From: Sinisalibacter aestuarii
Lineage (GTDB): Bacteria; Pseudomonadota; Alphaproteobacteria; Rhodobacterales; Rhodobacteraceae
DNA: 64,000 nucleotides
Direction: 5' to 3'
Assembly: GCF_027923545.1 (NCBI RefSeq)
Contig: NZ_BROH01000002.1
Location: forward strand, 124,001 to 188,000
In this document: piece by piece, positions 1 through 64,000 of the stretch
Numbering within the stretch: position 1 is the first letter of the stretch
How the letters are laid out: the number at the start of each line of letters is the position of its first letter
The notes under the pieces: model-generated
What the model was told of the DNA's origin: nothing
The model's input: the letters and a program-made list of their open reading frames with translations, nothing else
Database searches by the model: none
Program-made: the position numbers and the translations under genes

Positions 1-28
1 GCCCGGGCGGAAACGTCCGGGCCTTTTT
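1..28 (+). terminator. rho-independent terminator of a gene upstream of the window
   Basis: GCCCGGGCG pairs with CGTCCGGGC (one G-T wobble) around a short GAA-rich loop, and a T-rich tract follows. It must end a transcript that enters from the left edge. The DUF2244 gene starts 26 bases later. Confidence 0.75.
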
Positions 29-53
29 CTTGCCAGCACGAGCGCAGACCCCG

Positions 54-593
54 ATGCCCTACCACTGGGACAAACCCCTGACCGACGCGCCTGCCGCCGA
101 CGCCCCCGGCCATGCCGAGGGTGCGCCGCCGCTCGCCAGCCTCCACGCCTGGCCCTTCCGCTCGCTGCCCAAGCGCGGCTTCGCCTTCATCATCGGCATG
201 GCCTATATGCTGCTGCTGATCCCGGTCTCGGCCTTCGTCGGCACGCTGGCGGTCTGGTGGCTGCTGGTTCCGGGTCTCGCCGCCATCGCGGCGCTCTACT
301 GGTTCATCGGCAAGAGCTACCGCGACGGCGAGATCCTCGAAGAGCTCGACATCTGGCCCGACCTCGTCCGCCTGACCCGGCACGGCCCGCATGGGCGCCA
401 TGCAAGCTGGGAGGCCAACCTCTACTGGGTCACCCTCCAGATCCACCCCAGGGGCGGCCCGGTGCCGAATTACGTCACGCTGAAAGGCGCCGGCCGCGAA
501 GTCGAGATCGGCGCCTTTCTGTCAGACGACGAGCGCCCCCGGCTGCACGAAGAGCTGCGCCAGGCACTGGTTCTGGCGCAGTCGCGCCGCTAA
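54..593 (+). CDS. DUF2244 domain membrane protein
   Basis: A 179-residue protein of the DUF2244 family, whose function is unknown. Two membrane segments lie at about residues 42-64 and 68-86. They are followed by a soluble domain that contains the typical family end, GREVEIGAFLSDDER. I start it at the ATG that gives MPYHW, because family members usually begin MPYEW; an in-frame TTG 24 bases upstream is less likely. Its TAA stop overlaps the stop of the convergent efflux gene by four bases. The family assignment is firm; no role can be read from the sequence. Confidence 0.85.
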   Translation: MPYHWDKPLTDAPAADAPGHAEGAPPLASLHAWPFRSLPKRGFAFIIGMAYMLLLIPVSAFVGTLAVWWLLVPGLAAIAALYWFIGKSYRDGEILEELDIWPDLVRLTRHGPHGRHASWEANLYWVTLQIHPRGGPVPNYVTLKGAGREVEIGAFLSDDERPRLHEELRQALVLAQSRR

Positions 594-2053
594 TGCGCCG
601 TGCCCTGATCGGTCGGGCGGCGCACGAAAAACCCGGCAACGATCAGCAGAAGCGAGATCGCCGCGCCATAGGTGAAGCCTGCCCGCAGGCCCGCCGCCAT
701 CGCCTCGACCGCGCTCAGCCCCTGACCGAGCCCCGCTGCCGTCCGCAGCGACATGATCGACACGAAGAGCGCGATCCCCGCCGCACCCGCCACCTGCTGC
801 ACGGTGCCGATCACCGCGCTGCCATGCGAATAGAGATGCTTCGGCAGCGAGCCGAGGCTGGAGCTGAACAGCGGCGTGAACAGGAAGGCCAGCCCGGCGC
901 TGATCAGAACATGGCTTGCAAGCACAATGGCAATCGGGCTGCCGGTGCCGAGCGTGCTCATGGTCCAGAGCGCCGCGCTCACCGCCACGGTGCCGGGAAT
1001 CACCAGCTTGCGCGCGCCGAACCTGTCGTAGAGCCGCCCGACCAGCGGCGCGAGCAGCCCCATCAGCAACCCGCCCGGCAGCAGCATGAGGCCCGATTGC
1101 AGCGGCTCCATGCCCAGCACGTTTTGCATGTAGAGCGGCAGCAGGATGACCATGCCGAACAGCGCCATCATCGACAGCCCCATCATCACCACCGAAACGG
1201 TGAAAACCCGCACCCGGAAGGTGCGCAGATCGAGCAGCGCGCGCTCCTGCGGGCCGAGGACAAGCTGGCGCGCGATGAAGGCCACAAGCACCACCCCGCC
1301 GATGGCGAGCGGAAGCCAGGCCGGCAGCGCAGCGCCCTCGCCCTGCCCTTCGCCAATGGTCGACAGCCCGTAGACCACCCCGCCAAAGCCGATGGCGGCA
1401 AGCGGGACCGAGAGCAGATCGAGCGGCGCTTTCCGCGGCTCGGTGACGTTCTGAAGCTTGGCATAGCCCAGCGCCAGCGCGCCGAGCCCGATCGGAAGGA
1501 CGAGCCAGAACAGCCAGCGCCAGTCGAGCAGGTTCAGGATCAGGCCCGAAAGCGTCGGGCCGATGGCCGGGGCGACCGAGATCACGATCGAGATATTGCC
1601 CATGGTCTTGCCCCGGATTTCCGGCGGCACGAGGGTCATGATGGTGGTCATCAGAAGCGGCAGCATGATCGCGGTGCCCGAGGCCTGCACCACCCGCCCG
1701 GCAATCAAGACCCCAAGCCCCGGCGCCAGGGCGCTGATCAGCGTACCGAAGCTGAACAGGCTGAGCGCCGTGATGAAGACCGTGCGCGTGTGATAGCGCT
1801 GGATCAGGAAGCCGGTGATCGGAATCACCACCGCCATGGTCAGCAGAAAGGCCGTGGTCAGCCATTGCGCGGCGTTCGCCGTGATCTGCAGATCGACCAT
1901 CAGCCGGGGCAGCGCGACGCTCATGATCGTCTCGTTCAGGATCATCGTGAAGGTCGAGATCAGCAGCAGCATGATCACGACCCGGTCGCGTGCGGAAATC
2001 TGCGGGGGCGTAAATTCGCCGGACATGTCGGGCGACACGGGTTCAGAATGCAT
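590..2053 (-). CDS. MFS drug efflux transporter, DHA2 (EmrB/QacA-like) family
   Basis: An inner-membrane proton-driven exporter of about 487 residues. The N-terminal stretch with LNETIMSVALPRL and the adjoining AQWLTTAFLL is the signature of DHA2 14-helix drug transporters, and RYHTR and GPTLSGL correspond to MFS motifs A and C. The substrate cannot be told. No membrane-fusion (EmrA) partner is adjacent, so it may work alone. The start is uncertain: I chose the ATG giving MHSEPVSP. A longer frame exists upstream but reads as low-complexity Arg-rich sequence. A second ATG nine codons in (MSGEF) is also possible. No strong ribosome binding site decides it. Confidence 0.85.
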   Translation of the reverse strand: MHSEPVSPDMSGEFTPPQISARDRVVIMLLLISTFTMILNETIMSVALPRLMVDLQITANAAQWLTTAFLLTMAVVIPITGFLIQRYHTRTVFITALSLFSFGTLISALAPGLGVLIAGRVVQASGTAIMLPLLMTTIMTLVPPEIRGKTMGNISIVISVAPAIGPTLSGLILNLLDWRWLFWLVLPIGLGALALGYAKLQNVTEPRKAPLDLLSVPLAAIGFGGVVYGLSTIGEGQGEGAALPAWLPLAIGGVVLVAFIARQLVLGPQERALLDLRTFRVRVFTVSVVMMGLSMMALFGMVILLPLYMQNVLGMEPLQSGLMLLPGGLLMGLLAPLVGRLYDRFGARKLVIPGTVAVSAALWTMSTLGTGSPIAIVLASHVLISAGLAFLFTPLFSSSLGSLPKHLYSHGSAVIGTVQQVAGAAGIALFVSIMSLRTAAGLGQGLSAVEAMAAGLRAGFTYGAAISLLLIVAGFFVRRPTDQGTAH

Positions 2054-2223
2054 AACGGAACTCGGCTGGATCGAGGAAAGGGATCGGCGCAAAACCGCGC
2101 CGCGTCCCGGGGTCGCCCGGCTGCGCCCGAGAGTCAAGGCTCCCGTCGGGGCCGGTTACCCGCAGGCGGACACATAAGCGCAAACTGGCGCGGCAAGGGC
2201 ACAGCGGGGCGGGCTGGCCCGCC

Positions 2224-2682
2224 TCAGCCCAGCTTCGCCTTCACCATCGGGCCGACCTTGCCGAAATCCATCTGGCCGGTGAACTTGCCCTTGAGCTCGC
2301 CCATCACCTTGCCCATGTCGCGGATGCTTTCGGCGCCGACGCTGGCCATCGCCGCATCGACGGCGGTGGCCACCTCCTCGTCGGTCAGCTGTCGGGGCAG
2401 GAATTCCTCGATGATCGTGACTTCCGCGAGTTCCTTTTCGGCAAGCTCCAGCCGCCCGCCTTCCTCGTAGGCGCGGGCGCTTTCCTGGCGTTGCTTCACC
2501 ATCTTGCCGAGTATGGCGAGGATTTCCTCGTCCGAAACCTCGGTTTCTTCCCCCGTGCCCCGGAGCGCGATATCGCGGTCCTTGATGGCGGCGTTGATCA
2601 GCCGAAGCGTGGAGAGGCGCGCGGCCTCTTTCTCCCGCATCGCGGTCTTGAGCGCGTCGTTCAGGCGCGTGCGCATATCCAT
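2224..2682 (-). CDS. GatB/YqeY domain protein
   Basis: A 152-residue protein that matches the whole YqeY family. The family shares the C-terminal tRNA-binding-like domain of the amidotransferase subunit GatB but occurs as a free protein of about 150 residues. Visible hallmarks are the early MREKEAARLSTLRLINAAIK, the middle EEFLPRQLTDEE, and the end MGKVMGELKGKFTGQMDFGKV. A role linked to tRNA-dependent amidation has been proposed for the family but is not established. It is transcribed divergently from carA, with which it is often paired in alphaproteobacteria. Confidence 0.92.
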   Translation of the reverse strand: MDMRTRLNDALKTAMREKEAARLSTLRLINAAIKDRDIALRGTGEETEVSDEEILAILGKMVKQRQESARAYEEGGRLELAEKELAEVTIIEEFLPRQLTDEEVATAVDAAMASVGAESIRDMGKVMGELKGKFTGQMDFGKVGPMVKAKLG

Positions 2683-2773
2683 ACGATAGCGTCCCCGGTG
2701 GTTGCGATAACGGCCCCCGGCTTACCCCGTCCGGCCCGGCGAGACAAGCCGCGCCTTTGCCGCGCCGCAGCGC

Positions 2774-2802
2774 TTGACCCCCGCCCCCGCCGCACCTAGA
2801 AA
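2774..2802 (+). promoter_or_regulatory. sigma70-type promoter of carA
   Basis: TTGACC at 2774-2779 and TAGAAA at 2797-2802 are separated by exactly 17 bases, 30 bases ahead of the carA ATG. A good ribosome binding site (AGGGGAG) lies between. This is prediction from sequence only. Confidence 0.6.
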
Positions 2803-2831
2803 CACGACAATTTGGCCACAGGGGAGTCGCC

Positions 2832-4007
2832 ATGCCTGCCGCAGCACCCGCAACCGCACCCAAAAAGACCCACCCGACCGCCTGCCTCGCCCTGGCCGAT
2901 GGCACGGTGTTCTACGGCGCAGGCTTCGGCGCGACCGGAGAGACCACCGCCGAGTTGTGCTTCAACACCGCCATGACCGGCTATCAGGAAATCATGACCG
3001 ACCCGTCCTATGCGGGCCAGGTCGTCACCTTCACCTTCCCCCATATCGGCAATGTCGGCGTGAACGCCGAGGATGACGAGGCCAACGAGCCGGTGGCCGC
3101 CGGCATGGTGGTGAAATGGGATCCGACCGAGCCGTCCAACTGGCGGGCGACGGACGAGCTTCGGAGCTGGCTCGCAAGCCGGGGCCGGATCGGCATCGGC
3201 GGGGTCGATACCCGCCGCCTTACCCGCGCAATCCGCCAGCAGGGCAGCCCGCATGTGGCGCTGGCCCATGACCCGGACGGCAAGTTCGACATCGAGGCGC
3301 TGGTGGCCAGGGCACGCGCCTTTCCCGGCCTCGTCGGGCTCGACCTGGCGAAAGACGTCACCTGCCGCCAGTCCTACCACTGGGACGAGATGCGCTGGGC
3401 CTGGCCCGACGGCTACAAGCGGCAGGAAGCGCCCCGGCACAAGGTCGTCGCCATCGACTACGGCGCCAAGCGCAATATCTTGCGTTCGCTGGCCTCGGCC
3501 GGCTGCGACGTGACGGTGCTGCCCGCCACCGCCACCGCCGAAGAGGTGCGCGCGCTGAACCCCGATGGCGTGTTTCTCTCCAACGGGCCGGGCGATCCGG
3601 CGGCGACGGGCGAATATGCCGTGCCGATGATCCGCGAGCTTCTGGCCGACGAGGCTCTGCCGATCTTCGGCATCTGCCTCGGCCACCAGATGCTCGCCCT
3701 CGCGCTCGGCGCCAGGACCGTGAAGATGAACCACGGCCACCACGGCGCGAACCACCCGGTGAAGGACCATGACACCGGCAAGGTCGAGATCACCTCGATG
3801 AATCACGGCTTCACCGTCGACAGCCAGACCCTGCCCGATGGCGTGAAGGAAACCCATGTGAGCCTGTTCGACGGGTCGAATTGCGGCATCGCGCTGGAAG
3901 ACCGGCCGGTATTCTCGGTGCAATACCACCCCGAAGCCAGCCCCGGCCCGATGGACAGCTACTACCTGTTCGAGCGCTTCGCCGAGGCGATGGACGCACG
4001 CAAATAA
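2832..4007 (+). CDS. carA: carbamoyl-phosphate synthase small (glutaminase) subunit
   Basis: Hydrolyses glutamine and passes ammonia to CarB to make carbamoyl phosphate for arginine and pyrimidine synthesis, in the cytoplasm. The protein has 391 residues, normal for the family. The N-terminal CPSase_sm domain spans about residues 14-150 and has the [10 protein letters not shown]-like opening and [15 protein letters not shown]. The class I glutamine amidotransferase domain spans about 205-385. The nucleophile is Cys282 in GICLGHQ, with His366 and Glu368 in YHPEASPGP completing the triad. carB is not in the window. The start is fixed by AGGGGAG just upstream. Confidence 0.97.
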
Positions 4008-4029
4008 TCCGCCCGGCCCCCTGCCGCCG

Positions 4030-4045
4030 TTAACCGCGCGTTAAC
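4030..4045 (+). promoter_or_regulatory. CtrA-type box, TTAA-N7-TTAAC
   Basis: TTAA at 4030-4033 and TTAA at 4041-4044 are separated by exactly seven bases, and a C follows. This is the full consensus site for the alphaproteobacterial cell-cycle/motility regulator CtrA. It lies about 43 bases ahead of the glycosyltransferase start, and no other gene reads from this gap. Binding is inferred. Confidence 0.6.
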
Positions 4046-4086
4046 ATTCCCTGCGCCATGCTTGCCCCGCAGAGGGACATTTGGCG

Positions 4087-6048
4087 ATGCAGGCACAGGA
4101 CAGCACGGGCAGAGAATGGGAGAGCGTGCGCCACGGGGCGGGCGCCTGGCCGCGGGCGGTCGCCACCGCTCCAACCCGGCGCAAGCCGGTGGGGCAGATC
4201 CTCGTCGAGCGCGGCGATCTCGCATCCGGCGATCTGGCGCGCGCCGTCGCCCTGCAGCAGCGCGAGGATGCCCGCTTCGGCGATATCCTTCTCGCACAGG
4301 GCATGGTCACTTCCGAAGCGCTCCATGCCGCGCTGGCCGAGCAATACGGCACCGAGGTGGCCGCGCTTGCCGCCGAACCGCCCGATGTGCGCCTCGTCGA
4401 TGCACTCGGAGCGGATTTCTGCATCCGCCACTCGGTTCTGCCGTGGAAGCGCGCGGGCGCGGCGACGGTGGTGATCTGCTCGCGGCCCGACGAATTCGCC
4501 CGCATCGCCCCGCACCTGACCGAGCGCTTCGGGCGGGTGCGCCTCGCCATCGCGCCCGAAGCCGATATCCAGTCGGCCCTGATCGCCACGCGGCACCGGG
4601 CGCTGGCGCAACGGGCCGAAACACGGGTGGCGGCGCATGAAAGCTGCCGCAGCTGGCAGACCGGCCCGGCCTGGCGCTACGTGGTGGCGATGCTGACGGC
4701 CATCGCCGCCCTCGCCCTTGCCTCGCCGGTCGCGGCCTTCGCGTTGCTCACCATCTGGGCGGTGCTCACCCTCAGCGTCAATTCCGCGCTGAAGCTCACC
4801 GCCGCCGTGCTTTACATGCGCCGCCGCTCGCGGGTGGAGCGCGCCAGCCATGAGGACATCGCCGGCGGCCCCGGCTTTCTGCGCCTGCCCACGGTGTCGA
4901 TCCTCGTGCCGCTGTTTCAGGAACGCGAAATCGCGGGGCGGCTGGTTCAACGGCTCGCCGCCCTCGATTACCCGCGCGAATTGCTCGATATCTGCCTCGT
5001 CGTCGAGGCCGATGACAGGCTGACGCAAGACACGCTGGCGCGCTCCGATCTGCCGCGCTGGATGCGCCAGATCACCGTGCCCGGCGGCGCCGTGCGCACC
5101 AAGCCGCGCGCGCTCAACTTCGCCCTCGATTTCGTGCGCGGCTCGATCGTCGGGGTCTATGACGCCGAAGACGCACCCGAGCCCGGCCAGATCCACAAGG
5201 TCGTGCGCCGCTTCGCCGAACGCGGGCCATCGGTGGCCTGCCTGCAGGGGGTGCTCGATTTCTACAACCCGCGCGAAAACTGGCTCGCCCGCGCCTTCAC
5301 CATCGAATACGCCACCTGGTTCCGGATCATCCTGCCCGGCTACGAGCGGATGGGGTTTGCCGTGCCGCTGGGCGGCACCACCCTGTTCTTTCGCCGCTCG
5401 GCGCTGGAAGAGCTCGGCGGCTGGGATGCCCATAACGTCACCGAAGATGCCGATCTGGGCATCCGCCTCGCCCGGCACGGCTACCGCACCGAATTCATCG
5501 AGACCGTCACCAAGGAAGAGGCCAATTGCCGCGCCCTGCCCTGGATCAAGCAGCGCTCGCGCTGGATCAAGGGCTACGCGATGACATGGGCGGTGCATAT
5601 GCGCAGGCCCCGCCGCCTGCTGGCCGAAATCGGCCTGCGCAAGTTTCTTGGCGTGCAGATCCTGTTTCTCGGCACGCTCAGCCAGTTCCTGCTCGCGCCG
5701 ATCCTGTGGAGCTTCTGGGCGCTGCCGCTCGGCCTGCCTCACCCGCTGGTAAACGCGATGCCGCCGGCGATGTTCTGGGTGCTGGCCGGGGTGTTCGCCT
5801 CGTCGGAGATTCTCACCATCGCCGTGGGCGTGCTGGCGGTCTCACAGGGCGAGCACCGCTTCCTGATGAAATGGGTGCCCAGCTTGCATGTCTACTGGCC
5901 GCTCGCCACCTTCGCCGCGATCAAGGGGGTGAGCGAGATCCTCACCAAACCGTTCTACTGGGACAAGACCCGCCACGGGCATCTGCACCGCGATCACGAT
6001 ATCTGGGCCGTCAGGCGCCCCCCGCTCCTGCGGCGGAATCGAGCCTGA
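4087..6048 (+). CDS. family 2 glycosyltransferase with N-terminal MshEN (c-di-GMP-binding) domain
   Basis: A 653-residue membrane polysaccharide synthase. The N-terminus carries two copies of the 24-residue MshEN motif, with Gly36/Gly43/Leu50/Gln57 and Gly65/Gly72/Leu79/Gln86 exactly 29 residues apart. In MshE and NfrB this arrangement binds cyclic di-GMP. A hydrophobic hairpin follows at about 195-240. The processive GT2 domain has DAED at 359-362, the TED motif at 452-454 and Q(489)RSRW(493), then further membrane helices to the end. NfrB has the same two modules but with MshEN at the C-terminus. The sugar is unknown. The start could be TTG at 4081 (GAGGG closer) instead of ATG 4087. Its 3' end overlaps the convergent GntR gene by 38 bases. 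Confidence 0.9.
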   Translation: MQAQDSTGREWESVRHGAGAWPRAVATAPTRRKPVGQILVERGDLASGDLARAVALQQREDARFGDILLAQGMVTSEALHAALAEQYGTEVAALAAEPPDVRLVDALGADFCIRHSVLPWKRAGAATVVICSRPDEFARIAPHLTERFGRVRLAIAPEADIQSALIATRHRALAQRAETRVAAHESCRSWQTGPAWRYVVAMLTAIAALALASPVAAFALLTIWAVLTLSVNSALKLTAAVLYMRRRSRVERASHEDIAGGPGFLRLPTVSILVPLFQEREIAGRLVQRLAALDYPRELLDICLVVEADDRLTQDTLARSDLPRWMRQITVPGGAVRTKPRALNFALDFVRGSIVGVYDAEDAPEPGQIHKVVRRFAERGPSVACLQGVLDFYNPRENWLARAFTIEYATWFRIILPGYERMGFAVPLGGTTLFFRRSALEELGGWDAHNVTEDADLGIRLARHGYRTEFIETVTKEEANCRALPWIKQRSRWIKGYAMTWAVHMRRPRRLLAEIGLRKFLGVQILFLGTLSQFLLAPILWSFWALPLGLPHPLVNAMPPAMFWVLAGVFASSEILTIAVGVLAVSQGEHRFLMKWVPSLHVYWPLATFAAIKGVSEILTKPFYWDKTRHGHLHRDHDIWAVRRPPLLRRNRA

Positions 6049-6664
6049 GCCGGGTCTCGAAGGCGCGGCTGATATGGGCGCGCAGGGCGGTATCGGCCGC
6101 ATCGCCATCGCGCGCCTCGATCGCCTGCACGATCGCATCATGCTCGGCGATCGCCTTCTCCGAACGCCCCTCCACCGCCAGCGAGGTGGTGGCCAGCAGC
6201 GCCATGGTGCGATGCACGAGATCGAGCTGCTGGACGAGATAGCGATTGTGGCTGGCCAGGTGGATCTGCTTGTGAAAGCGCCGGTTGGCCCGCGCCAAAG
6301 CCGACGGGTCGTTCACCCGCTTGCGGTCTTCCTCGACCAGTTCGCGCAGCACCCGTACCTCTTCCGGCGCCGCGTGCTGCGCCGCCAGCCGCGCCGCCAG
6401 CCCTTCCAGCTCGGCGCGCACGGCGTAAAGCTCGGCCAACTGGTTGTGATCGAGCGAGGCGACGATGAGCGAGCGCCCGTCGCGGATCAGCAGGCTCTGC
6501 GTTTCCAGCCGCTGCAGCGCCTCGCGGATCGGGGTGCGCGACACGCCGAACCGCTCGGCCAGCTCGCTTTCCACCATCCGCGCGCCGGGCCGGTAAATCC
6601 CGGCGTCGATCGCATCGAGGATCAGCGAATAGGCGTCTTTCTGCGTCGGTTTCTCGTCGGCCAC
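6011..6664 (-). CDS. GntR-family transcriptional regulator, FadR/FCD subfamily
   Basis: A 217-residue regulator. The winged helix-turn-helix spans about residues 10-75, with SELAERFGVSRTPIREALQRLE being the classic GntR recognition region. The all-helical FCD ligand domain covers the rest and includes FHKQIHLASHN and an EHDAIVQAIEARD stretch. These domains bind carboxylic-acid ligands, often through a metal. I start it at GTG 6664, which has GGGAGGA five bases upstream; an upstream in-frame ATG gives an unlikely Cys-containing extension. Palindromes with GTATAC cores sit just ahead of it, suggesting autoregulation. It is divergent from the pyrimidine nucleotidase gene. The ligand is unknown. 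Confidence 0.92.
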   Translation of the reverse strand: MADEKPTQKDAYSLILDAIDAGIYRPGARMVESELAERFGVSRTPIREALQRLETQSLLIRDGRSLIVASLDHNQLAELYAVRAELEGLAARLAAQHAAPEEVRVLRELVEEDRKRVNDPSALARANRRFHKQIHLASHNRYLVQQLDLVHRTMALLATTSLAVEGRSEKAIAEHDAIVQAIEARDGDAADTALRAHISRAFETRLRLDSAAGAGGA

Positions 6665-6675
6665 ATGATCCTCCC

Positions 6676-6689
6676 GTATACAATTGTAC
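6676..6689. promoter_or_regulatory. probable GntR operator 1
   Basis: The stretch contains GTATAC (6676-6681) merging into the 10-base palindrome TACAATTGTA (6679-6688). It sits 12 bases ahead of the GntR start codon. FCD-type GntR operators commonly have GTATAC-centred dyads. A second GTATAC core is centred exactly 50 bases away. Confidence 0.4.
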
Positions 6690-6723
6690 TGACTATGCAC
6701 GCGATTGCCGGATGATCAAGCTG

Positions 6724-6733
6724 CGGTATACCG
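6724..6733. promoter_or_regulatory. probable GntR operator 2
   Basis: CGGTATACCG is a perfect 10-base palindrome with a GTATAC core, midway between the divergent GntR and pyrimidine nucleotidase genes. It resembles TGGTATACCA-type GntR sites. Ownership by the adjacent regulator is inferred from position. Confidence 0.4.
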
Positions 6734-6797
6734 TGGAAGACCGTCGAGCGTGCCGCACCCCATTGCACCCCCGCCGCATCGCCCCTAGCTTGCGCTC

Positions 6798-7451
6798 ATG
6801 CTGCACCACCGCTTCTCACATGTGACCACCTGGGTCTTCGACCTCGACAATACGCTTTATCCGCCCTCGGCGGCGCTGTTCGACCAGATCGAGATACGCA
6901 TGACCCAATGGGTGATGGACGCGCTGGGGGTCGACCGCGACGAAGCCGACCGGCTGCGCGCCGAATACTGGCGCGATTACGGCACCACCCTGGCCGGGCT
7001 GATGCAGGTGCACGGGGTCGATCCCGGCCCCTATCTGACGGAGGTGCACGACATTTCCTTCGCTCCCCTCCACCCCGACCCGGAGCTTGCCGCGCGGATC
7101 GGCGATCTGCCCGGGCGGCGCATCGTGTTTACCAATGCCACCGTGCCCTATGCCGAACGGGTGATCGAGGCGCGCGGGCTGTCGGGGCTGTTCGATGCGG
7201 TCTATGGCGTCGAGGAAGCCGGGTTCCACCCCAAGCCGCATATCGAGGCTTTCGACACGGTCTTCGCCCGGGATGGGCTCGATCCGCTGGTCGCGGCGAT
7301 GTTCGAGGACGATCCGCGCAACCTCGCCGTTCCTCACGCCAAGGGGATGCAGACGGTGCATGTGGCGCCCGAGCCCAGCCCCGCCGCGCATATCCACCAC
7401 CACACCGACGATCTGGCCGGTTTTCTCACGCGCCTCTCCACCCGCGACTGA
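6798..7451 (+). CDS. HAD-family pyrimidine 5'-nucleotidase
   Basis: A 217-residue HAD phosphatase of the SDT1/PPN1-like pyrimidine 5'-nucleotidase group, predicted to dephosphorylate nucleoside monophosphates such as UMP or CMP. Motif I is FDLDNTLYPP near residues 14-23, with the first Asp as nucleophile. Motif II is the Thr in VFTNAT, motif III the Lys in HPKPH, and motif IV FEDDPRNL. A helical cap lies between motifs I and II, as in subclass I HADs. It is transcribed away from the GntR gene, so the same operators could affect it. The family call is strong; the substrate is by similarity only. Confidence 0.9.
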   Translation: MLHHRFSHVTTWVFDLDNTLYPPSAALFDQIEIRMTQWVMDALGVDRDEADRLRAEYWRDYGTTLAGLMQVHGVDPGPYLTEVHDISFAPLHPDPELAARIGDLPGRRIVFTNATVPYAERVIEARGLSGLFDAVYGVEEAGFHPKPHIEAFDTVFARDGLDPLVAAMFEDDPRNLAVPHAKGMQTVHVAPEPSPAAHIHHHTDDLAGFLTRLSTRD

Positions 7452-7554
7452 CCGCCCGGCGGCGGCGCGGCAAAGGTGCCCCTTCACAAGCCCGTGCGCG
7501 CCGGTCTATCCTGTTGGCAAGGAACGCTTTCGCAACCCGCATGGAGGTTTGACC

Positions 7555-7635
7555 ATGGCCGCTCTCGTCCTGGTAATGCTGGCATTCACGCTGGTCTTCT
7601 TCATCGTCATGATGATGATCTCTGTCGGCCGCTGA
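7555..7635 (+). CDS. 26-aa single-span membrane miniprotein ending ISVGR
   Basis: The frame encodes 26 residues, nearly all hydrophobic (MAALVLVMLAFTLVFFIVMM...), ending MISVGR. A clean ribosome binding site, GGAGG, sits six bases ahead of the ATG. The next gene downstream ends in the same ISVGR after a hydrophobic stretch, which supports a real, related pair. No function is known. It could equally be a spurious frame, but the ribosome binding site and shared C-terminus argue for it. Confidence 0.6.
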   Translation: MAALVLVMLAFTLVFFIVMMMISVGR

Positions 7636-7642
7636 GCCGGTG

Positions 7643-7663
7643 CTGCGGGCCTGCGGCCCGCAG
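7643..7663 (+). terminator. hairpin after the 26-aa gene
   Basis: CTGCGGGCC and GGCCCGCAG form a perfect 9-bp stem with a TGC loop, seven bases after the miniprotein stop. There is no T-tract, so it may be a transcript-stabilising hairpin rather than a terminator. Confidence 0.35.
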
Positions 7664-7787
7664 ATGTCTACCGTTTGGCCAGCCGCATATGCGTGCGGTG
7701 CCGGACTGGCTTGCGACAAATTGGCTTATTCAAAAACCCAAATACATATCGGACAAGGAGCGTCACATCCAACGGAGGAGACGCGCC

Positions 7788-8027
7788 ATGGAAATGTCCA
7801 GCCACCCGGACCCCACCCACGCCAAAGCCCACTCGCTGCCCGGCGAGCCGCATAACCGCGACATGTCAAATCCCGGCGAAGTCTGGGCCTTCGTGCTTGC
7901 CGTGGTGCTCCTCGCCGTGCTCGGCCTGGCCTTCGCCATTGCCGGGCTTGCCGGCGTCGGCACGGTCATGGTGGCGCTTGTGCCGGTGATCTATATCGTG
8001 CTGATCACCATCTCGGTCGGGCGCTAG
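7788..8027 (+). CDS. 79-aa small membrane protein ending ISVGR
   Basis: A small protein with a polar N-terminal half rich in His and Pro (about residues 1-30) and a hydrophobic half with one or two membrane segments (about 31-55 and 58-75). The last residues, ITISVGR, repeat those of the 26-aa protein upstream. The start is set by CGGAGGAG seven bases before the ATG. The 152-base gap to the upstream gene holds a hairpin and an AT-rich stretch that could contain its own promoter. I do not recognise the family. Confidence 0.75.
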   Translation: MEMSSHPDPTHAKAHSLPGEPHNRDMSNPGEVWAFVLAVVLLAVLGLAFAIAGLAGVGTVMVALVPVIYIVLITISVGR

Positions 8028-8038
8028 GCACCTTCCCC

Positions 8039-9169
8039 TCAGCCGAACACCTTGTCGAGCGCGGCCTCCAGCCGGGCCACGCTCGCATCCACATCCGCCA
8101 GCTTGTCGAGGCCGAACAGGCCAAGGCGGAAGCTGCGGAAATCATCCCCCTCCCCCACCATCAGCGGCACGCCCGCGGCGATCTGCATGCCGAGGGCGGC
8201 GAATTTCCTGCCATTCTGCACCTCCGCATCGTCGGTGTAGGAGACGACGACGCCCGGCGCCTCGAATCCCTCCGCCGCGACGGACTGGATGCCGCGCGCC
8301 TTGAGCATCGCGCGCACCTTGCGGCCCTGCGCCCATTGCGCCTCGGCCAGCTTGTCGAAGCCGATCTCACGGGTTTCCAGCATCACGTCGCGGAAGGCGC
8401 GCAGCGCATCGGTGGGCATGGTGGCGTGATAGGCATGGCCGCCGTTCTCATAGGCTTCCATGATCGCGAGCCACTTGCCGAGGTCGATGGCGAACGAGGT
8501 CGAGGTGGCAGCTTTCGCGCGGTCGCGGGCGGTTTCGTTCATCATCACCAGCCCGGCGGAGGGCTGCGCCGACCAGCCCTTCTGCGGCGCCGAGATCAGC
8601 ACATCCACCCCGGTGGCCTTCATGTCGACCCAAACCGTGCCGGAGGCGATGCAATCGAGCACGAACAGCCCGCCCTGCGCATGCACCGCATCGGCGACGG
8701 CGCGGAGGTAATCGTCGGGCAGGATCATGCCCGACGAGGTTTCCACATGCGGAGCAAAGACCACATCGGGCTTTTCCTCGGCGATCTTGGCCACCACCTC
8801 ATCCACCGGCGCGGGCGCGAAGGGGGCGGTGGGCGCATTGCCGCTGCGGCGCGCCATCATCACCGTTTCCTCCGCCGGGATCGCTCCCATGTCGAAGATC
8901 TGGCTCCAGCGGTAGGAGAAAAAGCCGTTGCGGATCACCATCGCGCGTTTGCCGGTGGCGAACTGGCGCGCCACCGCCTCCATCGCATAGGTGCCGCCGC
9001 CCGGCACCAGCGCCACCGCATCGGCATTGTAGACCTCGCGCAGCACGCCCGAAATATCGCGCATCACCTGCTGGAATGCGGCCGACATGTGGTTGAGCGA
9101 GCGGTCGGTGAACACCACCGAGAATTCCAAAAGCCCATCGGGGTCGATATCGGTGCGCAGCGCGGTCAT
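8039..9169 (-). CDS. class V PLP-dependent aminotransferase
   Basis: A 376-residue fold-type I aminotransferase of the alanine/serine-glyoxylate and phosphonate transaminase group. PGGGTYAMEAV near the start binds the PLP phosphate region. The Asp in FVLDCIAS contacts the pyridine nitrogen. The Schiff-base lysine lies in SAPQKGWSAQPSAG. The start at ATG 9169 has AAGGAGAC upstream; a longer frame has no support. Substrates cannot be assigned; alanine, serine or another small amino donor with a 2-oxoacid acceptor is likely. It is followed by no partner gene on its strand. Confidence 0.88.
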   Translation of the reverse strand: MTALRTDIDPDGLLEFSVVFTDRSLNHMSAAFQQVMRDISGVLREVYNADAVALVPGGGTYAMEAVARQFATGKRAMVIRNGFFSYRWSQIFDMGAIPAEETVMMARRSGNAPTAPFAPAPVDEVVAKIAEEKPDVVFAPHVETSSGMILPDDYLRAVADAVHAQGGLFVLDCIASGTVWVDMKATGVDVLISAPQKGWSAQPSAGLVMMNETARDRAKAATSTSFAIDLGKWLAIMEAYENGGHAYHATMPTDALRAFRDVMLETREIGFDKLAEAQWAQGRKVRAMLKARGIQSVAAEGFEAPGVVVSYTDDAEVQNGRKFAALGMQIAAGVPLMVGEGDDFRSFRLGLFGLDKLADVDASVARLEAALDKVFG

Positions 9170-9229
9170 GGCGGTCTCCTTCGTGTTGAGCGCGACAGGG
9201 GTAGCCTGCGGGCCGGGGATTGGCAAAGA

Positions 9230-9258
9230 AAAACGCCCGCCGCGAGGGCGGGCGTTTT
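9230..9258 (-). terminator. rho-independent terminator of the SPOR/protease-fold gene
   Basis: AAAACGCCCGCC and GGGCGGGCGTTTT form a long GC stem with CGCGA-type loop. Read on the minus strand it ends in a T-run 22 bases after the stop of the upstream gene, so it separates that gene from the aminotransferase. Confidence 0.8.
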
Positions 9259-9279
9259 CACACGCACGGGGCGTGGCCG

Positions 9280-11106
9280 TTACTTCCAGCAGCTCACCAG
9301 AACGGTGATATCCGCCGCCAGCGCCGAAAGATCGTAGGGCGTGAGCGCCCCCTGGATATCCGTCGCGGCAACCGGCACGCCATTGGCGGTGAGGAAGCCC
9401 ACCAGCGTTTCGGACTTGGCGGCAAAACCCACATCCGCGGGCAACAGCCGGCCATCGCCCGAGGGCGAGGCAAGCAGCATCCCCACCACCGCGCCGCCCT
9501 GATCGAGCACCGGCCCGCCGGTATCGCCATCCTGGGCGCGGATATCGAGGCGCGAGACCGTGGTTTCGCCCGCCAGCCCCTTCACATCGGCCAGCTTTCC
9601 GAAGGTGAGCGTGGGCGAGGACAGCCGCCCGCCATAGGAATAGCCGGCCACGGCCAGCTCCGATTGCAGGCGCGGCTCGAAGCTCAGAAGCTCGCCCACC
9701 GCCATCGGCGCCAGCGGCTGCACCGGCATCAGCAGCGCGATGCCGAGATCGCCGTCGAGCGCCGTCACCTTGGCCTCGTAGCTTTCATCCAGCGTGATCC
9801 GGGTGCAGCCATCCACCGCCTCGGTGGTGGTGATCACCGCACCCTCCGGCGAGATGAAGAAGCCCGAGCGCGCCTTCTCGGCCCGCCGGATTTCCAGCCC
9901 CGACACAAGGTCGATCGACTGGGTGGCGGTATCCAGTCCGGCATTGTCGTCCAGCACGGCCGGGCCGGTGGAGGCGAAACTCTCGCGCATCGCGTCGAGC
10001 ACCAGAGCGCGGCGGCGGTCCACCTCGTAGGACACGGCGCCGGTTTGCGCATCGGTCACCCTGGCGCCCTGCGGCCAGATCAGCATGAAGCCCTTCACCG
10101 CGCCATCGGCCAGCGTGGCATAGGCATAGGTGACGATCTCGTCATTCGCGCCTTCGATGGCGAAATCGCTGTCGCGGCGCTGCCGCTCGCCATCGACGGG
10201 CACGACTTCCAGCGTTTGCAGAATATCGTAGAGCCCGTAGAGCGTCGCCTTGTCGCCGCGCTGGCTGATCAGCACCACGCGCACGCCCTCGTCGCCCTCG
10301 TAATGGGCAAAGGGCGCTTCGTAGCGGGTGAAGCCCACCATCGCGCCGGGCAGCGTGACCGAGATCCCGGCCTGGGCATCGGTCACCGGCGCAAGGCCCA
10401 TCGACGCGAGCATGTCGGTATAGCCCTGCACCAGCGCGTTGCGCTGGCGGGTGGTCAGCACGCCGGTTTCCTCATAGCCTCTGGCGGCCTGCCAGGCGGC
10501 CATCGCGCCACGGGTGCCGGGGCCGAAATCGCCGTCGATCAGCGAGGTATAGAAGCCTTCCCATCTCAGCGCGATCTGAAGGAGCTTGCGCTGGTCACCA
10601 TCCAGCAGGCGCTCGGAGGCCAGCGCCTCGGCGCGGGTTTCCTCGACCAGCACCGGCTGCGGCTCCGGCGCGGGTTCGGCCGCCGGCTCGGCCTCTGCCA
10701 CCGGGGCTTCGTCGGCCACCGCTTCGGGTGCCGGCTCATCGGCCGGAACCGCCACCGGCGCATTGGCCAGCGCATTCGCCCCGACCGGCCAGAATTGCTG
10801 CCCATAGGCGTCGCTGTTGGCGATATAGGCATCGCCCGGAATCTCGGCGCGGGCGCGCAGATCAAGCAGCCGGTCGGTTGCCGCGGCCTCGGTATAGGGG
10901 CCGAGCGCCACCGCATACCAGCCGCTGGCGCCAAGGCGGAACCCGTTCACATCGGGGATGGTCTGTGCGTAGCGGCGCGCGGCGTCTTCCGCGTCGCGCA
11001 AGGTCGGGGTTGCCTGGATCTGCACCCAGAAGCTTTGCTGCGCGACAGCGGCACCGGCCACGAAAAGGCTTACAAAAATCACGATCGCGGAAAAAGCGCG
11101 TCTCAT
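9280..11106 (-). CDS. SPOR - peptidoglycan-binding - trypsin-fold protein with degenerate catalytic triad
   Basis: A 608-residue exported protein with a signal peptide at residues 1-22 (cleavage after AVA). A SPOR-like domain spans about 25-110. A Glu/Pro/Ala linker covers about 115-155. A PG_binding_1-like domain spans about 165-230 (IDGDFGPGTRGAMAAWQ). The C-terminus, about 410-605, is a trypsin/HtrA fold. The triad looks broken: the His of the usual TNAHVV block is Glu429 (TTTEAVDGC), Asp453 remains in GDLGIAL, and the nucleophile of GDSGGP is Thr529 (GDTGGP). It is therefore probably a periplasmic cell-wall-associated pseudoprotease. It is divergent from glyQ. Confidence 0.85.
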   Translation of the reverse strand: MRRAFSAIVIFVSLFVAGAAVAQQSFWVQIQATPTLRDAEDAARRYAQTIPDVNGFRLGASGWYAVALGPYTEAAATDRLLDLRARAEIPGDAYIANSDAYGQQFWPVGANALANAPVAVPADEPAPEAVADEAPVAEAEPAAEPAPEPQPVLVEETRAEALASERLLDGDQRKLLQIALRWEGFYTSLIDGDFGPGTRGAMAAWQAARGYEETGVLTTRQRNALVQGYTDMLASMGLAPVTDAQAGISVTLPGAMVGFTRYEAPFAHYEGDEGVRVVLISQRGDKATLYGLYDILQTLEVVPVDGERQRRDSDFAIEGANDEIVTYAYATLADGAVKGFMLIWPQGARVTDAQTGAVSYEVDRRRALVLDAMRESFASTGPAVLDDNAGLDTATQSIDLVSGLEIRRAEKARSGFFISPEGAVITTTEAVDGCTRITLDESYEAKVTALDGDLGIALLMPVQPLAPMAVGELLSFEPRLQSELAVAGYSYGGRLSSPTLTFGKLADVKGLAGETTVSRLDIRAQDGDTGGPVLDQGGAVVGMLLASPSGDGRLLPADVGFAAKSETLVGFLTANGVPVAATDIQGALTPYDLSALAADITVLVSCWK

Positions 11107-11193
11107 ATCCCACTGTCCCTCGGGGTTTGGTCAAAACATCCGCGCCAGTAACACCGAGCCGGGCAGCAAGGTCAAGAGAACCGCCCCGCCCGA

Positions 11194-11222
11194 TTGACCC
11201 TTTCCGGCGCAGTGCCTATTGA
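11194..11222 (+). promoter_or_regulatory. sigma70-type promoter of glyQ
   Basis: TTGACC (11194-11199) and TATTGA (11217-11222) are 17 bases apart, ending 28 bases before the glyQ ATG. Confidence 0.55.
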
Positions 11223-11249
11223 GAGCGCGCACATCCGCGTGAGGATCAC

Positions 11250-12176
11250 ATGGCCGAGACATCACAACCCAAAAGCTTTCAGGAGATCATCCTGCGCCTT
11301 CAGACCTACTGGGCGGGCAAAGGCTGCGCGATCCTGCAACCTTACGACATGGAAGTGGGCGCCGGCACCTTTCACCCGGCCACGACGCTGCGCTCGCTCG
11401 GCAGCCAGCCCTGGGCCGCGGCCTATGTGCAGCCCTCGCGCCGCCCGACCGACGGGCGCTATGGCGAAAACCCCAACCGTTTGCAGCACTACTACCAGTA
11501 TCAGGTGCTGATCAAACCGAGCCCGCCCGATCTGCAGGCGCTCTATCTCGGCTCGCTCGAAGCCATTGGCATCGACATGTCGCTGCACGATATCCGCTTT
11601 GTCGAGGACGATTGGGAAAGCCCGACGCTCGGCGCCTGGGGGCTGGGCTGGGAAGTCTGGTGCGACGGCATGGAGGTGAGCCAGTTCACCTATTTCCAGC
11701 AGGTCGGCGGGCATGATTGCAGGCCGGTCTCGGGCGAGCTGACCTATGGGCTGGAGCGCCTGGCGATGTATGTGCTCGGCATCGACCATGTGATGGACAT
11801 GCCGTTCAACGATCCGCAAACGCCGATCCCGCTCAGCTATGGCGACATTTTCCGCCAGACCGAGATGGAATATTCACGCCATAACTTCGATGCCGCCTCG
11901 ACCGAAATGCTCCTGCGGCATTTCGAAGATGCCGAAGCCGAGTGCAAATCCATCCTCGATCAGCCCGAGGAAGACCCGAAGACCGGCAGGCGCATCATCA
12001 TGGCCCACCCGGCCTATGACCAATGCATCAAGGCCAGCCATATCTTCAACCTGCTCGACGCGCGCGGCGTGATCTCGGTGACCGAACGGCAGGCCTATAT
12101 CGGCCGGGTGCGCGCGCTCGCCAAGATGTGCGCCGATGCTTTCGTGCAGACCGAAGCGGGGGGTGCCGCGGCGTGA
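11250..12176 (+). CDS. glyQ: glycyl-tRNA synthetase alpha subunit
   Basis: Catalytic subunit of the bacterial alpha2beta2 glycyl-tRNA synthetase, which charges tRNA-Gly. The protein has 308 residues, the usual length. It is recognisable by [18 protein letters not shown] and [19 protein letters not shown] at the N-terminus, and [19 protein letters not shown] and [12 protein letters not shown] further on; these form the class II ATP/glycine site. The beta subunit lies 1.2 kb downstream, separated by an opposite-strand marC and a small DUF gene. GTGAGGAT precedes the ATG. Confidence 0.98.
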
Positions 12177-12187
12177 GCGCCTTCGCC

Positions 12188-12817
12188 TCAGCCCAGCCCC
12201 GGCAGCACGGTCTTCAGCCCCGTCGCGGTCATGTCGACCGCCACGGCGGCGAGGATCATGCCCATCAGCCGGATGGTGATCGTGCGCAGGGTCTGCGACA
12301 TGAAATGGCCGATCTGGGCGGCGAAGAGCAGCACCAGCGCGAGCAAAGCCAGCACCGCCGCCAGCGCCGCGCCCACGGCGGTGAGCCCCGCCGCGCCGGC
12401 ATGGCCGGTGAACACCACGATCGTGGTGATCGTGCCGGGGCCGACGATCATCGGAAAGGCCATCGGGTAGAAGGCGAGCGAATTGAGCTCGGCGTGATGG
12501 GCCTGTTCGCGCGCGGTGCCGTGATGGGCGGGCGAGGCGCTGCCGTTCAGCATCCCCAGCCCGATGGTGAACAGCACAATCCCGCCGGCAACACGGAAAT
12601 CGTCGACGCTGATGCCGAACAGGCTCAGCACCTTGGTGCCCGTTGCCATCACGGCCGCCGCCAGCACCGCGCTGAAGCCGACCACGGCCAGCGCCAGCCG
12701 GCGCTGCTGAGCGGGCGTGAACTCCGCCGTCATGCCGAGGAAAACCGGCAAGGTCACGAACGGGTTCATGATCGCAAAGAAGGCGCCAAGGGCCTTGACG
12801 AAAATGGCGGTGTCCAC
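12188..12817 (-). CDS. MarC family integral membrane protein
   Basis: A 209-residue polytopic membrane protein of the MarC/UPF0056 family. Six hydrophobic segments are visible, with FFAIMNPFVTLPVFLGMT at the N-terminus and AFYPMAFPMIVGPGTITT in the middle as family signatures. The family was once tied to antibiotic resistance, but that link was not upheld and its substrate is unclear. I start at GTG 12817 because GGAGAGG lies seven bases upstream and the preceding residues are a charged, non-family extension. It sits on the opposite strand between glyQ and glyS. Confidence 0.9.
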   Translation of the reverse strand: MDTAIFVKALGAFFAIMNPFVTLPVFLGMTAEFTPAQQRRLALAVVGFSAVLAAAVMATGTKVLSLFGISVDDFRVAGGIVLFTIGLGMLNGSASPAHHGTAREQAHHAELNSLAFYPMAFPMIVGPGTITTIVVFTGHAGAAGLTAVGAALAAVLALLALVLLFAAQIGHFMSQTLRTITIRLMGMILAAVAVDMTATGLKTVLPGLG

Positions 12818-12882
12818 CGGTATCCTCTCCCTGTTCGCCCTGTCGTAGCACGGGCGGACGCAACCGGCCAAGGAGCAGGCGC

Positions 12883-13353
12883 ATGAACGGAAAGATCGTC
12901 GGGAGTTTCATCTTGATTACCGCCTTGATCGCGGGCGTGGCCATCTACTGGCTCCAGGTCTACGCCTATTATGACGAGATCGCCGCCGACAGAGCCGAGA
13001 TGACGATGGTCAACATCGCCACCGGCCAGCCCGAGCCGGTGCTGATCGAGGGGTTCGAGGGGATCGACGGCACGTCCTCGCCAATCCGCTATCGCGCCTG
13101 CTTCACCCTGCCTTTGCGCACGGGCACGCTCACGGAAACCTACGAGCCCTATCCCGACCCCACGCCGCTCACCGCGCCGGGCTGGTTCGACTGTTTCGAT
13201 GCCGTGGCGATCGGCACCGCTCTGGAGAGCGGCGAGGCGATGGCCTTCCTGTCGCAGCACGATATCCACGATGGCGTGGATCGTGTGGTCGCCGTCTTCC
13301 CCGATGGCCGGGCCTTTGCCTGGCATCAGCTCAACGAAAAATATCAGGACTGA
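12883..13353 (+). CDS. DUF6446-like membrane-anchored protein between glyQ and glyS
   Basis: A 156-residue protein with one N-terminal membrane anchor (about residues 5-27) and a roughly 125-residue domain facing the periplasm. The domain has two Cys (in RACFTLP and WFDCFDA) that could form a disulfide. From memory, Rhodobacterales carry this gene, now DUF6446, just ahead of glyS; I cannot confirm the number here. It starts ahead of glyS by four bases and is presumably co-transcribed with it. AAGGAGC lies upstream of its ATG. Function unknown. Confidence 0.75.
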   Translation: MNGKIVGSFILITALIAGVAIYWLQVYAYYDEIAADRAEMTMVNIATGQPEPVLIEGFEGIDGTSSPIRYRACFTLPLRTGTLTETYEPYPDPTPLTAPGWFDCFDAVAIGTALESGEAMAFLSQHDIHDGVDRVVAVFPDGRAFAWHQLNEKYQD

Positions 13354-13357
13354 GCCA

Positions 13358-15583
13358 ATGGCCGACCTCCTTATCGAACTCTTCTCGGAAGAAATCCCGG
13401 CGCGGATGCAGGCGCGCGCGGGCGAAGACCTGAAAAAGCTGGTCACCGACGGTCTGGTGGAGGCCGGTCTCACCTATTCCGCCGCCGCCGCCTTCACCAC
13501 GCCGCGCCGCCTCACGCTCGCCATCGAGGGCCTGCCCGCGATGAGCCCCGACACGCGCGAAGAGCGCAAGGGCCCGCGCACCGACGCGCCGGAAAAGGCG
13601 CTGGAGGGATTTCTGCGCTCGACCGGGCTCACCAAAGACCAGCTTGAGGCCCGGCCCGACAAGAAGGGCGATGTCTGGTTCGCGGTGATCGCCCATAAGG
13701 GCCGCCCCGCCGCCGGGATCGTGGCGGAGGTGCTGGAGGGCGCGGTGCGCACCTTCCCCTGGCCGAAATCCATGCGCTGGGGCGCGGGCAGCCTGCGCTG
13801 GGTGCGCCCGCTGCATTCGGTGCTCTGCATTCTCACCGACGAGCATGGCGCCTCGGTGGTGCCGCTGGAGATCGACGGGCTGAAAGCGGGCGACACCACG
13901 CAGGGCCACCGCTTCATGGCGCCGGGCGATATCAGGGTGTCGTCCTTCGAGGATTACGCCGCCAGGCTGAAGGCCGCCTATGTGGTGCTCGACCCCGCCG
14001 AGCGCGCCGAAACGATCCGCCACGATGCCGGGCAGAAAGCCTTTGCCCTCGGCTTCGAGCTGGTCGACGACAAGGGGCTGCTCGCTGAGGTGTCCGGCCT
14101 CGTCGAATGGCCGGTGGTGCTGATGGGCGATATCGCCGACGAATTCATCGAATTGCCGCCCGAAGTGCTGCAAACCTCGATGAAGGAGCACCAGAAGTTC
14201 TTCTCGGTGAAAAATCCCGGCACCGGCCGGATCGAGAAATTCGTTACCGTCGCCAACCGCGAAACCGCCGATGACGGCGCGACAATCCTTGCCGGCAACC
14301 AGAAGGTGCTCGCCGCCCGGCTCGCCGACGCCAAGTTCTTCTGGGAGAACGACCTGCGCAATGTCGAGCGCCACGGGCTGGACCCATGGCTCGGCAAGCT
14401 CGCCCATGTCACCTTCCACGCCAGGCTCGGCTCGCAGGCCCGCCGCATCGCCCGGATCGCCGGGCTCGCGGGCGAGATCGCCCCGATGGTGGAGGCCGAC
14501 CGCAAGGAAGCCAAACAGGCCGCCCGCGCCGCCAAGGCCGACCTTGCCTCGGAAATGGTCTACGAATTCCCCGAATTGCAAGGGATCATGGGCCGCTATT
14601 ACGCCAGGCGCGCCGGGTTCTCCGATGCCGTGGCCGATGCGGTGCGCGACCATTACGCGCCGCTTGGCCCCTCGGATGCCGTGCCCTCCGCGCCGGTCTC
14701 GGTCGCGGTGGCGCTGGCCGACAAGCTCGATACGCTTACCGGCTTCTGGCATATCGACGAAAAGCCCACCGGCTCGAAAGACCCGTTCGCGCTGCGCCGC
14801 GCCGCGCTCGGGGTGATCCGGCTGGTGCTCGAAAACGGCCTCCGCCTCCAGCTCGACCGGCTGATCGACGCGCAGATCCTGCGCCACCAGATCGAGCCGC
14901 TCGAGGACGAGGAAGAACAGGCGCTGCTCAAGACGCTGCTGGGCAATATCGCCAGCCACGGCGTCTTCGGCTCGGCCGTGCGCGCGATCATCGACGAAGC
15001 GAAGGAAAACGCCCCCGACTGGCTGGGGCGGATCGAAAACCACAAGCCCGACCTGTCGGACGACCTGCTTGCCTTCATCCATGACCGGCTGAAGGTCTAT
15101 CTGCGCGACCGGGGCCTGCGCCATGACGTGATCGACGCCTGCCTTCACCTGCCGGGCAAGGACGACCTGGCGCTGGTGGTCACCCGCGCCGAGGCGCTGC
15201 AGGCGGTGCTCGATACCGATGACGGCGCCAATCTGATCCAGGGTTTCAAGCGCGCCAACAACATTCTGATCCAGGCCGAAGAGGCCGACGGGGTGGAATA
15301 TTCCTACGGGCCGGATGCGAAATTCGCCGAGGACGAGACCGAAACGGCGCTGTTCGCCGCGCTCGACGCCGCCGAGGCGAAGATCGGCCCGGCGATGATC
15401 GCCGAGAATTTCGAGGCGGCGATGGCCGCGATGGCCAGCCTGCGCGGCCCGATCGACGCCTTCTTCGACAATGTGCAGGTCAACACCGACAACCAGGTCA
15501 TCCGCCGCAACCGGCTGAACCTGCTCGCCCGGATCCGCGATATCTGCCTGCGGGTGGCCGACCTGACCCGGATCGAGGGCTGA
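13358..15583 (+). CDS. glyS: glycyl-tRNA synthetase beta subunit
   Basis: The 741-residue tRNA-binding subunit of glycyl-tRNA synthetase. It begins MADLLIELFSEEIPARMQ, the diagnostic start of GlyS. Further marks are KSMRWG, RPLHSVLCIL, an HD-domain-like middle, and the C-terminal DALR-type anticodon domain with VMVNTD-like NVQVNTDNQVIRRNRLNLL. The open frame runs further upstream inside the preceding gene, but homology starts at this ATG, four bases after the preceding stop. It forms an operon with the small gene upstream and probably with the PPDK-like gene 86 bases downstream. Confidence 0.97.
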   Translation: MADLLIELFSEEIPARMQARAGEDLKKLVTDGLVEAGLTYSAAAAFTTPRRLTLAIEGLPAMSPDTREERKGPRTDAPEKALEGFLRSTGLTKDQLEARPDKKGDVWFAVIAHKGRPAAGIVAEVLEGAVRTFPWPKSMRWGAGSLRWVRPLHSVLCILTDEHGASVVPLEIDGLKAGDTTQGHRFMAPGDIRVSSFEDYAARLKAAYVVLDPAERAETIRHDAGQKAFALGFELVDDKGLLAEVSGLVEWPVVLMGDIADEFIELPPEVLQTSMKEHQKFFSVKNPGTGRIEKFVTVANRETADDGATILAGNQKVLAARLADAKFFWENDLRNVERHGLDPWLGKLAHVTFHARLGSQARRIARIAGLAGEIAPMVEADRKEAKQAARAAKADLASEMVYEFPELQGIMGRYYARRAGFSDAVADAVRDHYAPLGPSDAVPSAPVSVAVALADKLDTLTGFWHIDEKPTGSKDPFALRRAALGVIRLVLENGLRLQLDRLIDAQILRHQIEPLEDEEEQALLKTLLGNIASHGVFGSAVRAIIDEAKENAPDWLGRIENHKPDLSDDLLAFIHDRLKVYLRDRGLRHDVIDACLHLPGKDDLALVVTRAEALQAVLDTDDGANLIQGFKRANNILIQAEEADGVEYSYGPDAKFAEDETETALFAALDAAEAKIGPAMIAENFEAAMAAMASLRGPIDAFFDNVQVNTDNQVIRRNRLNLLARIRDICLRVADLTRIEG

Positions 15584-15669
15584 GCAAACCGCGGGCACGC
15601 GCCGCCGGTTGCGCTTGCCCTTGCCAGATGCGTCCGGCGCGCTATCTTGCGCTATAGGAGGATGCTGCG

Positions 15670-18255
15670 GTGCAGAAAATGCAGAGCCTGTCGGATATCA
15701 CCGGGTTTGCCGAGATCACGCCCACCGCGCCCATCGCGGCGGAGCGTCATGGCGGGCGGGCGAAATGCCTTCAGCGCCTGATCCGGCTCGCCATGCCGGT
15801 GCCGCCGACCGTGGCGCTCGATTTCGATGCCGTGCACGCGCTGTCGAAGGGCGATATGCCCGATCTCGACGCGATGCTCGCCTTTTTCGGCCCCGATCCG
15901 CTGCTTTCGGTGCGCCCGTCTTCGGAAGACCCCGACTGGGGCGGTCCCGGCGCGATCCTCAATATCGGCATGAACGACGCGCTGCACGCGCGGCTGACCG
16001 AGAGCCACGGCGAACCGGCGGCCAACGCGCTCTACCTGCGCTTCATCCAGTCCTACGCGGTCCACGTCGCCCGCGCCGACCCCGACGAGTTCGAGGCCGG
16101 CGGCGCCCCGACGGCTGAGGCCCTCGCCCACGCACTCGCCGCCTATGAAGACGAAACCGACGAACCCTTCCCGCAGGATGTGCGCGACCAGCTTGGCGAA
16201 GTGCTGCGCTCGATGGCGCGCGCCTGGGAAGGGACCACCGCCCGGCTGCTGCGCGAAGCCAAGGGCGCGCCGGCGGATGCCGGGCTCGGCCTTGTGGTGC
16301 AGAAGATGGCGCTCGGCGTGGGCAACGGCATTTCCGGCTCCGGCGTGATCCAGTTCGTCAGCGGCCAGAGCGGGCGGCCCGAAATCCGGGGCCGCTACAT
16401 GTGCCAGGCGCAGGGCCGCGACGCGCTCACCGCCAAGGACGGCGCGGGCGATATTCTCTACCTCAAGCAAGATCCGCGCGGGCGCTCGATCGAAACCGTG
16501 CTGCCGGAGGTCTGGAGCGATCTGATGCGCTATGGCGATCTCGCCCGCAAACGGCTGCGCGAAGAAATGCAGATCGAATTTACCGTCGAGAACGAAGAGC
16601 TGTTCATCCTCGACGCGGTGCGCGTGCCCCGCAGCCCGCGCGCCAATCTGCGCATTGCCGTGGCGCTGGCGAATGACGGGATCATTTCGCAGGACGAGGC
16701 GGTGCTGCGCGTGCCGCCGCATTCGCTCTCGGAGCTGCTGCACAGCCAGGTCGACCCGGCGGGCAAGCGTGACATCGTCGGCAGCGGCATCGCCGCCTCG
16801 CCCGGCGCGGCCACGGGCAAGATCGTTTTCACCGCCCGCGCGGCGCAGGCGATGGCGGCGCAGGACGAGCCTTGCGTGCTGGTGCGCCGCGAGACCACGC
16901 CGGAAGACATTCGCGGCATGCACGCCGCCAAGGCGGTGCTGACCGAGCGTGGCGGGGTGACCAGCCATGCCGCCGTGATCGCCCGCGGCCTTGGCGTGCC
17001 CTGCGTCGTCGGGGCATCGGATCTTACGCTGGACCTGAAAGCCGGCACCCTCACCACCCCCGATGGCCGGGTGTTCCGCGAAGGCGACCGCATCACCATC
17101 GACGGATCGCATGGCAAGGTGATCGCCGGATCGGCCAGGATGCTGGCCCCGGCGCTCGGCGACAATTTCCGCACCCTGCTCGCCTGGGCCGATGCCGCGC
17201 GCGATATCGGCGTGCGCGCCAATGCCGACACGCCGGAGGATGCCCGCAAGGCGCAGATGTTCGAGGCCGAGGGCATCGGGCTGTGCCGCACCGAGCACAT
17301 GTTCTTCGCCGAAGACCGGCTGCTCGCCATGCGCGAGATGATCTTTGCCGACGATGCCGTCGACCGCCGCTCGATCCTCGACCGGATCGGGCCGATGCTG
17401 CGGCGCGATTTCGTCGAGCTGTTCGGCATCATGAAGGGCCGTCCGGTGACGATCCGGCTGTTTGATCTGCCATTGCACGAGTTTCTGCCGCAGAACCGCG
17501 AGGGGCTGCGCGAGCTGGCCGAGGCACTCGATCTGCCGCTGTCGGACGTAACCCGCCGTGCCGAGGCGCTGACCGAGTTCAACCCGATGCTGGGGATGCG
17601 CGGCGTGCGGCTTGGCCTGACCGTGCCGGAAATCTACGACACTCAGGCGCGCGCGATCTTCGAAGCGGTCGTCGAGGTGGCGCGCGAGGGCGCCACGGTG
17701 GTGCCCGAAATCATGATCCCGCTGGTCTCGGCCAAGCGGGAGGTTGAAATCGTCAAAGCCCGCGTCGATGCGGTGGCCGCCGCCGTGCGCATCGAGCGCG
17801 GCGTGGATTTCGACTACCGGCTCGGCGTGATGGTCGAAACCCCGCGCGCGGCGCTCCGGGCGGGCGAGATCGCGCCGCATTCGGCCTTTCTCAGCTTCGG
17901 CACCAACGATCTGACGCAGATGACCTACGGCCTCTCGCGCGACGATGCCGGGCGGTTCATGAGCCAATATGTGGCGCAGGGCGTCTATGACGAAGACCCG
18001 TTTCATGTGCTCGACGCCGACGGCGTGGGCGAGTTGCTGATGCTCGGCGCCGAGCGCGGGCGACGGACCAATCCGGGGATCACGCTCTCGATCTGCGGCG
18101 AACATGGCGGCAATCCCGAAAGCATCGCCTTCTGCCGCGATGCGCGCTTCGATTACGTCTCCTGCTCGCCCTTCCGGGTGCCGGTGGCGCGGCTGGCCGC
18201 GGCGCATCTCGCCATCGCCGAGCGCGGCGCCGAACGCCCGCCACGGATGTACTGA
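15670..18255 (+). CDS. PPDK-like PEP-utilising enzyme with diverged ATP-grasp domain
   Basis: An 861-residue protein matching pyruvate, phosphate dikinase over its length. The swivelling phosphohistidine domain is intact: His433 in TERGGVTSHAAV. So is the PEP/pyruvate TIM barrel: RLFDLPLHEFLP, GTNDLTQMTYGLSRDD, and Cys809 in CGEHGGNP. The N-terminal nucleotide-binding domain is not canonical: where PPDK has RSGA-SMPGMMDT, this protein has RPSSEDPDWGGPGA from Arg82. It may have an altered phosphoryl donor or be a non-dikinase paralogue. GTG is the start, eight bases after AGGAGG; an ATG nine bases later is possible. It lies just after glyS. Confidence 0.85.
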   Translation: MQKMQSLSDITGFAEITPTAPIAAERHGGRAKCLQRLIRLAMPVPPTVALDFDAVHALSKGDMPDLDAMLAFFGPDPLLSVRPSSEDPDWGGPGAILNIGMNDALHARLTESHGEPAANALYLRFIQSYAVHVARADPDEFEAGGAPTAEALAHALAAYEDETDEPFPQDVRDQLGEVLRSMARAWEGTTARLLREAKGAPADAGLGLVVQKMALGVGNGISGSGVIQFVSGQSGRPEIRGRYMCQAQGRDALTAKDGAGDILYLKQDPRGRSIETVLPEVWSDLMRYGDLARKRLREEMQIEFTVENEELFILDAVRVPRSPRANLRIAVALANDGIISQDEAVLRVPPHSLSELLHSQVDPAGKRDIVGSGIAASPGAATGKIVFTARAAQAMAAQDEPCVLVRRETTPEDIRGMHAAKAVLTERGGVTSHAAVIARGLGVPCVVGASDLTLDLKAGTLTTPDGRVFREGDRITIDGSHGKVIAGSARMLAPALGDNFRTLLAWADAARDIGVRANADTPEDARKAQMFEAEGIGLCRTEHMFFAEDRLLAMREMIFADDAVDRRSILDRIGPMLRRDFVELFGIMKGRPVTIRLFDLPLHEFLPQNREGLRELAEALDLPLSDVTRRAEALTEFNPMLGMRGVRLGLTVPEIYDTQARAIFEAVVEVAREGATVVPEIMIPLVSAKREVEIVKARVDAVAAAVRIERGVDFDYRLGVMVETPRAALRAGEIAPHSAFLSFGTNDLTQMTYGLSRDDAGRFMSQYVAQGVYDEDPFHVLDADGVGELLMLGAERGRRTNPGITLSICGEHGGNPESIAFCRDARFDYVSCSPFRVPVARLAAAHLAIAERGAERPPRMY

Positions 18256-18434
18256 CCCGGCCAGTTAGCGCCAACACCGCCACAAGATCTTTGAGCGCCC
18301 ACCATATTTTGTGGTTTATCCATAGATAACAGCCACTTGCACCGCAAAGCGTAGACGGCCACCCGGCTTTGCGCTATATCCCCGAGCAACGAAAAGGGGC
18401 GCAAAGCCCCGGTACCTGGGATTTTGGGGGTCGG

Positions 18435-19052
18435 ATGAAACGGCTGATCTTGCCTGCTGTTGCGGGCCTTTCGCTCATGGCGTCGGCGGCGCTGGGGGAT
18501 ACGGGCGGCACGCCCGAAGGGCTGATCTCGAAACTTCTCGGCAGCGAGCGCATCGCCCGCGCCGGGCTGGGCAGCGGGCGGATCGCCCGGCTCGCCTCGG
18601 TCGCGCCGACACCGGGCGAGCTTCTGCATTCCGACCGCTGGATCGCCGCGCAGCCCGTGGCGCAGGGCGGCGCCGACTGGCAATGCCTGTCCGAAGCGCT
18701 CTATTTCGAGGCCCGGGGCGAAAGCGCCGAGGGGCTCTTTGCCGTCGCCGAAGTGATCCTCAACCGGGTCGACAGCGCCCGTTACCCCGGCTCGGTCTGC
18801 AATGTGGTCAACCAGGGCACGGGCCAGCGCTATGCCTGCCAGTTCACCTTCACCTGCGACGGCCACCCCGAAGACATCCGCGACCAGCGCGCCTGGGAGC
18901 GCGTCGGCAAGGTCGCCCGCACGATGCTCGACGGCGCGCCGCGCACGCTGACCGATGGCGCGCTGTTCTACCACACTCATGCGGTCGCGCCGCGCTGGTC
19001 GAAAACGCTCGACCGTACCGCCTCGATCGGGGTGCATCACTTCTACCGCTGA
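18435..19052 (+). CDS. SleB/CwlJ-type cell wall hydrolase
   Basis: A 205-residue exported protein: signal peptide at residues 1-20, a linker, and a Hydrolase_2 domain from about 95 to the end. CLSEALYFEARGES carries the catalytic Glu typical of SleB-like lytic enzymes, and VILNRVDSARYPGSVCNV and CQFTFTCDG are family signatures with Cys residues that probably pair. In non-spore-formers such enzymes act on peptidoglycan in the periplasm. I start at ATG 18435, preceded by a GGGGG run, since the next 20 residues form a clean signal peptide. The 179-base gap before it holds no clear gene. Confidence 0.88.
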   Translation: MKRLILPAVAGLSLMASAALGDTGGTPEGLISKLLGSERIARAGLGSGRIARLASVAPTPGELLHSDRWIAAQPVAQGGADWQCLSEALYFEARGESAEGLFAVAEVILNRVDSARYPGSVCNVVNQGTGQRYACQFTFTCDGHPEDIRDQRAWERVGKVARTMLDGAPRTLTDGALFYHTHAVAPRWSKTLDRTASIGVHHFYR

Positions 19053-19130
19053 GACGGGCCCGCGATGCGGCGACGGGCTGGCATTCCGCCGGCCTTTGGC
19101 GCATTCTCCGCGCCGACAGGGAGGCCCCGC

Positions 19131-20054
19131 ATGAGTTCCGACACCCGCATCGCTTTCGAGCATCCCATCGCCCGCGCCGAGGCATCGGGCCAGCCCAGCC
19201 GCCCGCCCGACCGGATCTCGCTGCGCGATCATGTCGTCGAGGCCGATATCGGCGCCTTCCAGTCGGAGCGCGGCAAGCGGCAACGGCTGAATTTCAACGT
19301 GGTGGTCGAGGTCATCCCGCCCGAAGGGCCGGTAGGCGACGATGTGGACAAGATCCTGTCCTATGACACGATCACCGAAGCCATCGCCTACGAGCTCGCC
19401 GAGGAACGGCTGAACCTGCTCGAAACGCTGGCCGAACGCATCGCCGACCGGGTGCTGCATGCGCCGCAGGCGCTGCGCGTCTTCGTGCGGATCGAAAAGC
19501 TCGACCGCGGGCCGGGCGCGCTCGGGGTCGAGATCGTGCGCGCGCGCGGCCAGACCCCGCCGGCGACGGAAGATGCCGCCGAGGCGCCGCATCCAAGGGT
19601 GATTTACCTCTCGAACGCGGCCATTGCCGGGCCGGGCCTGGGCGCCTTTCTCGATGCGCTGGAAGCCGGGAGCCAGCCGGTGATCCTTTGCGTCGGCGCG
19701 GGCGAGGCCCCGGCGCCGCAAACCGGCCACCGGATGACCCAGCGGCGCATCGACCTGCTCGCCATCGAACAGAACGCCTGGATGCTGGCCGCGCGCGATG
19801 ACCGCTGCGTGGTGGTCGCCACCCGCACCGAGCTGGACTGGGCTATGAAGCATGGGCAGATCAGCGTCTGGGCGCCCTCGAAGATCGTGCTCGACGCGGT
19901 CGATGGCCCCGCCGCCGGCCCGCGCGACGCGGTGGCGCTTTCGGCCTGGTTCGCCGAGGTGATGCAGGCCACCGATCTGCTCGTGGTCGGCGCCGAAGCC
20001 CCCGATGCCGCCCCCCTGCCCAGCCGCAGCCTGCGGGTGGACGAACTGCCATGA
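19131..20054 (+). CDS. folB: dihydroneopterin aldolase fused to an amino-acid-kinase-like domain
   Basis: A 307-residue protein. Residues about 25-145 are a FolB domain (ISLRDHVVEADIGAFQSERGKRQRL, then DKILSYDTITEAI and LLETLAERIADRVL), which converts dihydroneopterin to 6-hydroxymethyl-dihydropterin for folate. FolB proteins are normally about 120 residues. The extra 160-170 residues (about 155-300) resemble the ATP-binding half of small amino-acid-kinase-fold enzymes such as MfnE (HRMTQRRIDLLAIEQNAWMLA and a late SKIVLDA...ALSAWFAEVM block). That part is inference. GGAGG precedes the ATG. The gene overlaps folP by four bases. Confidence 0.88.
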   Translation: MSSDTRIAFEHPIARAEASGQPSRPPDRISLRDHVVEADIGAFQSERGKRQRLNFNVVVEVIPPEGPVGDDVDKILSYDTITEAIAYELAEERLNLLETLAERIADRVLHAPQALRVFVRIEKLDRGPGALGVEIVRARGQTPPATEDAAEAPHPRVIYLSNAAIAGPGLGAFLDALEAGSQPVILCVGAGEAPAPQTGHRMTQRRIDLLAIEQNAWMLAARDDRCVVVATRTELDWAMKHGQISVWAPSKIVLDAVDGPAAGPRDAVALSAWFAEVMQATDLLVVGAEAPDAAPLPSRSLRVDELP

Positions 20055-21079
20055 CAATCCGCCACCGCCCGATCCCGCGCCTTGGCGCCCCAACCGGCGG
20101 CCATGGCGGCAGCCTGCCGCTCGCCGGCAGCCGCACCGCCTGGTTCAACACCGTGGAGCGGCGCGCGGCGGACGGCACGGCCAAGGTGATCTCGCCCGCC
20201 GGGCTCAATGGTGAAGGCCGCACCCGGCTCAGCGCCCGGCGCCCCGATCTCTGCGGCCTGGCGCTCGACCGCCCGCGCGTCATGGGCATTCTCAACGTCA
20301 CCCCCGACAGCTTTTCCGATGGCGGCGATTTCGCCCGGACGGAAGCGGCCGTCAGCCGCGCGACGACGATGGCGGCGGAAGGTGTGGATATCATCGACAT
20401 CGGCGGCGAAAGCACCCGCCCCGGCGCCGACGCGGTGACCATCGCCGAAGAAATCGCCCGCACCGCGCCGGTGATCCGCGCCATCCGCGACGCCGGGATC
20501 GCCACGCCGATCTCGATCGACACCCGCAAGGCGCCGGTGGCCGAGGCGGCGCTGGAGGCCGGCGCGGATATCGTCAACGACGTGGCCGCCTTCACCTATG
20601 ACCCGGAGCTGGCCGCGCTCTGCGCCGCCCGCGACGTGCCGGTGGTGCTGATGCATGCCAAGGGTCTGCCCGCCGACATGCAGAAAAACCCCGCCTATGG
20701 CGACGTGGTGGCCGAAGTCTACGACCACCTTGCCGAACGGATCGACTATGCCACCGGGCAGGGCATCGCGCGTGAGCGGATTATCACCGATCCGGGCATC
20801 GGCTTCGGCAAGACCGAAGCGCATAACCTTGCGCTTCTGGCAAATCTCTCCACATTCCACGATCTCGGGCTGCCGGTGCTTCTCGGCGCGTCGCGCAAGC
20901 GCTTCATCGGCGCCATCGGCCACGCCGATGTGGCGAAGGACCGGCTCGGCGGGTCGCTTGCGGTGGCCCTTCACGGGGCCGCACAGGGGGTGCAAATCCT
21001 GCGCGTGCATGATACAGCCGAGACCATTCAGGCCCTGCGTCTCTTCGAGGCGCTGAACCAACATTTAAGCGACGGATAA
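20051..21079 (+). CDS. folP: dihydropteroate synthase
   Basis: Joins p-aminobenzoate to 6-hydroxymethyl-dihydropterin diphosphate in folate synthesis. The protein has 342 residues: an N-terminal extension of about 75 residues and then the TIM barrel. The signature [17 protein letters not shown] starts at about residue 78. [12 protein letters not shown] follows, then the [15 protein letters not shown] and [12 protein letters not shown] segments for pterin binding. It overlaps folB by an ATGA and precedes glmM by four bases, so the three are one transcription unit. The folP-glmM linkage is widespread in bacteria. Confidence 0.96.
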
Positions 21080-21083
21080 CCGC

Positions 21084-22430
21084 ATGAGCAGGAAAATCTT
21101 TGGCACCGATGGTGTGCGCGGGATGGCCAACACCCCGCCGATGACCGCCGAAACCGCGTTGCGCCTCGGCATGGCCGCGGGCCGGTTCTTCCGCCAGAAC
21201 GGCCAGAACAACCACCGCGCCGTGATCGGCAAGGATACCCGGCTGTCGGGCTACATGCTGGAAAACGCCCTCACCGCCGGGCTGACCTCGACGGGTATGA
21301 ACGTGCTGCTGCTCGGTCCGGTGCCGACCCCCGCCGTGGGCCGCCTCACCCATTCGATGCGCGCCGATCTCGGCATCATGATCTCGGCGTCGCACAATCC
21401 GTTTCACGATAACGGGATCAAGCTGTTCGGCCCAGACGGGTTCAAGCTGTCCGACGAGGACGAAGCCGCCATCGAGGTGCTGATGGACGGCGGGATCGAC
21501 CTTGCCCGGCCCGAGAATATCGGCCGCGCCAAGCGGATCGACGAGGGCCGCCAGCGCTATGTGGAATTCGTGAAAACCACCTTCCCGATGGGCAAGCGCC
21601 TCGACGGGCTGAAAGTGGTGGTCGATTGCGCCAATGGCGCCGCCTACAAGGCCGCGCCGGAAGCCCTCTGGGAGCTGGGCGCCGAGGTGATCGCGATGGG
21701 CGTCGAGCCCAATGGCGTGAACATCAACGATGGCGTCGGCTCCACCGCGCCCGAGGCGGCGGCGCGGCGCGTGGTCGAGGAAGGGGCCGATCTGGGCATC
21801 TGTCTCGACGGCGACGCCGACCGGGTGATGATCATCGACGAAAAGGGCCGTGTGGCCGATGGCGATCAGGTCATGGCGCTCTTCGCCAAACACTGGGGCG
21901 AGACCGGGCGGCTCAACCACAGCACGCTGGTGGCGACGGTGATGTCCAATCTCGGGCTCGAACGCTTCCTCGCGGGCCGTGGCATGAGCCTCTTGCGCAC
22001 CCCGGTGGGCGACCGCTACGTGGTCGAGGCCATGCGCGCGGGCGGCTACAATCTCGGCGGCGAGCAATCGGGCCATATCGTGATGACCGACTATGCCACC
22101 ACCGGCGACGGGCTGCTCGCGGGTCTGCATTTCCTGGCCGAAATGGTTACCACCGGCCTGGCTGCCTCGGAGCTGTCGGAGGTGTTCGAGACCATCCCGC
22201 AAATGTTGAAAAACGTGCGGTACACGGGGAATATTCTGCCTCTGGACGATGAAAATGTTCGAAAAGTGATCATCGCGGGCGAGGCGCGGCTGAACGGAAA
22301 AGGCCGGTTGCTGATCCGCAAATCGGGCACCGAGCCGCTCATCCGGGTGATGGCCGAATGCGAAGACGAGGTGCTGATGGCGGATGTGGTCGAAGAGATC
22401 GTCGCCGAAGTCACCCGCGTCGCGGGCTGA
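21084..22430 (+). CDS. glmM: phosphoglucosamine mutase
   Basis: Interconverts glucosamine-6-phosphate and glucosamine-1-phosphate for UDP-GlcNAc, hence peptidoglycan and LPS. The protein has 448 residues. It opens with [13 protein letters not shown]. The phosphoserine is Ser103 in [14 protein letters not shown]. The metal loop is [11 protein letters not shown], the sugar loop GGEQSGH, and the phosphate loop [12 protein letters not shown], in the order of the phosphohexomutase family. It follows folP after four bases. Confidence 0.97.
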
Positions 22431-22442
22431 GCCGGACCGCTC

Positions 22443-23363
22443 TTACCCGAGGCGCCGCAACAGGCGGCGCAGCGAGGGCCACTGGCTGAGGCCCATCCCC
22501 GCCAGCACCAGCCCGAGCGCCATCACGAAGCTGCCCGGCACCGGCTCGGCCAGCACCACCGCGCCTATGATCACCGAAACGACCGGCACGATGTAGTTGA
22601 CCAGGCTCATGAAGGTCGAGCCCGCGCTGCGGATGATCGTCACCCGCAAGAGCGTGGCCGCTGCCGTGGGCACGAGACCAAGCACCGCAAGCGCGCTCAG
22701 CGTGGTGCTGTCGGGAACTGGCGGGATACCCTCGAAGGCAAGGGCCATCGGGATCACCACCATCGTCCCGAGCAGGAGCTGCACGGCGGCAAGCCCGATC
22801 GGATCCACCGGCGGCAGCCGCTGCATCTGAACCGACGAGACCGCATAGCAGGCGGCGGCCCCGAGGCAGGCAAGCCGCCCCGCCGTCTCGCCTTCAAGCC
22901 CGGAACTGGCAAAGGCCCCCGGCCCGATCAGGGCCGCGACACCGGCAAAGCCGATCACGAAGCCGCCGACCTTGCCCGCGCTCAGCCGCTCGCCGGGCAC
23001 CAGAAAATGCGCAAGCGGCAGCACCATGATCGCCACCGTCGTCATCGAAATCCCGGCAAAGCCGGATGTGACGGTCTTTTGCCCCCAGCTCAGCAGCATG
23101 AAGGGCACGGCGGTGGAGAAAATGCCGATGAAGCCGAGCGTGGCCCAGTCCGCCAGCCGCGCCGGCCCGTGAAACAGCCGCGCCCCGCGCAGGAGCCACA
23201 CCGCCACCAGCAGCGCCGCGGCAAAGCCGATCCGCGCCGCGGCCAGCCAGAACGGCGTGATGCCCCTCAGCGCGATCTCGATCACCATGAAGGTCGCGCC
23301 CCAGACGAGGCCGAGCACGAGCAGCATCGCCCAGGATTTGCCGGTGATCTGTGGATCGGTCAT
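22443..23363 (-). CDS. EamA family (DMT) transporter
   Basis: A 306-residue membrane protein of the drug/metabolite transporter superfamily: two EamA repeats giving about ten helices. The opening LLVLGLVWGATFMVIEIALRGITPFWLAAARI is typical, and the late YIVPVVSVIIGAVVLAEPV marks the end of the second repeat. The substrate is unknown; relatives export amino acids, purines or other metabolites. I start at MTDPQITG. It lies convergent to glmM and is separated from the upstream ilvC by a strong terminator, so it has its own promoter or reads through weakly. Confidence 0.88.
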   Translation of the reverse strand: MTDPQITGKSWAMLLVLGLVWGATFMVIEIALRGITPFWLAAARIGFAAALLVAVWLLRGARLFHGPARLADWATLGFIGIFSTAVPFMLLSWGQKTVTSGFAGISMTTVAIMVLPLAHFLVPGERLSAGKVGGFVIGFAGVAALIGPGAFASSGLEGETAGRLACLGAAACYAVSSVQMQRLPPVDPIGLAAVQLLLGTMVVIPMALAFEGIPPVPDSTTLSALAVLGLVPTAAATLLRVTIIRSAGSTFMSLVNYIVPVVSVIIGAVVLAEPVPGSFVMALGLVLAGMGLSQWPSLRRLLRRLG

Positions 23364-23399
23364 ACATCCAGATGCCACGCAAAACCCTGCCCCGCAACG

Positions 23400-23425
23400 A
23401 AAAAGGGCGCCCCGGGGCGCCCTTT
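23400..23425 (-). terminator. rho-independent terminator of ilvC
   Basis: AAAGGGCGCC and GGCGCCCTTT form a self-complementary GC stem; the minus-strand transcript ends in a T-run. It lies 20 bases after the ilvC stop. Confidence 0.85.
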
Positions 23426-23445
23426 CCGACCTCTCCCGAGCGGGA

Positions 23446-24534
<1,089 letters not shown>

Positions 24535-24560
24535 TTATGGAATTTTCAAAATGAATACAA

Positions 24561-24592
24561 ATTTCATGCTCTGAACGTTCAGATAGTGAAAT
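24561..24592. promoter_or_regulatory. 32-base dyad between Hint gene and ilvC
   Basis: ATTTCA-4-CTGAAC is followed directly by GTTCAG-4-TGAAAT: a perfect 12-base core palindrome with outer 6-base arms, in an AT-rich gap. It is about 93 bases ahead of the ilvC start and 18 bases after the Hint gene stop. It may be an operator for ilvC or a 3' hairpin of the Hint gene. Confidence 0.45.
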
Positions 24593-24609
24593 TTTAATTC
24601 ATCTACCCG

Positions 24610-25770
24610 TCAGGCCGCCCGCAGCGCAGCCGCCCTGGCGCCGGCGAGTCCCGCCCCCGGCAGGCGCACGCCATCGCGCCTGTCGAGCGGCAGGATCAGC
24701 CGGGTTTCCGCAACGCTCAGACCGGGCCGGTTCAGATGCCATGCGGCGCGGTCGATGTCGGGATAATGCGCGCGCAGATCCCGGCGTGCCGCCGCGCCCA
24801 GCGCCTGAAGCGCCATCGGTCCGGCAAACAGGCTCTCGCTCGCGATCCCTTCGGAATAGACCATTTCGTGCCCGTCGAGCAGCAGATGGAAATAGGCCAC
24901 CCGCGGCTGCGCCACCCGCTGCACCGCCCGCCCGTCGACCAGCGCCTTTGCCGGCACCAGCACCTCGTTCTGGCCGAAATAGAGCTCGGCCGCCTGCGAA
25001 TTCAGCAAAATCCGGTGATTGGGCGAGACCCAGAGATCGCGGGTATTGCCCAGCGCCCCCGCCACGATCCGCACCGGGGCGAGCGCACCGCCGCCGCTGG
25101 CCAGCGAATGGCCGGCCCAGCGCACCGGCTGCAACCCGCGATCGCGGGTCAGCACGCGGTCACCGGGCCGAAGCGCCTCGACCGGGCGCGGACCGGCAGC
25201 GGTTTCGATCAGCGTTCCGGCCCGGAAGCAGGGCACCTCGTCGCTGATCGGCACCGATTGCCCGGCCCCGCTATAGCTCGACACGCCCTGATAATAATGC
25301 AGCGTCGTCCCGGGCGGCGGCGACGCACCGTCGAACATCACCCCGACCACATCGGTGGTGTAGCCCTGGGTGATCGACACCCCGACCATCCGGTAGGCAT
25401 TGCCGGCATCGTCATACAGCGTGACCTCCCATTCATTCTCGACATTGACGGGCGCGGGCCATTGCCAGCGCGTCGTGCTGCCGCTCGGAGAATAGGTGGT
25501 GCCGTTGATGGTGACGGGATCGGACAGGCGCTGGTCGATCACTTCGGAGCCGGAAAACGGATCGTCGGTCAGCAGCCCGTCGGAATCCTCGAAGGTGATC
25601 GCCACCGTCTCGCCCGGCAGGGTGATGGTAAGGTCGTTGGGGTTTTCCCAGCTGAAGGCATCGCCGTTCAGGGCATTGCCGATGACATCGCCCTGCGTGG
25701 TCGGGCTGCCATCCGCATGGGTAATCGTTACGCCACTTTTGGCGAAGACGAAGATCGTTCGCTCGCTCAT
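24610..25770 (-). CDS. Hint-domain (Hedgehog/intein-fold) protein
   Basis: A 386-residue protein. Residues about 1-175 form an uncharacterised beta-rich region without a signal peptide. A Hint_2 domain spans about 178-330. The presumed self-cleaving Cys181 is in VPCFRAGTLIET, followed by VEALRPGDRVLTRD and, later, the conserved His in VSPNHRIL. Such proteins are abundant in Rhodobacterales and often follow adhesin or repeat regions; autoprocessing is presumed but their role is unknown. It is not an intein: there is no split host enzyme and no homing endonuclease. It is divergent from two Lrp-type regulators. Confidence 0.85.
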   Translation of the reverse strand: MSERTIFVFAKSGVTITHADGSPTTQGDVIGNALNGDAFSWENPNDLTITLPGETVAITFEDSDGLLTDDPFSGSEVIDQRLSDPVTINGTTYSPSGSTTRWQWPAPVNVENEWEVTLYDDAGNAYRMVGVSITQGYTTDVVGVMFDGASPPPGTTLHYYQGVSSYSGAGQSVPISDEVPCFRAGTLIETAAGPRPVEALRPGDRVLTRDRGLQPVRWAGHSLASGGGALAPVRIVAGALGNTRDLWVSPNHRILLNSQAAELYFGQNEVLVPAKALVDGRAVQRVAQPRVAYFHLLLDGHEMVYSEGIASESLFAGPMALQALGAAARRDLRAHYPDIDRAAWHLNRPGLSVAETRLILPLDRRDGVRLPGAGLAGARAAALRAA

Positions 25771-25988
25771 TGCTACTGCCTGCCATCGGGTTCGGGCACG
25801 GTTTGTGAGGTGGCCCGATTTTCTGTTTAGTTCTCATCAGATTATCAGGACCGCAGTGGATTTGCATCAAATTTTCGGCATAGCGCGCAGGATGCGGCGG
25901 CATGCTGCGGAACGGGCTGAGCGGCTTGACGTATCGCGCCAACAAGGCGAATAGATCATGCGCGATATAATCAGATTCCGAAGCGATC

Positions 25989-26444
25989 ATGCTAAGCGAC
26001 ACCGACAGGCGCATTCTGCGCCACCTGCAGACCGACCCGAGCCTGACCAGCGCCGAGCTTTCGGAGCGCTGCGGCTTGTCGGCCTCGGCCTGCTGGCGGC
26101 GGGTCGAGCGGATGCAGGCGCAGGGCATCCTGCGCGGCCAGCACGCGATCATCAACTGGGCGGCGCTTGGCTGGGAGGTGGAAGTGTCGCTCCGCTTCAC
26201 CATCGACAAGACCAATCCGCGCGCCTTCGACGAATTTCTCGCCGCCGCGCGGGCGGTGCGGGAAGTGACCGAGATCCAGACCTTCCTCGGCCGGGTCGAT
26301 GTGCGCCTGCATGTCATTGCCCGCGACATGGCGCATTACCAGCAGATCTACCGCGAGAAGATCCTGACGCTCCCGCATATCGCCGATATCGAGGCGCTGA
26401 TGCAGGTGGCGGTGATCGCCGAAGATGAAAGCCTGCCGATATGA
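25989..26444 (+). CDS. Lrp/AsnC-family transcriptional regulator (first of a pair)
   Basis: A 151-residue amino-acid-responsive regulator. The N-terminal helix-turn-helix spans about residues 5-50 (DRRILRHLQTDPSLTSAELSERCGLS), with the RAM effector-binding domain from about 70 (VREVTEIQTFLGRVDVRLHVIARDMAHYQ). A TATAAT hexamer lies about 20 bases ahead of the ATG, with no clear Shine-Dalgarno, so the transcript leader may be very short. It overlaps the next Lrp gene by four bases. The two are probably a hetero-oligomer or a tandem duplication. Confidence 0.92.
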   Translation: MLSDTDRRILRHLQTDPSLTSAELSERCGLSASACWRRVERMQAQGILRGQHAIINWAALGWEVEVSLRFTIDKTNPRAFDEFLAAARAVREVTEIQTFLGRVDVRLHVIARDMAHYQQIYREKILTLPHIADIEALMQVAVIAEDESLPI

Positions 26445-26896
26445 TCCGCCTCGACGATACCGACCGCGACATCCTGCGCGCGCTGCAGGAGGATGCGACG
26501 CTTTCAGCGGGCGAGATCGGGCGGCGGCTCGGCCTCAGCCAGCCGGCGGCCTGGCGGCGGGTGAAGCGCCTCTATGACGACGGCGCGATCCGGGGCCAGC
26601 GGCTCGACCTCGATCACGAGGCGCTCGGCTTCGGGGTGACGGTGTTTCTCGGCGTGAAGCTCGCCACCAAGGGCCGGGTGAGCCTTGAGGATTTCGAACG
26701 CGCGGTGCGGGCGATCCCCGAAGTGCAGCTCGTTCACCACGTGCTCGGGCTTTACGATTACCGGTTGCGCGTCGTCGCCCGCGACCTGGCCGATTTCGAG
26801 CGTATCCTGCGCCGCCGGGTCATGACCCTGCCGGGTGTGGGCGAGGTGGAGGCCAATGTGCTGCTGAGCGAAGAGCGCCGGCCCGGGCCGCTGTGA
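26441..26896 (+). CDS. Lrp/AsnC-family transcriptional regulator (second of a pair)
   Basis: Another 151-residue Lrp-type regulator, with HTH at about residues 4-50 (DRDILRALQEDATLSAGEIGRRLGLSQPAAWRRVKRL) and a RAM domain from about 68 (VQLVHHVLGLYDYRLRVVARDLADFE). It is the same length as its neighbour and aligns with it throughout, so the pair arose by duplication. ATGA overlap upstream; the TGA overlaps a possible GTG start of trkH downstream, which suggests one transcription unit. Confidence 0.92.
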   Translation: MIRLDDTDRDILRALQEDATLSAGEIGRRLGLSQPAAWRRVKRLYDDGAIRGQRLDLDHEALGFGVTVFLGVKLATKGRVSLEDFERAVRAIPEVQLVHHVLGLYDYRLRVVARDLADFERILRRRVMTLPGVGEVEANVLLSEERRPGPL

Positions 26897-26955
26897 GCCG
26901 GGTTCGCGCCGCCCACCGCTTGACACCGCGCGCAGGCCCGGCCAACGCTGCGGCC

Positions 26956-28404
26956 ATGATCGACCCGCGCCCAATCGTCTACGTGATCGGCCTCGTGGTG
27001 GCCTTTCTGGGCGCGACGATGCTATTGCCGATGCTGGTGGACCTCTATTACGGCAGCGCCGACTGGGCGGTGTTCCTGTCCAGCGCGGTGATTTCGCTGG
27101 TGGTGGGCGGCTCGATGGCGCTCGCCACCGCCAATACGGCGGGCCATGGCCTGACCATCCAGCAAACCTTTCTGCTCACCACCCTGATCTGGATCGCTCT
27201 GCCGCTGTTCGGCGCCCTGCCCTTTCTGCTGGGCGAGATCGAGGCGCGGCCGGTGGATGCCTTTTTCGAGGCGATGTCGGGCGTTACCACCACCGGCTCC
27301 ACCGTCTTCACCGGACTCGACGATCTGCCCGAGGGGCTGCTGCTGTGGCGCTCGATGCTGCAATGGTTCGGCGGGATCGGGATCATCGTCGTGGCCATGG
27401 TCTTCCTGCCCGAGCTGCGGGTGGGCGGGATGCAGGTGTTTCGCTCCGAAGCCTTCGACACGATGGGCAAGGTGCTGCCCCGCGCCGTCGAGATCGCAGG
27501 CCAGATCACCTGGATCTATCTCGGCCTGACGCTGGCCAACATGCTGGCCTATATCGCCGTGGGGATGACCCCGTTCGACGCGGTCAACCACGCCTTCACC
27601 ACAATCTCCACCGGCGGTTTCTCGACCCACGATGCCAGCTTCGGCGCCTTTCAGGGCGCGGCGGAATACGTGGCGGCGCTGTTCATGATCCTCGGCAGCC
27701 TGCCCTTCGTGCGCTATATCCAGATCGTGCAGGGCACCGCCCGCCCGATCTTCACCGATCCGCAGGTGCGTGGTTACCTCACGGTGATCCTGTCCGTCAC
27801 CATGGCGATGACGCTGTTCCGGCTGGTCTTCAACGGCGACCATTTCGAACATGGCTTCCGCGAGGGGATCTTCAACGTCACCTCGATCATCTCGGGCACC
27901 GGCTATGCCTCGGTGGATTATCAGCTCTGGGGCACCTTCCCGGTGGTCACCTTCTTCTTCCTCGGCCTTGTCGGCGGCTGCGCCGGCTCAACGGCCTGCT
28001 CGGTGAAGATCTTCCGCTATCAGCTCCTCTTCGCCTCGGTGAAGGCGCAGATCCGGGCGATCCACAGCCCGCATGGCGTGTTTACCCCCCGCTATGCCGG
28101 GCGCGCCGTGGGCGAAGACGTGCTCTCGTCGGTGATGGCGTTTTTCGTCATGTTCGTGGTCTCGCTCGGCGTGCTCTCGGTGCTGCTCAGCCTCACCGGC
28201 CTCGATACCGTCACCGCCGTGTCCGGCGCGGCCACGGCGCTGGCCAATGTCGGCCCCGGGCTGGGCGGCACGATCGGCCCCGCCGGCAATTTCGCCACGC
28301 TGAACGACACCGCCAAATGGCTGCTCGCGGCAGCCATGCTGGTGGGGCGGCTCGAAGTGCTCTCCGTCTTCGTGCTGTTCACCCGCCGTTTCTGGACCGA
28401 TTGA
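26956..28404 (+). CDS. trkH: TrkH-family potassium uptake protein
   Basis: The 482-residue membrane pore of the Trk K+ uptake system, working with the TrkA NAD-binding regulator (not in this window). The four M1-P-M2 repeats of the family are seen through their selectivity-filter stretches: SGVTTTGSTVF, TTISTGGFST, SIISGTGYASVD, and ANVGPGLGGTIGP. I start at ATG 26956 (MIDPRPIVYVIG), the usual family start. A GTG at 26893 overlapping the preceding stop would add 21 residues. Coupling to two amino-acid-type regulators upstream is unusual, but may be only positional. Confidence 0.94.
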   Translation: MIDPRPIVYVIGLVVAFLGATMLLPMLVDLYYGSADWAVFLSSAVISLVVGGSMALATANTAGHGLTIQQTFLLTTLIWIALPLFGALPFLLGEIEARPVDAFFEAMSGVTTTGSTVFTGLDDLPEGLLLWRSMLQWFGGIGIIVVAMVFLPELRVGGMQVFRSEAFDTMGKVLPRAVEIAGQITWIYLGLTLANMLAYIAVGMTPFDAVNHAFTTISTGGFSTHDASFGAFQGAAEYVAALFMILGSLPFVRYIQIVQGTARPIFTDPQVRGYLTVILSVTMAMTLFRLVFNGDHFEHGFREGIFNVTSIISGTGYASVDYQLWGTFPVVTFFFLGLVGGCAGSTACSVKIFRYQLLFASVKAQIRAIHSPHGVFTPRYAGRAVGEDVLSSVMAFFVMFVVSLGVLSVLLSLTGLDTVTAVSGAATALANVGPGLGGTIGPAGNFATLNDTAKWLLAAAMLVGRLEVLSVFVLFTRRFWTD

Positions 28405-28414
28405 GGACAGACCA

Positions 28415-29524
28415 ATGACCGACCGACCGACCGCCTCCGACGCCGCCCGCCTCCTCCATCTCGGCAGCGAAACGGCACAGAAGGGCGACCCGCTCGCGCT
28501 GCCGATCACCCCGGCTTCGATGTTTCACCTGCCCGGCGATCCCGATCCGGCCCTGCCCTTCTATGGCCGCGACACCAACCCGACATGGATGGCCACCGAA
28601 GCCGCGCTCGGGCTTCTCGAAGATGCGCCCGCGCTGCTCTTTCCCTCCGGCATGGCCGCGATCACGGCGGCGCTGATGGCCGTGCTGCGCGCCGGCGACC
28701 GGCTGCTCCTGCCCTCGGACGGCTACTACACCGCCCGCGTGCTGGCGGCCAACTTCCTCGAAGGCTTCGGCGTGACGGTCGAAACCCGGCCCACCGCCGG
28801 GTTCGCCGCAGGCGGCTTCGACGGCATCCGGGCCGCGCTGATCGAAAGCCCGTCGAATCCCGGCCTCGACCTCGTCGATATCGCCGACGTCACCGCAGCG
28901 CTGCGCCGGGCCGGCGCGGTCTCCATTGTCGACAACACCACGATGACCCCGTTCGGCCAGCGCCCGCTGGACCTCGGGGCCGACATTCTCGTTGCCTCCG
29001 ACACCAAGGCGCCGGGCGGGCATTCGGACCTGCTGCTGGGCCATGTGGCGAGCCGCAACCCGGAGCTTTTCGCCCGGATGCGCGATTGGCGCACCCGCTC
29101 GGGCAGCATCGCCAGCCCGTTCGACGCCTGGCTCCTGCATCGCTCGCTGCAAACGCTGGAACTGCGCTTCAGCCGGATGTGCGACAGCGCCGAGGCCATC
29201 GCCCCGCGCCTCGCCACCCATCCGGCGGTGCGCGCCATCCGCTACCCCGGTCTGCCCGAGCACCCGGGCCACACCCTCGCGGCCCGGCAGATGCGGCGCA
29301 ACGGCTTCCTGATCGGGATGGAACTGGAAAGCGCCGACGCGGCCGAGCGCTTCATCGGGCGCTGCCCGCTGATCGAGGCCGCCACCTCCTTCGGCGGCGT
29401 GCATACCAGTGCCGAACGCCGCGCCCGCTGGGGCGATGCCGTAGCGCCGGGCTATGTGCGGCTCTCGGTCGGCACCGAACCGGTCGAGGCGCTTTGGGCC
29501 GCGCTTGAGGCCGCGCTTGGCTGA
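28415..29524 (+). CDS. Cys/Met-metabolism PLP enzyme (cystathionine gamma-lyase-like)
   Basis: A 369-residue fold-type I PLP enzyme of the trans-sulfuration family. YGRDTNPTWMATEAAL and LFPSGMAAI bind the cofactor, SIVDNTTMTPFGQRPL is the central strand, and the Schiff-base lysine is Lys198 in SDTKAPGGHSD. Family members normally have S-x-TKY-x-GH at that point, so Tyr is replaced by Ala-Pro here. Family members split cystathionine or methionine or replace a homoserine ester. The exact reaction is open. It follows trkH after ten bases. Confidence 0.85.
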   Translation: MTDRPTASDAARLLHLGSETAQKGDPLALPITPASMFHLPGDPDPALPFYGRDTNPTWMATEAALGLLEDAPALLFPSGMAAITAALMAVLRAGDRLLLPSDGYYTARVLAANFLEGFGVTVETRPTAGFAAGGFDGIRAALIESPSNPGLDLVDIADVTAALRRAGAVSIVDNTTMTPFGQRPLDLGADILVASDTKAPGGHSDLLLGHVASRNPELFARMRDWRTRSGSIASPFDAWLLHRSLQTLELRFSRMCDSAEAIAPRLATHPAVRAIRYPGLPEHPGHTLAARQMRRNGFLIGMELESADAAERFIGRCPLIEAATSFGGVHTSAERRARWGDAVAPGYVRLSVGTEPVEALWAALEAALG

Positions 29525-29554
29525 ACGCCAACCGGGACCGTTAACGATCCGTTA

Positions 29555-29584
29555 GGAAATGAACGGATTTCCCGTGGGCCCACG
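29555..29584 (+). terminator. pair of short hairpins after the CGL-like gene
   Basis: GGAAAT / ATTTCC with a 6-base loop is followed immediately by the palindrome CGTGGGCCCACG. There is no T-tract. They lie 31 bases after the stop and may act as a weak 3' structure. Confidence 0.35.
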
Positions 29585-29614
29585 CCGCCATCCTATTGAT
29601 ATAATCATATATTT

Positions 29615-29650
29615 CCAGGAATCCAGAACACTAGGATTCTAGACTCCTGG
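29615..29650 (-). repeat. CTAG-rich imperfect inverted repeat
   Basis: A 36-base dyad bounded by CCAGGA and TCCTGG with CTAGGATTCTAG inside. Two A-C mismatches on the plus strand become G-U pairs on the minus strand, so it folds best in a minus-strand RNA. That is consistent with a 3' end for folE2. A perfect relative is at 56447-56482, also between convergent genes. Confidence 0.6.
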
Positions 29651-29753
29651 TGCCGTTGGGCAATGTGAAGCGCCCCCGGCCCGCCCTTGAAACTCACCGA
29701 AAACCACCCCGGGCGGCATCCGCGCCCGGTCGGGCCAGCCCCGAAACCAGCGG

Positions 29754-30857
<1,104 letters not shown>

Positions 30858-30889
30858 CTGGCCAGCCTCCAGAGGTCAGTCGGACCCTG

Positions 30890-30918
30890 AATATAGGCCC
30901 ATTGCGCCCAATCCCCAA
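30890..30918 (-). promoter_or_regulatory. promoter of folE2
   Basis: On the minus strand, TTGGGG (30918-30913) and TATATT (30895-30890) are 17 bases apart, 32 bases ahead of the folE2 ATG. It lies in the gap after the metZ stop, so folE2 can be expressed independently of metZ. Confidence 0.5.
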
Positions 30919-30940
30919 GTGTTCCTCTCAGGAATACGCC

Positions 30941-32116
30941 TCACAGCCCCGCCAAAGCGGCCCGGATATCGGCCACAAGGTCGCCCGCATCCTCCAGCCC
31001 GACGGAGAAGCGCACCAGCCCCGGCGTGATCCCGAGCAATTGTTTTTGCTCATCCGGCAGGCGTTGATGCGTCGTCGTGGCCGGATGCGTGACGATGCTT
31101 TTCGCGTCGCCGAGATTGTTGGAGATCACGGGGATTTGAAGCGCATTGAGAAAGCGGAAAGCCGCGTCCTTGCCGCCCGCGAGATCGAGCGCCAGCATGG
31201 TGCCGCCGTGATCCATCTGCCGCGCGGCGACGGCATGTTGCGGGTGGTCGGGCCGGCCGGGATAGATCATCCGGCCAAGCGCCGCATGGCCCGCCAGCGC
31301 ATCGGCGATCTGCGCCGCGCTCTCCGCCATCGCCCGAACCCTGAGATCGAGCGTATCCAGCCCCTTGAGATGCATCCAGGCGTTGAACGGCGACAGCGCC
31401 GCGCCGGTATGCTTGGCATAGGGCTCGAACGTGCCGCGAATGAAGTCTTCACTGCCCAGAACCACACCGCCAAGGCCACGCCCGCCGCCGTCGATATGCT
31501 TGGTGGTGGAATAGATCACCACATCCGCCCCCCGCGCCGCCGCGCTGGCGCCAACGGGGGTGGAGAAGGTGTTGTCGACCACCAGCAGCGCGCCCGCCGC
31601 ATGGGCAAGGCCGGCCACCAGCGCGATGTCGATCACCTCCAGCGTGGGGTTGGAGATGGTTTCGAGAAACACCAGATCGGCGCCCCCGGTCAAAGCCGCG
31701 CGCCACTCCGCCTCGGAGGTGCCATCGACATAGACCACCTCGGCGCCGAACTTCGCCAGCCATTCAAGGATGTAAAGGCACGATCCGAACAGCGCGCGCG
31801 CGGCAACGATCCGCATCCCCGGCTGCGCCGCCGCCATCAGCGTGACGTTCACCGCCGCCATGCCGGAGGCCACCGCAAAGCCATCCCCGGTGCCCTCGAT
31901 CGAGGCAAGACGCTCCTCGAACATCCGCACGGTCGGGTTGCCGTATCGGGCGTAGATGAATTCATCGGGCCCGGTCTCGATAAACCGTGCCTCGGCCTGC
32001 TCGGCGCTGTCATAGACGAAGCCCTGTGTGAGAAAGATCGCCTCGCTCACCTCGTTGTACTGCGAGCGCCGCACGCCATCGTGCACGGCCTTCGTCTTCG
32101 CCTTCCACTCACCCAT
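30941..32116 (-). CDS. metZ: O-succinylhomoserine sulfhydrylase
   Basis: Forms homocysteine from an activated homoserine ester and sulfide, for methionine synthesis. It has 391 residues and belongs to the PLP trans-sulfuration family. YARYGNPTVRMFEERLA binds PLP from the neighbouring subunit, ASGMAAVN holds the phosphate, and the catalytic lysine is in IYSTTKHIDGGGR. The C-terminus has the family SIVTHPATTTHQRL and VRFSVGLED. A SAM-II riboswitch and attenuator precede it, which confirms a methionine role. GGAGG is five bases before the ATG. The acyl group used (succinyl or acetyl) is assigned by similarity. Confidence 0.95.
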   Translation of the reverse strand: MGEWKAKTKAVHDGVRRSQYNEVSEAIFLTQGFVYDSAEQAEARFIETGPDEFIYARYGNPTVRMFEERLASIEGTGDGFAVASGMAAVNVTLMAAAQPGMRIVAARALFGSCLYILEWLAKFGAEVVYVDGTSEAEWRAALTGGADLVFLETISNPTLEVIDIALVAGLAHAAGALLVVDNTFSTPVGASAAARGADVVIYSTTKHIDGGGRGLGGVVLGSEDFIRGTFEPYAKHTGAALSPFNAWMHLKGLDTLDLRVRAMAESAAQIADALAGHAALGRMIYPGRPDHPQHAVAARQMDHGGTMLALDLAGGKDAAFRFLNALQIPVISNNLGDAKSIVTHPATTTHQRLPDEQKQLLGITPGLVRFSVGLEDAGDLVADIRAALAGL

Positions 32117-32131
32117 CTGCGCCTCCAGCAC

Positions 32132-32164
32132 AAAAAAGCCCCCGTGCACATAGCAGCCGGGGGC
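32132..32164 (-). terminator. attenuator terminator in the metZ leader
   Basis: On the minus strand GCCCCCG pairs with CGGGGGC and a run of T follows. It sits between the riboswitch and the metZ start, so it is the likely output switch of SAM binding. Confidence 0.8.
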
Positions 32165-32177
32165 AGAACGTCCTCGA

Positions 32178-32231
32178 CCTCTTTAGCGGCTTATTTTACG
32201 TGGCCCGCAATCCGGTGCACAAATCGCCACC
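32178..32231 (-). ncRNA. SAM-II riboswitch of metZ
   Basis: The minus strand has the compact SAM-II pattern: GTGGC and GCCAC form P1. Between and after them lie the conserved GATTTG, the CCGGATTGCGGG loop, and the late AAGCCGCTAAAGAGG that builds the pseudoknot. It aligns by eye to the published metX SAM-II RNA (GATTTAA..., TTGCAAGC, GCTAAAAAGG). SAM binding is expected to reduce metZ expression. SAM-II is known from alphaproteobacteria. Confidence 0.85.
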
Positions 32232-32236
32232 CGGTC

Positions 32237-32265
32237 TCGCTAGCGTGACTTGCACCCTGCGTCAA
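32237..32265 (-). promoter_or_regulatory. promoter of metZ
   Basis: On the minus strand TTGACG (32265-32260) and TAGCGA (32242-32237) are 17 bases apart. Transcription would start close to the riboswitch's first base. Confidence 0.6.
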
Positions 32266-32303
32266 GCCGCCGCAGGGTACGCGAAACATGCCGGGAGCCG
32301 CAG

Positions 32304-32996
32304 ATGCCGATCGACCTTTACTACTGGCCCACGCCGAATGGCTGGAAAATCACCATAGCCCTCGAAGAGATGGGCCTGCCCTACGAGGTCCGCTATGTCG
32401 ATATCGGCAAGGGCGAACAATTCGAGCCGGACTTCCTGAAGATCGCCCCCAACAACCGGATGCCGGCGATTATCGACCCGGACGGGCCGGACGGCCAGCC
32501 GATCAGCGTGTTCGAGTCGGGCGCGATCCTGCAATATCTCGCCCGCAAGACCGGCATGTTCTACGGCGGCAGCGAGCGTGAGCGGGTGGCGGTCGAGGAA
32601 TGGCTGTTCTGGCAGGTGGGCGGTCTCGGCCCGATGGCCGGTCAGGCGCATCACTTCCTGAAATACGCCCCCGCCATGGGCCACGACCTGCCCTATGCCA
32701 AGGACCGCTACCGCGCCGAGAGCACCCGGCTCTACGGCGTGATGGACCGCCGCCTGGCCGAAAACCGCTTCCTCGCCGGCGACGACTACACCATCGCCGA
32801 TATGGCCAGCTATGGCTGGGCCACGCTATGGGAAGGCCAGGAGCAGGTGCTCGACGACAAGCCCCACCTCGCGCGCTGGCTCGACGAGATCGCCGCCCGC
32901 CCGGCGGTGCAGCGCGCCATGGCAGTGGGGGCCGAGAAACGGCCCGCCAACGTCGCCGAAGACAAGGAGGCGGCGAAGGTTCTGTTCAAACGCTAG
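32304..32996 (+). CDS. glutathione S-transferase family protein (YfcG/YghU-like)
   Basis: A 230-residue cytosolic GST-fold protein. The thioredoxin-like N-domain is about residues 1-85 (IDLYYWPTPNGWKITIALEEMGLPYE, then FLKIAPNNRMPAIID and FESGAILQYLA, which bind glutathione). The helical C-domain covers about 95-225. The TPNGWK motif and the long loop are typical of the nu-class YfcG/YghU disulfide-bond reductases, so a GSSG/GSH redox role is more likely than conjugation. It is divergent from metZ. I start at MPIDLYYW. Confidence 0.9.
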   Translation: MPIDLYYWPTPNGWKITIALEEMGLPYEVRYVDIGKGEQFEPDFLKIAPNNRMPAIIDPDGPDGQPISVFESGAILQYLARKTGMFYGGSERERVAVEEWLFWQVGGLGPMAGQAHHFLKYAPAMGHDLPYAKDRYRAESTRLYGVMDRRLAENRFLAGDDYTIADMASYGWATLWEGQEQVLDDKPHLARWLDEIAARPAVQRAMAVGAEKRPANVAEDKEAAKVLFKR

Positions 32997-33000
32997 CTCC

Positions 33001-33075
33001 CTTTTTCTTGGTCCAAATACTCAAATCGCGGCGCGGGACACCGGCGCCGCGATGAGTATTTTTGCCAAGAAAAAG
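33001..33075. terminator. long bidirectional terminator (AAATACTC/CCAAGAAAAAG type)
   Basis: Three nested perfect arms: CTTTTTCTTGG/CCAAGAAAAAG, AAATACTC/GAGTATTT, and ATCGCGGCGC/GCGCCGCGAT around a nine-base loop. Read from either side, the hairpin is followed by T-rich sequence. It separates the convergent GST and yciB genes. Such sequence is common at 3' ends in Rhodobacterales. Confidence 0.85.
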
Positions 33076-33076
33076 G

Positions 33077-33685
33077 TCAGCCTTCCTTCTCTTCTTCCGA
33101 GGTGCCGTAGCGGGAGAACAGGCCCGATTGCGCCATGAAGAAGCCGAAGATCGAGATCGGCAGGCCGAAGGTCTTGAAATTCACCCAGGCATCGGTGCTC
33201 ATCGTCCGCCAGATCGCCTCGTTCGCCACCGCCAGGCCGAGGAAGAACAGCGCCAGGCGCTTGGTGAGCTTCATCCAGCCCTCGCGTTCCAGCGGCATGG
33301 CCTGATCCATCACCGCCTCAAGGTAGCTCTGGCCGCGCATCAGGCCGAAGCCGAGAATGCCGGCAAAGAGCAGATAGATGATCGTGGGCTTCATCTTGAA
33401 GAAGCGTTCGTCGTTGAACCAGATGCTCAAGCCCCCGAACACCACCACCAGCACCAGCGTGGCGATCTGCATTTTCGACAGATGCCCCGACAGCCGCCAT
33501 TGCAGGAAGCTCGCCACGGCGAGGACTGGGATGAACATTGCCGTCACCGCGACGAAGCCCGAATAGTCGATGCCGGCCACGGTGAACTGCCGGTCCTTGA
33601 ACAGCACGTAGCCGATGAAGAAGGCGATGATCGGCCCGTATTCCAGCGCCAGTTTCACGCCCGGTCTGATGGTCTTGTCACTCAT
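33077..33685 (-). CDS. yciB: inner-membrane-spanning protein YciB (septation protein A)
   Basis: A 202-residue membrane protein of the YciB/IspZ family with about five to six helices. Early KLALEYGPIIAFFIGYV and later PTIIYLLFAGILGFGLMRGQSYLEAVMDQAMPL are family marks. Family members help maintain cell envelope and septation in enteric bacteria; mechanism is unknown. It shares its 3' flank with the GST gene through a bidirectional terminator. The DMT gene follows upstream on the same strand with nine bases between. Confidence 0.9.
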   Translation of the reverse strand: MSDKTIRPGVKLALEYGPIIAFFIGYVLFKDRQFTVAGIDYSGFVAVTAMFIPVLAVASFLQWRLSGHLSKMQIATLVLVVVFGGLSIWFNDERFFKMKPTIIYLLFAGILGFGLMRGQSYLEAVMDQAMPLEREGWMKLTKRLALFFLGLAVANEAIWRTMSTDAWVNFKTFGLPISIFGFFMAQSGLFSRYGTSEEEKEG

Positions 33686-33694
33686 GCGAACCCC

Positions 33695-34603
33695 CTAGCC
33701 TGCGGCCTCCACTATCACAGCGCCCAGCGCGATCAAAGCCATGAGCGCAATCCGGCGCGGCCCGGTCTTTTCGCCGAGCAGGAGCCAGCCGATCAGGGCG
33801 GCGAAAACGGTCGAGGTTTCGCGCAGCACCGCCGCTTCGCCGACATTGTCGAGCCGGGTTGCCAGCATGATCGCGCCGAAGGAGAAAAACGCCACCACCG
33901 CGCCGAGCGCCCCGCGCAGAGCGAGCGGGCCGAGCGCCGGGCGCACCTCCATCCGCCGCCAGCGGCGGGCGGCGAGGATGGGGAAGGATAGCCCGTCGAT
34001 CATGAAGAACCAGGCGAGAAAGGTGAACGGGTCCGGCGTGGCGCGGATGCCGAAAGCGTCAACCGTGGTGTAGAGCGCCACGAAGCCGCCGGTGACCACC
34101 GCCATCGCCAGCGCGGGCTTGAGGTGTTCGCGGCCGAATTGCCAGTGCCGCAGGTTGTACAGCGCCAGCCCGTAGATCCCCGCCACCAGCAAGGCGACCC
34201 CGGCCCATTGCCCGGCGGTGAAATGCTCGCCGAAGAGCAGCCCCGCGCCGATCACCGTGAACAGCGGCCCGGTGCCGCGCACGACCGGGTAGACGACGGT
34301 GTAGGAGCCGAGCGTGTAGGTCCAGGCCTGCGACAGCTTGTAGGCGAAATGGATGATCCAGATCAGCACGAAGAGCGGCAACAGCGCCGGATCGGGCCAG
34401 GGCACGACGAACAGCGCCACCGGCGCGGCCATGATGGCGTAGGATATGTCGATCGCGCCGCGCGACAGCCACGGATCATGGCGCCCCTTCTGCAGCGCGC
34501 CGAACAGCGCGTGAAGAAACGCCGCCATCAGCGCGAGCGCCAGCGCCGCCTGGTGCCCGGCCTCGGTGCCCTCGATGGCGGTGACCCAGCCGCTCACACC
34601 CAC
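33695..34603 (-). CDS. EamA-type (DMT) transporter
   Basis: A 302-residue polytopic membrane protein with two EamA-like halves, about ten helices. The central VYPVVRGTGPLFTVIGAGLLFGEHFTAGQWAG is characteristic of the DMT superfamily. The substrate is unknown. It starts at a GTG that overlaps the end of the preceding gene by ten bases, suggesting translational coupling with that small protein and with yciB downstream. Confidence 0.82.
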   Translation of the reverse strand: MGVSGWVTAIEGTEAGHQAALALALMAAFLHALFGALQKGRHDPWLSRGAIDISYAIMAAPVALFVVPWPDPALLPLFVLIWIIHFAYKLSQAWTYTLGSYTVVYPVVRGTGPLFTVIGAGLLFGEHFTAGQWAGVALLVAGIYGLALYNLRHWQFGREHLKPALAMAVVTGGFVALYTTVDAFGIRATPDPFTFLAWFFMIDGLSFPILAARRWRRMEVRPALGPLALRGALGAVVAFFSFGAIMLATRLDNVGEAAVLRETSTVFAALIGWLLLGEKTGPRRIALMALIALGAVIVEAAG

Positions 34604-35130
34604 TGGCCCTTGGGCATGCGCGGCATGCCCGCGGGTGCGCGGCCCGGCACCGCGTTCAGCCGGCGCGTGGCGCCCGGCGCGGCCGGGATGGCGATGCGCC
34701 CGATCGGCGTCGGCAGCGCCGCCTTGTCGGCCGCGCGGTTGGCCCGGCGGCGGGCGACGAAGCGGGTGATGTCCATCGGCTGGCGATAGGCATCTTCGAT
34801 CCGCGGCGTCTCGGTAAGGTCATGCGCCGCATCCGCGAGCAGCCGCCAGGTGATCCGGCGCAGAAATTCGTCCGACCGGTAGGGCGGCAGCAGGCCGATC
34901 TCGACAATCCGGGTGACCGAACCGGCCCGCACCAGCGCCCCGGCGCCGACCACCTCCCAATTGGCGAACAGCACGGCCCGCGCCAGAACGTCGGCCAGCG
35001 CCGAATAGCCCGGCTGCCCGGCCTCCGGATAGGGATGCGAGATCGCCAGGCGCCGCGCCTCGGCCACGAAGGACATCGCGGTGCGCGTGCCTTTCAGCAG
35101 CATCTGCGTCTCTGTCTTGATCCGGGTCAT
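34594..35130 (-). CDS. conserved hypothetical protein, DUF6477-like
   Basis: A 178-residue soluble protein. The N-terminus is helical and charged, the C-terminal third is Ala/Arg/Pro-rich and probably disordered. I see no catalytic motif. It resembles the Rhodobacterales-only DUF6477 as I recall it, but this is from memory. MLLKGT ten codons downstream is an alternative start. It overlaps the EamA gene. Confidence 0.6.
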   Translation of the reverse strand: MTRIKTETQMLLKGTRTAMSFVAEARRLAISHPYPEAGQPGYSALADVLARAVLFANWEVVGAGALVRAGSVTRIVEIGLLPPYRSDEFLRRITWRLLADAAHDLTETPRIEDAYRQPMDITRFVARRRANRAADKAALPTPIGRIAIPAAPGATRRLNAVPGRAPAGMPRMPKGQWV

Positions 35131-35214
35131 GGCGCGGTTGGTCCGGCGTTTGTCTGCTCGTCGAGTCGGGGCCGAGTATCCCGGATCCCGGTTAACAGGA
35201 CAAATATGGCATCG

Positions 35215-36588
35215 TCATGCCCCGGTGAGGGCACGGGCGAAGTCTTCCGGATCGAACGGCGCCAGATCGTCGATCTGCTCGCCAACGCCGATCGCATGGA
35301 TCGGCAGGCCGAACTTGTCGGCCAGCGCCACCAGCACGCCGCCCTTGGCGGTGCCGTCGAGCTTGGTCATGACCAGGCCCGACACATCGGCCATCTTCTG
35401 GAAGGTCTCGACCTGGGAGAGCGCGTTCTGCCCGGTGGTCGCATCGAGCACCAGCAGGGTGTTATGCGGCGCGCTTTCGTCCTTCTTGCGGATGACGCGG
35501 ACGATCTTGGCCAGCTCCTCCATCAGATCGGCGCGGTTCTGCAGCCGCCCGGCAGTGTCGATCATCAACAGATCGGCGCCGTCGGCCTCGGCCTTCGTCA
35601 TCGCGTCGAAGGCGAGCGAGGCCGGGTCGGAGCCTTCGGGCGCGGTCAGCACCGGCACGCCCGCCCGCTCGCCCCAGACCTGAAGCTGTTCGACGGCGGC
35701 GGCGCGGAAGGTGTCGCCCGCCGCGATCACCACGCTCTTGCCCGCCGCGCGGAACTGGCTCGCGAGCTTGCCGATGGTGGTGGTCTTGCCCGAGCCGTTC
35801 ACGCCCACCACCAGCACCACCTGCGGCTTCTTCGGGTAAAGCGGCATCGGCCTCGCCACCGGCTCCATGATCCGGGCGATCTCGCCCGACATCAGCGCCT
35901 TGATCTCGTCGACCGAGAGCTTCCTGCCCAGCCGCCCCTCGGCCAGATTGGCGGTGACGCGCATCGCGGTATCCACCCCCATATCGGAGGCGATCATCAG
36001 CTCTTCGAGGCTTTCCAGCATGTCGTCGTCCAGCACCCGGCGCACGACGCTGCGCTTTTCCTTGCGGCCGAACATGCGGCCGATAAAACCCGGCTGCTGC
36101 ACAAGCTCGCCATCGGGCGCCAGCATCGTGGCCGTCCCGCCGGCCTCCATTTCCGGCGGCGGCAGGTCCGGCATCGGGTCATAGGGCTGGGGTGCCTCGT
36201 AGGGCGTCTCGTCCGGCAGTTCGGGCATGTCGCCGGGCACGATCTCGGGCGGCGTCTCTTCGGGACGCTCCGGCGCGGGTTCGGGGATTTCGGGCGCTTG
36301 CGGCTCCGGCACCGGCTCCACCTCGGGCTCGGGCAGCGGGATCGGCTCAGGCTCGGGTTCCGGTTCGGGTTCGGGTTCAACCTCGGGTTCCGGCTCCGGT
36401 TCGGGTTCGGGCTCCGGCGCGGGGACCGGCTCCGGTTCCGGCTCGGGTGCAGGCTCCGGCGCCTGCGCCGCAAGCTCTACCGTTTCCTCTTCCTCGACAC
36501 CACCATCCTCGACAATCGCTTCCAGCCCCTCTTCGAGCTTCGACGAGGAGCGGGTGAGACGATCCTTGAGCTTTTTGAAAAACGACAT
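35215..36588 (-). CDS. ftsY: signal recognition particle receptor FtsY
   Basis: A 457-residue GTPase that docks ribosome-SRP complexes at the inner membrane. The N-terminal A domain is short, with a basic start ([13 protein letters not shown]). It is followed by a Glu-Pro repeat region (about residues 42-90), encoded by a 130-base low-complexity tract. The NG domain covers about 150-457. G1 is [14 protein letters not shown], the DTFRAAA stretch is G2, DTAGRL is G3, and [10 protein letters not shown] is G4. The open frame runs 2.1 kb further upstream on the minus strand through other genes, but MSFFKKLK is the true start. Confidence 0.97.
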
Positions 36589-36683
36589 GGCGGCCCTCCG
36601 GTGTTGCTTCTCACCTAATGCGGACGGGCGCTCAAGGGAAGGGCCGCAAGCGGCCCGGCGCGCGGGAATCTGGCCTGCGCGCC

Positions 36684-37313
36684 CTACAGGGTTCCCGCAA
36701 GGATCAGCGCCTGCCCGATCACGTAGAACACCCAGACACCCCAGCCCAGCGGCCCGGTCAGCGGGTTGTCGCCCCCGAGCCGGAAGAGCTGCACCGCGAG
36801 CATCGTGTCGGAGGCGATGAAGAACAGCGCCCCCAGCGTGACCGCGCCGAGCGGCAGGGTCAGCACCGCAAGCCCCATCAGCGTGATCGCCACCACATAG
36901 AGCCGCACCGGCCAGCGCAGGCGATCGACATGGGGCACCAGCCAGATCTCGGCCAGAACGCCATGCACCAGAAGCGCCACCGCCAGCACCGGCTGGAGCG
37001 AGAACGCCGCCCAGAGCGGTGCGGCCGAAAGCACGAGGAACAGCAGGATATAGGCGATATGGGCCAGCGCGAAGCTCGCCAGCCCGTAGAGAAACGCCGC
37101 CTCGCCCTTGCGTGACAGGGCGAAATCCCCGAGCGCCGAGAAGAACAGGCCCGCCACCAGCCAGGGCGCGCCGCCGGCGGCCCAGGCGGTGAACGTGAAA
37201 ACGAGGAGCGGCACGGTCTTCACCGCGCTGCGCGGCCACGATGGCGCACCCGCCGTCATCGGCAGGTAGACCAGCGCCACGGCCAGACCGAACCAGAGCA
37301 GGATTATCGACAT
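36684..37313 (-). CDS. lysoplasmalogenase (YhhN/TMEM86 family)
   Basis: A 209-residue protein with seven to eight membrane segments. Family members hydrolyse the vinyl ether of lysoplasmalogens. [30 protein letters not shown] and [10 protein letters not shown] carry the conserved Asp residues thought to be catalytic. Bacteria of this group usually lack plasmalogen synthesis genes, so its natural substrate here is unclear. It lies upstream of ftsY on the same strand. Confidence 0.88.
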
Positions 37314-37452
37314 CGCGGCGCCTCCCTCGCGCCACGTTCCGCCGCCGGGGCCGCGCGGTCAAGGGCCGCCGATGCCGCTCTTTGCCGCTCCCCCTTGTGC
37401 CCGCAGCCAAGGCCCGTATCCTGTGAGACGAAACGCGCCAACGGAGATCCCG

Positions 37453-38496
37453 ATGCACCCGGTTCGCGCCTTTGCCGCCGCCTCGCTCACCCCCGTCGCC
37501 CTGATCGCGCTCGCGGCGCTGTTCGGGGGCGGCTGGATCTGGGCGGCGCTCGTCTATATGACGCTCTTCGCCTTCGCGATGGATCAGCTCATCGCCCGGA
37601 TCGACCCGCCCGCCGATCCGATGCGCGAATTGCCCGAGGCCGACTGGCTCTCGGCCACGCTGGCGCTGGCGCATTTCGTGCTGCTCGTGCTGGTGATCCG
37701 GGCGCTGGCCACCGGCGGGCTGCCGCTGGCGCGCTGGCTCGCGCTCTATGTGGCGGCGGCGCTGTTCTTCGGGCAGGTGTCGAATTCCAACGCGCATGAA
37801 CTCATCCACCGCACCAGCCGGAGGCTCTTCACCCTCGGCAAATGGGTCTATATCAGCCTGCTTTTCGGCCATCACACCTCGGCCCATAACAAGGTGCATC
37901 ACCGCTTCGCGGCCTCCGAGGACGATCCCAACACCGCCCGCCCCGGCGAAAGCTTCTATTCCTTCGCGCCACGCGCCTGGAAGGGCAGCTTCGTGAAGGG
38001 CTACCAGATGGAGCGGGAAGACATCCGCCGCAGGGGCACCGGCGGGGCGACACCCTATGTCACCTATGTGCTGGGCGCGCTGGGGCTGCTGGCGCTTTCG
38101 GGCCTCGCCTTCGGCTGGGCCGGGATCGCGGTGCATCTGCTGCTGGCCGCCTATGCCCAGATTCAGCTGCTGCTGTCGGATTACGTGCAGCATTACGGGC
38201 TGCAACGCGCCCGGCGCGACGATGGCAGGCTGGAGCCGATCGGCCCCGCGCATAGCTGGAACAGCCGCCACTGGTTCACCTCGCACATGATGCTGAACGC
38301 GCCGCGCCATTCCGACCATCACGCCCATCCCGCGCGGCCCTATCCGCAGCTCGAACTGCACGACAGAACAGAAGCGCCGATCCTGCCCTCGACCCTGCCC
38401 GCGATGGGTATGCTCGCGCTCCTGCCCCGGCAATGGCGGCGGGTGATGGACCGCGCGCTCGCCCGCTGGCAGGCCCGGCAAGGAGCCGCCACATGA
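37453..38496 (+). CDS. alkB: AlkB-type membrane di-iron alkane/fatty-acid hydroxylase
   Basis: A 347-residue integral membrane non-heme di-iron monooxygenase. The histidine boxes are HELIHR (115-120), HNKVHH (145-150) and HSDHHAH (286-292), plus the QHYGLQR motif near 252. Four or more helices flank them. It is short for canonical AlkB (about 400 residues), and no rubredoxin or rubredoxin reductase is next to it, so it may use a distant electron partner and another substrate than n-alkanes. I start at MHPVRAF. The next gene overlaps its stop by four bases. Confidence 0.88.
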
Positions 38497-38882
38497 AATA
38501 CGCCGCCGCCCTCGCGCTCTTCCTCGCCAGCCCTGCCCTGGCGCAAGAGCCGATGACCGGGGCCGAGTTCGAAGCCTATACCACCGGCAAGACGCTGCTC
38601 TACGGCATTGGCGGGCAGGTCTATGGCGGCGAGGATTACCTGCCGGGGCGCAAGGTGCGCTGGTCGTTTCTCGACGGAAAATGCCTCGACGGCACATGGT
38701 ACGAGGCGGCGGGGCAGATCTGCTTTGCCTATGTCGACGATCCCACCCCGGTGTGCTGGGTCTTCTTCGAAACCGGCGACGGGCTTGTCGCGCATCTGAA
38801 CGGCGACGAGACGCAATCGCTCTACGAGACGGGCGAAGCCGACGAGCCGCTCTTCTGCCTCGGGCCGGAGGTGGGCGCCTGA
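38493..38882 (+). CDS. small exported protein following alkB
   Basis: A 129-residue protein with a clean signal peptide ([17 protein letters not shown], cut before QEP). The mature domain has four Cys (in GKCLDG, QICFAY, PVCWVF and LFCLGP), likely two disulfides, and a Trp/Tyr-rich beta core ([16 protein letters not shown]). ATGA overlap with alkB suggests translational coupling. I do not recognise a named family; the pattern resembles small periplasmic beta-proteins of the DUF995 kind. Confidence 0.75.
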
Positions 38883-38922
38883 CGCCCGGTCGCGGGGATC
38901 TGCGGCAGGAGGACAGTGCGCC

Positions 38923-40479
38923 TCAGAACAGCGAGCCCTGCTCCGGCGTCGGCGGCTTCGGCTTTGACGTCTTCGGCGCAGCCTTTGCCGCGCCCTCGCC
39001 CAGCGCGAGGCGGCCATCGGCGAACTCGATCTCCAGCGCCTCGGCCCGTCCGGCCGCGGCCTTGCTGGTGACCACATCGCCATCGCCCCGGACAACGGCA
39101 TAGCCCCGCTTCAGCGTCTCGGTATAGCCGAGCGTCTGCCGGGTGCGATCGAGTGCTGCGAGGCGATCCTGCCAGCCCCTGATCTGGGCGCCGGCGGCAC
39201 GGGTGAACCGGGCGGTGAGCGCGTCGAGGTCGCGCGCCTTGCGCGCTTGCGCCTCGCCCAGACGCGCCACATCAAGACGCCGCGCCACCGCATTGAAAGC
39301 GCGCCGTTTTTCTCCCGCCGGACGGGCCAGCGCCGTGTCGAGCCGCGCGGCGCGGGCGGCAAGGCGTTCGCGCTGATGTTCGATCCGCCCCGCAAGCAGG
39401 CTGGGCCGGAGCCCCCCGGCGGCGCGGGTCAGGCGGACATGGCCCGCCTGCGTCAGCCGGGTGAGCGCGGCGGGCAATTTGTCGGACGCCCGGTCAAGCC
39501 GCTGGCGCGGGCCGTCGAGCAGCGTATCCGGGCGCGGCAGCGCGCGGGAGAGATCGGTGAGCCGCTGGCCGCGCCGGGTGATCCCCTGGGTCAGCGCCGC
39601 CGTCAGCCGCGCCTCCTGCTCCGCCGTCCAGGCCATGAGGTCGCGCCGCACCGGCACCGCCATTTCGGCGGCGGCCGTGGGGGTGGGCGCACGCCGGTCG
39701 GCCACGTAGTCGATCAGCGTTGTATCCGTCTCATGCCCGACGGCGGAGATCAGCGGAATCGCGGAGGCGGCGGCGGCGCGGGCGACGATCTCTTCGTTGA
39801 AGCCCCACAGGTCTTCGATCGAGCCACCGCCCCGCGCGACGATCAGCAGATCGGGGCGCGGCAGCGCACCGCCCGGCGTGAGCGCGTTGAAGCCTGCGAT
39901 GGCGCGGGCCACTTCCGGCGCGCATTTCTCGCCCTGCACGGCAACCGGCCAGATCAGCACCTTGCGCGGGAACCGGTCACGCAGCCGGTGCAGGATATCG
40001 CGGATCACCGCGCCGGAGGGCGAGGTCACCACCCCGATCACCTCGGGCAGATAGGGGATCGGCTTCTTGCGCTCAGGCGCAAACAGCCCCTCGGCCTGCA
40101 ACTGGGCCTTGCGCTTTTCCAGCATCGCCATCAGCGCGCCAACGCCGGCAGGGGCGATCTCTTCGATCACGATCTGGTATTTCGACTGGCCGGGGAAGGT
40201 GGTGAGCCGCCCGGTGGCGACCACTTCCATCCCCTCCTCCGGCTGGGTCATCAGCCGCGCGGCAACGCCCTTCCAGATCACCCCCGCAAGCACCGCGCGG
40301 TCATCCTTCAGATCGAGGTAGACATGCCCCGACCGGGGCCGCGACACGCGCCCCACCTCGCCGCGCACGCGGACATGGGAAAACTCGCCCTCGATGCTCC
40401 GTTTGACCGCGCCCGACAGTTCGGACACGGTGAATTCGGGCGCGTTGCCTGCCGGGGTGGGGTCGTCGATCAGATCCAT
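38923..40479 (-). CDS. xseA: exodeoxyribonuclease VII large subunit
   Basis: Subunit of the processive ssDNA exonuclease that trims to oligonucleotides in mismatch repair. The protein has 518 residues. OB-fold at about residues 15-115 (FTVSELSGAVKRSIEGEFSHVRVRGEVG and GHVYLDLKDD), then the catalytic domain (VTSPSGAVIRDILHRL, RGGGSIEDLWGFNEE, SAVGHETD), a long coiled-coil stretch at about 280-430, and a C-terminal segment with GYAVVRGDG. The C-terminal Lys/Pro tail is unstructured. xseB is not in the window. It is the last gene of a minus-strand run with two tandem paralogues. Confidence 0.96.
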   Translation of the reverse strand: MDLIDDPTPAGNAPEFTVSELSGAVKRSIEGEFSHVRVRGEVGRVSRPRSGHVYLDLKDDRAVLAGVIWKGVAARLMTQPEEGMEVVATGRLTTFPGQSKYQIVIEEIAPAGVGALMAMLEKRKAQLQAEGLFAPERKKPIPYLPEVIGVVTSPSGAVIRDILHRLRDRFPRKVLIWPVAVQGEKCAPEVARAIAGFNALTPGGALPRPDLLIVARGGGSIEDLWGFNEEIVARAAAASAIPLISAVGHETDTTLIDYVADRRAPTPTAAAEMAVPVRRDLMAWTAEQEARLTAALTQGITRRGQRLTDLSRALPRPDTLLDGPRQRLDRASDKLPAALTRLTQAGHVRLTRAAGGLRPSLLAGRIEHQRERLAARAARLDTALARPAGEKRRAFNAVARRLDVARLGEAQARKARDLDALTARFTRAAGAQIRGWQDRLAALDRTRQTLGYTETLKRGYAVVRGDGDVVTSKAAAGRAEALEIEFADGRLALGEGAAKAAPKTSKPKPPTPEQGSLF

Positions 40480-40519
40480 GGGCGCGAGATTAGCGCGGCC
40501 GCGCCGGGCGGGCCAGCCC

Positions 40520-40993
40520 TCAGACGTGGAGCGGCGCGCAAGCCGGTGTCATCGGGCGGAACGGCAGCGTGGCCAGCGCATCGGGCGCGGGCCAGACCTC
40601 CGCCGGCGGCTCGGCGCCGAATTCCTGCAGATAGGCGGCCACGGTCTCGGCATAGGCCCGCGCCGGCGCCTCGACGGTGGGCGCGAAGGTGAGCCGGCGC
40701 CCGATGATCCAGTCGCAGAATTCCTTGCCGTAGCCCTCATGCTCGGCATGGTAGCTCCAGGCCACGCGCACCAGCCCGGGCGGCACGCGCGGGGCGCTGG
40801 TGAGCGCGGCCAGATAAAGGAAGCGGCGGTATTCGAGTTCAAGCCGCAGCGCCGCAGCCGGGCTCAGCCCGGTGATCTCGGCGAGATGTTCGGCAAAGCT
40901 GCGGCCATCGCGCTCCACCGGCAGATGCGCGCCGCGGATGCGATACCACAAAGATGGCCGGGTCGGGCTGCAATGTTCGGGATGAATCATCAT
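40520..40993 (-). CDS. unknown protein, tandem paralogue B
   Basis: A 157-residue soluble protein related to the neighbouring gene upstream. Shared marks are LWYRIRGAHLP, LEYRRFLYLAALTSAPRVPPGLVRVAWSYHAEHEGYGKEFCDWIIGR and AYLQEFG. The PP-V-W-H-Y-FC block loosely recalls glycine-rich-domain (GRDP-like) proteins, which share a W-H-h-Y-x-x-FC pattern. AGGAGG precedes ATGATG. 40 bases from xseA. No function is known. Confidence 0.75.
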   Translation of the reverse strand: MMIHPEHCSPTRPSLWYRIRGAHLPVERDGRSFAEHLAEITGLSPAAALRLELEYRRFLYLAALTSAPRVPPGLVRVAWSYHAEHEGYGKEFCDWIIGRRLTFAPTVEAPARAYAETVAAYLQEFGAEPPAEVWPAPDALATLPFRPMTPACAPLHV

Positions 40994-41059
40994 GGCGCGG
41001 CACCTCCTGGCGCCATCATCGCAGCGCATTGCGGCGAATCCGGGGCGCCTGCGCGCAGC

Positions 41060-41719
41060 TCAGCGCCCGCCCGATTCGTTGAGGAAATAGGACAGATCTT
41101 CCGACAGATCGGCCCCGAAGCCGCGCCGGGCACGCCCAAGATGCGCGCCGTACAGGTCAAGCCCGTAGATCGCCAGGCTCATCGCCAGGCCAAGCGCGAG
41201 AATCAGCGGCTCGCCCCGCTCCCAGGCGACCATGCCGGTAAAGCCGAACACCGCCGCATGGGCGGTCAGCCAGCGCGGCAGCCGCGGGGTGACGGCGGCC
41301 TGCCAGATCGTGCGCGGCGGCGGCGTGCCGAATTCGCGCAGGTAGGCCTGCAGGGTGCGCCGGTAGGCCCCGTTCGCGCCGAACTTGCGCGCGCCATCGT
41401 CAAGCGGCAGCGGGCGGGCGAGAACTTCGGCGCAAAACTCATTGTAATCAGCGCTTTGGTTGTGAATCACCCAGGCCTTGCGCACCGGTTCGGGGGGGAT
41501 CCGCAGCGCGTCGGTCGCGGCGGCGAGGTACAGCCAGCGGCGGTATTCCTCCTCCACCTCGCGCGCTTCGAGCAGCGGCAGGTCGCTCACATGGGCGAGC
41601 GCCTGGGCAAACTCGTGCTGCGCCTTCGACGCGGGCAAGGCGGCCAGGCGAATCCGGTCCCAAAGCCGCGGATCGCTGAGGTTGCCTTTCAGGATTGGGT
41701 CTCTGTTCGGGTCCAACAT
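41060..41719 (-). CDS. unknown protein, tandem paralogue A with C-terminal membrane hairpin
   Basis: A 219-residue protein. Residues about 20-150 align with the downstream gene (EEYRRWLYLAAATDALRIPPEPVRKAWVIHNQSADYNEFC, YLREFGTPPPRTIW). Unlike its partner it adds two hydrophobic stretches, about 155-195, and a charged tail. The pair is thus soluble plus membrane-bound versions of one domain. It is divergent from purD, with 75 bases between. The resemblance to GRDP-like proteins is weak inference. No function is known. Confidence 0.75.
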   Translation of the reverse strand: MLDPNRDPILKGNLSDPRLWDRIRLAALPASKAQHEFAQALAHVSDLPLLEAREVEEEYRRWLYLAAATDALRIPPEPVRKAWVIHNQSADYNEFCAEVLARPLPLDDGARKFGANGAYRRTLQAYLREFGTPPPRTIWQAAVTPRLPRWLTAHAAVFGFTGMVAWERGEPLILALGLAMSLAIYGLDLYGAHLGRARRGFGADLSEDLSYFLNESGGR

Positions 41720-41794
41720 CGGCTTGGTACTTGTTTCACTGGTCTCTTCGACCTAGACCCTGCCCGGCGAATGCGACGAAAGAAGGGCGGCAAG

Positions 41795-43060
41795 ATGAAT
41801 ATTCTGATCCTCGGCGGCGGCGGGCGGGAACATGCCCTCGCCTGGGCGGTCAAACAGAACCCCAAATGCGACCGGCTGATCGTCGCCCCGGGCAATGCCG
41901 GGATTGCCGAGATCGCCGAATGCGCCCGGCTCGACATCGAGAATGGCGAGGCGGTGGTGCAATTCGCCGAGGAAAACGCGGTAAACTTCGTGATCGTCGG
42001 CCCCGAAGCGCCGCTGGCCGCCGGGGTGGCCGACCGGCTGGAAGAGGCGGGCATTCTCGCCTTCGGCCCCTCCGCTGCCGCCGCGCGGCTCGAAGCCTCG
42101 AAGAGCTTCACCAAGGAAATCTGCGACGCCGCCGGCGCCCCCACCGCGGCCTATGCCCGCTTCACCATGGCCGAACCCGCGAAGGATTATATCCGCGACC
42201 GGGGCGCGCCGATCGTGGTGAAGGCAGACGGGCTGGCCGCCGGCAAGGGCGTGATCGTGGCGATGGACGAGGAAACCGCGCTGGCCGCCATCGACGACAT
42301 GTTCGGCGGCGAGTTCGGCGCTGCCGGGGCTGAGGTGGTGATCGAGGACTTCATGACCGGCGAGGAGGCGAGCTTTTTCATCCTCTCCGATGGCGAGACG
42401 CTGCTGCCCATCGGCACGGCGCAGGATCACAAGCGCGTCGGCGAGGGCGATACCGGGCTCAATACCGGCGGCATGGGCGCCTATTCGCCCGCCCCGGTGC
42501 TGACCGACGAGATCGCCGCGAAGGCGATGGACGAGATCATCGCCCCCACCATGCGGGTGATGGCCGAGCGCGGGATGCCCTACAAGGGCGTGCTCTATGC
42601 CGGGCTGATGATCGAGAACGGCCAGCCCCGGCTGGTGGAATACAACGTCCGCTTCGGCGACCCGGAATGCCAGGTGCTGATGATGCGGCTTGGGGCGCAG
42701 GCGCTCGACCTCATGCTTGCCGCCGCCGAGGGGCGGCTGAGCGAGATGCAGGTGAACTGGGCCGACGACCACGCGATGACGGTGGTGATGGCCGCGAAGG
42801 GCTATCCCGGCGCCTATGACAAGGGCTCTGTGATCGGCGGGCTCGACGCGCTGCCGGAGGATTCAAAGCACATGGTCTTCCACGCCGGCACGAGGGAGGT
42901 GGACGGCAAGGTCACCGCCAGCGGCGGGCGGGTGCTGAACGTGACGGCCCGGGGCGGCACATTGGCCGAAGCGCGGCAGGCCGCCTATGCGATGGTCGAC
43001 GGTATCGACTGGCCCGATGGATTCTGCCGGCGCGATATCGGCTGGCGCGCCCTGTCATGA
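41795..43060 (+). CDS. purD: phosphoribosylamine-glycine ligase
   Basis: Makes glycinamide ribonucleotide in purine synthesis: an ATP-grasp enzyme of 421 residues. MNILILGGGGREHALAWAVKQ is the diagnostic N-terminus. Further marks are GPEAPLAAGVAD, KADGLAAGKGVIV (ATP loop), QDHKRVGEGDTGLNTGGMGAYSP, and FGDPECQVLMMRL. A much longer open frame upstream is only the antisense of the paralogues and xseA. It overlaps the next gene by four bases. Confidence 0.97.
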   Translation: MNILILGGGGREHALAWAVKQNPKCDRLIVAPGNAGIAEIAECARLDIENGEAVVQFAEENAVNFVIVGPEAPLAAGVADRLEEAGILAFGPSAAAARLEASKSFTKEICDAAGAPTAAYARFTMAEPAKDYIRDRGAPIVVKADGLAAGKGVIVAMDEETALAAIDDMFGGEFGAAGAEVVIEDFMTGEEASFFILSDGETLLPIGTAQDHKRVGEGDTGLNTGGMGAYSPAPVLTDEIAAKAMDEIIAPTMRVMAERGMPYKGVLYAGLMIENGQPRLVEYNVRFGDPECQVLMMRLGAQALDLMLAAAEGRLSEMQVNWADDHAMTVVMAAKGYPGAYDKGSVIGGLDALPEDSKHMVFHAGTREVDGKVTASGGRVLNVTARGGTLAEARQAAYAMVDGIDWPDGFCRRDIGWRALS

Positions 43061-43650
43061 CCGAACCGCGCCGCTACAGGTTCAAACCGGCGGCGCTGAA
43101 ACAGCCGGCGAGCTACGCGCTCGACGCGGACCGTCTGCAGGCGGATGACGGCTGGGAGCTGCGGCTTGCCGAGGTCGACGCCGCCGCCTTCGTGAACCAT
43201 GTGATGCAGGGCGCGCGGATGATGCGGCTCGATCTGTGGGTTGCCGGCGAGCGCCGCAGTCTGAGCTATACCGGCGCGGCAAATGCCTGGCAGAGCGATC
43301 CCGACGCGGCAACATTCCTGCGCCTCGCCCGCGATACGCTGCGCGCCCTGGACGGGGCAACGACCGGCCTGCGGATCGCGCTTGGCGAAACCGGCCGCGC
43401 GCGATGGGGGATGTTCATCATCGGCCTCGTCTCGGCGCTTGGCGGGATCGCGATCTTCGTGGCGGCGCTGGCCTCGGGCATTTCACAGGACCGGCTGGCC
43501 GCCGCCGCCGTGCCGATGCTGGTCCTCGCCGCGATGGGCGGCATTCTCACCGTCCGCTACGGCCCCTGGCGGAAACCGCCCATGGCCACGCCCGCCGCGC
43601 TCGCCGGTGTGATCGACGGCATCGTCGGGACGCTGCCGGAGCGGCGATGA
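43057..43650 (+). CDS. conserved hypothetical membrane protein
   Basis: A 197-residue protein with about 115 soluble N-terminal residues and two membrane segments at about 118-140 and 148-165. The N-terminal part (RFKPAALKQPASYALDADRL) has no motif I recognise. It overlaps purD and the next gene by four bases each, so the three form a coupled operon. Function unknown; a PH-like or sensor role is speculation. Confidence 0.75.
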   Translation: MTEPRRYRFKPAALKQPASYALDADRLQADDGWELRLAEVDAAAFVNHVMQGARMMRLDLWVAGERRSLSYTGAANAWQSDPDAATFLRLARDTLRALDGATTGLRIALGETGRARWGMFIIGLVSALGGIAIFVAALASGISQDRLAAAAVPMLVLAAMGGILTVRYGPWRKPPMATPAALAGVIDGIVGTLPERR

Positions 43651-44246
43651 AAAGCCCCGATGTCACGCTCACCGATTTCGCCCTCGCGCTCGTCGCGGCA
43701 GGGTTTGCGCTGGCGCTGCTGGGCGGCGGCGGGCTTTCCGGCCTCTACGCGCTGCTCTTCGCCGCCCTCGCCGTTGCCGCGCTGGCGGGTGGTATCTGGC
43801 ACGGCTGGTTTGCCGGGCAGCAGACCGGGCCGGGTGGCGCGCTTTGGCTGACGGTGATGCTCTCGGTCGGCCTGGCCAACCTTGCGCTCTGGCGGCTCAC
43901 CGGAGCGCTTTTGCAAACGCCGCTGCCGGGCTGGATCGGCTGGGGCCAACTGGTGCTGTTCGCGGCGCTGGCGCTGTTCGTCTCGCGTAGCTTCCTGCTC
44001 ACCTCCGCCTTCACCCTGCCGCCCACGCTCGCCCTGCTCTGGGCCTTCGCCGCCGATCTCGCCGCTCCCGGCCACATGCCTGGCGCGGCCGGGCTGGCGG
44101 TGGCGCTGGCCGGGGCGGGGCTGCAGGCCGCCCGGATCGGGCTGCCGGCGCTGCGGCTGAGCCATAACGGGCTTTACCACATCGTTCAGGCGATCGCCTT
44201 CACGCTGGTCTTTCTCGGCGCCAACGCCAACCCGGTTTCTTTCTAA
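43647..44246 (+). CDS. multi-pass membrane protein, DUF6962-like
   Basis: A 199-residue protein with about seven hydrophobic segments over its entire length. The pattern (IWHGWFAGQQTGPGG, YHIVQAIAFTLVFLGANA) resembles bacterial DUF6962 proteins as I recall them, which is tentative. It ends with VSF and its TAA stop lies inside the loop of a 10-bp hairpin. Its start overlaps the preceding gene by four bases. Confidence 0.75.
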   Translation: MKSPDVTLTDFALALVAAGFALALLGGGGLSGLYALLFAALAVAALAGGIWHGWFAGQQTGPGGALWLTVMLSVGLANLALWRLTGALLQTPLPGWIGWGQLVLFAALALFVSRSFLLTSAFTLPPTLALLWAFAADLAAPGHMPGAAGLAVALAGAGLQAARIGLPALRLSHNGLYHIVQAIAFTLVFLGANANPVSF

Positions 44247-44279
44247 GAAACCGGGGCGAAATCTTTGAAAGATTTCGCC
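44232..44279. terminator. double-hairpin element between convergent genes
   Basis: First hairpin: CCGGTTTCTT / AAGAAACCGG with TCT loop (44232-44254), which includes the stop codon of the upstream gene. Second: GGCGAAATCTTT / AAAGATTTCGCC around a single base (44255-44279), touching the next gene's stop at 44280. A similar pair occurs at 52165-52210. It probably acts as a terminator in both directions. Confidence 0.6.
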
Positions 44280-44999
44280 TCACCGGCAGGCCAGCGCCGC
44301 GTCGATATCAGCCAGGCTGTCCAGCGGCCCCAAAGTCTTGCGCTCAAGCCTGCCTTCGGTGAGCCGCACCGCCACCACCTCGCGCCAGTCGCCCGAGGCC
44401 AGCACCATCTCCGGCCCCTGCCCGCAATCGCGCTGCCCGCCTGCAATGAAGTCCCAGCCGATCTTGTGATTGCTCACCCCCTCCAGCGCCGCCACTTCGG
44501 TGAGCCTGCCATCGGCAAGCCGCCAGACGCGCAGGGTCTTCGCCAGATGCGGGCGGTCGACATAGGCCAGTTCCACCGCCCCGTCGCCATCGAGATCGCC
44601 TGCGGCGACGGGCGCGAGCCAGCGGTGAGGCTGGCCGATGAAGGGCGTGGCGGCATACAGCCCCTGCGGCCCGTACAGCGCCAGCCGCGCCCCGCGCGAC
44701 AGATCGCTTTCCACAACCATGGCAAGGGTTTGCCCCCGGTCGCCGCGGATGAGACGGGGGGAGATATCCTCGAACACGCGGGTTTCGGGCAGGCGGATCA
44801 CCCGGCGCTCGCCCGTATCAAGGGTGAAGGCCAGCGCCCCCCATTCCACCGCGTCGCCAAGAATGCCGTGATCGTAGCGCGCGGTGGGTTCGGCGAAGGC
44901 GGCGCCGGTCAGCCCGGCGAGCGGGTGCCCGTCATAGGATTGCGCATGAGCCGGCAGGAGGCCGGCGCACAGGATGAGAAGGGTCAGAATGTACCGCAT
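44280..44999 (-). CDS. exported FG-GAP/VCBS-like repeat protein
   Basis: A 239-residue protein with a signal peptide (MRYILTLLILCAGLLPAHA). The mature part is beta-rich with one visible FG-GAP/VCBS calcium loop, GDLDGDGAVELAYVD, and weaker repeats around it, as in the N-terminal half of beta-propeller proteins. It is too short for a complete seven-blade propeller. Two Cys near the C-terminus may pair (RDCGQG, ALACR). Periplasmic, function unknown. Confidence 0.75.
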   Translation of the reverse strand: MRYILTLLILCAGLLPAHAQSYDGHPLAGLTGAAFAEPTARYDHGILGDAVEWGALAFTLDTGERRVIRLPETRVFEDISPRLIRGDRGQTLAMVVESDLSRGARLALYGPQGLYAATPFIGQPHRWLAPVAAGDLDGDGAVELAYVDRPHLAKTLRVWRLADGRLTEVAALEGVSNHKIGWDFIAGGQRDCGQGPEMVLASGDWREVVAVRLTEGRLERKTLGPLDSLADIDAALACR

Positions 45000-45067
45000 G
45001 GCCTGCCGGTTCCGGTCGGAGCAGCCTACCGCCCCGGCGCGGCCCCGATGCACACAAGCGCGTGAGG

Positions 45068-45511
<444 letters not shown>

Positions 45512-45576
45512 CTAGGCGGCGCGGGCGAATTCGGCTATGGTCAGGTCAACGCGGTCAAAAAGAACCGAACGAGCAG

Positions 45577-46137
45577 ATGAACACGCATTTCGCATTTCGC
45601 CACGGCCTGAGCGCCGGGCTGTTGCTTGCGGCCGGGATCGGCCTTGCGGGCTGCATGTCGGCGCCCGGCGCCGAGACCACCCGCGCCGATCCGGGCGGCG
45701 AAGTGGTGATCACCGATTTCACCCTCGGCCCGCCCGGCGCCCGCCCGGGTGCCTGCTACGGCAAGGACGTGACCCCGGCGGTGATCGAGCAGGTGACCGA
45801 GCAAATCCTCGTCACACCGCCCGAGATCGGCCCTGAAGGCAACGTGATCACGCCGGCGAAATATGAAGAAAAGGTCAGCCACCAGGTGGTGACGGGCCGC
45901 GAGGAAATCTATTTCGAAACCCCCTGCCCGCCGCGCTGGACGCCCGATTTCATCGCCTCGGTGCAACGCGCGCTGAAAACGCGCGGCCTTTTTCCCGGCC
46001 CAGTGACCGGCAATCTCGACGACGGCACGCGCCAGGCGATCCGCAGCTACCAACTGCGCAAGGGGCTGAATTCGGCGATCCTGTCGACGGAAAGCGCCCG
46101 CGAGCTTGGGCTGGTCGAGATCGACCTCGACGGCTGA
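45577..46137 (+). CDS. lipoprotein with peptidoglycan-binding domain
   Basis: A 186-residue lipoprotein: a signal sequence with lipobox LAGC (Cys at about residue 26), a linker region, then a PG_binding_1-type domain from about 125 to the end (VQRALKTRGLFPGPVTGNLDDGTRQAIRSYQ). It should be anchored in the outer membrane and tether to the wall. It is flanked by an opposite-strand ferredoxin gene. The start is the ATG after GAGCAG; the ribosome binding site is weak. Confidence 0.85.
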   Translation: MNTHFAFRHGLSAGLLLAAGIGLAGCMSAPGAETTRADPGGEVVITDFTLGPPGARPGACYGKDVTPAVIEQVTEQILVTPPEIGPEGNVITPAKYEEKVSHQVVTGREEIYFETPCPPRWTPDFIASVQRALKTRGLFPGPVTGNLDDGTRQAIRSYQLRKGLNSAILSTESARELGLVEIDLDG

Positions 46138-46228
46138 GCCGCACGGCACGCCACAGAAACACGAAGCCGTCCGGCATCCGCTATCCCGGAATGCCGAACG
46201 GCCAGGTGAAACCTTGCGCCGAGACCGC

Positions 46229-46576
46229 TCAGAACATCATAGTGATCTGGGTAGCGATCCAATGAGTGACGGGGTCAGCCTGCATGATCCAGGCGCCCAT
46301 CCGCTCGAATACCGTGCCCTCTTCGAGCGCGCCAACGCGGCTCGCATAGGTGCCCGGACCGAGATAGAAAAGAAGAAATCCCTTAAAAACAAGAAACATC
46401 GCGAGAATGATCGCCACGCCGCGCGGGTTGAACCGCCGCCGCATCGGCTTTGCATCCACGGGAACGAGCAAACCGTCCCGCTCGACAAGCCGCACATAAC
46501 CCACCGAAAGGCGCTTATGCCGCTGGTCAATCTCTCGCAGACGTCGCTGAAAGTCCTGAAAATTGGCCTCAGACAT
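46229..46576 (-). CDS. small single-span membrane protein
   Basis: A 115-residue protein. The N-terminal 45 residues are charged and helical (FQDFQRRLREIDQRHKRLSVGYVRLVERDGLLV), followed by one hydrophobic segment at about 51-72 and a polar tail. The upstream in-frame Met yields a Cys-rich, non-conserved extension, so I start at MSEANF. Not assigned to a family. It may be the third gene after msrA and prmA. Confidence 0.7.
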   Translation of the reverse strand: MSEANFQDFQRRLREIDQRHKRLSVGYVRLVERDGLLVPVDAKPMRRRFNPRGVAIILAMFLVFKGFLLFYLGPGTYASRVGALEEGTVFERMGAWIMQADPVTHWIATQITMMF

Positions 46577-46677
46577 CGTACCGGCTCCAACTTGCGCCCA
46601 CCCAGTTGTGACAAGATTGGGCCCAATTGTGGCAAAATCGTGGCAAACCCTTGGAAACAAACTGTTTCTGCCACATT

Positions 46678-47565
46678 TCACCCGGCAGGGCCGGCCTGTT
46701 TGCGGTCCAGCACCAGCGTCGTCCACTCGCCGTATTCGCTGCGCGAGGCAAGCGCGAAGCCACATTCGGCATAGCGTTTGATCACCTCGTCGGCCTGCGG
46801 ATTGAGGATGCCCGACAGGATCGCCTGCCCGCCCGGCGCGATATGGCTTGCCATATCCGGCGCCAGCGCCAGAAGCGGCCCCTTGAGGATATTGGCAAAG
46901 ACCAGATCGAAGGGCGCGGCGGCGTGCAGCGCCTCGTGATCGAACCCGGCCGCCTCGATGACATGGACGCTGCCCGAAAGCCCGTTGGCCTCGACATTGG
47001 CGCGCGCCACATCCACCGCCACTTCGTCGATATCCGACGCCAGAACCGGCGCGGGCCAGACCTTGGCCGCCGCCATCGCCAGCACTGCCGTGCCGCAGCC
47101 GATATCGGCCACGTTCCTTTTGACCATGCCCCGGTTCAGCATCTCATCCAGCGCCGTAAGGCAGCCCAGCGTGGTGCCGTGATGGCCGGTGCCGAAGGCC
47201 ATCGCCGCTTCGATCTTCAGCGCCACCTTGCCCGGCGGCACCTTGTCGGCGTCATGCGCGCCGTGAACGAAGAAGCGGCCCGCCTCGACCGGCGCAAGCT
47301 CGCGCTTCACATGAGCGACCCAGTCGACCTCGGGCAGCTCCGACACGCTGAAATCCTTCGCGCCATGCGCCTTGGCCAGCAGCGCCAGCACGATCTCGTC
47401 GGGCGCTTCGGTGAAATAGCCGCCCACTTCCCACAGGCCCGAGCCGTCTTCGAGCTCGAACACGCCCACGCCGGTCGGTTCCGGCGCCATCGCCTCCAGC
47501 GCATCGCCCAGCGCCTGCGCGGCGGCCTGACCTTCAAGGGTGGTAAGCGCGGTGAATGTGGGCAT
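46678..47565 (-). CDS. prmA: ribosomal protein L11 methyltransferase
   Basis: Methylates L11 lysines using SAM. The protein has 295 residues. The N-terminal substrate-recognition domain is followed by the methyltransferase: FGTGHHGTTLGCLTAL, VADIGCGTAVLAMAAAKVWPA (SAM loop), SDIDEVAVDVARANVEAN and the FANILKGPLLALAPD motif. AAGGAG then ATGCCCATG: the second ATG, with six-base spacing, is preferred over the first. msrA lies just upstream on the same strand. Confidence 0.95.
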   Translation of the reverse strand: MPTFTALTTLEGQAAAQALGDALEAMAPEPTGVGVFELEDGSGLWEVGGYFTEAPDEIVLALLAKAHGAKDFSVSELPEVDWVAHVKRELAPVEAGRFFVHGAHDADKVPPGKVALKIEAAMAFGTGHHGTTLGCLTALDEMLNRGMVKRNVADIGCGTAVLAMAAAKVWPAPVLASDIDEVAVDVARANVEANGLSGSVHVIEAAGFDHEALHAAAPFDLVFANILKGPLLALAPDMASHIAPGGQAILSGILNPQADEVIKRYAECGFALASRSEYGEWTTLVLDRKQAGPAG

Positions 47566-47639
47566 GGGCATCTCCTTGGTGATGCTCCGGCCTAGCCGTG
47601 CAGGATCGGCCGGTCAAGGAAGCTGGGGCAGCCCCCGGC

Positions 47640-48287
47640 TCAGGCCCCGGTCCCGATCGGGCAGGACAGGCCGGTGCCGCCAAGGCCGCAATAGCCGTTC
47701 GGGTTCTTCGACAGATATTGCTGGTGGTAGTCTTCGGCCCAATAGAACGGCCCCGCCTCGGCGATCTCGGTGGTGATCGCCCCGTAACCCGCCGCCCGCA
47801 GCCGGGGCGCGAAGGCATCGCGCGAGGCAAGCGCCGCGTCGCGCTGCGCGGGTGTCGTCCAGTAGATCGCCGAGCGGTATTGCGTGCCCCGGTCATTGCC
47901 CTGCCGCATCCCCTGCGTCGGGTCATGGCCCTCCCAGAACGCCTGCAGGAGCGCGTCATAGGACATGACCTTGGGATCGAAGGCGAGCCAGACCACCTCG
48001 GTATGGCCGGTGCGCCCGGTGCAGACCTCCTCGTAGGTCGGGTGCGGGGTGTATCCGCCGGCATAGCCCGCCAGCGTCATCCACACGCCCGGAAGCTGCC
48101 AGAACAGACGCTCGACGCCCCAGAAGCAGCCCATCGCAAACACCGCCGCCTCGTGGCCCGGCGGCACATCAAGGCTCAGGGGCCGGCCATAGACGTGATG
48201 GGTGCCGGCGGTGGGAATGGGCGTGTTGCGCCCCGGCAATGCCTCGCCGGGCGCGACCATCTCGATGGGTTTGGACATACCGAACAT
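47640..48287 (-). CDS. msrA: peptide-methionine (S)-S-oxide reductase
   Basis: Repairs oxidised methionine in proteins, with thioredoxin as donor. The protein has 215 residues. The active Cys is Cys54 in [42 protein letters not shown] and [17 protein letters not shown] complete the site. The C-terminal Cys residues (GYCGLGG, LSCPIG) are resolving. GGAGGAG precedes the ATG. prmA follows. Confidence 0.96.
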
Positions 48288-48320
48288 AGGCGTCTCCTCC
48301 GGACCGAATATAAGGCGGCC

Positions 48321-49556
48321 CTACTCGGCCGGCGAGGGCGCGTAGCCCGCGAACACCGTTTCGTTACCCTTCTCGGGGTGGCGCGGGATCATCAGCGCCA
48401 GCATCAGCGACCCCAGCGCAAGCAGCGAGGCAAGGCCGAAGACCGCGCCGGGCGAGGTCACCCAGAGATAGCCCAGCAGCGCGGGCAGGAAGACCGCGGC
48501 GATATGGTTGATGGTGAAGGCCACCGCCGCGGTCGGCGCGATATCGGGGATATCGGCGATCTTCTGGAAATAGGTCTTGATCGCGAAAGCGAGCGAAAAG
48601 AACAGATGGTCGACCACGTAAAGCGTCGCCGCCAGCGCCACACCCCAGCTGAAATAGTAGATCCCGCCATAGAGCAGAAACACGATGGTCAGCCCGACAT
48701 ATTCGAAGGCCAGCGCATTGCGCTCGCCCCATTTGCCCACGGCGCGGCCCATCAGCGGCGCGAAGATCATGTTGGCGAGGAAGTTGATGATGAACAGCGC
48801 CGTCACCTCATGCACCTCGAAGCCGAAGCGCTCGACCATCATGAAGGCAGCAAAAACGGTGAAGATCTGCCGCCGGGCGCCGGACATGAATTGCAGCGCA
48901 TAGTAAAGCCAGTAGCGGCGGCGCAGCACGAAGGTTTTCAGCTGCGGCTCGGGGCTTTCGAAGCGCGGCCAGGCAAGCCAGGCGAAGACCGCCACCGCAA
49001 AGGTGAAGCCGCCCGAGGCGAGATAGACGAAATTGTAGGAGAGATCGAAGGTCTTCCAGGTGACCACCAGAAGCCCGTAGGCCACCAGCGATGCCCCGGA
49101 GCCGACGGCCACGAGCCAGCCCAGCACCTGCGGCGCGCGCCCGCGCTCGATCCATTGAAGCTGGAGCGACTGGTTGACCGTCTCGTAATAGTGAAAGCCG
49201 ATCGACGAGAGCATGGTGATCGTCAGGATGCCGCCGAGCGAGGGAAACCACGCCGTCACCGCCGTTGCCGCGCCCAGAAGCGCGAGGTTGAACAGCAGCA
49301 GCCCCTGTTCGCGGAAGAACATGATCAGCAGGATCACTCCGATGGCGAGAAAGCCGGGAAATTCGCGCACCGAATGCAGCCAGCCGATCTCGACCCCGGT
49401 GAAGCCCGCAACCTCGATGACGAAATTGTTGAGCAGCGCCGACCAGGTCGAAAAGGCGATGGGCATCGCGGCGGCCACAACCATCAGCAGCACCACCGGC
49501 TGACGCCAGCGCGGGAGGGCTTTCGCCTCGTCGAGAGTGTAGGTCCTGTTCGCCAT
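48321..49556 (-). CDS. MFS transporter (12-helix)
   Basis: A 411-residue major facilitator with two six-helix halves separated by a polar loop (about residues 200-225). Features include REFPGFLAIGVILLIMFFREQG in the first half and the RAVGKWGERNALAFEYVGL loop. The substrate cannot be read. The start may be this ATG or another 12 bases upstream; no good ribosome binding site decides. It precedes msrA on the same strand with 33 bases between. Confidence 0.82.
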   Translation of the reverse strand: MANRTYTLDEAKALPRWRQPVVLLMVVAAAMPIAFSTWSALLNNFVIEVAGFTGVEIGWLHSVREFPGFLAIGVILLIMFFREQGLLLFNLALLGAATAVTAWFPSLGGILTITMLSSIGFHYYETVNQSLQLQWIERGRAPQVLGWLVAVGSGASLVAYGLLVVTWKTFDLSYNFVYLASGGFTFAVAVFAWLAWPRFESPEPQLKTFVLRRRYWLYYALQFMSGARRQIFTVFAAFMMVERFGFEVHEVTALFIINFLANMIFAPLMGRAVGKWGERNALAFEYVGLTIVFLLYGGIYYFSWGVALAATLYVVDHLFFSLAFAIKTYFQKIADIPDIAPTAAVAFTINHIAAVFLPALLGYLWVTSPGAVFGLASLLALGSLMLALMIPRHPEKGNETVFAGYAPSPAE

Positions 49557-49660
49557 GGGCCATTCCATACGCCCGGCCCGCGCCCTTGGCGAGCGGAAAC
49601 ACGCCCGTGAGCGCAGAGAGGAACCGTGTTAGGATCGCTCCACCGCATGAGGAGGATCGC

Positions 49661-49957
49661 ATGGCCAGTGACAAGATCGAGGTGGAAAACGTCAATTCAC
49701 CGGGCAAGACAACGCGGGTCGACGCCGCCAAATACGCTGCGATGCGCGCGGCGATGCTCGCCGTCATGCCGACGGGCGCACCGGGCCTGACCGCCGCCGA
49801 GATCAAGGACCGGGCCAAACCCCGCCTGCCCGAAGATCTCTTCCCCGGCGGCGCGACCAGCGGCTGGTGGCTGAAATGCGTGCAGCTCGATCTTGAGGCC
49901 AAGGGCGTGATCCAGCGCCACGCCACCAAGCCACTGACATTCTCGCAGGTTCAGTAA
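49661..49957 (+). CDS. DUF6958-like small protein
   Basis: A 98-residue soluble protein: [21 protein letters not shown], then [42 protein letters not shown] recall this as DUF6958, of unknown role; the helical C-terminus looks like a winged-helix or DNA-binding fold. GGAGGA sits upstream of ATG. It overlaps the convergent priA end by seven bases. Confidence 0.75.
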
Positions 49958-52149
49958 AAGCTCTGCGGGTCGATATCGACGGAGAGCCGCGTGTCGCCCT
50001 TGGGGGTGAACTGGCCGACCCATTGGCGCAGCGCCGGTTGCAGCGCCACGGCGCGGTCGGCCTTGACCAGAAGGCGCACGCGGTGGCGGCCACGGATGCG
50101 GGCAATCGGTGCCGGCGCGGGACCATAAAGCTGCGCCCCGACCGCGCGCAGGGGCTGGTCGGCGCGCGCCAATGCATTGCCGAGATCGAAGGCGGCTTCG
50201 GCGGAAGAGGCGGAAATGACGATCCCCGCCATCCGGCCATAGGGCGGCACCCCGGCGGCCTGGCGCTCCGCCGCCTCGGCGCGCCAGAAGCCTTCCTCGT
50301 CGCCCGACAGGATCGCGCGGATCACCGGGTGGTCGGGCTGGAAGGTCTGCAAGAGCGCCAGCCCCGGCTTGTCGGCCCGCCCGGCCCGCCCTGCCACCTG
50401 ACGGATGAGCTGAAAGGTCTTTTCCGCCGCGCGCAAATCGGAGCCTTGCAGGCCCAGATCAGCGTCGATCACCCCCACCAGCGTCAGCAGCGGAAAGTTG
50501 TGCCCCTTCGCCACCATCTGCGTGCCGATGATGATGTCGGCCCCGCCCTGCGCGATCAGCTCGATCTGCGCCTTGAGCGCGCGCGCCGAGCCGAACAGAT
50601 CGGACGACAGCACCGCCACCCGCGCCTCGGGGAAGCGCTCGCCCACCTCCTCGGCCAGCCGCTCCACCCCCGGCCCCACCGGCGCCAGCTTGCCCTCGGC
50701 TTCGCAGGAGGGGCAGACCTCGGGCATCGGCTTGGTCTCGCCGCATTGGTGGCAGACGAGGCGCTTGAGGAAGCGGTGCTCGACCATGCGGGCATCGCAA
50801 TGATCGCAGGCGATCTGGTGGCCGCAGGCGCGGCAGATGGTGACGGGCGCATAGCCGCGCCGGTTGAGGAACAGGAGCGATTGCTCGCCCTTCTCCATCC
50901 GGTCGCGGATATGGGCTTCGAGCGTGGGCGAGATCCAGCGGTTGCCCGGCAGGTCTTCGGCGCGCATGTCGATCGCACGCATCTCTGGCAGGACGGCCTC
51001 GCCGAAGCGCGAGGTGAGGTCGAGCCTTGCATATTTCCCGGCCTCGGCGTTGGCCCAGCTTTCCAGCGACGGCGTGGCGGAGGCGAGCACCACGCGGGCG
51101 GCATTCACCGAAGCGCGCATCACCGCCATGTCGCGCGCCGAGTAGAGCACGCCGTCTTCCTGCTTGTAGGACTGGTCGTGTTCCTCATCGACCACGATCA
51201 GCCCGAGATCGCGGAACGGCAAATAAAGCGCCGAGCGCGCCCCCACCACCAGCGGCGCCTCGCCCTCGCCTACCATGCGCCAGAGCCGGCGGCGCTCGGT
51301 CATGGTCACGCCGGAATGCCACTCGGCGGGGCGCGCGCCAAACCGCGCCTCGACGCGCTTGAGAAACTCCGCCGTCAGCGCGATCTCGGGCAAGAGCACC
51401 AGCGCCTGCCGGCCCTTGCGCAGCGTCTCGGCCACGGCTTCCATATAGACTTCCGTCTTGCCCGAGCCGGTGACGCCGCGCAGCAGCGTGGTGCCGTAAT
51501 CGCCCGAGCGCACCCCCGCCACCAGCGCCTCGGCTGCCGCGCGCTGATCCTCGGTCAGCGGCTTGCCCGGCGCGTCCGGGTCGAGCCGGGGATAGGGCAG
51601 ATCGCGCGGGCTTTCCTCCTCGCGCACAGCGCCGAGCTTGACGAGGCCCTTGACCACCGAGGTGGTCACCCCCGCCATCTCGGCCAGCTCGCCCAGCGTG
51701 AAGGCCAGCCCGCCATAATCGCGCAGCACCTCGATCACCCGGACGCGGGCTTCGGTCATCCGCTCCGCCTGGCCGGAGCCGAGCCGGTAGACCTTGCGCA
51801 TCGAGGGCGGATCGGTCAGCCCCGGCGCGCGGGTGGCGAGGCGCAGCATCTGGTGCATCGGCGTGAGGGTGTAGTCGCCCACCCTGGCGAGAAACTCTGC
51901 CATCTCCGTGCGCATCGGCGCCACGTCGAGCACCCGCGAAACGGCGCGCAGCTTGGAGGCGTCGAACCCCGCCTCGCCCGGCCCCCAGACCACGCCCATC
52001 ACCTTGCGCGGGCCCAGCGGCACCTCGACGAAAGCGCCCTGCCAGCAGCCGCCCTCGGGCGCGCGGTAGGTCAGCAGCCGGTCCAGCGGCTGGGTGGTGA
52101 GCACCGCCACGCGCTGGCCGGGGTCGAAGAATACGGGGCCGGTGCTCAT
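49951..52149 (-). CDS. priA: primosomal replication restart helicase PriA
   Basis: Restarts stalled forks. The protein has 732 residues. The 3' DNA-binding domain is at the N-terminus. The SF2 helicase core has [14 protein letters not shown] (Walker A) and [10 protein letters not shown] (motif II). Zinc cysteines lie in [15 protein letters not shown] and CHQCGETK and [13 protein letters not shown], and the C-terminal lobe has QVAGRAGR. Start at [10 protein letters not shown] double hairpin sits 16 bases upstream of its start. Confidence 0.96.
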
Positions 52150-52164
52150 GCCGCGGCCCCGCAC

Positions 52165-52210
52165 GGTTCATTTCTAATGAACCGGACCGATTTCTTACCA
52201 AGACATCGGT
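52165..52210. repeat. double-hairpin element between divergent priA and fsa
   Basis: GGTTCATT / AATGAACC with TCT loop (52165-52183), then ACCGATTTCTT / AAGACATCGGT with one mismatch (52186-52210). Same design as 44232-44279 (first hairpin with TTTCTAA centre). Here it lies in a 5' region, not a 3' region. Confidence 0.5.
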
Positions 52211-52311
52211 TGCCGCCCGCCCGCACCTCACCCGATTTTGCCTTTCTGCCGCGCATCGCTTCCTGTAGGAAGCGGGCGACGATTGACCACAGCATTGCAC
52301 GAGGACCCGCG

Positions 52312-52965
52312 ATGAAATTCTTTGCCGATACCGCCGATGTGGACGCGATCCGCGAACTCAACGAGCTTGGGCTTGTCGACGGGGTGACCACCAACCCCTC
52401 GCTGGTCAAGAAGTCCGGCCGCGACATCATCGAAGTCACCAGGGAAATCTGCTCCTTCATCGACGGCCCGGTTTCGGCCGAAGTGATCGCCACCGAGGCC
52501 GAGGCGATGATCGCCGAGGGCCGCAAGCTGGCCGGGATCGCGCCGAACATCGCGGTGAAAGTGCCGCTCACCCTCGACGGGCTCAAGGCCTGCAAGGTGC
52601 TCACCGATGAAGGCAAGATGGTGAATGTCACGCTCTGCTTCTCCGCTAACCAGGCATTGCTCGCGGCGAAAGCCGGGGCCACCTTCATCTCGCCCTTCAT
52701 CGGCCGGCTCGACGATATGGGCATCGACGGCATGGACCTTATCGCCGAGATTCGCCAGATCTACGACAATTACGGCTTTGAGACGCAAATCCTCGCCGCC
52801 TCGATCCGCAGCGTCAACCACGCCAAGGCCGCCGCCCTGATCGGCGCCGACGTGATGACCGCGCCGCCCTCGGTGATCACGGCCATGGCCGGCCACCCGC
52901 TGACCGACAAGGGCCTCGCCGCCTTCCTCAAGGATGCCGCCGAGGCGGGGCTGAAGATCCTCTGA
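52312..52965 (+). CDS. tal: transaldolase / fructose-6-phosphate aldolase family
   Basis: A 217-residue short transaldolase (FSA-like/TalC type). [31 protein letters not shown] is the family N-terminus; the Schiff-base lysine is Lys83 in [22 protein letters not shown] and [10 protein letters not shown] complete the barrel. In most genomes this size class is transaldolase (pentose phosphate) rather than FSA. GAGGACC lies upstream of ATG; the long upstream frame is antisense of priA. Confidence 0.94.
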
Positions 52966-52971
52966 CCCGGC

Positions 52972-53529
52972 TCAGAAGGTCAGCGTGAAGGCATCGGTGA
53001 CGATCGCATCAAGCGGCTGGTCGGTGGGCTCCAGCGGCAGCCCGTCGGCCTCCTGCGCGGCGTAAGCAAAGCCGATGGCCAGCGTCGGGCGCAAGGCGCG
53101 CAGCCGTTCCAGCGTCCGGTCATAGAAGCCGCCGCCATAGCCCAGCCGCCCGCCCGTGCGGTCGAAGGCCACCAGCGGCACGATCAGCACATCGGGCGCG
53201 ATCTCCTCGCCCTCCACCGGCACAGCGGCACCGAAGGGGCCCGGCGCCATCCGGCAGCCGGGCCGCCAGCGGCGAAACAGGAGCGGCTGCGCCCTGGCCT
53301 CGATCACCGGCACGCAGACCGGACCATGCGCCGCCATTTCCGCCATCACCGGCAGCGGGTTGATCTCGGTGCGGATCGGCACGAAGCCCGAGATCGCCCG
53401 GCCCCGTTGCGGGGCCAGAAGCTCAAGCAGCCGCGCCTGCGCCGCGCCGTCGAGCCCGCGCCCATGCGCCTCGGCACGCCGGGCATAGGCGGCCTTGCGG
53501 GCCGCGGCTTTGACCTCGGCCAGATTCAT
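52972..53529 (-). CDS. 5-formyltetrahydrofolate cyclo-ligase
   Basis: Converts 5-formyl-THF into methenyl-THF with ATP. The protein has 185 residues. RPGCRMAPGPFGAAVP binds substrate, VPLVAFDRTGGRLGYGGGFYDRTL is the family core (nucleotide loop), and IGFAYAAQ is near the C-terminus. It overlaps the mgtE end by four bases, so the two are coupled. Confidence 0.94.
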   Translation of the reverse strand: MNLAEVKAAARKAAYARRAEAHGRGLDGAAQARLLELLAPQRGRAISGFVPIRTEINPLPVMAEMAAHGPVCVPVIEARAQPLLFRRWRPGCRMAPGPFGAAVPVEGEEIAPDVLIVPLVAFDRTGGRLGYGGGFYDRTLERLRALRPTLAIGFAYAAQEADGLPLEPTDQPLDAIVTDAFTLTF

Positions 53530-54911
53530 ATCAGCACCGCCGCCGCGAGACCGAGGAAAGCGAAAAAGCCCACCACATCGGTGACCGTCGTCACGAAGGC
53601 GCCGGAGGCCAGCGCCGGGTCGATCCCGAGCTTGTCGAGCAGCACCGGCACGGCGACGCCCGCAAGCCCCGCCACCACGAGGTTCACCACCATCGCGAGC
53701 GCGATCACCACGCCCAGCATCGGGGCCGAGAACCAGACCCAGCCGACCAGCCCCATCACCACGGCGAAGACCAGGCCATTGACCAGCCCCACCATCACCT
53801 CGCGCCGGACAACCCGCCAGACGTTGGCGGAGGTGAGGTCTTTGGTGGCCAGCGCGCGCACCGCGACGGTGAGCGTCTGGGTGCCGGCATTGCCGCCCAT
53901 CGAGGCAACGATGGGCATCAGCACGGCCAGCGCCACCATGCCGGCAATCACGTTTTCGAACTGGGCGATCACCAGCGAGGCGAGAATGGCCGTCACCAGG
54001 TTCACCGCGAGCCACGGCACCCGGCGGCGGGTGGTTTCGATCACCCGGTCGGAGATCGCGCTTTCCTCGCCCACGCCGGCGAGGCGCAGGATGTCTTCCT
54101 CATGCTCCTCATCGAGAATCGCCATCGCGTCGTCGATGGTGATCACCCCCACCAGCCTGTCATCGGCATCCACCACCGGCGCCGAGATCAGGTGGTACTG
54201 GTTGAAGGCATAGGCCACATCGCCTTCGTCCTGCAGCACCGGGATGGTGCGAAAGCTGTCCTCGGTGATCTGCGCGAGCTTGACCGAGCGGGGCGACGAC
54301 ATGATCCGCCCGAGCGTGACATAGCCGGTGGGCCGCAGACGCGGGTCGATCAGGATGACGTGGTAGAACTGGTCCGGCAAACCGTCCTGCGCGCGCATGT
54401 AGTCGATCGCCTCGCCCACGTTCCAGTGTTCGGGGGCCACCACCATCTCGCGCTGCATCAGGCGGCCAGCGGTCTCTTCCGGATAGGTCAGCGATTGCTC
54501 GACGGCGACCCGGTCGACATCTTCCAGCACATCGAGGATCGCCGCCTGCTGATCCTCCTCCATGTCTTCGATCAGGTCGACGACATCGTCGGTATCCAGT
54601 TCGCGCACGGCGTCCGACAGCACCTCCGGGTGCAGCGCCGCGATCACCTCTTCGCGAATGCCCTCATCGAGTTCGGTGAGAATCTCGCCATCGAATTCCC
54701 GGCCATAGAGGCGGACGAGATCCACCCGGGTATCGTCATCGACCTGTTCGAGAAGGTCGGCGATATCGGCGGCGTGCAGGGGTTCGAGCAGCTCGGTCAG
54801 CCGCTCCGCGTCACCGTCGTCGAGCGCGGCGAGGACCGGGCGGATCATGTCCCGGTCAAGCTCGTAGTCGCCTTCCTCCGGCGCGCTGTCGACGATCTGG
54901 TCTTCGGCCAT
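53526..54911 (-). CDS. mgtE: MgtE-family magnesium transporter
   Basis: A 461-residue Mg2+ channel. The N-terminal acidic MgtE_N superhelix spans about residues 20-130, two CBS domains about 135-260 (including VTLGRIMSSPRSV and GVITIDDAMAI), the plug helix at about 265-280, and five C-terminal helices with PIVASMGGNAGTQTL, which contains the ion pore. I start at MAEDQIVD; a longer frame upstream is not supported. No Mg-sensing leader was found. Confidence 0.95.
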   Translation of the reverse strand: MAEDQIVDSAPEEGDYELDRDMIRPVLAALDDGDAERLTELLEPLHAADIADLLEQVDDDTRVDLVRLYGREFDGEILTELDEGIREEVIAALHPEVLSDAVRELDTDDVVDLIEDMEEDQQAAILDVLEDVDRVAVEQSLTYPEETAGRLMQREMVVAPEHWNVGEAIDYMRAQDGLPDQFYHVILIDPRLRPTGYVTLGRIMSSPRSVKLAQITEDSFRTIPVLQDEGDVAYAFNQYHLISAPVVDADDRLVGVITIDDAMAILDEEHEEDILRLAGVGEESAISDRVIETTRRRVPWLAVNLVTAILASLVIAQFENVIAGMVALAVLMPIVASMGGNAGTQTLTVAVRALATKDLTSANVWRVVRREVMVGLVNGLVFAVVMGLVGWVWFSAPMLGVVIALAMVVNLVVAGLAGVAVPVLLDKLGIDPALASGAFVTTVTDVVGFFAFLGLAAAVLI

Positions 54912-55030
54912 GCATGCTCCCCGTTTCGGGCCGGACCATAGGCGAAGTGCCCCCCGAGGAACAGGGGGGAATAGGCGTGGACGCGGGCCTTTTCCCATCC
55001 TAGTCTCAGGGGCTGCAACGGGGGAACGAG

Positions 55031-56311
55031 ATGCATATCCTGCTCGGTCAGACACTCAGCTTCACCGCCGATCCGTTCAGGGTGCCGGTCGGGGAAGCTC
55101 TGCGCCACGAAAGCCGCGGCGCGGTGGCCATCGAGGCGGGCCGGATCGTGGCCGTTGGCCCGGCCGACGAGATCCGCGCCGCCCACCCGCAAGCGCCGGT
55201 CACCGATCATGGCCGGGCGCTGATCTCGCCCGGTTTCATCGACGCCCATGTGCATTACCCGCAAACGGCGATCATCGCCTCCTGGGGCAAGCGGCTGATC
55301 GACTGGCTGAACAGCTACACCTTCCCCGAAGAGGCGCGCTTTGGCGATCCAGCCCATGCCGCCGGGATCGCCGCGCTCTATTTCGACCTCACGCTCGCCA
55401 GCGGCACCACCACCACGGTGAGCTACGCCACGATCCACCCCGAAAGCGTGGACGCCTATTTTACCGAAGCGCAGCGGCGCGGGCTGCGGGCGCTGGCGGG
55501 CAAGACCTGCATGGACGAGAACGCCCCCGACAACCTGTCCGACACCGCGCAATCGGCCTATGACGATTCGAAGCGGCTGCTGGAAAAGTGGCATGGGGCC
55601 GACCGGCTTTCCTACGTCATCACCCCGCGCTTCGCCCCCACCTCCTCGCGCGAGCAACTCGCCGCGCTCGGCAGCCTCTGGGGCGAACATCCCGACGTGC
55701 TGATGCAGACCCATCTGAGCGAGCAGCACGAGGAAATCGCCTGGGTGCACGAGCTGTTTCCCGAGGCGCAGGATTACGTCGACGTCTACGACCGGTTCGG
55801 CCTGCTGCGCGAGGGCGCGCTGATGGGGCATGCCATCCACCTCTCGCCGCGAGAGCGGGCGCGGCTCAGGGAGGCGGGCGCGAGCCTGATCCATTGCCCG
55901 ACCTCGAACACCTTCATCGGCTCGGGGCTGTTCGACATGAACGGGCTGATGAACGAGGGCCAGCGCATCGGGCTGGCGACGGATACCGGCGGCGGCTCAT
56001 CATTTTCGATGCTGCGCACGATGGCGGCGGCCTATGAGGTGGCGCAATTGCGCGGCACGCCGCTGCATCCGGCGCAACTGTGGTGGCTGGCCACGGCGGG
56101 CTCGGCCCATGCGCTGCATCTGGGCGACCGGATCGGCACGCTCGCGCCGGGCTACGAGGCCGACCTGGCGGTGATCGACCTTGCCTCTTCCCCGGCCATT
56201 ACCCAGCGCGCGGCCCGCGCCGAAACGCTGTGGGAAGAGGTTTTCCCCACGATCATGATGGGCGACGACCGCGCGGTGGCGGCGACCTATGTGGCGGGCC
56301 GGCGGGTCTGA
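55031..56311 (+). CDS. guaD: guanine deaminase
   Basis: Converts guanine to xanthine; metal-dependent amidohydrolase of 426 residues. Metal-binding PGFIDAHVHYPQ at about residue 67, QTHLSEQHEEI, HAIHLSPRE, and the Asp in LATDTGGGSSFSM. The DTGGGSS block and PTSNTFIGSGLFD are GuaD-specific. It is convergent with the 8-oxoguanine deaminase gene; both feed purine salvage or breakdown. Confidence 0.95.
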   Translation: MHILLGQTLSFTADPFRVPVGEALRHESRGAVAIEAGRIVAVGPADEIRAAHPQAPVTDHGRALISPGFIDAHVHYPQTAIIASWGKRLIDWLNSYTFPEEARFGDPAHAAGIAALYFDLTLASGTTTTVSYATIHPESVDAYFTEAQRRGLRALAGKTCMDENAPDNLSDTAQSAYDDSKRLLEKWHGADRLSYVITPRFAPTSSREQLAALGSLWGEHPDVLMQTHLSEQHEEIAWVHELFPEAQDYVDVYDRFGLLREGALMGHAIHLSPRERARLREAGASLIHCPTSNTFIGSGLFDMNGLMNEGQRIGLATDTGGGSSFSMLRTMAAAYEVAQLRGTPLHPAQLWWLATAGSAHALHLGDRIGTLAPGYEADLAVIDLASSPAITQRAARAETLWEEVFPTIMMGDDRAVAATYVAGRRV

Positions 56312-56446
56312 GCCGCCAGGGCCACATGCCGGCCTGCCCCTCACTTTCCACACCCGACTGCCTTTACCATTTGGCAAGACAGAACCGGCGCGGCCCGGCG
56401 AAGCCAAAGCCAAAGCCAATATGTTGAAATAACTTAGCTTTATCGC

Positions 56447-56482
56447 AACACCAGGATTCTAGAATCCTAGAATCCTGGTGTT
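56447..56482. repeat. perfect CTAG-rich inverted repeat
   Basis: AACACCAGGATTCTAG (56447-56462) and CTAGAATCCTGGTGTT (56467-56482) are exact reverse complements around AATC. It contains three GANTC sites and two CTAG tetramers. It sits between two convergent deaminase genes. The 298-base gap holds nothing else I can call. Confidence 0.75.
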
Positions 56483-56609
56483 TGAGTGCCGGCCTTAGCA
56501 CCCCCGAAACCACCCGCCATCCACCGCTGCACGCATCGCTGTGAAGCGGCTGTCGCCATCATCGGGACCGGCCGGGCCTGCCGAGAGAGCCGGCGCCGGC
56601 CCGCGCCGG

Positions 56610-57941
56610 TCACCCCATCAGCGCCCGGGCCAGCCGGTTTTGCTGTTCGATCGCGCGCGGCAGGTCGATGGTGGCCATCCGGCCCTCGGCCACCACCCGG
56701 CGCCCCTCGACGAAGAGATCGCGCACCCGTGTCGGCCCGGCAAGCAGCAGCGCCGCCTTGTCCCAGCTTCCGGCGCTCTCCACGCCGGACACGTCCCACA
56801 GCGCGATATCCGCCCGCTTGCCCGGCGCGATCTGGCCCAGATCGTCGCGGCCCAGCACCTCGGCCCCACCGCGAGTGGCGATCCGGAGCGCCTCGCGCGC
56901 GCTCATCTTGTCGGCCCCGCCCGCGACGCGCTGGAGCAGCATCGCCTGGCGCGCTTCGGCCATGAGGTTGCCGGCATCGTTCGAGGCGGAGCCGTCCACC
57001 CCCAGCCCCACCTTCACGCCCGCATCGCGCATCTGGCGCACCGGAGCGATGCCCGAACCGAGACGGCAATTGGAACAGGGGCAATGGGCCACGCCGGTAT
57101 GGCTGCGGGCGAAAAGGTCGATCTCGGCGGCGTCGAGCTTCACCGCATGGGCATGCCAGACATCGGGGCCGGTCCAGCCCAGCTCCTCGGCATATTGCCC
57201 CGGCCGCATGCCGAACTGCGCCTCGGAATAGGCGATATCCTCGTCGTTCTCGGCGAGGTGGGTGTGCAGCATCACGCCCTTGTCGCGCGCCAGTAGGGCC
57301 GAGTCGCGCATCAGCTCGCGGCTCACCGAGAAGGGTGAACACGGCGCCAGCCCGACGCGGACCATCGCGCCTTCGGACGGGTCGTGAAACGCATCCACCA
57401 CCCGGATCGAATCCTTGAGAATATCGGCCTCGCGCTCCACCAGATTGTCGGGCGGCAGGCCGCCCGCGCTCTCGCCGATGCTCATCGAGCCGCGCGTCGG
57501 GTGAAAGCGCAGGCCCACCTCCGCCGCCGCGTCAATCGTATCGTCGAGCCGCGACCCGTTGGGGAAGAGGTAGAGGTGATCGGAGCTCATCGTGCAGCCC
57601 GACAGCGCCAGCTCGCTCAGCCCCACCAGCGCCGAGACGCGCATTTCCTCCGGGCCGAACCGCGCCCAGATCGGGTAGAGCGTTTGCAGCCATCCGAACA
57701 AGAGCGCATCCTGCCCGCCGGGCACGGCGCGGGTCAGCGTCTGGTAAAGGTGGTGGTGGGTGTTCACCAGGCCGGGGGTCACCACGCAACCGGCGGCGTT
57801 CAGCACCTCGCCGGTTGTGGCAAGCCCCTGCCCCACCGCCGCGATCACGCCATCGCGGATCAGCACGTCGGCACCAGACAGTTCGGTCATTGTGTCGTCC
57901 ATCGTCAGGACGGTTTCGGCATTGCGGATCAGGGTTTCCAT
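56610..57941 (-). CDS. 8-oxoguanine deaminase
   Basis: An amidohydrolase of 443 residues converting 8-oxoguanine to urate, a way to dispose of oxidised guanine. PGLVNTHHHLYQTLTRA binds metal, followed by QDALLFGWLQTLYPIWA (typical of this subgroup), HTHLAENDEDI and GVDGSASNDAGN with the catalytic Asp. Related enzymes include hydroxyatrazine hydrolases. Start at METLIRNA with AAGGAGA upstream. It is convergent with guaD. Confidence 0.92.
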   Translation of the reverse strand: METLIRNAETVLTMDDTMTELSGADVLIRDGVIAAVGQGLATTGEVLNAAGCVVTPGLVNTHHHLYQTLTRAVPGGQDALLFGWLQTLYPIWARFGPEEMRVSALVGLSELALSGCTMSSDHLYLFPNGSRLDDTIDAAAEVGLRFHPTRGSMSIGESAGGLPPDNLVEREADILKDSIRVVDAFHDPSEGAMVRVGLAPCSPFSVSRELMRDSALLARDKGVMLHTHLAENDEDIAYSEAQFGMRPGQYAEELGWTGPDVWHAHAVKLDAAEIDLFARSHTGVAHCPCSNCRLGSGIAPVRQMRDAGVKVGLGVDGSASNDAGNLMAEARQAMLLQRVAGGADKMSAREALRIATRGGAEVLGRDDLGQIAPGKRADIALWDVSGVESAGSWDKAALLLAGPTRVRDLFVEGRRVVAEGRMATIDLPRAIEQQNRLARALMG

Positions 57942-58099
57942 CGCGCGTCTCCTTCCGGCCCGTTTCGGAGACATGCTCGCCGGCTGCCAGAAAGGGCAAA
58001 GGACACAGCCGGCCCGGCCTGTCTAGCAAGGCGGGGCGTGCGGCGGCAAGCCTGTCCGATATCCCGGTTCCGCTCCGGCGCTTGCGTCGTGCGCCGCGC

Positions 58100-58906
58100 C
58101 TATTCCGCCCGCGAAAGCACCGCGAGGGCGGCGGCGTGGATCTGCGGGTTGGCCGCCGCCAGCACCCGCCCGCCATCCTTGGCCGGGCCGCCGCGCCAGT
58201 CGGTGACGATCCCGCCCGCCGCCTCGATCACCGCCATCGGCCCCTGAATGTCATAGGCCTGCAACCCGGCTTCGACCACGAGGTCCACCTGCCCGGCGGC
58301 AACCAGCGCATAGGCGTAGCAATCGAGCCCGTAACGGGTAAGCCGAACCCGGCCCGCGAGATCGTGGAAGGCGGCGCGCTCGGCGTCGCTGCCCACTTCC
58401 GGGAAGGTGGTGAACAGGATCGCCTCGTCAAGCCCGCGCGGGGGGCGCGTGGCGAGTGTGCTGCGCCCGCGCGGCCCCTCGCTCCAGGCCTCGCCAAAGC
58501 CGCCAACGAAGCGCTCGCCGATGAAGGGCTGGTCGATCACGCCGAGCACCGGCCCCTCTTCCCCGCCGACCGCGATCAGCACGCCCCAGGTGGGCGTGCC
58601 GGACAGGAAGGCGCGGGTGCCGTCCACCGGGTCGAGCACCCAGGTCAGACCGCTGCTGCCCGGCTGGTGGCCGTATTCTTCGCCAAGGATCGCGTCGTCT
58701 GGCCGCTGCGCGGCCAGCACCGCGCGCATGGCCTGCTCGGCTTCGCGGTCGGCGGCGGTGACCGGGTCGAAGCCCGCGGCATCCTTGTTGTCGGCCGCCA
58801 GCCCGTCGGCGCGGAAATGCGCAAGCGTCGGGCCCCGCGCGGCATCAGCCAGCGCGAGGGCGGTGTCGATCAGGTCAGACTTGGTTTGGAGGTCGATCTC
58901 GGTCAT
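58100..58906 (-). CDS. hisN: histidinol-phosphatase of the inositol monophosphatase family
   Basis: Last-but-one step of histidine synthesis: removes phosphate from histidinol phosphate. The protein has 268 residues. FDPVTAADREAEQAMR at about residue 45, the metal motif WVLDPVDGTRAFLSGTPTWG, and later GLDCYAYALVAAGQVDLVVEAGLQAYD. GTRAF-SG is the HisN variant of the family, whereas inositol phosphatases have GT-NF. Monocistronic, downstream of an XRE gene. Confidence 0.9.
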   Translation of the reverse strand: MTEIDLQTKSDLIDTALALADAARGPTLAHFRADGLAADNKDAAGFDPVTAADREAEQAMRAVLAAQRPDDAILGEEYGHQPGSSGLTWVLDPVDGTRAFLSGTPTWGVLIAVGGEEGPVLGVIDQPFIGERFVGGFGEAWSEGPRGRSTLATRPPRGLDEAILFTTFPEVGSDAERAAFHDLAGRVRLTRYGLDCYAYALVAAGQVDLVVEAGLQAYDIQGPMAVIEAAGGIVTDWRGGPAKDGGRVLAAANPQIHAAALAVLSRAE

Positions 58907-58957
58907 GGCACCGCCGGGGCTGCATCCCCCCGGCGGTAGCCCGTGGGCCTCAGCCCG

Positions 58958-59326
58958 TCAAGCCGCGTCGGACAGCACCCGGGCCAGTTCAAACAGCCGG
59001 CGGCGCTGGTTTTCGGGGATGGCATAGTAGGAGCGCACCAGTTCCAGCGCTTCCTTGTCGGCGAGGATATCGCTCGGCAGGGTGGTTTCGCTGGCCTCGG
59101 CGCCGCCGCCTTCAAGCCCCTCGAAAAAGAAGTCGATCGGCACCTGCAGCGCTTCGGAGATGTCCCACAGGCGAGACGCGCTCACCCGGTTCATGCCCGT
59201 TTCGTATTTCTGAATCTGCTGGAACTTGATCCCGACACGCTCGGCGAGTTGTTGCTGAGTCATCCCGACCATCCACCGGCGATGGCGAATTCGCTTGCCT
59301 ACGTGAACATCCACAGGGTGTTTCAT
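58958..59326 (-). CDS. XRE-family regulator (PraR/PhrR-like)
   Basis: A 122-residue DNA-binding protein with HTH_3 at about residues 8-65 (RIRHRRWMVGMTQQQLAERVGIKFQQIQKYETGMNRVSASRLWDISEAL). The rest is helical. The pattern DVHVGKRIRHRR...FQQIQKYE is that of rhizobial PraR/PhrR and related alphaproteobacterial regulators, linked to surface attachment and biofilm in rhizobia. AAGGAGAG lies before the ATG. The gap of 364 bases upstream is AT-rich. Confidence 0.9.
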   Translation of the reverse strand: MKHPVDVHVGKRIRHRRWMVGMTQQQLAERVGIKFQQIQKYETGMNRVSASRLWDISEALQVPIDFFFEGLEGGGAEASETTLPSDILADKEALELVRSYYAIPENQRRRLFELARVLSDAA

Positions 59327-59690
59327 GCAGTACTCTCCTTACGCGATATTCCAATACAATCCAAAGACCACGGCGTGTGCCCACACCACAACCTGTCTTT
59401 TTGGTCAGAAATTGACGCGATTGGGCTGGTCTTACTTTTGTTATTTTATTTCAATTAGTTACTGGCAAATCTGCAGGGCAGAGTCAAAATCGTTACCGGA
59501 TCAAGATACCCGCTAAACGTGTTTGATGCAAGGATTTGCAATTTGCAAAAATATCGACCATACGCAGCGGATTACAATTTATACGTGTATTTCATCAAAA
59601 TATACGATTGGCGAATCCAACCCTGTCAACGGAAATTCCACCCTCGCCCCCCGTGCCGACCCCGGCTATGGTCGCGCGGAGGAGACCGAG
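59327..59690. other. 364-base AT-rich divergent gap
   Basis: The region between the XRE and quinone oxidoreductase genes has much higher AT content than the window. It contains a TTTGCAA-T-TTGCAAA palindrome, two nearby TATACG direct repeats (around 59580-59610), and no convincing gene. The plus-strand frames running through it are composed of non-conserved residues. It may hold promoters and operators for both genes or a small RNA. Confidence 0.5.
59535..59549. promoter_or_regulatory. TTTGCAA-T-TTGCAAA palindrome upstream of quinone oxidoreductase
   Basis: Perfect 7-base arms around one T. ScfR/PccR-type regulators of short-chain fatty-acid genes in this order bind TTTGCAA pairs, though with 4-6 base spacing. 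The exact regulator here is unknown. Confidence 0.4.
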
Positions 59691-60665
59691 ATGAAAGCTT
59701 ACCAGATCCGCGCAGAGGGCGCAGCACCCCGGTTGGACGAGGTCTATCCGCCCCGGCCCGGGCCGGGCGAGGTGCTGGTCGGGATCGCCGCGGCGGGGCT
59801 GAATTTCGCCGATCTGCTGATGGTCAAAGGGCAATACCAGAAAAAGCCCGCCCTGCCCTTCACGCTCGGGATGGAGGCCGCTGGCACCGTTATCGCGCTC
59901 GGGCCGGAGACCGAGGGGCCGCCCCCCGGCACGCGGGTGGTGGCCGTGGGCGGCCATGGCGGGCTGGCCGAAATGGGTGTGTTCCCCGCCGCAGGCTGCA
60001 CGCCGATCCCCGATGCAATGCCCTTCGACCACGCCGCCGGCTTTCCCATCGCCTATGGCACCAGTCATATCGGCCTCGCCCGGCGGGCGCGGCTGAAACC
60101 GGGCGAAACCCTGCTCGTGCTCGGTGCGGCGGGCGGCGTCGGCCTGACCGCCGTCGAGATCGGCAAGCTCATGGGCGCGCGGGTGATCGCCTGCGCGCGC
60201 GGCGCCGACAAGCTCGCCATCTGCAAGGCCGCCGGCGCCGATCACCTGATCGACAGCGACAGCCAGGACATCCGCGAGGCGGTGAAGGCGCTCGGCGGGG
60301 CCGATGTGGTCTACGATCCGGTCGGCGGCGACCAGTTCACCGCCGCGATGCGGGCCACCAAACCGGAGGGGCGCATCCTGGTCGTCGGCTTCGCCTCGGG
60401 CGAGGTGCCGCAGATTCCCGCCAATCACCTGCTGGTCAAGAATATCGACGTGATCGGCTATTGGTGGGGCGGCTATACCGGCTTCAATCCCGCCGCGATC
60501 CGCGAGAGCATGGGCCAGCTCCTCGCCTGGTACGAGGCGGGCCAGCTCTCGCCGCATGTCAGCCACCGCCTGCCGCTGGAGCGCGCCGGCGAGGCTTACG
60601 ACCTGCTGCGCTCGCGCGCATCGACCGGCAAGGTGGTGGTGACGATCGGCGCTCAGCCGGAATAG
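59691..60665 (+). CDS. NADPH:quinone oxidoreductase family protein
   Basis: A 324-residue MDR (medium-chain dehydrogenase) protein without zinc ligands. LNFADLLMVKGQYQKKPALPFTLGMEAAGTV is the family N-domain, and VLGAAGGVGLTAVEIGKLMGARVIACA the NADPH-binding motif. The ending NIDVIGYWWGGYTGFNPAAI is typical of quinone reductases. Its 3' end overlaps the convergent LysR gene by 13 bases. Start at MKAYQIRA, preceded by GGAGG-type sequence. Confidence 0.93.
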   Translation: MKAYQIRAEGAAPRLDEVYPPRPGPGEVLVGIAAAGLNFADLLMVKGQYQKKPALPFTLGMEAAGTVIALGPETEGPPPGTRVVAVGGHGGLAEMGVFPAAGCTPIPDAMPFDHAAGFPIAYGTSHIGLARRARLKPGETLLVLGAAGGVGLTAVEIGKLMGARVIACARGADKLAICKAAGADHLIDSDSQDIREAVKALGGADVVYDPVGGDQFTAAMRATKPEGRILVVGFASGEVPQIPANHLLVKNIDVIGYWWGGYTGFNPAAIRESMGQLLAWYEAGQLSPHVSHRLPLERAGEAYDLLRSRASTGKVVVTIGAQPE

Positions 60666-61504
60666 GCCTGCCGCAGCTTCGCCACCAAAGCCTGCTCGGC
60701 CTGCCCGCGCAACGTGTCGGCAACGTAGATATTGACCCCCATCGTGCCGAGATCGGGCAGCGCGCCGCCATGGTCGATCTGCTCCAGCGTGGCCGGCACC
60801 GTGCCCTCCAGCAGCGCGTGGACGGCAAGATCGGCGGCGCAGCTCACCTCGATGGTGCGGCTCATCTCCGAGGTCACCGCGACCTCCCATTCGATCGCCG
60901 ACGCATCCAGCGCCGCCTCGACATCGCGCCGGAAGATGTTGCGGGTCTCGAAGGCCAGCCGCAACGGGCGCTGGCGCCAGGCCTGCCCGCCGGGCGCGCC
61001 GACCCAGACCAGCGGGCGCGAACTCAGCCTGCGCCCGCCCGCATCCACCTCGTTCTCGGTGGTCAGGATCACATCGCAATCGCCACGGGCGAACATCTCC
61101 TTGAGCCGCCGCGTGTAGGACGAGACCAGCGTGACCTTCATCCGCGGGAATTCGGCGTGGAACCGTTGCAGCACCGGCGGCAGCGCCGGATAGACCACAT
61201 CGTTGGGCACCCCGAGCACAACCTCGCCTTCGAAGGCCGCAGAGGTGAAGCGATGCCAGACCTCGTCATTCAGCGCCAGCATCCGGCGGGCATAGCCGAG
61301 AAGCTGCTCGCCATCCGCCGTCAGCACCACGCCCCGCCCCGCGCGGTCGAACAGGGCGCGGCCCAGCGCCTCTTCCAGCCGCTTGATCTGCATCGACACC
61401 GCCGATTGCGTGAGGTGCAGAAGCCCGGCCGCACGGGTGACGCCCCCCACCTCGGCGACGGTGGCGAAGGCCCGCAGGGCTGTCAGATCAAGGTTGTGCG
61501 CCAT
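60653..61504 (-). CDS. LysR-family transcriptional regulator
   Basis: A 283-residue LTTR. The HTH is at residues about 5-65 (LDLTALRAFATVAEVGGVTRAAGLLHLTQSAVSMQIKRLEEALG). The substrate-binding domain is from about 92 (LGVPNDVVYPALPPVL). The end resembles LrhA/PecT types. Divergent from DUF1127; its operator may be in the 120-base gap that includes TTAGCTAATAATCATTC near 61520. Confidence 0.92.
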   Translation of the reverse strand: MAHNLDLTALRAFATVAEVGGVTRAAGLLHLTQSAVSMQIKRLEEALGRALFDRAGRGVVLTADGEQLLGYARRMLALNDEVWHRFTSAAFEGEVVLGVPNDVVYPALPPVLQRFHAEFPRMKVTLVSSYTRRLKEMFARGDCDVILTTENEVDAGGRRLSSRPLVWVGAPGGQAWRQRPLRLAFETRNIFRRDVEAALDASAIEWEVAVTSEMSRTIEVSCAADLAVHALLEGTVPATLEQIDHGGALPDLGTMGVNIYVADTLRGQAEQALVAKLRQAYSG

Positions 61505-61627
61505 ATCAAGATTCGTGATGTGTTAGCTAATAATCATTCATTTTTATCATGGCGCATCTCTCCCTACATAGCAACCGGGAGGGGCGCCAACGCACACACC
61601 TCCAACCAATGAGGCCAGGAGTTCGCC

Positions 61628-61837
61628 ATGCATACGATGACCGCCACGCATCACATCCGCCACCGCAATGCCCGCCGGTGGCTCAGCCCGCTCACCTGGA
61701 TCAAGACGGCCGTCAAGACCCATCGGCAGCGCCTGCGCCTGGAAGATCTCGACGCGCATATGCTTGAAGACATCGGCATCGACCGCGCCACCGCCAGACG
61801 CGAGGCCCGCCGTCCGTTCTGGGATCTGCCGCGCTGA
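61628..61837 (+). CDS. DUF1127 domain protein
   Basis: A 69-residue basic protein. The C-terminal half RLRLEDLDAHMLEDIGIDRATARREARRPFWD is the DUF1127 (YjiS-like) signature. In relatives such proteins affect phosphate metabolism and sRNA-dependent growth. AGGAG sits six bases from the ATG. Divergent from LysR, so it could be its target. Confidence 0.9.
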   Translation: MHTMTATHHIRHRNARRWLSPLTWIKTAVKTHRQRLRLEDLDAHMLEDIGIDRATARREARRPFWDLPR

Positions 61838-61894
61838 CAGGCGTCCGGCGCCGTTCACACAAACGTGTCCACCGCAGGTTTCGCCAAGCAACGC

Positions 61895-61926
61895 CTTGAA
61901 ATGAACACCTCTCTGGCCGATATTTG
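61895..61926 (+). promoter_or_regulatory. RpoH-like promoter of Bax1-I gene
   Basis: CTTG at 61895 then 18 bases then CCGATATTTG, matching the alphaproteobacterial RpoH form CTTG-N17/18-CyTATnTnnG with one mismatch. It lies about 60 bases ahead of the gene. A sigma70 reading (TTGAAA-N17-GATATT) also fits, so this is not certain. Confidence 0.45.
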
Positions 61927-61987
61927 CATCTGAAACGGTGCCGCTTCCGGCCCGTTACGCAATTTGGCTTTCAGGAGGCTGACACAG

Positions 61988-62725
61988 ATGGCTGATTTGA
62001 AGACGATGCGGACGGCCGCAGGCGCCCGCACCGCCCAGATCGACGAGGGGCTTCGCGCCCATATGAACAAGGTCTACGGCACCATGTCCGTGGGCCTGCT
62101 GATGACTGCGCTGGTGGCCTGGGCCTTCGGCTCGTCGCCGGCGCTGATGTCGATCCTCTACAACCTCGACACCGGCTCGCCGAACATCCTCGGCTGGATC
62201 GTCATGTTCCTGCCGCTGATCATGGTTTTCGCCTTCGGCGCAGCGATCAACCGGCTCTCCGCCGCCGGCGCGCAGCTTTATTTCTACGTCTACGCGGCCA
62301 TCATGGGCCTGTCGCTGTCGTGGATTTTCATGGCCTTCACCGGCATTTCCATCGCCCAGACCTTCCTGGTCACCGCGATCGCCTTTGCCGGGCTGAGCCT
62401 TTACGGTTACACCACCAAGCGCGATATCTCGGGCTGGGGCGCGTTCCTGATCATGGGCCTGATCGGCATCATCGTCGCCTCGATCGTCAACATCTTCCTC
62501 GGCAGCCCGGCGCTGCACTTCGCGATCTCGGTGATCGGCGTGCTGATCTTCGCGGGCCTCACCGCCTATGACACGCAGAAGCTGAAGAACGACTATATCC
62601 AGCACGCCCATGCGATGGACGGCGAATGGCTGGCCAAGTCGGCGATCCTCGGCGCGCTGAACCTGTATCTGGATTTCGTGAACCTGTTCATGTTCCTGCT
62701 CCAGTTCCTCGGCAATCGCGAGTAA
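61988..62725 (+). CDS. Bax inhibitor-1/YccA family membrane protein
   Basis: A 245-residue protein with seven helices. MNKVYGTMSVGLLMTALVAW begins the family fold, and VLIFAGLTAYDTQKLKNDY is the signature end motif; the Asp pair near the C-terminus forms the pH-sensitive latch in BsYetJ. In bacteria the family includes calcium-leak channels and FtsH-modulating YccA. AGGAGGC precedes ATG. An RpoH-like promoter would fit an FtsH link. Confidence 0.92.
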   Translation: MADLKTMRTAAGARTAQIDEGLRAHMNKVYGTMSVGLLMTALVAWAFGSSPALMSILYNLDTGSPNILGWIVMFLPLIMVFAFGAAINRLSAAGAQLYFYVYAAIMGLSLSWIFMAFTGISIAQTFLVTAIAFAGLSLYGYTTKRDISGWGAFLIMGLIGIIVASIVNIFLGSPALHFAISVIGVLIFAGLTAYDTQKLKNDYIQHAHAMDGEWLAKSAILGALNLYLDFVNLFMFLLQFLGNRE

Positions 62726-62747
62726 CCGGGCGCGCAAACACGGTGCG

Positions 62748-62774
62748 GGGCCGGTCCTTTGGGCCGGCCCTTTT
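62748..62774 (+). terminator. rho-independent terminator after the Bax1-I gene
   Basis: GGGCCGGTCC and GGGCCGGCCC pair across a TTT loop (ten base pairs, one wobble), then TTTT. It ends just seven bases ahead of the next ATG. Confidence 0.8.
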
Positions 62775-62780
62775 CGTATC

Positions 62781-63494
62781 ATGGCCTTTGACACCGCCCT
62801 CAAGCTCGCTCTCGCCCCCCTGCTCGTTGCGCAGGGTGTTGGCGTGCGGCGGCGCGCGTTGGTGCTGCCCGAGCCCAGCGGCCCCCGCAGCGGCGAATTG
62901 GGCGACGGCCCGCCGTTGAGCCTGCTGATCCTCGGCGACAGCTCGGCCGCCGGTGTCGGTGCGCCAACGCAAGGCGAGGCGCTTGCCGGCCAGCTCACCG
63001 CCCGCCTTGCTTCCCATCACCGGGTGCGCTGGCGGCTGGTGGCACGCAGTGGCGACACCACTGCCAACGCCCTGGCCCGGCTGCAGAACATTCCTGCCGA
63101 ACCCTTCGACCTCGCCGTCATTGCGCTTGGCGTGAATGACGTGACCCACAGCGTGCCGCTCGCCCGCTGGCTCGCCCGGCAGGCCGAGCTGCGCGCCCGC
63201 CTCACCGAGCGCTTCGCGGTGCGCCATATTATCCAGTCCGGCCTGCCGCCCATGGGCGCCTTCCCGGCCCTGCCGCAGCCGCTGCGCGCGGTGATGGGCC
63301 TCACCGCGAGGCGTTTCGATGCGGCGCTGGCGGGCACACTGGCAGACCTGCCCGACGCCGCGCATCTGCGCTTCAACCTGCCGCTGACCCGCGATCTGAT
63401 GGCGCCGGACGGATTTCACCCTTCGCCCGCCGGTTATGCGCTCTGGGCCGAGACCCTCGCCCCCGCGCTCCGTGCCGCCGCCCTGGCCGGCTGA
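62781..63494 (+). CDS. SGNH/GDSL-type hydrolase
   Basis: A 237-residue esterase/lipase-fold protein. Block I is LLILGDSSAAGVGAPTQG with catalytic Ser, block III ALGVNDVTH (Asn), block V DGFHPSPAGYALWAE with the Asp and His. The N-terminus (about residues 1-20) is hydrophobic and could be a membrane anchor. The start codon overlaps the end of the preceding terminator region, so there is little leader. Substrate unknown. Confidence 0.88.
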   Translation: MAFDTALKLALAPLLVAQGVGVRRRALVLPEPSGPRSGELGDGPPLSLLILGDSSAAGVGAPTQGEALAGQLTARLASHHRVRWRLVARSGDTTANALARLQNIPAEPFDLAVIALGVNDVTHSVPLARWLARQAELRARLTERFAVRHIIQSGLPPMGAFPALPQPLRAVMGLTARRFDAALAGTLADLPDAAHLRFNLPLTRDLMAPDGFHPSPAGYALWAETLAPALRAAALAG

Positions 63495-63588
63495 CCGGCA
63501 CCGTTGCGCCGTGGTTTTTTCCCCCACCTGCCCAGTTACCGCCGCATTCCCGCGCTAATCTACCTGAAGATGAACAACAGGAGTGCAC

Positions 63589-63735
63589 ATGCAACACGTG
63601 ATCTCATCCCTCGTTGAACGCCCGATTCTCACGCTTGGGTTGGGCGCGTTCCTGTCCGGGGTGGCCCTGTTTTACCTTGTCATGCAGCGCACCCGGAAAA
63701 ATCGGATCGAACGCGCCCGCCGCGGCGAAGCCTGA
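63589..63735 (+). CDS. 48-aa single-span membrane protein
   Basis: The frame encodes a short protein: a polar N-terminus (MQHVISSLVERP), one membrane span (about residues 13-33, ILTLGLGAFLSGVALFYLVM) and a basic tail (RTRKNRIERARRGEA). GGAG is five bases before the ATG and a bidirectional terminator follows. Topology with a cytoplasmic basic tail is expected. No function is known. Confidence 0.7.
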   Translation: MQHVISSLVERPILTLGLGAFLSGVALFYLVMQRTRKNRIERARRGEA

Positions 63736-63756
63736 GCAGGCGGGAATCGCACACGC

Positions 63757-63788
63757 AAAAAGGCCGCGCCCGGGAGCGCGGCCTTTTT
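63757..63788. terminator. bidirectional terminator
   Basis: AAAAAGGCCGCGC / GCGCGGCCTTTTT; A-tract and T-tract on both sides. It ends the small membrane-protein gene and rpmG, which converge here. Confidence 0.85.
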
Positions 63789-63813
63789 CAATCCGGTGAT
63801 CCGGTCAGGCAGA

Positions 63814-63981
63814 TTACTTGATCTTGCCTTCCTTGTACTCGACATGCTTGCGCGCAACCGGGTCGTACTTCCGCACAACCATTTTCTCGGTCATGGTGCG
63901 GGCATTCTTCTTGGTCACGTAGAAGTGGCCGGTATCCGCGGTCGAGTTCAGGCGGATCTTGATGGTGGTCGGCTTCGCCAT
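63814..63981 (-). CDS. rpmG: 50S ribosomal protein L33
   Basis: A 55-residue protein, [18 protein letters not shown] at the start and [18 protein letters not shown] at the end. It lacks the zinc CxxC pairs, so it is the C-minus form typical of proteobacteria. GAGGAG lies nine bases upstream of the ATG. Its terminator is at 63757-63788. Confidence 0.96.
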
Positions 63982-64000
63982 GGTCTCAGCTCCTCATCGG

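Follow-up and report, generated by a model that had tools for sequence, protein, structure and literature searches.

The locus and its predicted synthase

The window, a 64-kb stretch of DNA from Sinisalibacter aestuarii, contains a gene predicted to encode a polysaccharide synthase, which follows carA and meets a convergent regulator gene at its 3' end. The features of this locus are given below in window coordinates.

2832..4007, + strand: carA, carbamoyl-phosphate synthase small chain, directly upstream of the synthase gene (Pfam GATase, CPSase_sm_chain)
4030..4045, + strand: full CtrA box TTAACCGCGCGTTAAC, exact TTAA-N7-TTAA (sequence)
4057..4062, + strand: predicted -10 CATGCT, with A 4058 as -11 and T 4062 as -7 (conserved A-N3-T register; R. 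sphaeroides -11 A)
4069, + strand: predicted transcription start, placed 24 nt from the box end as in R. sphaeroides
4071..4077, + strand: Shine-Dalgarno-like AGAGGGA (sequence)
4087..6048, + strand: MshEN-GT2 processive polysaccharide synthase, 653 aa (open reading frame, Pfam and NCBIfam profiles, AlphaFold model)
4186..4257, + strand: MshEN_N motif 1, residues 34-57 (NF053729 match over residues 35-86; model helices 35-41 and 47-59)
4273..4344, + strand: MshEN_N motif 2, residues 63-86 (NF053729; model helices 64-70 and 76-87)
4345..4593, + strand: MshEN_C subdomain, residues ~87-169 (Pfam MshEN 87-167; superposition on 5htl_B)
4660..4845, + strand: long helices 192-253 before the catalytic domain, putative membrane helices (model helices 192-212 and 214-253)
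4885..5598, + strand: GT-A catalytic core, residues 267-504 (Pfam, NCBIfam, BcsA structural match)
5608..5946, + strand: C-terminal helices 508-620, putative interface and membrane helices of a translocation channel (model)
6011..6700, - strand: convergent GntR/FCD regulator, 3' end overlapping that of the synthase gene (Pfam)

Translation most likely starts at ATG 4087, which is favoured over the in-frame TTG 4081 because of the spacing of the Shine-Dalgarno-like AGAGGGA, 9 nt upstream of the former and only 3 nt from the latter. Judged by its sequence, the protein is a GT2 synthase of the processive kind, for which both polymer making and translocation are predicted. Pfam GT2 models fall within residues 268-549, and the core carries E307/D310, DAED (359-362), TED (452-454) and QRSRW (489-493), so that the DxD, TED and QxxRW signatures of processive GT2 synthases of the BcsA, PgaC and NfrB kind are all present; these catalytic positions are nearly invariant among the relatives (alignment of 263 rows). 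The AlphaFold model, computed from a 53-row alignment, has a mean pLDDT of 85.5 and a pTM of 0.85. Residues ~213-639 of the model superpose on bacterial cellulose synthase, membrane part included (Z ~25, ~370 residues), and the best structural match among the matches listed is PcManGT, a mannosyltransferase (Z 28.0). Helices 192-253 of the model are probably membrane helices, and helices 508-620 would, from the BcsA match, comprise the interface and membrane helices of the translocation channel.

The NCBIfam profile search reached no equivalog cut-off, and the synthase sequence thus does not name the sugar. The protein scored 58.3 bits against a cut-off of 699.1 with the CelA model (TIGR03030) and 66.7 bits against 1170 with the NfrB equivalog, and is a member of neither; the PgaC/IcaA poly-GlcNAc synthase model (TIGR03937) matches residues 232-619 with a score of 56 bits (cut-off 422). 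All 53 members scanned match both the PgaC and the CelA model. XagB of Xanthomonas may be a relative. In architecture the synthase is similar to the cellulose synthase BcsA, with which it shares the GT-A core, the membrane helices and QxxRW. BcsA is regulated by c-di-GMP, which it senses via a C-terminal PilZ domain, whereas the same regulation is proposed here through a different domain, MshEN. Structures of c-di-GMP-bound BcsA exist.

The nine neighbours of the synthase gene between 593 and 12871 encode an MFS protein, YqeY, carA, the GntR regulator, a HAD protein, an aminotransferase, a trypsin-like peptidase, the glycyl-tRNA synthetase alpha chain and MarC; no NfrA-like partner, exporter or co-polymerase, no bcsB or bcsC and no pga-like partner gene was found among them. 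The position behind carA, on the same strand, is shared by 247 of 265 loci from the family. Among 52 long named loci, carA recurs in 50, YqeY in 47, GntR in 41 and HAD in 39, and the remainder of the ten window genes sought seldom recur. In each of these 41 loci no more than 208 bp separate the synthase match from the beginning of the GntR match, so that no exporter gene fits after the synthase there. The GntR/FCD regulator itself shows no sign of belonging to the synthase system.

An MshEN receptor at the N-terminus

The synthase begins with two 24-residue motifs joined by a 5-residue linker, in which the Gly, Leu and Gln residues are kept with a period of 29 (P34-V-G36, G43, L50, Q57 and R63-F-G65, G72, L79, Q86). 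The sequence-only reading of this DNA had placed two MshEN motifs 29 residues apart ahead of a processive GT2 core, and both parts held: its numbering is exact from ATG 4087, the NCBIfam model of the MshE-related c-di-GMP motif (NF053729) matches residues 35-86 with 44.4 bits against a cut-off of 38, and the GT2 core follows with its near-invariant signatures. Pfam MshEN (PF05157) covers residues 87-167. All 14 positions of the relaxed motif are in place, and they hold equally in the three nearest genus-level relatives, which are 66-71% identical. Position 34, which corresponds to Arg9 in MshE, is a Pro, as it is in E. coli NfrB, and Pro at that first position is within the relaxed motif given by Wang et al. 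(PMC5013675). Residues 32-169 of the model superpose on c-di-GMP-bound MshE (5htl_B; Z 18.6, 1.9 Å, 137 residues), and the fold of a four-helix MshEN_N followed by MshEN_C is found in the predicted structure. A genome search returned this single MshEN match in S. aestuarii, together with three GGDEF domains. The fusion of MshEN to a glycosyltransferase is in itself not new, as Wang et al. stated that such fusions can occur (PMC5013675).

The closest known counterpart in domain content is E. coli NfrB, the c-di-GMP-activated synthase of the phage N4 glycan receptor, which likewise combines a GT2 core and MshEN in one protein, and whose receptor region is 30% identical to that of the synthase over 181 residues (E 5e-10). 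The two proteins differ in that NfrB has the GT part first and MshEN second, a reversal that the sequence-only reading had described correctly, whereas the S. aestuarii receptor is N-terminal; their GT parts are only 23% identical over 240 residues. Furthermore, NfrB has an NfrA-like outer-membrane exporter in its operon, in contrast to the synthase, and the latter has a predicted CtrA-box promoter of its own. NfrB binds c-di-GMP (PMC8669469), and c-di-GMP on MshEN is held to activate the NfrB synthase (PMC8669469, PMC8669472). Control of the S. aestuarii synthase by c-di-GMP is well supported by the motif, the predicted fold and the similarity to the NfrB receptor. An activating sign of this control can be presumed only, because the sensor sits at the opposite end from that of NfrB.

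A CtrA box in the register of an activated promoter

The box lies inside the 79-bp gap between carA and the synthase gene, ~42 bp upstream of the start codon, where the sequence-only reading had noted a full TTAA-N7-TTAAC site. It is the sole TTAA-N7-TTAA in the window (expected 0.02). The 4.1-Mb genome contains ten exact sites versus 19 for the reversed control pattern; because the motif is not over-represented genome-wide, the case for a CtrA box rests on conservation. Across 21 genomes, 7 to 41 exact boxes were counted per genome, and the pattern was not enriched over the reversed control in S. aestuarii or in 12 of the other 20, so that genome-wide box counts alone prove nothing. One CtrA above the NCBIfam cut-off is encoded in the S. 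aestuarii genome (431 bits versus 350).

In mapped CtrA promoters of R. sphaeroides, 23 or 24 nt separate the box from the transcription start, the A at -11 is invariant, and the start codon follows the transcription start by 12 to 33 bp (PMC6180460). By analogy, transcription of the synthase gene would start at 4069, giving a predicted leader of 18 nt and placing the 5' end of the box at about -39. In Caulobacter, the 5' base of activating full boxes lies near -35, and at -39 for ctrA P2, while repressing half-sites cover the -10 (PMC4287350). The geometry of the synthase promoter fits both the R. sphaeroides spacing and the Caulobacter box position. In box position, spacing and the A near -11 it is similar to the CtrA-activated fla2 promoters of R. 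sphaeroides and to the cckA promoters of the family, but those targets are flagellar or phosphorelay genes, whereas here the target would be a polysaccharide synthase.

Conservation of the box was surveyed in one genome per genus of the Rhodobacteraceae, in which a relative of the synthase (E 1e-30 or better) was found for 267 of 295 genera. Loci were fetched for 266 of these 267, the one with its match at the contig start being left out, together with 79 named ones; a further genus-level locus, cut by a contig end and without upstream sequence, was left out of the box counts. Of the resulting 265 genus-level loci, S. aestuarii included, 215 carry an exact TTAA-N7-TTAA between carA and the synthase gene, 41 have one mismatch among the eight TTAA-TTAA bases and nine are worse; the exact count includes one locus (L239) whose box starts inside carA, 15 bp from its end, without which it would be 214, and which is treated as box-less in the class-wise counts below. 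Dinucleotide shuffles of the same stretches gave exact boxes in 0-2 of 265 (twenty plus ten rounds) and one-mismatch boxes in 6-12 of 265 (ten rounds). A chance pseudo-palindrome as the origin of the box is ruled out by these comparisons, for the exact boxes as well as for those with one mismatch (41 versus 6-12).

In a box-anchored alignment of 214 loci, the N7 spacer is the most variable part, and the TTAA halves and the C's after them are conserved; the second half-site reads TTAACAT in S. aestuarii and TTAACCA in most relatives. Counting the first box T as 0, a downstream register of A at 27 and 28 and T at 31 and 32 is seen, and the -11 A of R. sphaeroides would map to position 27 or 28. 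In 156 of 255 loci an A-N3-T falls in this register or starts one base before it; at other positions the average is 20 loci and the highest count 43. The box is a trait of Rhodobacteraceae: ahead of synthase relatives in other alphaproteobacterial families, an exact box was found in none of 15 loci and a one-mismatch box in two. Full-length MshEN-GT proteins with the same N-terminal arrangement are encoded at 12 of these 15 loci, with some motifs that look imperfect. The absence of the box ahead of these relatives means that the enzyme did not ancestrally have the CtrA link. Among the named relatives, the closest come from Rhodobacterales bacterium CG2_30_65_12 (84%) and from Maritimibacter sp. 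HL-12 (78%); the protein of Rhodobacter capsulatus is 55% identical, and its gene carries an exact box (L067, L069).

As a positive control, the cckA promoter was analyzed in the 30 best-scoring loci (a cckA match was present in 39 of 41 genomes), 27 of which have exact boxes with the register shifted by at most one base. Predicted CtrA sites precede ctrA, cckA and divL in Dinoroseobacter shibae (PMC4046655). In Ruegeria KLH11 a full site lies ahead of cckA, yet cckA did not respond to CtrA (PMC3692519), and a box is therefore not proof of regulation. One genome of the survey (G184) has an exact box but lacks a CtrA match at E 1e-90. In samples of 20 of the 28 genomes without the synthase gene and 20 of the 267 with it, CtrA was found in 7/20 versus 19/20, a difference confounded by ancestry and genome reduction. 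Six other boxes among the ten exact sites of S. aestuarii, all of the TTAAC form, were inspected. One lies ahead of a kinase resembling CckA (its best-matching family, at 232 bits on a cut frame, where the whole-protein cut-off is 1000) and one ahead of a PAS-rich protein that we read as resembling DivL in domain make-up; two precede small proteins without a Pfam match, and the last two fall inside other open frames or where these begin. No recognised flagellar gene was found behind any of the six. Family-wide conservation of the box, promoter geometry and the cckA control make CtrA activation of the synthase gene very likely and lend strong support to the transcriptional link that the sequence-only reading had drawn. 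The word 'glycosyl' was not found in the main texts of the CtrA-related papers searched for it, PMC4046655 and PMC3692519 included.

The receptor is eroded in many relatives

Relatives were classified by the 14 relaxed positions as near-complete (at least 13), intermediate (10-12) or degraded (at most 9), three short frames (L159, L244, L344) being excluded before the alignment counts. Among 262 relatives the motif is near-complete in 103, intermediate in 56 and degraded in 74, and 29 are without an alignable motif; this last class includes the contig-end locus L158 and a small number of rows in which the N-terminal sequence is nearly missing, so that a few of its members may be truncated instead of having lost the motif. 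A phmmer search with the S. aestuarii motif region (E<1e-3) agrees with these classes, as it finds 100/103, 34/56, 14/74 and 0/29 of them in the same order; with the more distant NfrB segment the numbers are 45/103, 4/56, 0/74 and 0/29. Many of the changes sit at positions where change reportedly abolished binding in GspE (PMC5013675). A box with at most one mismatch is found in every class (100/103 near-complete, 54/56 intermediate, 71/74 degraded and 27/28 without motif).

Losses are scattered over a FastTree phylogeny of the GT core (258 rows, branch support unassessed), which requires at least 40 changes for an intact receptor and at least 25 for an absent one; these counts use a strict class (95/263 intact) rather than the 14-position score and are read here as 'many times'. 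GGDEF domains were detected in 80/80 genomes, a sample of 40 chosen for near-complete receptors and 40 for degraded or missing ones; this rules out decay of the receptor through lost c-di-GMP signalling. Erosion in so many relatives indicates that gating by c-di-GMP is not essential to the enzyme.

The sequence-only reading would, on its own terms, have been refuted if the box and the repeats were not conserved in orthologues. The box proved to be conserved, with 215/265 loci exact; the repeats were so in part, being near-complete in 103/262 relatives and degraded or unalignable in as many. Its claim of c-di-GMP control over activity is consequently well supported for this protein but does not describe a constant of the family, and because of the 103/262 relatives with a degraded or unalignable motif, the two switches that it saw joined on one synthase appear to be joined in only part of the family.

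A two-switch reading and its alternatives

We consider it probable, at about 0.6, that the protein is a membrane-embedded processive GT2 synthase that exports a glycan, that its own promoter, with the 5' end of the box at about -39, is activated by CtrA~P, and that its activity is gated by c-di-GMP via MshEN. The domains, the predicted fold, the motif, the conserved box and the promoter geometry come from computation; we infer that CtrA binds and activates and that c-di-GMP binds and acts with a positive sign, and likewise the export of the glycan, its sugar and its role. CtrA~P would bind 4030-4045 over the -35 region and recruit RNA polymerase, and the synthase would be produced in motile or predivisional cells and kept ready in the inner membrane, its MshEN part facing the cytoplasm. 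A later rise in c-di-GMP, for example upon surface contact, would then fire the stored synthase, which would polymerise the glycan and thread it out, resulting in a brief burst of polymer at the change from motile to sessile. This order of loading first and firing later is suggested by the Caulobacter paradigm, in which c-di-GMP opposes CtrA~P. Many lineages would have dropped the second lock, and in those without a working receptor the CtrA layer alone would set the output.

The receptor data also bear on a reading with a single switch, in which CtrA control is real but MshEN is a structural relic or docking part and the synthase is constitutively active once made. It would account for a receptor that is near-complete in only 103/262 relatives next to a box that is kept in all classes, and for a decay that does not track loss of c-di-GMP signalling, GGDEF being present in 80/80 genomes. 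The motif of S. aestuarii, however, scores above a curated cut-off, its three nearest genus-level relatives keep all 14 positions, and the N-terminal arrangement is present in 12/15 loci of other families, some motifs there seemingly imperfect, which makes this reading rather unlikely. Also unlikely, in our judgement, is that the enzyme makes or modifies a different, lipid-linked or periplasmic envelope glycan, for which no outer-membrane exporter would be needed. Only carA and GntR flank the gene, none of its nine neighbours encodes an exporter or co-polymerase, GntR leaves no room for an exporter in 41/52 long named loci (at most 208 bp), and the mannosyltransferase PcManGT is the best of the structural matches listed (Z 28.0); against this, all processive signatures including QxxRW are near-invariant, the BcsA match spans residues 213-639 with the membrane part, and the PgaC and CelA models match 53/53 members.

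Two further alternatives concern the promoter. The box might be read by another regulator, or CtrA might act on it as a repressor, as could be argued from the unresponsive KLH11 cckA site (PMC3692519), from the genome that keeps the box without a CtrA match and from the lack of over-representation in S. aestuarii. The N7 spacing, the TTAACCA form in most relatives and the -10 register nevertheless match mapped CtrA-activated promoters, repressing half-sites in Caulobacter cover the -10 instead (PMC4287350), and CtrA is rarer in sampled genomes without the synthase than in those with it (7/20 versus 19/20); we regard this option as highly improbable. Alternatively, the glycan could serve gene transfer agents (GTAs), as a matrix that is bound by their particles or digested by the tailspike TspA, which would explain the CtrA control. 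CtrA is needed for GTA production and an extracellular polysaccharide for binding of GTAs to recipients (PMC9552610), TspA of R. capsulatus degrades the biofilm of its own species, the polysaccharide being unnamed in the text available (preprint PMC13420450), and R. capsulatus possesses the gene with an exact box. No direct link was found, however, the known R. capsulatus exopolysaccharide pathway is under quorum sensing (PMC9552610) and the biofilms of other tested Rhodobacterales were only weakly affected by TspA (PMC13420450), so that a role in gene transfer appears improbable.

A candidate core output of CtrA

We tentatively propose that CtrA in Rhodobacteraceae has, as a core output, a surface-glycan synthase found nearly family-wide, in which the transcriptional lock is fixed and the c-di-GMP lock is optional and has repeatedly been dismantled, turning a two-key into a one-key system; where both keys are kept, they might form a load-then-fire adhesion device. 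Roseobacters and the relatives of Rhodobacter count among the major colonisers of surfaces. The synthase, with a relative in 267/295 genera, is one candidate for a CtrA-linked matrix polysaccharide synthase, and appears to be an unstudied core output of a regulator that also controls motility. In the open-licence literature, as far as it was available, we found no matrix polysaccharide synthase named as tied to the CtrA of roseobacters or Rhodobacter, and its main texts yielded no description of the N-terminal MshEN arrangement in this family, of its CtrA promoter or of the repeated receptor loss. The same enzyme has an intact-looking receptor in roughly a hundred genera and lacks one in about as many; this is a natural experiment, and a comparison of the two groups could show what allosteric control by c-di-GMP adds to transcriptional control. 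The gene may already be contained in published expression lists of R. capsulatus and D. shibae.

Arrangement of CtrA-type boxes

Two exact copies of the CtrA-type box (TTAA-N7-TTAA, both halves matched) were observed in each of the promoters upstream of the synthase relatives at loci L065, L073 and L077, and likewise within a single promoter of genome G005 (C1:638300-638325). At L065, L077 and G005 the paired boxes overlap, and TTAA half-sites, three in all, follow one another at 11-bp phasing, an arrangement of sites which suggests that CtrA may bind cooperatively in these promoters. At ten genus-level loci the box reaches into carA: its first TTAA starts 4 bp upstream of where the carA frame ends, and thus the carA stop codon and the regulatory site have bases in common.

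In the near-complete genome G184 (locus L199), an exact box precedes a synthase whose MshEN receptor is degraded (at most 9 of 14 relaxed motif positions kept), and no match to CtrA was found in this genome at an E-value of 1e-90. Either CtrA was overlooked in G184, or the box is read by a different regulator.

A further exact box lies in the S. aestuarii genome itself, at L386:1649 (C7:55447), flanked by:

One side: PtsP-like, PEP-utilising gene, with its 3' end towards the box
Other side: 116-aa open frame, minus strand, with the box approximately 33 bp ahead and no Pfam match

Variant synthase genes

A few genomes encode a second, more distant MshEN-GT protein (35-37% identity, match starting at residue 31-34):

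G107, C17:78883-80691, second MshEN-GT copy
G088, C3:534246-536057, second MshEN-GT copy
G272, C2:204566-206425, second MshEN-GT copy

The synthase frame of Aliiruegeria lutimaris (L052, 6001-7845) carries one internal stop codon within the matched stretch.
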